DNA of 64,000 bases from Siphonodentalium dalli (Eukaryota; Mollusca; Scaphopoda; Gadilida; Siphonodentaliidae). Where the stretch lies: contig CP136069.1 of assembly GCA_032622095.1 (NCBI GenBank), forward strand, positions 121,388,126 to 121,452,125, written 5' to 3'. Positions 1 to 64,000 of the stretch are shown here, piece after piece (within the stretch, counting starts at the first letter, position 1; each line of letters begins with the position of its first letter). The notes below the pieces were generated by a model that saw only the letters and a list, made by a program, of their open reading frames with translations, searched no databases and was not told the DNA's origin. Made by a program: the position numbers and the translations under genes.

Positions 1-817
1 CAGACAAATTTGCTCGAAACTACAACGAAATTCAAACATGTGACTGATTGCATCTCATCTGCCTTCAATATTCAGCGATGCATGGATGCATCAGCTTACC
101 ATTATTTTGTAGTTGTTTCCATTAAAGCATTATTTCCACACAAAAAATGGATGACAATTGACAATAAAATTGACATTTTTGTTTTGCCCCCGATGACAGA
201 TGTCGTCCACTGTATTACCATCTTAATGTACAAATGGGTGTGCGTCAAGCTATACCCGAGATGTTTAGCAAAAATTGCATTTCATCATTGCGGCTCTGTT
301 TGTGTTAAACCTTAGATGTAGTCATCAACGATTACCCATGCGTTCCATCGTGTTGAAACATCGACTTACATCTTCTGCGACAATTGTCCATTTTGTTGGG
401 ACTCGGACAGAACTGTACATCGCATTCGAACTCTGAATGTGGATCGATTCGACAATGCGAGAAGAGCGGATCGACGAATGTAGCTCACATAATTGGTCAA
501 TTCACCCGCTATTTGTTATAGTCTGAATATCCGAACGTTGTATGGTTTAAATCGTGTTGGTGTGAAGGCTGCTAATGACATTGGGAATATGTACTGTATT
601 ATAAGTGAACTTTAGTGATTGAGATATCGAATTAAGATGTCGAATTTCTGTGTTTCTCTCATAATTGAATTAATACATGGCAATTATGATCTGACCACTT
701 ACGCCAGTTTTGATATAATTATGTCAGCCGTTTAAAGATCAGTAATCGATTGCTCAAACGTTCAAATGTGGTGAGAATAGTGACAGTAATTAACAAATAA
801 CCGACATTGCTTAGAAT
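1..817. other. No gene recognised
   Basis: AT-rich sequence left of the lectin leader exon. A 101-codon open frame at 10-315 uses a non-ATG start and shows no family motif. Nothing else was supported; the 5' part of the lectin promoter presumably lies here. Confidence 0.4.
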
Positions 818-826
818 TATATAGGG
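818..826 (+). promoter_or_regulatory. Possible TATA box for the lectin-like gene
   Basis: TTATATAGG lies about 40-48 bases before the putative start codon at 866. AT-rich DNA gives many such matches, so this is weak. Confidence 0.2.
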
Positions 827-865
827 GCAAGGTATATTATAGTACGCTGGTGGAAATACTGGAAT

Positions 866-926
866 ATGGATAGCCTACTCATATTCGGATTCATGATGGT
901 GTGTTGTCTAATGCAGCAAGAGGCGG
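866..926 (+). CDS. Lectin-like gene exon 1: signal peptide
   Basis: The ATG at 866 opens a 20-codon hydrophobic leader (MDSLLIFGFMMVCCLMQQEA) and the exon ends in phase 1 at a strong donor (G|GTAAGT at 927). A weak TATA-like stretch lies about 45 bases upstream, near 818-825. The start is chosen because the leader is typical of a secreted protein and because the phase fits exon 2. No earlier in-frame ATG is obvious close by. Confidence 0.7.
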
Positions 927-3900
927 GTAAGTAAAATTACAGATGATTGATGTAAATTCTTAATTTATTTATATATACCATGTCTCAAATGTCCATAAAC
1001 TAGGAAAAGTCTGTACAAGCACAATTTAATATATACTATATAGGAGTCCCGTGGTAGTAGGTTATCCCAAGTGATTTCTCTAGAAGTATATAACAACAAA
1101 TATTAAAATTTCCTATCATATAGTCTTCAATTCATATCGATGCATCTGAAATATCGAAGTCAAATTGAAGGAAAATGAATTTCGATAAACTTGAGAGGTT
1201 GAACTAGTTATGTGTTGAGTTATAATATAGTTATATTTCATAAAACAAGTACCGAACAAACTTGATTATTGTTTTGGTGTTATAATTATAGTACATGCAC
1301 GTCAATGTACCTTGGTTCCAAAAACGTTTGACTTTAGACATGGAACATGTAATCACACAACTATGCATATTACACAATTTAAATACTGCATTTACAGATA
1401 TACCAGTCTGCATGTGCACTATTTTGTGCCCATTCAAGCAAATCGCGAATCACAGACAGTTCTTGGCAATTGACTCATTTGATTCAGCTCATCAATATTT
1501 TGTACATTTAAGAAATAACTCTGTTTTCGATTAAGGTTATGCAGTTATAACCGAAAAGTTTTAAGATAAATTTGTCTTCAAACTTTTCGGCTGTAACTCA
1601 TAACCTTAACCCTTTCAGTGCCAGGTCCAATTTTTGTATCAAACCATATACCCTGTGCCAATGCATTATCTTATATATGCGAGTCGACCATAGGTCGCCT
1701 CGCATATATAAGAGAATGCATTGGCCTAACAATTTTTCATCATTTGTTATATTTTTTTACAATTTTTTACAATTTTAATAATTTTTTCTTATATTCTACT
1801 CTCTTTCAGTGCCAGACTTATTTTGTAGGTTTAGTGCCAGGGAATCTTACGTTTTTCATAAGCATCAAAATTATTATTATGAATACTTGGTGATAGTTTT
1901 GAGTTATAACATGCCCCTAAGGTTTTATCCAGTTTGGTTTTAAATTCGCTATAGCATGCTTAAGCATACCCAAAAAAATTCAACCCCAAAAAAACAAAAA
2001 ACAATTTTTTTTTTCTTTTATTAGGGCCGATTTTACAGACCGTAAATTACGGCCGATGAGATCGGCCACTGGCACTGAAAGGGTTAATCGAAAACAAGAG
2101 TTATTTCTTGTAATTGAATGTGTCATTTCACAAGAGATCCACCATAATTAGAAGGATAAGTATAGAAGCGTAAACATTTCATATAATTGCCGTCGAAAAA
2201 GACGCACCCATATTAGAAACTGATATGCACGCTGTAGATCAAACATCCAATTTTCGAATATGATCAAGTGGTGTCATGAATTCATCGCGTTTGATTGGCT
2301 AGTGAACAGTGTACACGCACTGATCAACTGATCGCTAAACTGTTCCATAAATATATGGTGCCTGTACTGAAACACGAGTTGTTAGTTTCTGAAACTACAT
2401 TTCCTTGCAAACGCTAGCTCGATCGAGACTTGTTTATTTGTCCAGGTACTTACGCACCTAAGTACTCGTGGGTAAGTATCAGTAAATTGAACGTCAGAGC
2501 AGTACTACCTGACATATTTTGAAGCAGCATCGGAATCCCAGTTTATATCGCAAAAGTATCGAATAGTTTTCATATACATTTTAAGCACGCGGTGTGTAGG
2601 CGTGGTCATATGGCACGATGCTGCTATGAGTGCTGTCATTTCAATAGCAGAAGTAATCAAGAAATAACTTTAATGGCTAAATGTGTGACAACCAATGGTT
2701 GCATAGTATTATGTGGATTGACAGTGTATGACTAAATTATTTGACGGCAGTAGTGCATAATCATTTGATTAATTCACAAAATAAGTTATCGATAGTTGGC
2801 ACGTAATGTATTTTAAATCGTGATTGAGAAAAAGAATGCATAAAGACAACTACAATATTGCCTGTCGTAATCTTGTATAGAGTTTGTTACGTGTAGGACG
2901 ATGAATTGTATATTTATTTTATCCTCGGCTACACTAATGTGTGTTCCAGATAGCACATGTTTGTTCAGAAGTCCATACGCGGCTAAGTCGAAACATTATT
3001 GATGAATATCGTTAACTTCCACAAAGAAAACTATTGTTGACAGTGGCTGTTCGCTTCATTCGCGGCGAACATATTCGCCGATGTCGGCATTTTGAGGGTT
3101 AATAGCGACACTTCTGTGTGATCGCGACCACTGTCCGTGCGGGAGTGGGTTTCCATGACACCCCAGCACATATATTGCCACTAAAATCACCACTATATTC
3201 CACATGGGCGGTCCGGGCTGGTCCTGGCCGTGTTTAATCACACCGGTGGGAAACTAACCTTAAATGTGGATACCCAGAAAATTACCGTCCATCAATGAAA
3301 ATAATGAGAACTTTTTATTGTAGGGGGTCCTGATTGGAAAATAAACCTTGTGATTATCTCTTTTTCTCATCAGAATCATTGTCCTGTTGGAGTGTGGCGT
3401 CGAAGAGTCTCTTGAGTTTTAAGACGGTCACCCTCATGAAGTGTGATAAGCAGATAGCATATATAGTTGCTAGTAAGAGGTGCCTAGACAGGGGCGAAGC
3501 ACTGGTATCGCTCGACGAACAAAACGATGTCGAAGAAGCGGCAAGTCTGTTTGAGGTGAGGTGTGATTTTGTATACTTGTATTAATTTTTCGTTTACCAA
3601 TAATCAAATCTATATTATTATGGCATACATTATGCCGTCAGCGCGCCTGACCCTTCTATAACATTCCACCCGATTCCATTCCGTAAACACACTGGCACCG
3701 AGTCACGCACACACCATTTACATGAAACTTTGTCAGACGGGACGATCCAACACTCATGCAACAGTAAAGGGCAGGGAAATGTGTGTGCTGACCAGATGAC
3801 CTGGAAAGTATAGTGAAAGTTACTCACGCACTATTGCCACGTCGCTGGGGGAGGATTTACGGTTTCCGAGTATATGCGTGTTCCGCGCTGGATAGTTATT

Positions 3901-6900
3901 AAACTTAAAAGTTAAAATATTTACACTCAAGTAAACAGTATTTTTAAGCGAACCCCAGTTTTATTTTTGAATGACACTAGCGTGCCTATAAAATGTTTGT
4001 TCCATGCAAAACTTGCAAAACATGCAAACAACATGGTAATGATAATGTAAATGGTTTTATAACTCGTCATAAACTCCTTTTCAGTATAATTAAAGTGTTA
4101 GTTGTATCGTTCACATAGTACATGAGTGTATCTTGCACGTATCCATGGCTCAAATTCATTCATTTGTTGCACATAATTATTATGTTGAGTATAAAATGAG
4201 ATGGTCCCATAAATGGCCGGATTTAGTGTACTGTCCCCCTTTAAATACTTGAAAGTGTAAAATAAAGTTCCTTTATCCACTTGCAGGGAGTCACTCATGT
4301 CGGAGCGAGGAGGCTGGATAAAAACTCAACTTTTTTGTGGGTAACAGGAAGTGTTCTTGTGCCCACCTGGATTAATGGTATGTATACATGCACCAAAATA
4401 GCCATTAATACATGCACCAAAATAGTAATCCAAATAATGCATTATATTATTGAGACGTTTTACATCTATGTGCAATATGGAGGTTTCGCAAACTCATGGG
4501 TCGAGTTACCAATATTATTAGCTATCCGGCGTTATCGTACACTTTACGTTGGGCCACAAAATGGGGACTTCTCTCTGTGAGCTTTATTTTCTGGTATCAA
4601 ATGAGGTTATATGATATTGATACTGGATGTGTATATGCAAAAGATATATACAATATGAAAGATGGCAGCATATAGACATTGCGACTCCTCTTCAGTTGTG
4701 TTGCAGTTGCAGTTATGAGTTGCAGTGTCCGGATATCTGTCGTGTCATTTTCCTGACCGGATTATTGGTTTTCTATTGTCTATAGTTATCTTTTATAATT
4801 GTAATGTCGTATGATTTCGAAAAGGACTTTCTGCCGAGTAATTTGGCCAAGTAAACTTAATATCCTTTATTTGCGTATTATTACAGGGATGTTATCCAAG
4901 CTTTGTATTAATTTTCGCAATCCCGCTCTCATCTGTGTCTTTTTGTATGCACTCTACTTGTTATAAATGATTGAGTGGACCACACTGCATATCAACTTTG
5001 TTTTAATTGGCTGGAATATTTGTGACCGCTTTATTCTTTATTATTATAATATATGGGGGTATGAGCTATATATTATGCAATTAAACATCTAACTCGACAT
5101 GATGATACAAATGAAGCCTCCTCTCATATAGAGCCAAGCCAATACGCTAATTGGTGATTGGAGTGTTGTGTCAAATTATTATATATTCTACCGTAACTGT
5201 CCTTAGTACCGAAAATGACACACACGAAGCAATTGACGGCATAGTCGTTGCATTACGGCTACAGTTAGAACATGCGCACTCCTTAATAAAAACCAGCACA
5301 TAATTTAATGGTATACCGAGTAGTGTTCGGTCCGAATATTCGAATATTCGAATATTCGCTCGTAAAAATAAATATTCGAATATTCGAATAATTATTTGAC
5401 TATTCGAATATTCGAGAATAATCTCCGGGTAATTGTTTCCTGGTTTGTTATTAGTCTGAAGGTCTGTAAAATTTATAGTCTATTTTCCACTGACCATAAA
5501 CGAATTAATATGACGTAACTATAACGTTCTGATTTGATTGGCGTCATGACGTCGAAATAATTTTATTGGCTAGGTGTAAACCAGACCGTGCTTGCGTGTG
5601 GTCATAGGAAGCGGACCTCTAAGGCATCGTTTTTTGTTTTTTTTTGCGCGTTGTCACTTGTGTGTATAATATGGCGTCAAATTCTAAGATATCAGATATA
5701 TGGACTCACTTCACGTTGGATGCCAAAACTAAAAAGGCTACCGCAGGGCTGATCTCTACTGAAAAACGCAACCGGTTGAAGCCGCAGACTGTCCGAATGT
5801 TGCACTTCTTGAACAAGAACCTTTAAGCCATGCATGGGACATTGACTGCTTGAACTTCATAAACAGATAAACTCTTGCTATTAAGCCAAAAGACTTTTTT
5901 TCTCTCTCTTGTTTGCGTATAGCATGTGCATGGATAAATATGCTATTTCATTAAATAATAAATTGGTTCCAAAATATTTTATCTATATAATTTTATAATT
6001 TATCTAAATATTCGAATACTATTCGAATATTCGCTCGTTATTCGAACCGAATATTCGAATACCGAAATCCGTCGAATACCGAACACTAATACCGAGTACC
6101 CTAACTTAATAGTAACGCTGTGTATCCGTCTCTTTGTAGAAACGTCGCTATTAGTAGAAACCTTTCGCAAAAATCACTATTACGATTACGGATAGGATAT
6201 ATTGTCCAAGTACGGTTGACACCATCACAATTTACTTACGATTGCTAATCAGTGAGACGGCATATGCTCCACTATATTCAGTTACACATATATATGATGG
6301 GAAAAGTAATATGTGTCTCTTTCAGATCCCATGTTCTTATCCGTGTGTTATACACCACACGCATAATGTTAGATCGTCCCCAAGCAGGACATTTGGCACA
6401 TTCTTGACACATCTGCACATAATTAAACTGCGTGGTGTATATTTCGTCTGACATAAGAACCCCATGCGTACAGATATAATTTTGGCCGTAAACTGGCAGG
6501 ATATTTCCATATCCGTAATCGTAATCGTGATTTTGCGAAAGGTCTCTCTAGTTTCACAAAAATAACCATGACGATTAGGATTATTGAACAGGACAATGCA
6601 TGTATAAATGTATGCAGTGAGACTCCGCTTCTTCGCAAGATCACGCGTACAGCTATATTTGTTCGCTTGATTCACCGGATGCAATGGCGCTGCGATATAT
6701 AAGTTCCAACATGTGCATGCTCCACACGGCGATCAAAGACATATACCTTAAATTATCATATCCATTAAAGATTAAAGATATATATATGCATATTTGTTTT
6801 TGCAGGTAACCCTGAACGTGGATCATGCGTTGTGATGGACAGAAGTGAGCAAATGGCCAACATGGAGTGTTGCATTCCCCCTTCTATGGGGGATGTCATT

Positions 6901-9900
6901 GCGTTTATGTGCGGTAACGGTACGTATATATATTCCAATCAGTTTGCATAATTATATGTGCAGGTATATATTCTATTTCCCCAGCAGGTGTAGTTTATGT
7001 AGGCCAATACACATATGGTGATTGTTGGTCAAGTTTTACCCGTAATATCCTTCTAATTAATTCATATAATGTGACAATATTCACCAAAATTATCATCTCC
7101 GTTCTATGTTCTGTACCCAAGTGAGGCAATTTACACCATATGAAGAATATGCTAATAAAAACGCTATTTAAAGTTCCATGACTGGAGCTTTCTGAAATGT
7201 TGCGGACATCATGTGCCAATGCGTTCTCATATATATGTGTGTCTATTGTGTGAGACTCACATATATAATATAATGCATTGTTATAACAACATTTACATTG
7301 TCCTTGCAAGCGGAAGCATTCTCTTATATATATATATATATAGAGATAGAGTATTTTGTTAGTCAAACGCGCCCCGCGCCCAGCCGCGATCGGCGCGATC
7401 TGGTAACGTACATGTATACGCGCGTTCACATACGTTACTCTATCGAACTATTGAGTATGTGTCCGCGACTATTTAGTACGTGGACGTATCACCTCATATG
7501 GGGTATGTTTTTGGGGGGGGGGGGGTCCTTATGTTTTAAACAGGGATGTGTCAAATGAAATGTGGGCTCTATGTTGGGGGTGGGGGGATTGTCTTATATT
7601 ACATTGATAAATACTCGGAAATGAAGACTTTATTGGGAAGGAACTCTTCTATGTATCACATATGTGTGTGTGGGGGGGGGAGGGGCTCTAGTGTTTAATT
7701 CAGGGACGTAAATTGGTACACTGTGTCTATACGTGTATAACCACCGCAAATGGCCATTTTGTGTTGGGTCATACTCATGTTTGATACAAGGACACATTAG
7801 CGGTAATGGTTTATCTGGGGCTATATATATTTAATGCAGTGTTGTATTACTGGAAATGGGGGCACTATTTTGGGGGGGGGGTGTAGCAATTCCGTTCGAC
7901 AAGAGAGTGAATACTTGAAATGAAGCCTGTGTTTTGAATGGGAGCGCTTCTATTTTATGCAGGGATGTATAATTGGGTTTAGGACCGCGGCTTTTTAACA
8001 CAGGGACGGTAGTACCATAATTATGGTTCGGTTGGAGGGGGGCATACATATGTTTAATGAAGGGATGTGTGTCCGGAAATGGGGGTCTATGTGGGGGATA
8101 CTTTCTGTTACATTGATAAATAATTAGAAATAAGTGTTTTGGGCAGGAACGTTTATATTTAATACAGGGCTATGTGTTTGTAGGGGCGAACAACTATTTA
8201 ATGCAGGGGTGTATTTGACAGAAATGGCTACTTTGCATAGGGGCATACTTATGTTGGACACAAGGACCGGGAATGGAGTCTGTGGGGGCTTACTTATAAT
8301 TAAGGCAGCGGTGTGATAACGGAAATACGGGCTCAATGTTGGGGATGGTAATGCATTTTACTGCATGGATGAATACCTGGAAATGTATTTCACCACCTAC
8401 GCATGCACAACTATGGGTCGTAAAGTTAAGTTATTTGAGTAGGTCTATCATCCACGCACCTAGAATTGATGGACGCAACTGTCATTTTCAAGAGATAACC
8501 ACGGGCCCAGATACTATAATTTAATCACGTGATTTCATGGTACTGGAGCATATGGAGCTACATTGCACCACCCACCCACATCTAAGAGTCATAAAGTGCA
8601 GTTATTTGGGATGTACTCAACCCAAGCATCTAAAGATGATGGGACGCAGCTGGGATTTCCAGAAAGATGTGATCACAGGATCAGATACTATGCGTGATCA
8701 CGAGAGTTGATGGTTCTGACGCATTTGATGCTATATTGCACAACCTACGCACAGTAGTGCGTCATTATGCGGGTTATTTGGGCATGTACACCGGCCAAGC
8801 CTATACAATGACGGGACGCAGCTGGGATTTTCAGAAATAGGTCACCACGAGAGAAGATACTATGATTGATGAACGATAATTGATGGTTCTGATGTGTTGA
8901 TCTTATATTGCACCACAAACACACAAGTGTGCGTCATAGAGTGCAGTTATTTGGGCAGGTGCACCACACTAGCATCTATAAATGATGGGACGCAGCTGGG
9001 ATTTTGAGAAATAGGTCACCACGGGAGCAGATACTAAGCGCGATCACTATATTTGATGGCTCTGACGTATTTGACCTTATATTGCACCAGATCCGCGCAA
9101 CTGTGCGTCATGTAGTGGATATATTTGGACAGGTACATCACCCTAGCATCTAAAAATGATGGGACGCAGCTGGGATTTTGAGAAATAGGTCACCACGGGA
9201 GCAGATACAATGCTTTATCACGATATTTGATGGTTCTGATGTGTTTGACCTTAAATTGCACCACACACACACACAACTTTGCGTCATAGAGTGGAGTTAC
9301 TTCGGCAGGTGCACCACCCTAGCATCTAAAAATGATGGGAAGCAGCTGGGATTTTCAGAAATAGGTCATCACGGGAGCAGATACTAAGCGCGATCACTAT
9401 ATTTGATGGCTCTGACATGTTTGACCTTATATTGCACCACATACGCACAAGTGTGCGTCATAGAGTGCAGTTATTTGGGCAGGTGCACCATCCTAGCATC
9501 TAAAAATGATGGGACGCAGCTGGGATTTTCAGAAATAGGTCACCACGGGAGAAGATACTATGAATGATGAACGATATTTGATGGTTCTGATGTGTTTGAT
9601 CTTATATTGCACCACATACGCACAAGTGTGCGTCATAGACTGGATTTATTTGGGCAGGTGCGACACCATAGCATCTAAAAATGTTGGGACGCAGCTGGGA
9701 TTTTCAGAAATAGGTCATCACGGGAGCAGATACTAAGCGCGATCACAATATTTGATGGCTCTGACGTATTTGACCTTATATTGCACCAGATCCGCACAAC
9801 TGTGCGTCATCTAGTGGAGATATTTGGACAGGTACATCACCCTAGCATCTAAAAATGAGGGGACGCAGCTGGGATTTTCAGAAATAGGTCATTACGGGAG

Positions 9901-12900
9901 CAGATACTAAGCGCGATCACTATATTTGATGGCTCTGACGTATTTGACCTTATATTGCACCAGATCCGCTCAACTGTGCGTCATTTAGTGGAGATATTAG
10001 GACAGGTACATCAGCCTAGCATCTAAAAATGATGGGACGCAGCTGGGATTTTCAGAAATAGGTCATCACGGGAGCAGATACTAAGCGCGATTACTATATT
10101 TGATGGTTCTGACGTGTTTGACCTTATATTGCACAACATACCGCACAAGTGTGCGTCATCAAGTGCAGTTATTTGGGCAGGTGCACCACCCTAGCATCTA
10201 GAAATGATGGGACGCAGCTGGGATTTTGAGAAATAGGTCACCACGGGAGCAGATACTATGCTTTATCACGATATTTGATGGTTCTGATGTGTTTGACCTT
10301 ACATTGCACCACACACGCACAACTGTGCGTCATAGAGTGGAGTTATTTCGGCAGGTGCACCACTATAGCATCTAAAAATTATGGGACGCGGCTGGGATTT
10401 TCAGAAATAGGTCATCACGGGAGCAGATACTAAGCGCGATCACTATATTTGATGGCTCTGACGTATTTGACCTTATATTGCACCAGATCCGCACAACTGT
10501 GCGTCATGTAGTGGCGATATTTGGACAGGTACATCACCCTAGCATCTAAAATTGATGGGACGCAGCTGGGATTTTGAGAAATAGGTCACCACGGGAGCAG
10601 ATACTATGCTTTATCACGATATTTGATGGTTCTGATGTGTTTGACCTTACATTGCACCACACACGCACAACTCTGCGTCATAGAGTGGAGTTATTTCGAC
10701 AGGTGCACCAATCTAGCATCTAAAAATGATGGGACGCAGCTGGGATTTTCAGAAATAGGTCATCACGGGAGCAGATACTAAGCGCGATCACTATATTTGA
10801 TGGTTCTGACGTATTTGACCTTATATTGCACCAGATCCGCACAACTGTGCGTCATGTAGTGGCGATATTTGGACAGGTACATCACCCTAACATCTAAAAA
10901 TGAAGGGACGCAGCTGGGATTTTCAGAAATAGGTCATCACGGGAGCAGATACTAAGCGCGATAACTATATTTGATGGCTCTGACGTGTTTGACCTTATAT
11001 TGCACCACATACGCACAAGTGTGCGTCATAGAGTGCAGTTATTTGGGCAGGTGCACCACCCTAGCATCAAGAAATGATGGGACGCAGCTGGGATTTTGAG
11101 AAATAGGTCACCACGGGAGCAGATACTGTGCGTTATCACGATATTTGATGGCTCTGATGTGTTTGACCTTATATTGCACCAGATCCGCACAAATGTGCGT
11201 CATGTAGTGGATATATACAAGTGTGCGTCATAGAGTGCAGTTATTTGGGCAGGTGCACCACCCTAGCATCTAAAAATGATGGGACGCAGCTGGGATTTTC
11301 AGAAATAGGTCACCACGGGAGAAGATACTATGAATGATGAACGATATTTGATGGTTCTGATGTGTTTGATCTTATATTGCACCAGATCCGCACAACTGTG
11401 CGTCATGTAGTGGAGTTATTTCGGCAGAAGCACAACCCTAGCATCTAAAAATGATGGGACGCAGCTGGGATTTTCAGAAATAGGTCATCGCGGGAGCAGA
11501 AACTAAGCGCGATCACTATATTTGATGGCTCTGACGTGTTTAACCTTATATTGCACCACATACGCACAACTGTGCGTCATGTAGTGGAGATATTTGGACA
11601 GGTACATCACCCTAGCATCTAATAATGATGGGACGCAGCTGGGATTTTGAGAAATAGGTCATCACGGGAGCAGATACTAAGCGCGATCACTATATTTGAT
11701 GGCTCTGACGTGTTTGACCTTATATTGCACCACATACGCACAAGTGTGCGTCATAGAGTGCAGTTATTTGGGCAGGTGAACCACACTAGCATCTAGAAAT
11801 GATGGGACGCAGCTGGGATTTTGAGAAATAGGTCACCACGGGAGCAGATACTGTGCTTTATCACGTTATTTGATGGTTCTGATGTGTTTGACCTTAAATT
11901 GCACCACACACGCACAACTTTGCGTCATAGAGTGGAGTTATTTCGTCAGGTGCACCACTCTAGCATCTAAAAATGATGGGAAGCAGCTGGGATTTTTAGA
12001 AATAGGTCATCACGGGAGCAGATACTAAGCGCGATAACTATATTTGATGGATCTGACGTGTTTGACCTTATATGGCACCACATACGCACAAGTGTGCGTC
12101 ATAGAGTGCAGTTATTTGGGCAGGTGCACCACCCTAGCATCTAAAAATGATGGGACGCAGCTGGGATTTTCAGAAATAGGTCATCACGGGAGCAGATACT
12201 AAGCGCGATCACTATATATGATGGCTCTGACGTGTTTGACCTTATATTGCACCAGATCCGCACAACTGTGCGTCATGTAGTGGCGATATTTGGACAGGTA
12301 CATCACCCTAGCATCTAAAAATGATGGGACACAGCTGGGATTTTCAGAAATAGGTCATCACGGGAGCAGATACTAAGCGCGATCACTATATTTGATGGCT
12401 CTGACGTGTTTGACCTTATATTGCACCACATACGCACAAGTGTGCGTCATAGAGTGCAGTTATTTGGGCAGGTGAATCGCACTAGCATCTATAAATGATG
12501 GGACGCAGCTGGGATTTTGAGAAATAGGTCACCACGGGAGCAGATACTATGCGTTATCACGATATTTGATGGCTCTGACGTGTTTGACCTTATATTGCAC
12601 CAGATCCGCACAAGTGTGCGTCATGTAGTGGAGATGTTTGGACAGGTACATCACCCTAGCATCTAAAAATGATGGGACGCAGCTGGGATTTTCAGAAATA
12701 GGTCATCACGGGAGCAGATACTAAGCGCGATCACTATATGTGATGGCTCTGACGTGTTTGACCTTATATTGCACCACATACGCACAAGTGTGCGTCATAG
12801 AGTGCAGTTATTTGGGCAGGTGCACCACCCTAGCATCTAGAAATGATGAGACGCAGCTGGGATTTTCAGAAATAGGTCACCACGGGAGCAGATACTATGC

Positions 12901-15900
12901 TTTATCACGATATTTGATGGTTCTGATGTGTTTGACCTTAAATTGCACCACACACGCACAACTCTGCGTCATATGGTGGACTTATTTCGGCAGGTGCACC
13001 ACCCAAGCATCTAAAAATGATGGGACGCAGCTGGGATTTTCAGAAATAGGTCATCACGGGAGCAGATACTAAGCGCGATCACTATATTTGATGGCTCTGA
13101 CGTCTTTGACCTTATATTGCACCAGATCCGCACAACTGTGCGTCATGTAGTGGCGATATTTGGACAGGTACATCACCCTAGCATCTAAAAATGATGGGAC
13201 CAGCTGGCATTTTCAGAAATAGGTCATCACGGGAGCAGATACTAAGCGCGATAACTATATTTGATGGCTCTGACGCGTTTGACCTTATATTGCACCACAT
13301 ACGCACAAGTGTGCGTCATAGAGTGCAGTTATTTGGGCAGGTGTCCCACCCTAGCATCTAGAAATGATGGGACGCAGCTGGGATTTTGAGAAATAGGTCA
13401 CCACGGGAGCAGATGCTGTGCTTTATCACGATATTTGATGGTTCTGATGTGTTTGACCTTATATTTCACCAGATCCGCACAACTGTGCGTCATGTAGTGG
13501 AGATATTTGGACAGGTACATCACCCTATCATCTAAAAATTATGGGACGCAGCTGGGATTTTCAGAAATAGGTCATCACGGGAGCAGATACTAAGCGCGAT
13601 CACTATATTTGATGGCTCTGACGTGTTTGACCTTAAATTGCACCACATACGCACAACTGTGCGTCATGTAGTGGAGATATTTGGACAGGTACATCACCCT
13701 AGCATCTAAACATGATGGGACGCAGCTGGGATATTCAGAAATAGGTCATCACGGGAGCAGAAACTAAGCGCCATCACTATATTTGATGGCTCTGACGTGT
13801 TTGACCTTATATTGCACCACATACGCACAACTGTGCGTCATGTAGTGGAGATATTTGGACAGGTACATCACCCTAGCATCTAATAATGATGGGACGCAGC
13901 TGGGATTTTTAGAAATAGGTCATCACGGGAGCAGATACTAAGCGCGATCACTATATTTGATGGCTCTGACGTGTTTGACCTTATATTGCATCACATACGC
14001 ACAAGTGTGCGTCATAGAGTGCAGTTATTTGGGCAGGTGAACCACACTAGCATCTAGAAATGATGGGACGCAGCTGGGATTTTGAGAAATAGGTCACCAC
14101 GGGAGCAGATACTGTGCTTTATCACGTTATTTGATGGTTCTGATGTGTTTGACCTTAAATTGCACCACACACGCACAACTTTGCGTCATAGAGTGGAGTT
14201 ATTTTGTCAGGTGCACCACTCTAGCATCTAAAAATGATGGGACGCAGCTGGGATTTTCAGAAATAGGTCATCACGGGAGCAGATACTAAGCGCGATCACT
14301 ATATTTGATGGCTCTGACATGTTTGACCTTATATTGCACCAGATCCGCACAAGTGTGCGTCATAGAGTGGATTTATTTCGGCCGGTACGCCATCCTAGCA
14401 TCTAAAAATGATTGGACGCAGCTGGGATTTTCAGAAATAGGTCATCACGGCAGCAGATACTAAGCGCGATCACTATATTTGATGGCTCTGACGTGTTTGA
14501 CCTTATATTGCACCAGATCCGCACAACTGTGCGTCATGTAGTGGGGATATTTGGACAGGTACATCACCCTAGCATCTAAAAATGATGGGACGCAGCTGGG
14601 ATTTTCAGAAATAGGTCATCACGGGAGCAGATACTAAGCGCGATCACTATATTTGATGGCTCTGACGTGTTTGACCTTATATTGCACCACATACGCACAA
14701 CTGTGCGTCATATAGTGCAGTTATTTGGGCAGGTGAACCACACTAGCATCTAGAAATGATGGGACGCAGCTGGGATTTTGAGAAATAGGTCACCACGGGA
14801 GCAGATACTATGCGTTATCACGATATTTGATGGCTCTGACGTGTTTGACCTTATATTGCACCAGATCCGCACAACTGTGCGTCATGTAGTGGAGATATTT
14901 GGACAGGTACATCACCATAGCATCTAAAAATGATGGGACGCAGCTGGGATTTTCAGAAATAGGTCATCACGGGAGCAGATACTAAGCGCGATCACTATAT
15001 TTGATGGCTCTGACGTGTTTGACCTTATATTGCACCACATACGCACAAGTGTGCGTCATTGAGTGCAGTTATTTGGGCAGGTGCACCACCCTAGCATCTA
15101 AACATGATGGGACGCAGCTGGGATTTTCAGAAATAGGTCATCACGGGAGCAGATACTAAGCTTTATCACGATATTTGATGGTTCTGATGTGTTTGACCTT
15201 ATATTGCACCAGATCCGCACAACGGTGCTTCATGTAATGGAGTTATTTCGGCAGGTGCACCACCCTAGCATCTAAAAATGATGGGACGCAGCTGGGATTT
15301 TCAGAAATAGGTCATCACGGGAGCAGATACTAAGCGCGATAACTATATTTGATGGCTCTGACGTGTTTGACCTTATATGGCACCACATACGCACAAGTGT
15401 GCGTCATAGAGTGCAGTTATTTGGGCAGGTGAACCACACTAGCATCTAGGGTGATGTACCTGTCCAAATATCTCCACTACATGACGCACACTTGTGCGGA
15501 TCTGGTGCAATATAAGGTCAAACACGTCAGAGCCATCAAATATCGTGATAACGCATAGTATCTGCTCCCGTGGTGACCTATTTCTAAAAATCCCAGCTGC
15601 GTCCCATCATTTATAGATGCTAGTGAGGTTCAACTGCCCAAATAACTGCACTCTATGACGCACACTTGTGCGGATCTGGTGCAATATAAGGTCAAACACG
15701 TCAGAGCCATCAAATATCGTGATAACGCATAGTATCTGCTCCCGTGCTGACCTATTTCTCAAAATCCCAGCTGCGTCCCATCATGTATAGATGCTAGTGC
15801 GGTTCACCTGCCCAAATAACTGCACTCTATGACGTACACTTGTGCGTATGTGGTGCAATATAAGATCAAACACGTCAGAGCCATCAAATATAGTGATCGC

Positions 15901-18900
15901 GCTTAGTATCTGCTACCGTAATGACCTATTTCTGAAAATCCCAGCTGCGTCCCATCATTTTTAGATGCTAGGGTGATGTACAGGTCTGTCCAAATATCTC
16001 CACTACGTGACGCACAGTTGTGCGGATCTGGTGCAATATAAGGTCAAATACGTCAGAGCCATCAAATATAGTGATCGCGCTTAGTATCTGCTCCCGTGAT
16101 GACCTATTTCTGAAAATCCCAGCTGCGACCCAACATTTTTAGATGCTATGGTGGCGCACCTGCCCAAATAAATCCACTCTATGACGCACACTTGTGCGTA
16201 TGTGGTGCAATATAAGGTCAAACACGTCAGAGCCATCAAATATAGTGATCGCGCTTAGTATCTGCTCCCGTGATGACCTATTTCTGAAAATCCCAGCTGC
16301 GTCCCATCATTTTTAGATGCTAGGGGGGTGCACCTGTCCCAGTAACTCCACTACATGACGCACAGTTGTGCGGATCTGGTGCAATATAAGGTCAAACACA
16401 TCAGAACCATCAAATATCGTGATAAAGCACAGTATCTGCTCCCGTGGTGACCTATTTCTGAAAATCCCAGCTGCGTCCCATCATTTCGAGATGCTAGGAT
16501 GGCGCACCTGCCGAAATAAATCCGCTCTATGACGCACACTTGTGCGTATGTGGTGCAATATAAGGTCAAACACGTCAGAGCCATCAAATATAGTGATCGC
16601 GCTTAGTATCTGCTCCGTGATGACCTATTTCTGAAAATCCCAGCTGCGTCCCATCATTTTTAGATGCTAGGGTGATGTACCTTTCCAAATATCTCCACTA
16701 CATGACGCACAGTTGTGCGGATCTGGTGCAATATAAGGTCAAACACGTCAGAGCCATCAACTGTCGTGATAACGAATAGTATCTGTTCCCGTGGTGACCT
16801 ATTTCTCAAAATCCCAGCTGCGTCCCATCATTTCTAGATGCTAGTGTGGTTCCCCTGCCCAAATAACTGCACTCTATGACGCACACTTGTGCGTATGTGG
16901 TGAAATATAAGGTCAAACACATCAGAACCATCAAATATCGTGATAAAGCACAGTATCTGCTCCCGTGGTGACCTATTTCTAAAAATCCCAGCTGCGTCCC
17001 ATCATTTCTAGATGCTAGGAAGGCGCACCTGCCGAAATAAATCCGCTCTATGACGCATACTTGTGCGTATGTGGTGCAATATAAGGTCAAACACGTCAGA
17101 GCCATCAAATATAGTGATCGCTTAGTATCTGCTCCCGTGATGACCTATTTCTGAAAATCCCAGCTGCGTCCCATCATTTTTAGATGCTAGGGTGATGTAC
17201 CTGTCCAAATATCTCCACTACATGACGCACAGTTGTGCGGATCTGGTGCAATATAAGGTCAAACACGTCAGAGCCATCAACTATCGTGATAACGAATAGT
17301 ATCTGCTCCAGTGGTGACCTATTTCTCAAAATCCCAGCTGCGTCCCATCATTTCTAGATGCTAGTGTGGTTCCCCTGCCCAAATAACTGCACTCTATGAC
17401 GCACACTTGTGCGTATGTGGTGCAATATAAGGTCAACACGTCAGAGCCATCAAATATAGTGATCGCGCTTAGTATCTGCTTCCGTGATGACCTATTTCTG
17501 AAAATCCCAGCTGCGTCCCATCATTTTTAGATGCTAGGGTGATGTTCCTGTCCAAATATCTCCACTACATGACGCACAGTTGTGCGGATCTGGTGCAATA
17601 TAAGGTCAAACACGTCAGAGCCATCAAATATCGTGATAACGCATAGTATCTGCTCCCGTGGTGACCTAATTCTCAAAATCCCAGCTGCGTCCCATCATTT
17701 ATAGATGCTAGGGTGGTGTACCTGCCCAAATAACTGCACTCTATGACGCACACTTGTGCGTATGTGGTGCAATATAAGGTCAAACACGTCAGAGTCATCA
17801 AATATAGTTATCGCGCTTAGTATCTGCTCCCGTGATGAACTATTTCTGAAAATCCCAGCTGCGTCCCATCATTTTTAGATGCTAGGGTGATATACCTGTC
17901 CAAATAGCTCCACTACATGACGCACAGTTGTGCGGATCTGGTGCAATATAAGGTCAAACACGTCAGAGCCATCAAATATCGTGATAACGCATAGTATCTG
18001 CTCCCGTGGTGACCTAATTCTTAAAATCCCAGCTGCGTCCCATCATTTCTAGATGCTAGGGTGGTGTAACTGCCCAAATAGCTCCTCCACATGACGCACA
18101 GTTGTGTGGATCTGGTGCAATATAAGGTCAAACACGTCAGAGCCATCAAATATAGTGATCGCGCTTAGTATCTGCTCCCGTGATGACCTATTTCTGAAAA
18201 TCCCAGCTGCGTCCCATCATTTTTAGATGCTAGGGTGGTGCACCTGTCCAAGAAACTCAACTACATGACGCACAGTTGTGCGGATCTGGTGCAATATAAG
18301 GTCAAACACATCAGAACTTTCCAATATCGTGATAAAGCACAGTATCTGTTCCCGTGGTGACCTATTTCTCAAATTCCCAGCTGCGTCCCATCATTTCTAG
18401 ATGCTAGGATGGCGCATCTGCCGAAATAAATCCACTCTATGACGCACACTTGTGCGTATGTGGTGCAATATAAGGTCAAACACGTCAGAGCCATCAAATA
18501 TAGTGATCGCGCTTAGTATCTGCTCCCGTGATGACCTATTTCTGAAAATCCCAGCTGCGTCCCATCATTTTTAGATGCTAGGGTGATGTACCTGTCCAAA
18601 TATCTCCACTACATGACGCACAGTTGCGCGGATCTGGTGCAATATAAGGTCAAACACGTCAGAGCCATCAACTATCGTGATAACGCTTAGTATCTGCTCC
18701 CGTGGTGACCTATTTCTCAAAATCCCAGCTGCGTCCCATCATTTCTAGATGCTAGTATGGTTCACCTGCCCAAATAACTGCACTCTATGACGCACACTTG
18801 TGCGTATGTGGTGCAATATAAGGTCAAACACGTCAGAGCCATCAAATATAGTGATCGCGCTTAGTATCTGCTTCCGTGATGACCTATTTCTGAAAATCCC

Positions 18901-21807
18901 AGCTGCGTCCCATCATGTTTAGATGCTAGGATGATGTAACTGTCCAAATATATCCACTACATGACGCACAGTTGTGCGGATCTGGTGCAATATAAGGTCA
19001 AACACGTCAGAGCCATCAAATATCGTGATAACGCATAGTATCTGCTCCCGTGGTGACCTATTTCTCAAAATCCCAGCTGCGTCCCATCATTTCTAGATGC
19101 TAGTGTGGTTCACCTGCCCAAATAACTGCACTCTATGACGCACACTTGTGCGTATGTGGTGCAATACAAGGTCAAACACGTCAGAGCCATCAAATATAGT
19201 GATCGCGCTTAGTATCTGCTCCCGTGATGACCTATTTCTGAAAATCCCAGCTGCGTCCCATCATTTATAGATGCTAGGGTGGTGCACCTGCCCAAATAAC
19301 TGCACTTTATGACGCATACGTGTGCGTATGTTGTGCAATATAAGGTCAAACACGTCAGAGCCATCAAATATAGTTATCGCGCTTAGTATCTGCTCCCGTG
19401 ATGACCTATTTCTGAAAATCCCAGCTGCGTCCCATCATGTTTAGATGCTAGTGTGATGTACCTGTCCAAATATCTCCACTACATGACGCACAGGTGTGCG
19501 GATCTGGTGCAATATAAGGTCAAACACGTCTGAGCCATCAAATATCGTGATAACGCATAGTATCTGCTCCCGTGGTGACCTATTTCTCAAAATCCCAGCT
19601 GCGTCCCATCATTTCTAGATGCTAGTGTGGTGCACCTGCCCAAATAACTGCACTCTATGACGCACACTTGTGCGTATGTGGTGCAATACAAGGTCAAACA
19701 CGTCAGAGCCATCAAATATAGTGATCGCGCTTAGTATCTGCTCCCGTGATGACCTATTTCTGAAAATCCCAGCTGCGTCCCATCATTTTTAGATGCTAGG
19801 GTGATGTACCTGTCCAAATATCTCCACTACATGACGCACAGTTGTGCGGATCTGGTGCAATATAAGGTCAAACACGTCAGAGCCATCAAATATAGTGATC
19901 GCGCTCAGTATCTGCTCCAGTGATGACCTATTTCTGAAAATCCCAGCTGCGTCCCATCATGTTTAGATGCTAGGGTGATGTACCTGTCCAAATATCTCCA
20001 CTACATGACGCACAGGTGTGCGGATCTGGTGCAATATAAGGTCAAACACGTCTGAGCCATCAAATATCGTGATAACGCATAGTATCTGCTCCCGTGGTGA
20101 CCTATTTCTCAAAATCCCAGCTGCGTCCCATCATTTCTAGATGCTAGTGTTGTGCACCTGCCCAAATAACTGCACTCTATGACGCACACTTGTGCGTTTG
20201 TGGTGCAATATAAGATAAACACATCAGAACCATCAATTATCGTTCATCAATCATAGTATCTTCTCTCGTGGTTACCTATTTCTGAAAATCCCAGGTGCGT
20301 CCCATCATTGTATAGGCTTGGCTTGTGTACCTGCCCAAATAACCCACATAATGACGCACTATTGTGCGTAGGTTGTGCAATATAGCATCAAATACGTCAG
20401 AACCATCAACTCTCGTGATCACGCATATTATCTGATCCTGTGATCACATCTTTCTGGAAATCCCAGCTGCGTCCCATCATCTTTTGATGCTTGGGTTGAG
20501 TACAGCCCAAATAACTGCACTTTATGACTCTTAGATGTGGGTGGGTGGTGCAATGTAGCTCCATATGCTCCAGTACCATGAAATCACGTGATTAAATTAT
20601 AGTATCTGGGCCCGTGGTTATCTCTTGGAAATGATTGTTGCGTCTATCAATTCTAGGTGCGTGGATGATAGACCTACTCAAATAACTTAACTTTACGACC
20701 CATAGTTGAGCAAGCGTAGGTGTTAAAATACATTTCCAGGTTTTCATCCATGCAGTAAAATGCATTACCATCCCCAACATTGAGCCCGTATTTCCGTTAT
20801 CACACCACTGCCTTAATTATAAGTAAGCCCCCACAGACTCCATTCCCGGTCCTTGTGTCCAACATAAGTATGCCCCAATGCAAAGTAGCCATTTCTGTCA
20901 AATACACCCCTGCATTAAATAGTTGTTCGCCCCTACAAACACATAGCCCTGTATTAAATAGAAACGTTCCTGCCCAAAACACTTATTTCTAATTATTTAT
21001 CAATGTAACAGAAAGTATCCCCCACATAGACCCCCATTTCCGGACACACATCCCTTCATTAAACATATGTATGCCCCCCCCCCCCCCGACCGAACCATAC
21101 TTATGGTACTACCGTCCCTGTATTAAAAAGCCACGGTCATAAACCCAATTATACATCCCTGCATAAATTAGAAGCGCTCCCATTCAAAACACAGGCTTCA
21201 TTTCAAGTATTCACTCTCTTTTCGAACGGAATTGCTACCCCCCCCCCCCCCCAAAAATAGTGCCCCCATTCCCAGTAATACAACACTGCATTAAATATAT
21301 ATAGCCCCAGATAAACCATTACCGCTAATGTGTCCTTGTGTCAAACATGAGTATGATCCAACATAAAATGGCCATTTGCGGTGGTTATACACGTATAGAC
21401 AACAGTACCCCGGCGCACAGTGTACCAATTTTGTTACGTCCCTGAATTAAACACTAGAGCGCCCCCCACACACACACATCTGTGATACATAGAAGAGTTC
21501 CTACCCAATAAAGTCTTCATTTCCGAGTATTTATCAATGTAATATAAGACAATGCCCCCCCCCCCCCAACATAGAGCCCACATTTCATTTGACACATCCC
21601 TGTTTAAAACATAAGGACCCCCCCCCCCCAAAAAAAGCATACCCCATATGAGGTGATACGTCCCCGTATTAAATAGTCGCGGACAAATACTCAATAGTTC
21701 GATAGAGTAACGTATGTGAACGCGCGTATATATGTACGTTACCAGATCGCGCCGATCGCGGCTGGGCGCGGGGCGCGTTTAACTAACGAAATACTCTATC
21801 TCTATAT

Positions 21808-21849
<42 letters not shown>

Positions 21850-21881
21850 CTATATATATCTTCTATATCTATATTTGCGAA

Positions 21882-21912
<31 letters not shown>

Positions 21913-24696
21913 GTTCTATAGAAATTCACAGGGGACCATCTAGATGATGCCAAAGGGGTCTACTAGGAGTAGCTTTTTACGAGAAAGATAATGGTCGGGG
22001 TTAGAATTTTCTAAAGTGACGCCGTTGTTGTCAGGGGCAGAAAAGGGGGAGGGGCAGAAAAAAAATTTGTCGCCGATTGCCACCAAACTTATATATAATC
22101 ATCACCATACTATGAGGAATCTAATGGCGTGGTTTAAATATGGCAAAAGTCGCGCCGTTCGCGTCAGGGGTACCAGGAAGGGGGGTGGGCAGAATTTTTT
22201 TCTGTCGCCGATTGCCACGAAACTTACATATAATCATCCCCATGATATGAAGAATCCATCGGTGTAGTTAAATCTGTCAAAAGTGGCGTCGTTTGAGTCA
22301 GGAATGAACGGAAAAGGAGAGTGGCACCAAAATTGATAAAACTAATTTTAGCGCCGATTTCCACCAAATTGATATATATTCTTCTTCGTGATACAAGGAA
22401 TCTAATTGTGAGATTTAACAACGCCAAATTGTTGTTTTTGGATGAGAGATTGGGAGGGGGTGGGCACTAAATTTAATAATAAGTCGCCGATTGCCACCAC
22501 ACTTATACAAAATCATCCCCATGGTATGAGGAGTCTAATGGTGTGGCTTTTATCTGTCAAATGTGGCCTCATTCGAGTCAGGGTTGCATTGAAAGGGACA
22601 GGGGCACCAAAATTTATGCACAATGTTTTTAGCGCCAATTTCCACCAAATTGATACACGTTTTTATCCATGATACGAGGAATCTAATCGTGATTTAAAGA
22701 CGACATAATGGTGCTGTTTGGGTGAGAGATGGAGAGGGGAGGGATTGGCACCAAATTTTATAAAAAAAAATTGATTAGTCGCCCATTATCACCAAACTTA
22801 TAAACAATCATCTCCATGATATCAGGAGTGTAATCGTGTGGTTTAAGGGTGTCACAAGTGGGGCCATTCAAGTCAGTGGTGTATAGAGATGAGAGGGACA
22901 CAAAAAATTATATCTATATGTTTAGTGCCGATTTCCACCAGATTGATACATATTCTTCTCCGTGATACGAGGAATCTTATCGTGTGGTTTAGATACACCA
23001 AATTGGTGCCCTATGGGTGAGAGATATGGGGACCTTAAATTTGATACGAATTTGTATACTCGCCAATTTTCACCAATTTCATATATATGCATCTCTAATC
23101 TCTAATGAGTCTTAGTGTGTGCAGCTTGAGTCCGAAATAGGGACGGGAGGGTCACCAAAACTGATACAAAATATTTTTAGTACCAATTACCATCAAATTC
23201 AGACACGTTCTTCTCAAATGATACAAGAAATAAAATCGTGCTGTCTGTCTGTCTTTTTGTCTGTCTGTGTGCATTCTATATATAGCTTCACACGGTACAA
23301 TCGAGATGGCACCAAGGCGTTCTAAGATGGGTAACTTTTTACAAGGAAGACAATGGTGCGGGTTAACATTTTCTAAAATGACGCTGTTGGTGGGAGGGGA
23401 AATTAAAAAAATATGGTGAAATAGTTTTGTCGCTGATTTCCACCAAACGAATACATAATCACCTTCGCAATATGGCGTTGTTCGAGTCAGCGTTGCATCA
23501 ACAATTGATTTAATAAACCAAATTCCACCAAATTCATACACTTTTTTCTCTAATGATATACCATGAATTAAATCACATTTGGTGTCGTTTGCGTCACGGA
23601 TGGCGAGCGGATATGCACTATCATTGATAAGATTGCTATTCGCCGATATCCACATATAAGTTATATACAGTCACCAGGCCATCTCCATATCATTTTAAGT
23701 AGTTGGGCGTTCACATTTCACAATCCCGACATATGGTGACCCACATAAGTCACTTGAACAATTATATCTTCTTAACAGTCATATTTATATGGGAATGGCA
23801 ATCAAGGCGTTCACACAATGAGCTAGCAAAAAGAGATAACTAGAAGAATCATTAAACGTATATTTTTATCATTCTATTGAAGAGATACATATATTCGTGC
23901 AAACTGAGAGACCTCGAACCGTCAGAGGATTGCATATATATAATAAAAAAAATTAGTCTGTTCCATTCAATACAGTTTCCACAAAAAGTTACAATTTGTC
24001 AAGAGATATGGAAGGCCTGTTCAAAAATAGTGGTCACAGTGTGCAGTCAAATATAGTTTCTTCTGATAAACAAGAAAATGCAGTTAGTAGCACAAGACTT
24101 TTCAGGATCCTACTAATACTGACATCTGACAAGGGTTTTAGAACAGACTCATCGACTGACATAAACAACTCAAAATTCTCGCTCTGTGCCTGTCACATGT
24201 AGCTGATATATAGGCGCAGCAACATTTCGTTTAAACTAAGAATATTTAGCCAATATATAGCACCATGAACAGAGGAGCACCTGGAAATTTCTTTGAAACA
24301 TCTGTATCTTCATGGAGATATGATAGCCAGGTGTCCTCGAGATCTTAGTCCAACCCACTAGATTGATTGATACATCTCAATATGTAAAACCCAATTATCA
24401 TCTTTTATCGAACTAATGTGTTTATGATGTTCATGTGTCATATTATAATTTATACGCAGTTGTAAATAAATAAATACTTCATTATTGGTGGAACAGATTA
24501 ATCGTCATAAACAGAATGACAATTGACAAGGTGAGCCACTACTTATATTACATGACTGTAATAATCATGTTTTGTGATGCTAGTTGAATATACAATTTTA
24601 TGAGAAAACGTATAACACTTTAAGCAAGAGCATTCTCTATTCCCAACAAATATCCACAGCATACATTAACCTGGGCAACGCCGGGTAACCCTGCTA

Positions 24697-24748
<52 letters not shown>

Positions 24749-27700
24749 CAAAGGTGGATATCAAAATTCCAATTATGCAGAATATGCAGAAGCAAAGGGA
24801 AATTCCAATTTATGGAAAGGCTGACTGGTCTGAATTCAGCAAACTTATGACAAAGACTAACAGTGATATACAGAGAAAGAAGGAATCACACTCGGCAAAT
24901 GAATTATATACATTGTTCCATCAAGCAGTCACTGAAGGTGCTAGAAAGTTCATCCCACACAAATTTGCCCGAAAGAAGGACAAGCTTCCATAAAAACACA
25001 AAACATCAGGAAAATGATGAGAAAAAGGGACCGGCTACATAAAAGTATGAAGAGGAACACGTGTGGAGTCAGTGAGAAAGATAAAAGAGCCGCTCAGTTC
25101 AGTTCAAAGAAGTAAAAAGAAATATCCAGAAGGAAATGAGGCGAGCTTACTGTGACTATGTTGACTATGTGGTAACACCGATGAAGGAAGAAAAGGATAC
25201 GTTCAAATGTGTGAAGAAATTCTCGACTTATGAAGACTGAACAATCTGGTGTGGAGATGCTTGAAGTTGATGGGAAAAGGTTTGAAACTCCAAAAGAAAA
25301 AGCCGATGCACTTAACCGACAATTTGAGTCTGTCTTTAACAAACAGGATGATTACAATACCTTGAATGGAGAAGCCACAGGATTGTCATCTTACCCATCA
25401 ATGGAAGACGTAGAAATTACAGACTCTGGGATAGAAACACTTTTGAGAGAGTTGAAGATCCATAAAGCACCTGGATATTAGCCCATTAATTTTGAAGACC
25501 CTGGCACCCACTGTATACATGATTTTAGGATCAATATATAGAAAGTCATATGAAACTGGAGAAGTACCATTCGAATGGAAGAAAACAAATGGTGCGCCAG
25601 TATATAAGAAAGGAAAGAAGAATGACCTAACTACCAATATCACTGACATGCATAACATGTAAAATAATGGAGCATATTATATGTAGCAGCATAATGCAGC
25701 ATGGAAATGAACAACTGATATTAACTGACAAACAGCATGGATTCAGAGACAAAAGGTCATGCGAAATACAGCTAATTGAATTCACTGCAGATATTACAAA
25801 CAATATAAACAATGGACTGCAAACAGATGTAATTTTCTTCGACTTCAGTATGGCGTTTGATAAGGTCAGCCACAACCACTTACTATATACACCGAAGACC
25901 TATGGAATTGATGGCAAAACTAACAACTGGATCGGAAGTGTCTTACAAGATAGAAGACAGAATGTTGTAGTAGATGGAGAGAAGTCATACGAAGGAAGAG
26001 TTAAATAAGGAGTTCCACAATGAGCTGTGTTGGGACCTAGTCTGTTCCTCTACTACATAAATTACCTCGATGCCGATAACACTGTATTATACAAGACTAT
26101 ACATACACCGGGAGATGCAGAGAACTGCAAAAGGACATCAGATCACTAGAAGAGTGGGAGAAGAAATGGAAAATGAGATTCAATCAAGCTAAATGTGAAG
26201 CAATGCATATAACCCTTTCGCAGAATATTATCGATTTAGAATACTCACTCCATCAGATACAATTAAAGAAGGTGCAGAAGACAAAATATTTTGGAGTGAC
26301 TATTACATCAAATATGTCATGGAATCAGAATATAGATAATACAGCTGCCAAGGCTAACAGGACGCTGAATTTTCTGAAATGAAATCTACAGATAATCTCT
26401 CACCATCTGAAGGCGACTGCATATAAGTCTTTGTTAATGCCATTAATGGAATATACACCGACTGTATGGGACACATGGACCGACAAGAATGTAGATGCAT
26501 TGGAGAAAGTTCAGCGACGCGCTGCGAGATATGCTCTCAACAGATACAGAAGATCATCCAGCGTATCAGACATGATATATCAACTGAGATGGCACTCTTT
26601 ACGGTCCAGGAGGCACCAGGCTCGATTATTCATGATGCACAAAATCCACCATCAACACGCTGCAGTCAAAATACAAGAATATAAAGTTTGTATATAAGAT
26701 GGTGTATGTACATCCAATTTTGTATATAAGATGGTGTATGTACATCCAACCGAAAGCCATTGACTGGAGGTAGCGTATGTACCTATCCAAATTCATAGCA
26801 TAGTGTCGGGCACCATGGTACATACGCTACCTCCAGTCAATGGCTTTCGGTTGGATGTACATACACCATCTTATATACAAAAATGAATATACCAAAAGAA
26901 CACAGGAATCCAGGAACACTAATGCTGCTGGCTACCTAATTCCACAATCCAACTACGATTACTACAAATGTTTTTTCTTTCCCCGGATCATAAGAGAATG
27001 GAATGCTATACCAACTGAAATAGTCACCATCATTCCAGTCGATGAGTTCATGACCAACTAAATCCATGCTGGACGTCCCAGAAAACCAATTCGACCCAGT
27101 AAAGAATCCAATCAACTAATCATGACCTCCAAATTCAAATCAAATCAACTATATTATTACAAACACAAATCATGAAGAGAAATTATCGCCAGTCGTTGCC
27201 AAAATAAAATTAGTCATAATCATTAGCCTGTTGATGGTGGACTGTACTCGGAAGAAGAAGAAGAGGAAGAAGAAGTGTCTATCGTGTGAGACTCGGTATT
27301 GGATTTTCCCCTAGCTGTCCGCCATGCGGAAAAATAATTCAACGAGGCGAAGCCGAGTTATAATTTGGCCGAATGCCCGACAGCGAGCGGATTATCTTAA
27401 TCCACAGTTATACCAGTAATAAATTCACATGATTTCTGGAAAAATTAAGTTCGATTATATAGTGCAGGGGGAGTAAAATAATGGAAATGTGGTGACAATT
27501 TCAACTGACAGAACTGAAAACAAAGCTGTATGTGCATGGTGAGCAAAGTTATATTAAATGCCAAATCATTTTCATCTCTCATTAATTTTGTAAAAAAAAT
27601 TGATTTTTGGTACATTATGGCATTCAAAATAGCATGAACAATACATGATAAACTAATGTGAAACCAAAGTCATTCAGGCAATTCCAGGGACAATGTTATT

Positions 27701-30700
27701 GCGACACGGGGTTGATTGGTCTCACTCACCCCCCCCCCCCCCCCATGACGATCGTCATCCATGTACATTCATCCAAACAGACTACAAATCATTAAACAAT
27801 TAAACAAAGCTACAACTTTGCCTGGCATGGCCCAGCGATGGCCGTATACAATCTGAAACCACCGTGAGTTGTCAAAGCCATGTATGAACGCTCACTGAGT
27901 TGACATTAATCAGTGAGAATAAATGCCGGTCAGTTCAATCAGCTGATTGTGGAGATAACGGGACGAGTATGTGTTCTTGCATGAATGATTGGATATCACG
28001 TGGAAGGTATTTCGTCAGATCGAATTGAGAAAGCCATGTAAAACATCGATCCATAAACCGAACATATATACAATTGGGAGATATAACGGAAATGTGGGGA
28101 CTATTCCGTCTTAAATAACTGAGAAAAAAAGCTGCACGTGCATGGGGAGCAAAGTTATATTAAATGCCAAATAATGTTCAACTCTCATTAATTTTGTAAA
28201 CAAAAATCATTTATTGATTTTTTGGTACATTATGGCAATCAAAATGGCTTCAATAAAACATGATAAACTAATGCACGGATGTACCGTGTATATAGCGAGA
28301 GAACCAACGTCATTCAGGAGCAATATCATAGCAACAGGGTGGATGTGTCTCGTGCACCCCCCCCCCCCACCAACGATCGTCACCTTTTTCAATAGTTGGA
28401 AATCTCATGTCTGAAACAACATTAAATTTAGTTAGATACTTCAGGCCACAAACAGGTTAACATTGTTGGATAGTTTTACCAACAAATATATAGTGTGTGA
28501 TTAGTTGTTTTTAGACCGGGATTTTTCTTGTAGGCAATAATAACCCGCTTGTCGAGAGGATTTTTGTGATACATGTACTTTTGGCATAATAATGATGTCA
28601 TAGCCAATGTGCCTGGTATACCGAATTAAATCCACTGATTGGTGTCATATAATTCTGCCCTTCGTGCTGTAGTATGTAGCCTCTTGTTTGAAGCGCGTTA
28701 CTGATCATTAGTGGGTAGGGCATGCAGGCTTACAATAGCTGGTGATTATCTGAACAATAACTGGGAAATATTTTAATATTCCCCGGTTATTGTTAAGATA
28801 ATTACTAGCTATTGTTGGTAGCGGGTTATAGACTAGATAATGTACAAGGGGGAGCAAAAGGAAACATGGCAGCTGTGGATTAACATATGCTAATGCATTT
28901 GTTATAACAACATTTACATTGTCCTTATATGCATTGTACATTATCTTATATATGCGAGGCTCACGTCATGAACCTCATGTAAGGGTTATTGTTTCATGCT
29001 GGAGAAAAATCAGGTCCCGATTTCCATCCCGTTCAAGGGTCCACACTGCACATCTTTGGTTAAAATATCCACACAACACGTTGAGTGATAATTTATTCAG
29101 TGGTTTGTATTCAGCTGTTCAGTTGCAACATTATGTTTGGATCTATAAATGCAACATTGAGATGGGAGGAGATGCCGATAGGTATATATATATATGTCAG
29201 AACTTTATAAGTTTATCACCTCATTAAAGGGTAAACATTTTGAAGCCGATGTTCTAATTCCATGCGCACCACAAACAATGCAGACAATATAATCAAATTA
29301 TATCACATAATAATTTAATATCTTCCAACATGAATTTCATAAATCTCCTGATATACCCAATTCTGATTCGGTCGCTGATTCTGGATATATCATCAAGTTC
29401 ATTTCAAGAATTCTTCCAAGAAATATTCAACTACTTTTCAGAACTAAGAAACTAAGTTTTCAGTCAACTATTGAGTAAAATCAATCGGTTATTGAGCAAT
29501 TCTCTGTCAGTGGTGAGTATAAATTTTACTCAACTCGATTAGTAGAAATAGTTTAATCAACTCTTTAGTCAATGTTGCTTCGTGGTATACTTACACTGAG
29601 GTTGAGTAATTGTTGAGTACACATTTAGTCAACGAGATTTTCAGTGCAGTTGGGAATTTCAAGGTGCCCCCTTCCCCTCCAACGGGCACCATCTGGCCAC
29701 GTCACTGAAGTTTTCCTGAGCATAACATTTCCGTACACTATAATTTCACGTATTTCGCGGCATGTTTTGGTCCCCGAAACGGGGTCGTCTCCGAATGCCA
29801 GTCGCTAGAGGAATCTGCTGTTTGATTTCACAAATATCGTATTAAAACTAGAAAGAGTGACATTATCCACTGGACATGTTGCGTTAGATGGTGTCCAGTT
29901 ACAGTCAACACCAAGGACGACATAGTGACAAGTGTAGGAAAGCCGATTATCACGAAGCAGATCCCGACAAACTCAGCGCAGAAGTCGTAATGTCGAAAAT
30001 GAAGCAGATAGTCAAGTCAGATTCTAGGACTGTGTACAACATATATAAAGACGACGTATCTTCTTTGAGAACCGACGCAGTGGTGATTTCCAAAATGCCC
30101 ACAATCTATAGTGCCTTTATTCCTATGGAATCATGCAGATACCAATGGCACCATGACTACTAACCACCTCGAGGGCTGGCATAGAAAATTGCAACAGTCC
30201 ATCGCAGGATCCCATCCAAATATATATATGCCCTATTCAACTTCATCAGACAAGAACAGAGCTATCAAGAAGCGACGATTCTTCAATTGGCATGTGGTGG
30301 AAAAGTTGCTCCAAGAAAGAGGAAATATAGAGCCATCGAGAACAGCATCAGCCACTATAAGCGAGTCCATAGAGGAGGAGAAATTGACAAAATGGAGTTT
30401 CTCGATGCAATGGGTCGTTTATCTGGACATTAGACTAGAACTTATTATCATAAACTTCCACTTGGGCGAAAGATTGGGCTGGGATAATGGCCTGCGTCTA
30501 TCCAGATCGAGAAGGATATCCCACTAATTAATTTTCACACCTAAAGTTGACTGGCATTCGGAGACTAACCCCCCGAAACGGGACGGTTATGTGATAGAAT
30601 TGAGCATTACTGAGTATAAATTTGGGCTCCACACAGCCGCGGGCCTTCAAACCCAAATAACGATTTGAACACGCGGTCGGCGAACATGCAGATACTCTTC

Positions 30701-33700
30701 TATGGACTGTCATATTGATTCGTTTCAGTCATAGAATATAGATAAAATCGGAAGTATATGCACATAACGATAAAGAGTGTTCCAATGAAGTATAACCTTG
30801 AAATCGTAAAGGGTGTGTGCTAAGATGTACAACATATTCAAAATTGCAGAGTAATAAAACAAATACATGTATTTTATTAACCTAAAGCCCACCTTCCTTC
30901 CAAATCACGTACACAAAATTTGGAGGTTTAAATGAACTGTCATTATTGTATACGCATGCACACCGGGAACCAGGACGACAAGCCAGTCGGTTATATGTCA
31001 ATCAATTTTAGATAATATAAGCTTAGACAACCAAAAATACATACGAAGGATAATATTATTTACCTACGCTAGCAATAGACGCCCACATTTGGAACGCACC
31101 GACAACCATATAAAGCCACAAATGGAGGCTGCTGACGATAATGACTCGCGACAATGAAGCACTGGCAATCACTTTAAATCGATTCCGTATTCCGTATCTA
31201 TAGAGGGAGAAGAGCAAACGCTAATATAAATTTGAGAAGAGCTACATTCAACATAAATGGGCCAGTTCCGGCCAGTTCATAAAAGAGACACACCCTCCTG
31301 TTCTGGTCGCAAGATTCTGATACTTTCAATTAACAGTCCAATATAACTAGTAATCGGATTTCAGATAGTAAATACTTCCGACAACGTTTTACCCTTGTAC
31401 ATATTTCCGTGATGGTTTTTATGCGTGTTCGCATTATTTTTTCTATGTATTTATATACGAATATCTTCATGATAATTATATGGAGGATAAATAATGCTAT
31501 ATATATATATTAGAGATTTACAAGCAGCTCGGTTCGTGTTCAAATCGCCCACTATAATTGCATGCCATACAAGTTCCATGACCAATAATGCTGTCAATAA
31601 TCATGTTTAATACCTATATGTTCTGAGATGTTTAAAGATCTATTCACGGTACCAAGACACAAATACAATATTCATAATCTGATTTAACAATTACGTGTAT
31701 TAGTGTAAACGTGACACGATCCAGGGCATTCTGCTATAAAACTAAATGCGGTTCAAATCATCGTATTTGTAATAAACTGTCCAGGGGATGGGGGAAATTG
31801 TAGCTTGGTAAAGAGCGACTTCATTTAGTTAATATAGTTTTATTGTTACATATAATTATTCTGCCGAAATAAATTGGTGAAAATAAATAATGACATATAA
31901 ACTAGGACTAAATACACGTATATGGAAAATATTTTTGGTTGTTGTTTTTGAAGAATAATAGTGTTGCATGGAGAGAATGGAGAGTTATTTTAATTTCCAC
32001 AAATATTCCGGATATAAGCCATCCAGCCGAACAAACTTTCAGTACCATATATATATTTTATACCTTCAACATGCCCTTACTGGACTTTGCCACTTGGGTG
32101 GGATTGATTTGACATCGTTTTCACCTTGGTATCTTATTCTGGGTAATTATCTCCATTCTGATGACAATCGTTTGACTAACGTCACTGGGTCATACTTTTT
32201 AAGCTCTTGCGCCGTGTAGCGATATCGAAATTTGAAGCGCAAGTCGACCAATAATTCAAGCGATATCAGCCACCGACGTTGAATCATATTCTTAGCACGA
32301 ACATATAGTACATTTGCGTTAAATGAACCATTACTTCCTATTTAGTCGTCATTTCGGTAATGTGCTTTTAAATGTATATATACACTGTACTATGTATATT
32401 TAATACTCGGAAGCAGTGATTTAGTTTAAACATATTTATTTGCCGTTTTTTTTTATAAATGTATATACAAATACATACATTCGGCAACTTGATTGTATAA
32501 GAAGTGTGGGCCGCTTATATAACACTTTCTCCCAATTACATATACACTAGCATCAGGGATGTGGACCATGTGTTTGTTTAGATGGTCTTCATTTTGGGTA
32601 TTGGCCAACATAGAACAACAGATTGAAGACCCCAATTTCCAACTGGAGAAAAATCATCTGTACAAGTACCCCTTCCGTGAGTTGACATTTTACAAACTGA
32701 TACCTAAAGGTTTCCTGCTGACTAAACGACATATTATACACTGAATACTGAACAATGTTTAGAAAACAATCTGAACCAGCTGTTGGTCATAAAATGGTCA
32801 ACACCCATTGTGTCACGCATTTCATGTACAACTGTTCAACAATTTCCCCCTATCACCACGTTCCTGTTCAGATTGTGATTTTTCATATCTCCAGACACAA
32901 AGGGAAACTATGCGACTTTACATAAAGAAATGGAGTGCATGTTGTGCGCCAGATATTGTACAGGTATGTTAATGAAATAGAACAATAATTATGTAGCAAA
33001 TTATCTAGTTCCAGTAACGGAAATATGCACATAAATGTCCGTCAGAGAAATGATGATATGTTCGCGTATTTCAACACTATAAACCTACTGAATCTTTCAA
33101 TTAATCATGAGCAAAAACAATGTAGTCATGGGATATCTTTATATATTCGCTTGAACAATTAAGTTTGCTAGCCTACTTATATGTATTGACTTGAGAACTT
33201 AGTCAGCCCACCAACTTTAAAAGAGCTTTCTCGGGTTACATTTATTGTACACATATTATATACGTTTTGTGTACACGTGTGTGCATATTGCACTACATAT
33301 ATACTTAAGTTCCACATTAATTTGGTGGTATTTATATACATCTCTATTTGATCTCGTTCTTTCTCTCTCCCTCTCCATCTCTCAATATCTCTCGTTCTAT
33401 CTCGCTATCTCTCTCTGTCATCCATTGGCACAAATTTTGGTTCAGATTAGTGTTTTAAGGCCCAAGTAACATTACCGATGTCGACCAGCCGGCTGCGAAT
33501 TTATGTTATAAACTGTAGGTGGTTTAACTGATATAGAATTAACGGCCACATTCATGAAATCGCTTGATTTGATAAGCTAAACGCTTCTATTTTCGAGAAA
33601 ACTACGGCGCTTCTATCATGACTAGCGAGACTCGCATGGTATATATACAACATGGATTATATTATACACGATTATTTCCAGCCACGACAGCAACATCAAT

Positions 33701-34448
33701 AAGCACATCAACAACGGCGTCAATGACAACGGCTACAACAACGACAGCAATTACCTCGACATCAACGACAACCATAACCACGACATCAACAACGACAACC
33801 ATAACCACGACATCATCGACGACAACCATAACCACGACATCAACAACGACAACCATAACCACGACATCAACAACGACAACCATAACGACGACATCAACAA
33901 CGACAACCATAACCACGACATCAACAACGACAACCATAACCACGACATCATCGACGACAACCATAACCACGACATCAACAACGACAACCATAACCACGAC
34001 ATCAACAACGACGACCGTAACCACGACATCAACAACAACAATGTCGACACCTACGAAGATGGCAACAATAACGGCGACAACAACTTCAGTAAAAACACTG
34101 ACGACAACTACAACGATGCGAATAACCACTAGAACGCCAACGACCATTACAGCTGTTAGTGCAGTTATACGAACAGCCCATTCCATGACATATGTACGTT
34201 GTCGTTGTGTCACGATTCCTGAGCCAGACATTCGGCCATTTGACGTTGATCGACCAGAAGCGACAATTAAAACTAATAGCACATCAAGATACAAAAGATC
34301 AAAGTCCAGCGCATCAGATACTAGGGTTTCAAGTAGAACGATTGGTTGGATAGCAGGAGTTGTCATCTCCGTTATCGCCACATGCGTGGTTATCCCAGAC
34401 GTCATTCGAATGTACACGGACGTCGTATCAACTATCGCGAGAAAGTAG
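866..34448 (+). CDS. C-type lectin-like / Thr-rich stalk / transmembrane protein, five exons (gene-level model)
   Basis: Join 866-926, 3374-3555, 4287-4377, 6806-6919, 33682-34448: 1,215 nt, 404 residues plus stop. Each junction uses GT/AG and the phases match (1, 0, 1, 1), which is unlikely by chance. Order: hydrophobic signal peptide (residues 1 to about 20); C-type lectin-like domain (about 25-150) with the usual first-half pattern (VASKRCLDRGEALVSLD), core (THVGARRL, FLWVTGS, PTWIN) and C-terminal Cys pattern (GSCVVMD, MECC, FMC); Thr/Ile/Ser-rich stalk with a 9-residue repeat; a CRC motif; a basic stretch (YKRSK); a membrane segment (IGWIAGVVISVIATCVVI); and a short tail. Canonical EPN and WND calcium/sugar motifs are not seen, so calcium-dependent sugar binding is doubtful. 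Family role, known in general: cell-surface recognition. The stalk is a likely O-glycosylated spacer (inference). The link from exon 4 to exon 5 across 26.8 kb rests on phase and domain logic only; extra exons between them are possible. Confidence 0.7.
1610..2083. mobile_element. piggyBac-like MITE with TTAA target duplication
   Basis: The 474-bp element begins CCCTTTCAGTGCCA and ends TGGCACTGAAAGGG. It is flanked by TTAA at 1606-1609 and 2084-2087. TTAA duplication with CCCTTT-type termini is the family signature of piggyBac elements. It contains a nested hairpin (1658-1724) and no transposase, so it is non-autonomous. Further internal TTTCAGTGCCA motifs occur near 1804. Confidence 0.8.
1658..1724. 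repeat. Hairpin with CATATATAAG arms
   Basis: The arms CCAATGCATTATCTTATATA (1658 on) and its near-complement ending CATTGG at 1724 surround a short GTCGAC/GGTCGC centre. Similar sequences recur at about 7210-7330 and 28890-28960, so this is a dispersed short hairpin family. Confidence 0.6.
2110..3373. other. Remainder of lectin intron 1
   Basis: AT-rich, no recognised element. Around 2300-2445 there is a promoter-like arrangement: GATTGGCT (an inverted CCAAT), then ATAAATATAT, then TTGTCCAG|GTACTT resembling a donor. This could be chance. Confidence 0.3.
3374..3555 (+). CDS. Lectin-like gene exon 2: first half of C-type lectin-like domain
   Basis: The acceptor TTTTTCTCATCAG ends at 3373 and the donor GAG|GTGAGG begins at 3556. 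The exon is entered in phase 1 and left in phase 0, with no stops over 60 codons. The translated segment has the alpha-helix pattern of C-type lectin folds: a Cys, then IAYIVASKRC, then LDRGEALVSLD followed by an acidic stretch. Three cysteines are present, one of them (KRC) in the position that pairs with the last domain cysteine. Confidence 0.75.
3556..4286. other. Lectin intron 2, nothing recognised
   Basis: 731-bp intron of unique-looking AT-rich sequence, with GC-richer DNA around 3640-3860. No element termini or coding pattern were recognised. Confidence 0.4.
4287..4377 (+). CDS. Lectin-like gene exon 3: C-type lectin core strand region
   Basis: The acceptor CTTGCAG ends at 4286 and the donor AATG|GTATGT begins at 4378. 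Entry is phase 0, matching exon 2, and exit is phase 1, matching exon 4. The peptide HVGARRLDKNSTFLWVTGS corresponds to the WIGL...W.W.DGS core of C-type lectin folds, with VG in place of the usual IG or WIG. It is followed by VPTWIN, the region just before the usual EPN position. Confidence 0.75.
4378..5312. other. First part of lectin intron 3
   Basis: Apart from a short direct repeat of CATGCACCAAAATAG (about 4389-4425), nothing is recognised. Confidence 0.4.
5321..6088 (+). mobile_element. Internally deleted hAT (BED-type) transposon with 8-bp target duplication
   Basis: The 768-bp element starts TAGTGTTCGGT and ends ACCGAACACTA. It is flanked on both sides by ATACCGAG (5313-5320 and 6089-6096), the 8-bp duplication typical of hAT elements. 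Subterminal repeats of ATTCGAATATTCG occur at both ends (about 5337-5420 and 6005-6060). It sits in lectin intron 3 in the same orientation as the gene. A short reading frame inside (5671-5826) keeps traces of both ends of a transposase. Confidence 0.85.
5671..5826 (+). pseudogene. Residual hAT transposase: BED-finger start joined to C-terminal dimerisation end
   Basis: 51 codons from ATG to TAA. The start (SDIWTHFTLDAKTKKA) matches the opening of a BED zinc finger, up to where its first cysteine pair would follow. The end (RNRLKPQTVRMLHFLNKNL) matches the last helix of the hAT C-terminal dimerisation region. The catalytic core and zinc-binding residues are gone. The frame is kept across the internal deletion, so a mini-protein is possible but would have no transposase activity. 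Confidence 0.65.
6156..6546. mobile_element. Non-autonomous element with about 46-bp inverted ends
   Basis: The left arm AGAAACCTTTCGCAAAAATC (6156 on) runs through ATTACGATTACGGATA. It is mirrored by TATCCGTAATCGTAATCGTG ... GCGAAAGGTCTCT ending at 6546. The internal 300 bp has no coding pattern. Family and target duplication are not clear. Confidence 0.5.
6806..6919 (+). CDS. Lectin-like gene exon 4: C-terminal part of C-type lectin-like domain
   Basis: The acceptor TTTTTGCAG ends at 6805 and the donor ACG|GTACGT begins at 6920. The exon is symmetric, phase 1 to phase 1. It encodes GNPERGSCVVMD, then MANMECC, then DVIAFMCGN, which matches the closing ExCV...C......FxC pattern of C-type lectin folds. 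The WND motif is replaced by ANMEC, so a calcium site is probably missing. Confidence 0.75.
7210..7329. repeat. Short hairpin-family repeat at the palindrome edge
   Basis: CCAATGCGTTCTCATATATA ... GACTCACATATATAATATAA forms a small hairpin. It is followed by TTATAACAACATTTACATTG, which recurs almost exactly at about 28898-28920. The giant palindrome starts directly after it, in a TA run. Confidence 0.5.
7330..8380 (+). repeat. Left outer arm of palindrome, rich in G runs
   Basis: Mirrors about 20745-21815. It contains several homopolymer G tracts (about 7511-7526, 7576-7586, 7671-7682, 7871-7880). Between them are loosely repeated phrases such as CAGGGATGT and TTTAATACAGGG spaced 60-90 bases apart, so the arm itself looks like an old degenerate tandem repeat. 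The mirrored arm carries C runs at the matching places with different lengths. Confidence 0.7.
8380..15448 (+). repeat. Satellite array, forward arm (about 40 monomers of 174-175 bp)
   Basis: A recurring core GATGGGACGCAGCTGGGATT appears every 174-176 bases (for example 9158, 9334, 9508, 9683). Each monomer has a dyad CGCACA-AG-TGTGCG. At least three monomer types can be told apart by the segment after GTCAT: GTGCAGTTATTTGGGCAGG, GTGGAGATATTTGGACAGG and GTGGAGTTATTTCGGCAGG. They are interspersed without a strict higher-order period. The outermost monomers (8380-8730) are the most diverged, as at normal satellite edges. A hybrid monomer junction with internal deletion occurs near 11205-11222. 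Confidence 0.9.
15449..20745 (-). repeat. Satellite array, reverse arm (about 30 monomers)
   Basis: Same monomer as the forward arm but reverse complemented: AATCCCAGCTGCGTCCCATC recurs about every 174-175 bases from 15590 to 20480. The same three subtypes are present. The most diverged monomers again lie at the outer edge (20290-20745) and match those at the left edge, so array edge and flank were duplicated together. Confidence 0.9.
20745..21815 (-). repeat. Right outer arm of palindrome, rich in C runs
   Basis: Reverse complement of 7330-8380 with only scattered substitutions and homopolymer length changes (C runs near 21076-21088, 21238-21252, 21556-21567, 21618-21629). It ends with CTCTATCTCTATATAG and then a long TA run. 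Confidence 0.75.
21811..21913. repeat. TA and CTGT microsatellites
   Basis: About 40 bp of TA repeats (21811-21849), then ATATCTTC-type sequence, then six or seven CTGT units (about 21885-21912). A second CTGT cluster lies near 23239-23268. Confidence 0.8.
22010..23650. repeat. Degenerate tandem array, 130-160 bp units
   Basis: The phrase GTCGCCGATTGCCACCAAAC or variants (AGCGCCGATTTCCACCAAAT) recurs near 22068, 22205, 22354, 22484, 22631, 22772, 22930 and 23062. Each copy is followed by an ATAATCATC/GATATGAGGAATCTAAT segment. The CTGT cluster plus CACCAAGGCGTTCTAAG-type unit at 21885-22010 recurs at 23239-23400, so a larger block is also duplicated. No coding function. Confidence 0.7.
23656..24664. 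other. Unrecognised intronic sequence
   Basis: AT-rich, with no clear element. It may be the body of the repeat that ends at the GC-rich motif at 24670-24696, but its other boundary is not evident. Confidence 0.35.
24670..24747 (-). mobile_element. CTAG-terminated GC-rich repeat end plus TA microsatellite
   Basis: On the minus strand the end reads ACTAGCAGGGTTACCCGGCG then TTGCCCAGG, a CTAG start followed by a CCGG/CCGGG stem. Such termini are common in dispersed invertebrate repeats, and a similar end occurs at 57130-57159 on the plus strand. About 48 bp of TA repeats (24699-24746) separate it from the LINE. I cannot assign the family. Confidence 0.4.
24754..27276 (+). mobile_element. Decayed non-LTR retrotransposon (LINE), 5'-truncated, GAA-repeat tail
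   Basis: Frames in several registers follow LINE order. Linker after the endonuclease: WSEFSKLM ... FIPHKFARKKDKLP, 24754-24993. Pre-RT: 25230-25481. RT: GFRDKRSCEIQLIEF, DFSMAFDKVSHNHLL, 25667-26008. Then GVPQ...VLGPSLFLYYIN near 26010-26060, KWKMRFNQAKCEAMHI (26160-26215), and the C-terminal half EYTPTVWD ... LEKVQRRAARY (26431-26640). It closes with FFPRIIREWNAIPTE near 26970-27030. Stops, frameshifts and loss of the YADD catalytic motif make it inactive. The 3' end carries GAAGAAGAAGAAG (about 27250-27275). Clade is jockey/CR1-like by motif style, not certain. Confidence 0.8.
26718..26883. repeat. Perfect 66-bp inverted repeat inside the LINE
   Basis: The left arm 26718-26782 and right arm 26818-26883 are reverse complements around a 35-bp loop. 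A 29-bp piece of the left arm is also repeated directly just upstream (26689-26717). The arms are identical although the host LINE is heavily decayed, so this rearrangement is younger than the LINE. Confidence 0.8.
27285..28400. repeat. Tandem pair of about 0.6-kb repeats with C runs
   Basis: 27440-27770 is repeated at about 28075-28385: shared AGCAAAGTTATATTAAATGC, CTCATTAATTTTGTAAA, TTTTTGGTACATTATGGCA and a run of 14 or more C followed by CGATCGTCA. Period is about 630 bp. A GAGGCGAAGCCGAG hairpin segment lies at 27340-27355. Confidence 0.6.
28733..28815. repeat. Hairpin MITE
   Basis: Left arm CAATAGCTGGTGATTATCTG ... AACAATAACTGGG and right arm CCGGTTATTGTTAAGATAAT ... AGCTATTG, with almost no loop (AATATTTTAATATT centre). 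No coding. Confidence 0.65.
28890..29770. other. Intronic repeat-derived sequence
   Basis: 28890-28968 belongs to the short hairpin family also seen at 1658 and 7276. The stretch 29440-29640 has several loosely repeated TTGAGTAAA/TTGAGTA and AGTCAAC phrases. No gene was recognised. Confidence 0.35.
29771..30583 (+). mobile_element. Miniature MULE-type transposon with inverted ends
   Basis: The left end CCCCGAAACGGGGTCGTCTC followed by CGAATGCCAGTC (29772-29803) is the inverse of GACTGGCATTCGGAGACTAA ... CCCGAAACGGG (30549-30582). Between the ends lie fragments of a FLYWCH/MULE transposase. The ends themselves contain a small palindrome (CCCCGAAACGGGG). No target duplication could be recognised. 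Confidence 0.65.
29888..30530 (+). pseudogene. MULE transposase remnant (FLYWCH-associated type)
   Basis: The first frame (29888-30163) has CRKADYHEADPDKLSAEVVM and later VYNIYKDDV, like the linker after a FLYWCH finger. The overlapping next frame (30111-30527) has LFLWNHADTNGTMTTNHLEGW, then HRKLQQSIAGSHPNIYMPY, which matches the C-terminal RTNN.LEGWH...HPN block of MULE transposases. The catalytic DDE region is missing. A frameshift separates the two pieces. Confidence 0.6.
30590..33681. other. Remainder of lectin intron 4
   Basis: AT-rich with TA runs (31498-31512) and an imperfect CT-rich tract (33357-33422). Open frames at 31968-32219 and 32559-32744 show no family I recognise; the second reads sensibly (IEDPNFQLEKNHLYKYPFRE) but has no flanking splice logic that fits the lectin gene. 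An undetected extra lectin exon here cannot be excluded. Confidence 0.35.
33682..34448 (+). CDS. Lectin-like gene exon 5: Thr-rich stalk, CRC motif, transmembrane segment
   Basis: The acceptor TTATTTCCAG ends at 33681. Read in phase 1 it joins exon 4 without a frame break and stays open for 255 codons to TAG at 34446-34448. The first part is a Thr/Ser/Ile stalk in which a 27-bp unit (TITTTSTTT) repeats about ten times between roughly 33764 and 34040. Then come VRCRCV, acidic residues, an NST glycosylation site, basic YKRSK, a hydrophobic helix (IGWIAGVVISVIATCVV) and a roughly 17-residue tail. The reverse strand is also open here, but only as a low-complexity shadow (VVVDVVVMV repeats). It could instead be the last exon of another gene if intermediate exons exist. 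Confidence 0.6.
33764..34040 (+). repeat. Coding 27-bp minisatellite in the Thr-rich stalk
   Basis: About ten units of ACCATAACCACGACATCAAC plus AACGACA, encoding TITTTSTTT. Unit variants change AAC to TCG in two units. Because 27 is divisible by three, copy-number change would keep the frame. Confidence 0.85.
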
Positions 34449-34689
34449 AATGATAGTGGTCCATGTAGGGTGAAACGTGAAGAATTGCAGCGGATCGAAA
34501 CAAAGATGACACCACACATAAGCAGACTCGTCAGTTACTGTGATATAATTATAACTATAAAAAAAATTATTTGTCAGAAATTTAGTGAAAACAAATTTCC
34601 GCTGTAATCGTTATTATATTTATTACACGTGTGTTGCCCAATATGTCCCTTCGTGGATAAAATGCGATACGCTCTTGGTGCAATAGTTA

Positions 34690-35900
34690 TTGGTAGATTT
34701 GATTTGATTTGATTGCTCGGTTGTACTATTTATAAACATAATTATGCTAACAACCAAATATTCAAAAATTAGCATGATTATATTGTACAGTAGTGTCATG
34801 GCCAATGGGCCGTCTTCCTGTGGGCCATATATGAAAATGGAGTTCAAATAATAAAACGACAACGTGAAATGGATTAACATTTTAATGCATGAACACAATA
34901 TGAAAACTATCGGAATATGGTATCCAAACCATTTGGATTGTGTGTATGTGTAATTTCTGCAACATGCGCTGGGCTTAATATAACTAAACCATAAGTGCAG
35001 AGGTATTATGGTGCTATATAGGACCAAAGTAAGAGCTTTTTATGATTGCTTTTCATTTTGGCCATGTCAATCTGATTATAAAGAACAAGTTTACGTATTG
35101 TCCATCCAAAATGCAAGTTGGTCATACCAGGCTTTTTACTATAGCAAGTAACATGGGTGGTGCTTATGTCGTGTATTTTGGAATATCTGTACAATTTCGA
35201 CAAAATAGTTTGTAGCATTTAACGTTTTACGAGTATCGCTATAGATAACTTTTTGTCAACTTTTAAATCGATTTTTAATTGTTATGCGCTTGTTGTTTTT
35301 ATCCAATGAGTTCCATATGTCAGGGAATGTGTGTTTACGTAACACAAAACTAAATGAAGTTCTCAGAGTTACAGGGACAGTTTTATAGTCAAATGCTTCA
35401 TTGAATTATTTGAGATTTCTTCTTCTCCAGACAAAAACAAAATTTGTGGATTGTAATATAAGTCGTGAAATATCAAAATGTTTTCATGCAGAAAAAAGGG
35501 TTCTGTGGGACTTATATATGATTTGTTTGATATTATTGGAATCGCATTTTGATGATGTATAAAGATTGTGAATCGTGTATCTGCACGGCCCCAAATTGAC
35601 AAGCAATAGATGAGATGATTGTGGATCAAAATGTATATATTTTTCAGGCATTTTCTGTGTCGCCTTCTCTTATTTAAGGAATATATTGCATTAAATTTGA
35701 TACATACCTTACCTACTAGCGTTAAGGGCTTGTCATTAAATTTTAAAGAGTGTTTAAGAGTATTCCACTGGAATTCATTACTGGTGGGATGTAGTTACGT
35801 TAAGTAGTTATTGCTAATTTGTTGCTATAGCACCAATGTTGGATTCGTATCAAATCCAAATTAACTTGCTACTCAATTTGCCGATGATCGTGGCCGGTAT
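34690..35900 (-). mobile_element. Decayed LINE fragment with ATCAAA-type tail
   Basis: The minus-strand frame 35629-35369 reads HLIYCLSIWGRADTRFT then FFLHENILIFHDLYYN, typical of the end of a non-LTR reverse transcriptase thumb region. Downstream on the minus strand a 3'UTR-like stretch ends in AATCAAATCAAATCAAATC (34692-34716), a simple-repeat tail. No intact catalytic motifs. Confidence 0.6.
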
Positions 35901-35979
35901 ATTTATGACTGAAGTTAATCATAACTCTGAATACAAAAGACCAAATTCCCGGGGCGTCAGATGACTGCATATAATAACT

Positions 35980-36390
35980 AAATGGTATTCGTCTCCAAAA
36001 TATTCTCCACATATGGTGCATATTATATTGTCATTATCATTCGGAGATTTCTTGCGCATTCTATGGGCAGTTTATGATTTGCAATACTGAGCTTCATGAG
36101 GTATATCGATAGATTAGACGGCAAACCCTTCAAGTAATTAGGATAACCGTAGTCAGATTTAATAAAACTATAAAATTGGGCCCTCGATGAAGCAGATGTG
36201 TTTATGTCAACGAGTAGTGCGTCCCAATGACGTTGTTTGAGGACAGTTTTTGCATTTCTCAGTTCAATAGCGGTCAGGCCCGTCTGGGTGATCCACTTTG
36301 ATTTCAATTTCAAATCATAAAGAGCATTTTTGACAAAAGATAACCATTTGGAGTTATTTTTGTCTGCTGTAATTGAGTTCATCTCTTGAG
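35980..36390 (-). mobile_element. Second LINE fragment (C-terminal domain)
   Basis: Minus-strand frame 36382-36023 contains SSRAQFYSFIKSDYGYPNYL and LSIANHKLPIECARN, the pattern seen before the terminal zinc knuckle of many LINE ORF2 proteins. A decayed GDEYH-like segment may follow toward 35900. It belongs to a different family from the fragment at 34690-35900, because both are C-terminal pieces. Confidence 0.55.
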
Positions 36391-36589
36391 TTTGATAAAT
36401 TAAGGTCTAAATATTCTTAGCTAATTCAGAGCAGTCACTCGATGCGAGCTTTGACCAATATGTCAGAGCTCGGCATGTTATTTCTATAGAGACGGTGTGT
36501 CGTGCGAATTATGCATATATACTATCTAATTGGGGGTACTCATTTTGATGGACGCAACGATCTTATAAAATTTTAGATGTAGTGTCTCT

Positions 36590-38170
36590 ACACTTTGAGT
36601 ATGTTTTTACTCAACGCAGGGTAACTACCCAATATAAATTTCCCTTCTGCGTTTGGGAGATTTTTTTGTACCCAACATTTTGTGAATAATTATTAAATTT
36701 CTGGGTCAATTTAACTATTGATGTGGGATTTATTATCACTACCGTTGGGTTAAAAATAACTATTTTCGCGATATTATATTCAGATATATCTGGAAAACAT
36801 TTCATTTATTTTGATGACCAAAAATAGTTATTTCAAAGTATAAATTGCCTAAATCTAGATGGGATCCTGTTGTTGCTCGTAATGAGTAAATTATTAGTTC
36901 TCCTTCCAGTCATTTAAATTAATTATTAGTCACTTGAAATAAGCATCACATATTGCATGATGAGCTCTGGATAAAGTTACCTCTGTATTTTAAGTCGATG
37001 ATGAACGCTCTTTATTGTTAATTATTAGTGCCTATTTAAGTCGCCTGAGGTCAACGGCATCTACACCACGACATGCCCCGTGTCACATTACGTTTGTGTG
37101 CCAATTTCACCACATATCTTCTGAGCTAATAGCAAACGCTCGCCGTTGATCATCTATGTTAAATTAATGTATTAGTCCCCCTTTAAGTCATCTTAGATCA
37201 AAAGTAGATATCCAATTATATTCCCCTGGTCAGTAGTACCAATTGTCCTACTTAGCGTCTAAGCTGATACATAACTCTCTTTGTTGCTAATTATGATAAT
37301 AGTACGACACCTACACAATGGCACTCTCCGGGTCAATTCACCACTGCATAGTTAATTCCAATTTCCAGCGACCAGGAACCAACCGGTTTTGGTTATATGA
37401 TTAATTATTCAAGTAAAATTGTCTTATTAGTGGCCCTTTAGGTAGTCTGAGGTCAATGGTACCTATCCAGTGACACTCATCGGGTCAATTTACCCCTGTG
37501 ATTCAGTTTCAACGACCAGATTCCAACCATTTTAATAATTTATGTAAACTAATTATATATATCAGTGCCCTTTTAAGATATCTGACGACATCTATCCCAT
37601 GACACTCCCCATTTGGTCGCCCATAGCCGGACAGACAACGAACATACAAACTAACACAATTGAGTGTTATTGGTATACCTTATCCTAGTATACATAAAAG
37701 CACTAAACCATTGTTGGCACGAAATATCTTTTAATTCGGCGTCCAATTTGACAACATTGAATGAAATTTGGAGGGGTGGGGTAAAATGAAATATCAGTAT
37801 CTGGTCCGGACACACAAAAACATGTTAGTGATACAAGTTTTGTCAATATATGGTTGTGTAACCATTCTGATATATTCGAATGACTCCTTTATTACCATCA
37901 AGCCACATAACGAAATCGATAGCCAATTTTACTTTGTTTTAACAACACGTCATTGTCCGTCGTAATTGACCATTGACCAGAATGGTATCACGTGAATTTT
38001 ACTATAGATGAAGTAAAATAGCACGCGAACGGATTTTTTTCTGCACGGATTATTTCAGGTTAACCCAATGCATAGTGTCGTATATCACTATATATTGGGT
38101 ACATTTTACTAATCAGGTTTTTACTAAACTGCCCAACACCCCACTATGGTGTTGGGCTAAAATCTTACCC
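36590..38170. repeat. Degenerate 130-150 bp tandem repeats
   Basis: The phrase TATTAGTGCCTATTTAAGTC followed by GAGGTCAA...CATCTA recurs in degraded form near 37021, 37171, 37423 and 37556. ACCCAA/TTGGGT phrases at 36605-36640 and 38090-38170 may be the outer inverted parts of the same element. No coding. Confidence 0.45.
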
Positions 38171-38389
38171 AACGGAATTTAGAGTGCATCTATGTTTCCC
38201 GTGTGCATTTGTGAAGAAATATAATATAGCCAGTTTGTTAGATATATGGACTGGGTCCATCACATAGCCTCGTCTACGCTAAGACACAACGCTCCGGTAA
38301 GTAGTGGTAAGTAACTGCCACCATAACTTGTCTGGTGAGTACGTCGTTGGTCACGGTTGGTGTATAATAACGTCACTGGATCTTCGGGG

Positions 38390-40040
38390 TGGACTCTAAA
38401 TGGGAACTATGATTTTTCCCCGAAATTCGTTAAAAATATGGCCGCCAGCTACCATCTTGGATTTCAAATTTGAATCCATCGGCACACGCTGTATATAACC
38501 TGCACTTATTAATGAATTATTTTGAAAATATACATGCATGTTTAGGATCACCTCCAAGTGGTAGCTATCGAATTTGAATTTTTTTTGTTTAAAACATGCC
38601 CACCAGCGGCTATCTGGGAACTTGCACTTTGCATGACTAAATCCTTTGGCACACCTTACAGACAATGTTCGTTTAAAAAGCCCCAGCAGCCATCTTGGAT
38701 TTAAAATTTGATCCAACCATCGGCACACCCTGAATCCGCATTTATTGGAGAATTGTTTTTTAAATTTACAGCCATGTTTATGATCACCTTCGGTGGGTGC
38801 TATCGAATTTGAACAGTTTTCGTTTAAAACATAGCCACCAGCGGCTATCGGGGATTTTACTCTTTGCGTGACTAAATCCACCCTACAGATAAAAGCAAGG
38901 AGTAAATAGCATGTCAGGGTGATACCAACATGGAACACTCATTGAAGTTACCGCAGATAAAGAGGGACTTCTATTGCTCTACAATGCAATACATTGTATT
39001 ACACGCTTGTTCTTAGATGTACAGTGTTATTGTTGTTCCATATTTACAAATCCGTATGTAACGTACTAGATGACGTCAAATGACTTACATGCATGACGTT
39101 CGCATCAACCATGAAACCGGAACTATAAAATAAAAGCATCATCACACATGACAAAACAAGCCCTGTATGTGCCTATACAAAAACATTGTAAGCCTGTATT
39201 TGTTAATGCACGGATTCTAGGACGTTGTTAACGGGTTTGTTGACACTGCACGTGTGCCATCGCGGACGGATATAACACGAGGCTGTGTACCTCGTAATAT
39301 CCTTCCACACTAGCACTCATGTCGTATCAGCAAACACATTAGCACAATCCTGTCGTTCTGTGTATATATACGGTATGGTTTCAATAAGTGTTTCTGGGAT
39401 CATGAAAATTGCGTGTAGCCCGCATTTATTGGATAATTGTTTTTGAAAAATGACAGACATGTTTAGAATCACCTCTAGATGGGAGCTATCGAATTTGAAG
39501 AATTTTCAATGAAAAACATGGCCAGCCGGCAGCCATCGTGGATTTTACTCTTTGCATGACTAAATAATTTGGCACAACCTACATTCCACATCTCTAATCC
39601 GATCGTCACCAAACTGCATATGGATCTTTTGAGTTGCCACTAGATGGGAGCCATTATTTATTTTTTCCGAATTTCGTTGAAAAACATGGCCGCCAGCGAC
39701 CATCTTGGATTTTACTCATTGTATAACTAAATCCCTTGGCACACCCTACATGCGATGTCCCTCATCCGATCGCCACTAAACGACATATGGATCTTCGGGG
39801 TGACCAATAGATGGTAGTCATCATTATTTTCTCCGAATTTCGTTAAAAAAAACATGGCTACCGGTAGCCATCTGTCATTTTACTCTTTGCATGACTAAAT
39901 ATATGGCACACTATACAGACCACATCCATCATCCAATCGTCATCAAACTTCACATTGATCTTCAGGTGACAGGAGCTTTCAAAATTGTTTGAGTTCATTG
40001 GAAAACGTGGTCGCCAGCAGCCATCTTGGATTTTAATATA
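38390..40040. repeat. Degenerate tandem array containing ATGGCCGCCAGC...CATCTTGGATTT
   Basis: At least six units carry AACATGGCCGCCAGCGACCA then TCTTGGATTTTACTCTTTGC and TGGCACACCCTACAGA, in the same orientation, spaced very roughly 180-200 bp apart. The 180-codon minus-strand frame at 38396-38938 is a by-product of this repeat. An unrelated repeat (39040-39390) is inserted and has a homologue at 57660-57990. Confidence 0.65.
39040..39390 (+). repeat. Dispersed repeat, copy 1 (homologous to 57655-57990)
   Basis: Shares GTTCCATATTTACAAATCCG, TGACAAAACAAGCCCTGT and CATTGTAAGC with 57655-57990, in the same order and orientation. The second half is an imperfect hairpin around GCACGTGTGCCATCG and GTGCTAACACT-like arms. 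Confidence 0.6.
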
Positions 40041-40049
40041 TATATATAT

Positions 40050-40775
40050 AGCGTACAGTTGTATATAAGAATAAATTGAAAGCATGGTTTAGAAAAACAT
40101 TATTGTATTGTAACAAGACCTTTCACAGCTACTGCTGATCTTCTGGTTACACAATGTATAATCTCATAATGTATAATGAATATTAATGTCACTTCCGAAT
40201 TTTTGTTTCATTACATATTGACCAAAGTGGGGGGTGATGCGTCTCATCCCAACCCCCTGAACATACAATATGTCCAAAACAAATTCACATGAGTCACACT
40301 GAGAGTCATATTAATGCGTCACCTGTTTCAAACTGTTCGCACAAAATTGAGACAAACGCTCTTCATTTCTACCATATAATGAGTAACCTTCACAATTAAC
40401 GTTCTTTGTTTCTGACGGACGATAATTAACATATTTATCGACGTCATGTAATTTTTATCCCGGGATCATGACCGGAATGTGACTGAAAGGAGCACCCCTA
40501 TATAGTATGAGGCTTCAACCCACCAAGTGCATTTGGCCACAAATCGGGGAATGATATCTGATACGAAACCATGCACGCCATACATGAACAAATTGAAACA
40601 ACCAGGCCGTGGACACATATTAATGTCTATATTAATGTGGCTAACGAAAACGATACTCCCGCATCTAACAACTCAAGTATGTAACATGAGTACCAACCGA
40701 TAAGACCAACCACAATGTATCAAGGCATCGCGTTGTCCGTAGAATATTATTTGGCCGGCATCGTACGTGTTCAAA
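40050..40775. other. Upstream region of the receptor-like gene
   Basis: No repeat or gene recognised. The promoter of the Cys-loop receptor gene is expected here, but no TATA box is evident just before the ATG at 40776. Confidence 0.35.
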
Positions 40776-51287
<10,512 letters not shown>

Positions 51288-51299
51288 GTGAGTAGATAT

Positions 51300-52110
51300 G
51301 AGTAGAATTTTTCATTTGGTAATAATTGTCTATTTTCGACACCGTCTTTAGAATTTTCGATATTATGTTCGGTACAGAGTGTAAAATGCGGTGTTATCAT
51401 AAATTTCGATGTTGTGTAAAATGTTCGATATATTCAGTAGTATTTTCGACGTGGTGAATACAATTTTCGGTGTGATAAGTATAATTTTCGATGCAGTTAG
51501 TAACATTTCCAATGTGGTGAGTAAAATTGCTTATGATGTGAGTGGAATATCCCAAGGTATGAAAAGCTGACTGATAGGTAAAATTATATACGCGTATATA
51601 TTCACATACATACATGATTTCGGTGCCTTCGTATTATCGGAAGATTTTGTAACGTTTCCCACCTCTATTTGGCGGACTTCTCCGCGGCTGACCGGTTTTT
51701 GTTTGAAGACTCATGGAGACTTGAAAAAATTAATTGTCAGATCGCACTCACTAATGTGAGACCGACTCAGACCTGATCATGATGGCTTTGAGGAAGGGTA
51801 TTCTGATATGCGATACTTAAGGTTATTGGTGTGTTTTATGTTGAGGTCCTTATAGCGAATAACGTATATATAAAGAGTTTTATATCTGTAGTGTACCCGG
51901 ATATTGTTATTACGGGAATTGTGTAACCGTCTATTTAGTATATACGAATAACATATTACATTAATTGATCTCGATATCTAAGACTTGACTTGAAACATAC
52001 TTTATTTGCATAATATACCAAAGGGATTGGGGCACAAGTTTTTACAACTTATGAAGCCCCTCTCCCGATACAATATAATAACATACATGTAATCAAGAGG
52101 ACGGTATAGA
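51300..52110. other. Start of receptor intron 2
   Basis: 51340-51540 has a weak tandem repeat of TTTTCGATGTGGTGAGTAAA-like phrases about every 30 bp. Nothing else was recognised. Confidence 0.4.
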
Positions 52111-52119
52111 CATATTTGC

Positions 52120-52800
52120 AGGATGATCAGTTTTGAAATATATAATTTGTATTTTAGTGGAGTAGATTGAGCCAACCTTGTTCAAATTGTGACTAAAGCA
52201 TGAAACTTTGCACATATTCACATACTTATTGATATTATATATGGAGCCACGCTGAATTTTCACTTTAACCCCTCTTTTACGGGTTTTTTCGAATTTAAAG
52301 AGCGTTTCGTTATTATATAATTTATTAAATGTCGCAATTAATCTTACCATGAAATATGCGAATTAAAATTAGGCATATATAGTAAGTGTGACTCTGAGAG
52401 ACATAATGCCACATTTTTAGGGTAAAATTGGAAATCGCCGCCCAAGATGGCCGTCAAAATGGCGGCTGAAAGAAGAAATTTGAGTTTTTTCACTAATATC
52501 TTCTAGCTCAGGCTCTGCTGTATGGAACTGGTTCGGAAATGTGACAATGTGACTTTATTTTGCATCGTTCGTGTTAAGTGATCATTGGAGCAATGGAATA
52601 TGACATCCGTGTGATCCCAGTCTCTTCCGATTATACAGAACTCGGTATGAAATTTCACCAAAAATCACCGTTATGATTCTAGTCATATTTTAGCAAGAAA
52701 TCGACAGAATTGTGCAAATTAAGTGAGGCATACATGCAATTACTTATAAATATTTGAACTCAATGGAACATAAATTGTCACTTTGTCTGATAATGGCTGC
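52120..52800 (+). repeat. Inverted dispersed repeat, left copy
   Basis: About 660 bp mirrored at 56470-57110: shared CACTTTAACCCCTCTTTTA, TTTATTAAATGTCGCAATTA, TGGAACTGGTTCGGA and GAAATTTCACCAAAAATC. Both contain the CAAGATGGCCGTCAAAATGG type of phrase. Identity is clearly below that of the young repeats (estimated by eye at 75-85%). Confidence 0.65.
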
Positions 52801-53539
52801 CAAAATGGTGGCCAAAACCTGGAAAATGGTAAATATTGCCCCATCATGCCATGTAATCGCTTACAAGTTGCAGTTGACGAATGCTATGCTGTCTTCTATA
52901 CATTAAATTCTAACAGTTCTGATGCACAATGGTTAAGTGTTACTAATGTAGCCACTGACATTACCAGAATTATTGGATTTTTATATCACAACTTGACATC
53001 AGAATTGGCAAAAAATAACTTTTCAGGTTTGGACCATTTATTCAAGTAAATGGAACTATCTTTGGTATCAAATATGTTTATAGTTTTGTATCTGTCTAAA
53101 ATGCGTCACACTATTGTGTTTTTAGACAACATTACTCAAGATGGCTTCAGAAATGGCAACCATATTTGGTAAAATGTTTTTTTTTACATACATCCCGAAC
53201 AGTATAATCTGTTCCGAAGATTTACCAAAGTGTAACTCACTTGGTTATTAACCATGTTACATAATTACTCCACTGACTTCTAGACGTTTCATTCTCGTTA
53301 CCCTTGTACATTCTGAGGTATGACAAATTCATTTTAAATGACGTACTGTAGTATGGAATTTTGCAAAAAAATGTCTTTTGGGACTTCGGCCATATTTTTG
53401 AATGGAAACGGGCAGAACGTCCAGAGAAACTGAGTAAAACCATAGTATGTGGCTACTGTCGACCATTGGCACACAACTCAACTTAATATACGGTTTATGT
53501 CAAAATGGCATAGATTTCTCATAGCTGAGGTGAATAGTT

Positions 53540-54600
53540 CTACATGGAGTTATTGTATGGTCATGTGAATGGTGCGAAGGAGTAGCCTATATGGTGATAG
53601 GGTGGTGTGTCCATGGTGAGATGTATAGGTACACAAGGGGTGACTATGTGGTCATGTGTGGGGTGAATAGCTATACAAGGATTATTTGTATGGTTATTGA
53701 AGCGGTGTGTGGGTATAATAATAGTAGCTGTGTGTTCTTATGTGTGTTGTCTGTGTATATATAGAGCGACTGTATGGTCATGTGTGGGATATACATGCCT
53801 ACCTTGGGTGACTATTGTTATGGATCGGTGTATACGTATACATATGTTGGCTGTATGGTCATGTGTGGGACTGTGGGTGTATGAATAAATAGGGAGTGGT
53901 TGTATGGTTATGTGCAATGTCTGTACAGTCATGATTGTTGTATTGTCATTGGTGGATGTATATGTATACATAGAGTAGCTGAATGATCATGGATTGGTGT
54001 GTGAGTATACATCGAGTGGCTGAATTGTCATGGGCGAGTTGTATATGCAAATCTGGAGTGTACGAATGGTCGTGCGGGGTATTGGTATATCCATTGTGAG
54101 GTGTATATGTATACTTACATTGACTCGATTGTTCGAATGGTCACGAGGGGTGTATGTGTATATCTTGAGTGGGTATATGGTCATAGATGTGAAGAAAGGG
54201 TATACAAGGAAAGACTGTATGGCCAATAGTGAGGTGCTGCGCGTTTTATTGCTATATCTAAAAAGTGTGTATGGTCAATGGTTAGGTGTCGATGTATACC
54301 TGGATTGATTCTATAATAGGCATTGGTGGGGTGTATATGTACATTGTATATCTTTATTGGCTATATGACCATGGCTGTGCATATGTCAATGGTGAGGTGA
54401 ATTGGCAAACAAGGATTGACTATGTGACCACAAATGCTGTGTATGGGTATACAGCGAGTGGCTGAATTGACTTGAGTGAGGCGTATATTCAAGCCTGGAG
54501 TGTGTGAATAGCCATATGTGCTGGACATTTGTATATATACGAGGGTTGGGTGGCCATTGGTGATTGCTTACATCTATACCAGGGAAGTAATGTCAGAGAG
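53540..54600. repeat. Degenerate minisatellite, GTATGGTCATGTGTGGG units
   Basis: The phrase GTATGGTCATGTGTGG or variants (GAATGGTCGTG, TATGACCATGG) recurs about every 60-75 bases, with GTATATGTATACAT-like spacers. Open frames on both strands reflect the repeat. Confidence 0.7.
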
Positions 54601-54879
54601 TTCATCTTGGTGGCTTTTTATATGCACAATGGAGGAAACGGTTTTCCTGATATTAGTCAATCAATCTTGATGCCAATGGCCCGAAATTGATGTTATTAAG
54701 CAGTTGTTTTTACTCTTCTCCTAGTTTGACTTCCTACACGGCCGTCTCGTCCACCTGCCGGTGCGTTACGCTAGCTATTTCTGCCAGTCTAGTGTACTTG
54801 GTGTGGGGACCCCGATAGACGTGTTACCTGGTATCACACCCACTTACCTTTGATGGATGCACGTGATATTGGGCCAGAG

Positions 54880-55392
54880 TAGGCACATAAGTATGCCCCT
54901 CTCAGTTTAGTTTCAGATCGTGGGCAAAAAAAGACTACTCCGATCGAAAATGCACGCTGTGCGACGTTGAACTTGGTGATGAATACCATATCATACTCAA
55001 ATGTGAAAAACTATGCGATTTGAGACGAAAATATCTTAAATCATACTATTACACGCGCCCAAATGCCCACAAACTCAATGCCCTCTTCACGTGCACAAAT
55101 AAAAGAACCCTCACCAATCTTAGTATGTTCATCCGAGACGCCCTCCGCCTAATGGAGCCCCCTGTGGCATAACCACGCGAACCTTGAAGCACCCACCCCC
55201 AACTAAATCACATCACGTACGCCCATATCCCACCCTTCCCGAACGTGCACATGATTATTGAACTATATATATTGCTTTCAACCGCATTACCATCTATTTG
55301 TATATATTGACGTGTATTCATAACTACACTCTGTTATACCGGACACGTCCGGCGATTTGAGATTAAAAATTCTGATTCTGATTCTGATTCTG
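54880..55392 (+). mobile_element. LINE 3' end with ATTCTG repeat tail
   Basis: A frame ending at TAA 55170-55172 reads KCTLCDVELGDEYHIILKC, the terminal zinc knuckle of a non-LTR ORF2, followed by FIRDALRLMEPPVA. A 200-bp 3'UTR leads to ATTCTGATTCTGATTCTG (55368-55392), a simple-repeat tail typical of such elements. Only the 3' part is present. Confidence 0.75.
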
Positions 55393-56035
55393 CTCATTTC
55401 CGTTCAAAATCATTGTCAGAATCCCATAAGATTTTTCGGCAAAATTACATACTGCATGATTTAAAATGAGATTGTCGTGTCGCATAAGGTTACTGGGACA
55501 AAGAGAATAGAACATATAGTTGCCAATTGATTAAGTAACATGTTTAATAACCAAGTGAATTACAAAGTGCTACCTTTACGGAAGAGAAGAGAATAATGTC
55601 CGGGATATATTTGAAAATATCAACTTTTCTACCAAATGTTGTGGACATTTTGCAACCCAGCTTGAGTATATTTTTCTAAAAACACATCAGTGTGACGCAT
55701 TTATGACGGATCAAAACAATAAACACAAAATTTAGTTCCATTTTACTTGAAAAAATTGTGAAATCCTTTGCCGATTTTGAGAGAAAATTTACACTTATCC
55801 AAAATACATGTTAGTATTCAATGTATATATGACAGGACAGCCAATTTTCTTCTTCATCCAGGGGGGGGGGGTCGGAAATAAATTTCAGGCACGTATGGCA
55901 TTTTTTCCCTTTCGATCCTTTTTTGTACCCACCCACCCCCACCGCCAATTTTTTTTCCGTTTTCGGCAGTTTTTTCCAACCATTTTTTGACACCCATCCC
56001 CCCTTTAACACTAAAAAAGAGATTTGCGGGGGGAA

Positions 56036-56440
56036 ATTCACTGTAAACAGCTGTATATGAATTTCTGTGCATACTATTTATCATGGATGTTAACATGGAC
56101 ATGTAAATAGGAATGAGTCATTTTGAGGTCATTCGGCCAAAAAAAAACATGGCTGCCAGCGGCCATCTTGGATTTCAAAATTTGCAACAAAATACAACAC
56201 GATAACTGCCTGCAGTCAGTTTACCAGTTAGAATTACATTATTTCTCTCATTCAAAGTGGTTTTGAAGCCCAACTCATTGCCAAAACACTAAACTACAAG
56301 CAGGAAATTTTATTTTTAGTTGCGTAAAAAATTGCTTGTTGGTGGCTTTGACCACTCACCCACCCCGGCATACGTGCCGGAATTTTGTTTCTCTCACCCC
56401 CCCCCCGCTTCATCCACAACTTTTAAGCGATTGCATGGCA
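56036..56440 (+). repeat. Dispersed repeat, copy inverted relative to the tubulin intron
   Basis: About 400 bp (CAGCTGTATATGAATTTCTG, CAAAATACAACACGATAACT, CCCACCCCGGCATACGTGCC) found in reverse complement at about 62308-62665, inside the alpha-tubulin intron. It includes the ATGGCTGCCAGCGGCCATCT palindromic segment. Confidence 0.7.
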
Positions 56441-56469
56441 CGACGGGACAATCTTGATCACATTCCACA

Positions 56470-57110
56470 TTTTGGGCGCCATTTTGACAGCCATTTTTAG
56501 CCAAAGTGTCAATTTTGGTTCCATTGAGTTGAAATATTCATAAGCAATTGTATGACTCACTTACTTTGCACAGTTCTGCTCATTTCCTGTTGAAATATGA
56601 TTAGAATCCCAATGGCGATTTTTGGTGAAATTTCATACCGCGTTCTGTAAAATCGAAAGGGGCTGGGATCAATCAAAAATAAAGTCACATATCCGAACCA
56701 GTTCCATACAGAAGAAACTGGTCTGGAAGATATTAGTGGAAACAATGGCCATTTTTACACTTACGGTTGCTATTTTGACGGTCATCTTGAATGGGGAGTT
56801 TCAATTTCGTCCTAAAAATGTTCCAGTATATCGCGCAGAGTCATAATTGCTGTATATGCCTAATTTTAAAGCGCAGATTCCATGGTAAGATTAATTGTGA
56901 CATTTATTAAATTATATAAACACGAAACTCTCTAAATTTCGAAAAACCCACTAAAAGAGGGGTTAAAGTGAAAATTCAATGTGGCTCCATATCTAATATC
57001 AATAAGTATGTACAAAATGTCATGCTTTAGTCACGAAGTGAACAATTCTTTTACTAATCTACTCCACTATACGTGCGGTTGTGGTTTTACTTTCGAAGTT
57101 CAATTCCATA
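56470..57110 (-). repeat. Inverted dispersed repeat, right copy
   Basis: Reverse complement of 52120-52800. A further partial copy of the same family lies at about 55393-55480 (GCTCATTTCCGTTCAAAATC). Confidence 0.65.
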
Positions 57111-57129
57111 ATTTCCATAAATATTTATT

Positions 57130-57475
57130 ACTAGCTAATGTGCCCGACTTCGTCCGGGCTATTAAGGGACGATGGGTAGAATATGAACAATACTGAGCGA
57201 ACAAAATTTCATTGTGATCCAATGAACCATGGCTGAGATATAGTGAGATATATGCGCGGACGGACACAAACAAATACATATTTCTAGATAAACAAAGGAT
57301 GACTATCCGTTGGGGGAAAAACTAACAGAATTTGCCTCTCCGTTGAAATCAGTCCATAATGTTGAACCTCCATTCCAAATTCCATCGCGAACCGATGAAC
57401 CATGGCAGAGATATATGGCTGGACGGGCAGACAGACGGACGTCAATCCATTTCAGTCTACGGTTTACAACTCCTA
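57130..57475 (+). mobile_element. CTAG-GC-stem dispersed repeat
   Basis: Starts ACTAGCTAATGTGCCCGACT then TCGTCCGGGC. It then carries two units of GAACCATGG(C)(T/A)GAGATAT followed by GGACGGACACA/GGACGGGCAGACAGACGG. This start and these phrases are typical of a common class of invertebrate dispersed repeats that I cannot name with confidence. Compare the minus-strand end at 24670. Confidence 0.45.
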
Positions 57476-57654
57476 TTTAACGGGAACAACCGAAAACAAG
57501 TTTTAAAATACCATATATGCATAAATAATATGCTCTAATTAGAATATATAGTGAATATCAATATTTTCGGGATATGTGTACGTACCCGACATCAGAAATC
57601 ACATTTCGTAAGCGCTTTTATTATACTCTTATTCCAATGAAAATACTGTTATAT

Positions 57655-57990
57655 TGCTGTTCCATATTTACAAATCCGTATAATTGACACACGTCTCGTT
57701 GGCGTCAAATGACGTTCGCCTCAACCATGAAACACGAACTTTAAATGACAAAACAAGCCCTGTTTGTGCTTAAATAATCATTGTAAGCATGTATGTTTTA
57801 TTGCACGGATTCAAGGACGGGTGACGTGTAATAAGAACAGAACGGCACGTGTGTTAATGGGTGTGTTGTTACGGCACGTGTGCCATCGAGGAAAGATAGA
57901 ACGGCAGGCGTAGCCTCTCGTTCTGTCCTTCCGTGCTAACACTCGTGCCGTATCAACAAGCCCATTAACACACTTGTGTCATTCTGTGTA
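57655..57990 (+). repeat. Dispersed repeat, copy 2 (homologous to 39040-39390)
   Basis: Same order of blocks as 39040-39390. The second half is an imperfect hairpin: GAACGGCACGTGTGTTAATG ... CATTAACACACTTGTG. Confidence 0.6.
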
Positions 57991-58111
57991 TGGATGTATC
58001 ATTTGACTGCACGACGACTGGGGCTTGCACATCAAGGAAATAACCAACTGATAATTAACATAATTATAAAGCTTGGAATAAAATAAATCTTGTTCGTCGA
58101 CATAATTATAT

Positions 58112-58233
58112 AGAGGATCTACAGAGTCCCTAGTTTATAGCGGAATTTACAAAACGAGTCCAGTAAATTAGGTCTAATTTACTGGACGAGATTTGTAATT
58201 TCCGCTATAAACTTGGGACGAATTGTAGATTCT
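58112..58233. repeat. Hairpin MITE, almost loop-free
   Basis: Left arm GTTTATAGCGGAATTTACAA ... CCAGTAAATTAG and right arm CTAATTTACTGG ... TTGTAATTTCCGCTATAAAC, centre GT. About 60 bp per arm with a few mismatches. Confidence 0.75.
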
Positions 58234-58659
58234 ATTTATTACATAATCCAAAACATCGACAAAACATATTTAAATCAACAAATGGACGCGAAACTAACAT
58301 CCGCTTCTGTAAGGCATGCGATGACGTTTCACGTAACTATTCGTTGTTTCCCGCGTAAAGAAATAGTCCCAGATAAATAAAGGCTCTTTGGCGCATTTAA
58401 TGGCGTATATTTCATGATATAACTTTTCAAACTCGTCACTCATGATAGTTTGTTGAAAACATATAGGAAGCCATAGCATTTTGATACGTAGTGTATACGG
58501 AGTGTTAACAGACGACAAACGGGATGTCAAAGGTACCTGGCACTATTTCCTGTTATTAACCGAACGTTTAATATCACAATTTATAGAATGGGTTTATTGA
58601 ATGGAATAAGGGTAGGATCATGTAATAAATGGGTATGACACATAATCGTAAAACTTTAG

Positions 58660-59155
58660 AAACAATATATTTAAGCTTCATACGTCCGATCAATGAATAC
58701 GCCTGCATGTCATGCATGTTTGGGACAATTCTAATATTCAGACCCTAATCGATAGCATTGACGATGTCTAGTACGAAGCAGCCATGATAGTGATTGGTAG
58801 CGCTATGGAAGTACAAGCGATTATAATTTATTGAACGAATTTGGATGGGAAAATTTGAAAGTACATCGCAGGTAACAAAAGCTTATCCTATTTTATAATA
58901 TGTACCATATGACATATCAGCAATAGTTTCTACTCGAAACAACTATTATGGAGCAATAGACTATATGGAAGAAAGACTATGGAAGAAATACCATTCTTTC
59001 TGTCGAATGTTGATTCTGATATTTGTACAACAAACCGTTGACGTTACGAACAGGTATCGCCATTTCCTGCATGTCGGCATCTGCTTGGAAAATCCGAGCG
59101 ATTCAATACATTATTTATTTTCATGTTTCAAATATTCCAAGAAAATATATATTTA
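58660..59155 (+). mobile_element. Decayed LINE C-terminal fragment
   Basis: Broken frames read SYVRPINEYAC-like (near 58680), then DVQYEAAMIVIGSA-like (near 58770). Near the end comes SDSIHYLFSCFKYSKK (59098-59150), the usual ending of the RT thumb and zinc knuckle in non-LTR elements. Many stops. Confidence 0.5.
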
Positions 59156-59264
59156 GTAGCTATTTACAATAGTTGCAATTTCCAGGCTGTGTAAACATTG
59201 TTGGAATATTTTTCAATTACCTCTACATATTATTTAAATGTGCAACACTGGTCATTACATATAT

Positions 59265-59402
59265 AATATACGCATAGTGTTTCTGAATAACAAATTTAAT
59301 CCACGAGTGGGATTGGCGATTTACACTACGAGCTTCAACGGTGTAAATCGCCAATCCCACGAGTGGATTAAATTTGTTATTCAGAAACACTATGCGTATA
59401 TT
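59265..59402. repeat. Near-perfect 62-bp hairpin
   Basis: Arms 59265-59326 and 59341-59402 are reverse complements except for a GAG/CTC core segment; the loop is 14 nt. No terminal family signature. Open frames across it are palindrome artefacts. Confidence 0.8.
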
Positions 59403-60600
59403 TTGTTTATGCCACGATCTTTACAATGCGATGGATAAACACTTTTACGTTCAAATTGTATGGATAAAGTTTAATCCACTATGCGAAGTTTAATCAACAG
59501 TAGGCACGTTTAATCAACAGGTGTTAATTAAATGTAAAATTTAAACAGATGGCTTTATTTATATAGTATATATTATTCCGTGCCAGTGAATAGTAGTTAT
59601 ATTGTACATATACTACATATAAGATGTAGCTCTATCGTATGTACTACTTCGATCAGCAGAAAGTTCAACGATGTCTTCAAATTCATGCATGCACGATACC
59701 AAATGTATCGTCCCTGCACTGTTTACATGTTATGATCAATTCTATGTCAACCGCGAGTACGTTCAGATTATTATGAAATTTTACGATTCTCCAAGGAACA
59801 TGTGTGTGGTTTTTAGACCAAAAGTTGAACATATTCCAACGTCCGATCAATTTCAGATTCACAAAACGCCATTAGGAAGTTGTACAGTTGATGTTGTTTG
59901 TAACAGTATGGAACTTCAAATGCCTCTTGGAACCTAATCAGGTGGTACTTGCCAATTGATTTTTTTCCAGTTGTAATTCGGAGTTCGATACACAATTCCC
60001 ACTAACGAATGCCCCCTATTGCTACATCACAGGTAACTGTCCTCAAATGGCTATCCAATAAATAGTTTAAACTACCGCATACGCAATCATTTTAAAGGGC
60101 GACTGTGAATAAAACGATTTTGCTTAAGTTCGTCCTACTGAATTTATTATAATTCCAGTACCACCCCACAAATAAAGCGGAAACAACCAAAGACCCTGTT
60201 CTATACCAACATGGTCTCCCGTGTCCCGTATTGAAAAAGTAAAGGGTATATACAAGTATATTTACATACTAAGTGTAATTATCACTAAATCCAGCATTCC
60301 TATTGGTCGGCGCCCACGTGACTAGTTGCAATTATTTCTCGGTGAACGCGCAACAGGTCATAACTACAGCCCCATAATTACATCGACGCGTCACCGGTTT
60401 CGGAAAGAAGAACGCGTAATGTTTTGGGCGCATTTGGACTCGCGCAGGATTGACTTAATAAATCATCATGTTTCGATATAAAGAGCCTCCTTGTTCCTGT
60501 TAACTTTGCCAAGGACGCTATGGGATATTTTGGGCTGGTTTGTCACGATACACTTTTCGATTTAAATACATTTACAAAAGTGGCTTTTTCGCTAAATGTA
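59403..60600. other. Mostly unrecognised; one open frame at 59671-59937
   Basis: Outside the open frame (listed separately) there is AT-rich sequence with no element recognised. Confidence 0.35.
59671..59937 (+). CDS. Unrecognised 88-codon open frame
   Basis: ATG to TAA with a reasonable residue mix (CIVPALFTCYDQFYVNREYV, then MKFYDSPRNMCVVFRPK) and five cysteines. No signal peptide, membrane segment or family motif that I recognise. It could be a short gene, an exon fragment or a transposon remnant. It lies on the same strand as the receptor gene but shows no nicotinic-receptor features. Confidence 0.3.
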   Translation: MSSNSCMHDTKCIVPALFTCYDQFYVNREYVQIIMKFYDSPRNMCVVFRPKVEHIPTSDQFQIHKTPLGSCTVDVVCNSMELQMPLGT

Positions 60601-60775
60601 TATAAATATAAGGATTAACTGTCATGTGGACTGTTTTTATGGAGATGTAACCGCGAGTTGAGTGATCATAACTTGTATGTAAAACCCTTCGGGTTTTACA
60701 CAAGTTATGACCACTCACCTCGCGGTTACATCTCCATAAAAACAGTCCACATGACAGTTACTCCTTATATAAATA
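60601..60775. repeat. Long hairpin MITE
   Basis: About 85-bp arms: AACTGTCATGTGGACTGTTT ... GTAAAACCC and GGGTTTTAC ... AAACAGTCCACATGACAGTT, with a TTC centre at about 60688-60690. A few mismatches only. Confidence 0.8.
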
Positions 60776-60975
60776 TTTTATATGATGGATTACAGAAAGC
60801 ATGCATCGTGCTCACGGGCACCTGGGAAGTTCCCTTCCACCCATATAAATAAAACATGGACCGGGACATGTGATCGTGCTGGCCAGCAAGCAATTTGCTT
60901 TACTCATTTGTGATAATACGAGAAAAGAAAGGTGCTGAGTGTGAAAGACGACGAAGAATTTAACAAGTTTACAAC

Positions 60976-60981
60976 TTTAAT
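60976..60981 (-). terminator. Possible polyadenylation signal for alpha-tubulin
   Basis: The minus strand reads ATTAAA about 167 bases after the tubulin stop codon, a common variant signal. No experimental support. Confidence 0.35.
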
Positions 60982-61046
60982 GTCATCATAATCAGAACAA
61001 CAACATATCAACAAATTCTCGTTTGACATTTTGGGAAAGTGTTGAT

Positions 61047-61147
61047 CTAGTATTCGTCGCCTTCTCCTTCTTCTCCCTCTCCCTCCACTCCGTCCTCTCC
61101 CTCTCCTTCCTCTCCCCATCCTTCCTCTCCCTCTCCTTCCTCTGCCT
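61047..61147 (-). repeat. Duplicated alpha-tubulin C-terminal tail sequence in the 3'UTR
   Basis: The stop-proximal sequence CTAGTATTCGTCGCCTTCTC appears at 61148 and again at 61047, offset 101 bp. The space between is GA-rich on the minus strand and reads as an acidic tail (GEGEEGWGEEGEGEDG ... GEGDEY) in a frame shifted relative to the gene. So a second acidic tail with its own stop lies just beyond the true stop. Confidence 0.7.
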
Positions 61148-63563
<2,416 letters not shown>

Positions 63564-63811
63564 TTATTAATGTGCCATGGATACCGAGCGTCGTCTAAGT
63601 TATACATGCACACCCCACAATGGACCCGCATATACACGCTGCATGGATGGTTCATTCTCGTCGTGCAGAAAAATATGGGAATAGTTGCAAAATGTAAATG
63701 GGTACCTATATACAATCAAAACGTTTTAATTCCATGAAAAAAACATTTCATCTCGTACAACGAAGTGTTTCTGCGTGATCACACGAGTAGGTCCAATACC
63801 AAGCTGAAAAA

Positions 63812-63966
63812 CAGAGTTCAGTCCCCTCGCTACGCGATGTCTGAACGCTGCAGGCATGTGTATTTTTTTTCTTAATTAAATGTAACTTTTTTTATTGAAG
63901 TGTTTTGCCAGTTACAATTCATTAGGTGCGGGCATCGGTAAGTTCTGCGTAGGGGACTGAACTCTG
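63812..63966. repeat. Inverted repeat near the right window edge
   Basis: CAGAGTTCAGTCCCCTCGC (about 63810-63828) faces GCGTAGGGGACTGAACTCTG (about 63947-63966); the related AGTAGGTCC/GGTAAGTCCTAC phrases lie outside. Probably a short MITE in the tubulin first intron. Confidence 0.5.
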
Positions 63967-64000
63967 CAAGGAGCTTGGGCAGTGGTAAGTCCTACGTATG

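Follow-up and report, generated by a model that had tools for sequence, protein, structure and literature searches.

Foldback transposons built from tandem repeats provide the closest parallels for the locus described here. In Tetris, from Drosophila virilis, each inverted repeat is described as an outer flank followed by tandem repeats of ~220 bp, which can expand until an array reaches 66 copies, and long repeat arrays bounded by two outer flanks were seen by fibre-FISH; according to the same account, complete copies have no ORFs and the transposase was not found (PMC4079207). Galileo, a member of the P superfamily with a known P-type transposase, has inverted repeats that are long, repetitive inside and unequal in repeat number between the two ends; its longest copy in D. 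willistoni, 9.0 kb in all, has no transposase and consists of one long repeat of 4.2 kb and another of 4.7 kb (PMC4168063, PMC3573991). MuTAnT, a Mutator-like foldback element of Medicago, is reported to have a terminus starting with G and to insert in (TA)n runs, which are longer where a site is occupied than where it is empty (PMC4486113), while Tm1 (nematode) and Muta1 (mosquito), also Mutator-like foldbacks, combine composite inverted repeats containing tandem repeats with 8-10 bp duplications, as described in PMC3169594 and PMC5225508; for Muta1 a yeast assay is reported (PMC5225508). The macro-dyads of Tribolium satellites are described as head-to-head arrays of kilobases to tens of kilobases whose inversion sites are conserved (PMC13081366).

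We analysed a 64,000-nt stretch of the genome of Siphonodentalium dalli (GCA_032622095.1, contig CP136069.1, positions 121,388,126-121,452,125, forward strand), hereafter the window, which contains a giant palindrome (copy E1) with a 174-bp satellite in its arms. Its family is built like Tetris, with outer flanks and tandem repeats, and likewise lacks a visible transposase, but Tetris is documented in three structurally complete sequenced copies only, with an inner domain in each repeat (PMC4079207), whereas the present family has 12 paired copies in the sequenced genome, as many as 143 monomers in one arm and, among the six copies read, none with an inner domain. Galileo differs in size and in its transposase. 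MuTAnT elements are smaller (about 200 bp-1.6 kb), with a 9-nt duplication and an identified autonomous element, and the text of PMC4486113 available to us mentions no satellite; the repeat units of Tm1 and Muta1 are short (~14 and 12 bp) and their transposase is known (PMC3169594, PMC5225508). The Tribolium macro-dyads are reported as putative (peri)centromeric blocks, in an account that, as available to us, describes no transposon termini (PMC13081366). The kind of element is thus already known from Tetris, Galileo and MuTAnT; the novelty lies in its size, in the missing centre and in a satellite that can be exchanged.

Anatomy of the palindrome

E1 spans 14,460 bp (7343-21802), with a left arm of 8,106 bp and a right arm of 6,354 bp, each consisting of an outer block of ~1.05 kb followed by 174-bp satellite (39 copies left, 29 right). 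Its features are as follows.

7325-7342, no strand: TA run on the target side, adjoining the left end; the outer 8 bases are TATATATA (sequence)
7343-7358, + strand: left terminal motif GAGATAGAGTATTTTG, one change from GRGATWGASTATTTCG (motif search)
7343-8390, + strand: left outer block, arm haplotype A (alignment, genome search, haplotype typing)
8391-8563, + strand: outermost satellite monomer, decayed (70.7% to consensus, against at most 65.5% in 30 shuffles)
8562-15448, + strand: left satellite array, 174-bp monomer, 39.4 copies (TRF, monomer types)
15439-15449, no strand: centre CTAG-CAT-CTAG, a spacerless orientation switch (sequence, exact 24-bp junction search)
15446-20528, - strand: right satellite array, 29.2 copies (TRF)
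20529-21802, - strand: right outer block including the decayed outermost monomer, arm haplotype B (alignment, haplotype typing)
21787-21802, - strand: right terminal motif GAGATAGAGTATTTCG (motif search)
21803-21874, no strand: TA run adjoining the right end; immediately outside the end it reads TATATAGATATA, a feature shared with copy E2 (TRF, flank comparison)
21861-24698 (approximate limits), + strand: Helitron-like repeat in the same TA run, outside the element (sequence)

The palindrome proposed in the sequence-only reading is real: TRF finds inverse 174-bp arrays, and 7325-8700, which takes in the outer block and the first monomers, can be aligned to the complement of the right side across 1,409 columns (94% identity, 3% gaps). 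That reading was also right in describing a very large foldback element with tandem-repeat arms and TA at its ends, although its limits of 7330 and 21815 took in some TA repeat; the terminal motif fixes the ends at 7343 and 21802. Allowing up to two mismatches, this motif matches twice in the window, at the two ends of E1 (shuffles average 0.20 matches, and 1 of 100 reaches two). The arms join at 15444 without spacer or unique DNA. Folded about the centre, the innermost 1.5 kb are 92% alike by gapped alignment, the method used for array-against-array comparison, where BLAST missed obvious matches. Since monomer identity averages 88% both within and between arms, the arms are not a simple mirror copy. 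Scoring of monomers against the consensus was used for the decayed outermost monomer only.

We call the neighbouring repeat Helitron-like from its 3' CTAGT ending; parts of it match the flanks of copy E5 and of locus L045, and a short signature of it occurs at 1,525 genome sites. The protein-coding intron in which the sequence-only reading placed the element is a putative setting: Pfam searches of 10 ORFs in the window identified two reverse transcriptases and one tubulin at 61-62 kb.

Sister copies in the genome

The sequence-only reading had called for a genome search with the outer arm for copies with the same termini and TA flanks, and had named arms never paired in such copies as a refutation; the outcome favours that reading. 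At a minimum identity of 94%, 24 of the 25 listed arm matches form 12 inward-facing pairs, that is, E1 and eleven sister copies of up to 45 kb (12.5-44.9 kb including nested inserts), on seven contigs of the 2.23 Gb genome. Homology ends at the terminus in all 21 ends inspected. A single orientation switch is present in each of the six copies read end to end (E1, E2, E3, E4, E10 and E12), and one was also found in E11 among the matches listed in a junction similarity search, in which the best 6 of 70 candidates were scored. An exact-pattern search was then run: the 24-bp centre is identical in E1, E2 and E3 and has three genome sites, on contigs C9 (E1), C7 (C7:197180858) and C3 (C3:96579803), with none for the reversed control. 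The elements that share it measure 14.5, 19.9 and 43 kb, the last including a 13 kb nested insert. Comparison of 21 flanks (up to ~1.6 kb each) showed some shared repeat in seven pairs and no match among E1, E2 and E3.

We considered whether the 43-45 kb copies might be autonomous. The excess of E2 is a 13.1 kb Polinton/Maverick-like insert in its left array (rve integrase, weak Adeno_IVa2 match), and both arms of E12 carry inserts sharing one open frame without Pfam match; the left terminus of E12 is severed from its outer block after about 25 bp. The excess of E10 reflects longer arrays, and the length of E5 is uncertain because it holds a run of 100 N. A search of the genome with the terminal 160 bp gave 41 matches. 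Of the four loci read, L041 is chimeric, L042 is truncated and adjoins a reverse transcriptase, L043 has decayed, and L044 is a mini hairpin of 177 bp. When the satellite itself was searched, the best 5 of 50 candidates were scored and all lay at loci of this family; arrays lacking the arms may also occur.

Termini and target sites

The terminus of the 174-bp family, GAGATAGAGTATTTCG, is located in TA runs. TA-rich sequence adjoins 20 of the 21 ends examined; 19 end in TATA, and 16 in exactly TATATATA. Both flanks were compared in nine copies: an 8-bp target duplication is readable in one, E9 (...TAGCTATA on the left, TAGCTATA... on the right; no other matching length exceeds 2), and TA runs hide it in five. 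E5 interrupts a repeat, and among the 55 empty copies listed the one most similar to its flank reads only TATATATT where the TA runs of E5 measure 18 and 30 bp. TA targeting resembles that of MuTAnT, with run lengthening seen in E5 only. As in FB-like foldbacks, most of the element consists of long inverted repeats containing tandem repeats, the dispersed copies share their termini, and the target is duplicated. The duplication, at 8 bp, and the long inverted repeats also fall within what is expected of Mutator elements (8-10 bp), but a duplication of 8 bp is not diagnostic of them, because other superfamilies share it.

The number of copies, their single terminus, the target duplication and the related empty site lead us to regard E1 as a non-autonomous giant cut-and-paste DNA transposon of the foldback type, with a probability of about 0.82; for the same reasons the new kind of inverted duplication, or hairpin-capped amplification, suggested earlier is not needed. 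Against this stand the negative outcome of the transposase searches described below; the left end of E4, which lacks TA and shows no duplication; the flanks of E1 and E2, which match at 6 bases rather than 8; the presence of TATATAGATATA outside the right end of both despite their differing flanks; and 9 of 32 exact ends without a partner among those listed. We infer a transposase, cut-and-paste chemistry and a Mutator-like class. Termini of the form GRGATWGASTATTTCG would be recognised by a transposase supplied in trans. The entire unit, from one outer block through satellite and inverted satellite to the other outer block, would be inserted at short TA runs, where 8 bp of target would be duplicated, and slippage would then lengthen the runs. 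Between moves, the satellite arms would grow and shrink independently through segmental duplication and unequal exchange, and one outer arm might sometimes be overwritten by the other.

Arm haplotypes and array growth

At 21 diagnostic columns, seven of the nine copies with both arms typed are A/B, one is A/A (E4) and one B/B (E11). In E4 the outer 2 kb are 99.95% alike between arms and the inner 1.5 kb only 92.5%. For this reason we reject a fresh fold-back as the origin of E4 and prefer the replacement of an outer arm. The arrays have also grown: the inner 4.2 kb of E1 occur in tandem inside E2, at least twice in full, a 1,726-bp insert is present twice, identical, in the E12 array, and up to 143 monomers were counted in one arm.

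Search for a transposase

As the sequence-only reading had noted for the palindrome, no transposase was seen in the foldback copies read, and none was recognised at L041-L044, where Pfam was put to four frames of L042 and one of L043. Domain matches were compared with 100 listed motif sites on C1, C2 and C3 to 126 Mb (the covered part), where MULE, P and Merlin transposases gave no match within 30 kb of a listed site. For MULE, the best 150 of 813 candidates were scored; 47 lie on the covered part, the nearest at 104 kb, and as C4-C9 fall outside the comparison an autonomous copy may be missed. Merlin (IS1595-type) gave 13 of 62 scored matches there, the nearest at 30 kb, and P-type transposase 28 of 97, the nearest being 211 kb away from a listed terminus, unlike in Galileo. 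Assignment to the MULE superfamily was considered and dropped: on the covered part, no scored MULE match comes within 100 kb of a listed motif site. Mutator-like mobilisation of the family is plausible.

A second family with a related terminus

A second family, carrying a 209-bp satellite, has a terminus alike to that of the 174-bp family at 13 of 16 bases, a likeness reached by 3 of 200,000 shuffles, although the match had been seen before being tested. The one element of this family that was read (L045) has an 8-bp target duplication, TAATTTTT. The joint motif of both families has 324 exact genome sites, against 3 for the reversed pattern, and in the first 100 sites listed, 22 pairs of neighbours no more than 60 kb apart face inward while 6 do not. 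Several motif pairs have no listed match to the 209-bp satellite, for instance C1:128309618-128315515, C2:20121809-20127427 and C2:83907455-83912566. At one locus an arm of the 174-bp family is joined to the 209-bp satellite. Termini of the form GRGATWGASTATTTCG could conceivably define a superfamily of satellite cassettes served by one transposase, with exchangeable filling (174-bp, 209-bp or chimera) and with much of this genome's dispersed satellite as cargo; the elements would stay palindromic through a hairpin intermediate, one arm serving as template for the other (A/A, B/B). We consider this doubtful.

Alternative explanations

An assembly join or fold-back read artefact, with one arm read back as its own complement, would account for the abrupt, spacerless centre, and E5 does contain a run of N. 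We give it next to no credence, as the arms differ (94% with gaps, 39 versus 29 monomers), the same centre recurs on three contigs between mutually unmatched flanks, and there are 12 arm pairs in the genome. A one-off inverted duplication or hairpin-capped amplification at the window locus is very unlikely. The 3-nt loop of the spacerless palindrome would be the expected relic of fold-back priming, and E4 and E11 have both arms of the same haplotype; however, the unit occurs at 12 sites with one terminus, seven of nine typed copies are A/B, and the divergent inner arms of E4 show that its A/A state is not a fresh fold-back. The family's first palindrome may nevertheless have had a fold-back or hairpin origin.

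The decayed outermost monomer of E1 resembles an array edge, and macro-dyads as long as 75 kb, their inversion sites conserved, are reported for Tribolium madens satellites (PMC13081366). A dispersed macro-dyad moved by extrachromosomal circles or recombination, its outer block a mere array edge, is still improbable: the 16-bp terminus is partly common to a second family, homology stops at it in the 21 ends inspected, and the TA target, 8-bp duplication and related empty site accompany it, whereas a static macro-dyad has neither transposon termini nor target duplication. Carriage by Helitron-type rolling-circle elements has been reported for satellites in the oyster, in the account available to us (PMC7492417), and Helitron-like repeats flank both E1 and L045, but here this is scarcely credible, as the ends of the element are inverted, its target is duplicated, and the Helitron-like repeat lies beside the insertion or hosts it rather than carrying it.

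Significance

Long spacerless palindromes are generally expected to be unstable. Despite this, one centre of the foldback family persists at three insertion sites, with nine more pairs elsewhere. The haplotype marks on its arms make arm exchange, array growth and centre shift traceable copy by copy. Dispersed satellite is tied to a terminus at hundreds of sites, so the origin of scattered satellites becomes directly testable, and the family shows one route by which satellite DNA can spread around chromosomes.

The window element and its paired copies

The element of the window (E1) consists of two arms, each an outer block of ~1.05 kb followed by an array of a 174-bp satellite, which meet head to head. 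Its features and those of the surrounding window, in forward-strand coordinates, are:

7343-21802, the whole element, its ends fixed by the terminal motif
8562-15448, satellite array of the left arm, 39.4 copies
15446-20528, satellite array of the right arm, in opposite orientation, 29.2 copies
21803-21814, interrupted TA run TATATAGATATA
21861-24698, Helitron-like repeat
40500-47500, direct duplication (~40.9-42.7 kb and ~45.5-47.3 kb, spacing 4,649 bp), whose two copies have identical predicted frames

The outer blocks lie inverted outside the arrays, and the complement of the right side matches 7325-8700 at 94% over 1,409 aligned columns. CTAG-CAT-CTAG forms the centre, where unique DNA is absent. 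Mean monomer identity is 0.88, equal within and between arms, and the two outermost whole monomers pair across the arms, which argues that the arms are of common origin and that their inner arrays have turned over.

We place the window (C9:121388126-121452125) in the genome of 2.23 Gb and nine contigs, where the outer block has at least 47 matches (40 of 74 candidates scored). Among the listed matches of at least 94% identity, 24 of 25 make up 12 pairs facing inward, which measure 12.5 to 44.9 kb when nested inserts are counted; the sole match without a partner among those listed is C4:89609393. The sequence-only reading had taken the window element for a giant foldback palindrome and had named genome copies with arms never paired as evidence against it; the opposite is the case, and these pairs indicate that the arms are normally paired. 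The exact 20-bp terminus occurs at 32 genome sites (reversed control 0), 23 of them in the 12 paired elements and 9 single, and the left end of E1 is one base off it.

Whole copies were read for E1 and for the sister copies E2, E3, E4, E10 and E12 (pieces under 40 bp merged in the segmentation). Each of the six runs from outer block through satellite to a single orientation switch, then through inverted satellite to outer block, and the listed hits give E11 the same layout. E1, E2 and E3 have a common centre, whose 24-bp junction has exactly three genome occurrences, all at these copies; the centres of E4, E10 and E12 differ from it. Comparison of 21 flanks gave 7 pairs with some common repeat, and no two flanks of E1, E2 and E3 match.

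Arm haplotypes and array growth

Arms were assigned to type A or B by the majority of 21 diagnostic columns. This succeeded for 20 of the 21 arms; by the same columns the right arm of E12 is a mosaic of the two. Seven of the nine copies with both arms typed are A/B, so that most copies have the same pair, which is what movement of whole units would produce. The exceptions, E4 (A/A, arms 100% identical) and E11 (B/B, 99.7%), suggest that an arm can overwrite its partner. In E4 the outer 2 kb of the arms agree at 1,978 of 1,979 bases and the centre at only 92.5% over 1.5 kb, suggesting that overwriting spans at least the outer 2 kb and excludes the centre.

We typed 754 whole monomers over the six copies, leaving out any interrupted by an insert or by the border of a locus. 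Arms hold from 9 (E2 right) to 143 monomers (E2 left). The A arms of E1, E2, E3 and E10 start with the same order of monomer types and their B arms with another, while the two A arms of E4 have a common order peculiar to that copy. The outer 3.9 kb of the left arms of E1 and E2 match at 99.1%. The inner 4.2 kb of the E1 left arm is found in tandem, at least twice in full, in E2, and the array of E12 contains a 1,726-bp insert twice, 100% identical and ~4.9 kb apart; together these indicate that arrays grow by segmental duplication. The E2 array also hosts a 13.1 kb Polinton/Maverick-like element (L022:946 to L023:4049, two loci; C7:197 Mb) with an integrase core, a weak packaging-type ATPase match and further long open frames.

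Ends and target site

TA-rich sequence adjoins 20 of the 21 ends examined, the exception being the left end of E4; the ending is TATA at 19 ends and precisely TATATATA at 16. At E9 the TA run is interrupted, so that the duplication can be read: TAGCTATA stands on both sides, the sole matching length above 2. E5 is inserted in a very common Helitron-like repeat (signature at 777 + 748 sites; reversed control 0). The homology of its two flanks to this repeat converges on a single spot, at which, among the 55 empty copies listed, the one most similar to the E5 flank has TATATATT; the TA runs beside E5 measure 18 and 30 bp. Three observations count against this picture: E1 and E2 have 6 matching bases at their ends and not 8, both have TATATAGATATA outside the right end, and flank comparison at E4 revealed no target duplication. 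The interrupted TA run is common to E1 and E2 although their flanks are unmatched; part of the run may travel with the element. The Helitron-like repeat, for which a short signature has 1,525 sites, recurs beside or as host of elements: in the window, in the E5 flanks and from L045:3773 onward.

A second satellite family and derivatives

At L041 (C7:4.2 Mb; L041:1-7675) the terminus is followed by 668 bp of outer block (92%) and directly by a 209-bp satellite, of at least 36.7 copies since the stretch read ends within the array. Of 509 candidate places for this satellite 39 were scored, and the matches listed include several plus-then-minus blocks. Its family is known from one small element read, L045. 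This has inverted ends that start GGGATTGACTATTTCG, two oppositely oriented arrays of 4.9 and 6.9 monomers, a centre with 438 bp of different sequence and a flanking 8-bp duplication TAATTTTT. Its first 16 bases agree with GAGATAGAGTATTTCG at 13, a score reached by 3 of 200,000 shuffles for a match noticed before the test. The joint motif GRGATWGASTATTTCG has 168 + 156 genome sites (reversed control 0 + 3); when the first 100 sites listed are paired with neighbours up to 60 kb away, 22 pairs are inward-facing (0.5 to 23 kb) and 6 are not. Relative to the end, the 209-bp array of L041 runs opposite to that of L045, which argues for a chimera and not a simple nested insertion.

A 177-bp miniature hairpin, L044:246-422 (C4:43.1 Mb), consists of ~120 bp from the terminus plus a portion of the inverse of this stretch, and is a MITE-like derivative of the family of the window element. 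At L043:5435-6007 (C2:6.8 Mb), a decayed lone arm that includes ~1 kb of satellite adjoins an open frame in which Pfam recognises an F-box domain (F-box-like, 2.4e-06); the frame extends slightly into the satellite. Two motif pairs of 0.5 kb, ~398 kb apart and perhaps a segmental duplication, lie amid repeated Merlin-type transposase fragments at C3:73.08-73.54 Mb.

Relation to known elements and mobilisation

Foldback elements with tandem repeats in their arms include FB of Drosophila and TU of sea urchin. Others that feed satellites are Tetris (PMC4079207), where fibre-FISH revealed two outer flanks enclosing long arrays of the repeat, and Galileo (PMC4168063, PMC3573991), whose longest D. 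willistoni copy is given as 9.0 kb (PMC4168063). Other papers report large satellite dyads in Tribolium (PMC13081366) and, in Rehavkus, a relative of MULEs, a mini-satellite preceding the 3' inverted repeat (PMC6446971). The open-licence literature, outside which most subscription papers fall, yielded no report of sequenced 12-45 kb foldback transposons without a central domain, or of a single terminus common to two families of satellite.

The 8-bp duplication, G-starting terminus, foldback form and TA target recall Mutator-like elements, among which MuTAnT appears closest in these respects (PMC4486113). MULE, P-type and Merlin domains are present in the genome, but none lies near the listed termini among scored hits on C1, C2 and C3 to 126 Mb; we therefore place the element in no superfamily. 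The common termini, the duplication and related empty site (one copy each), the common A/B structure and centre, and arms changing independently fit a non-autonomous DNA transposon, which a putative enzyme supplied in trans, by a presumed chemistry, would mobilise.
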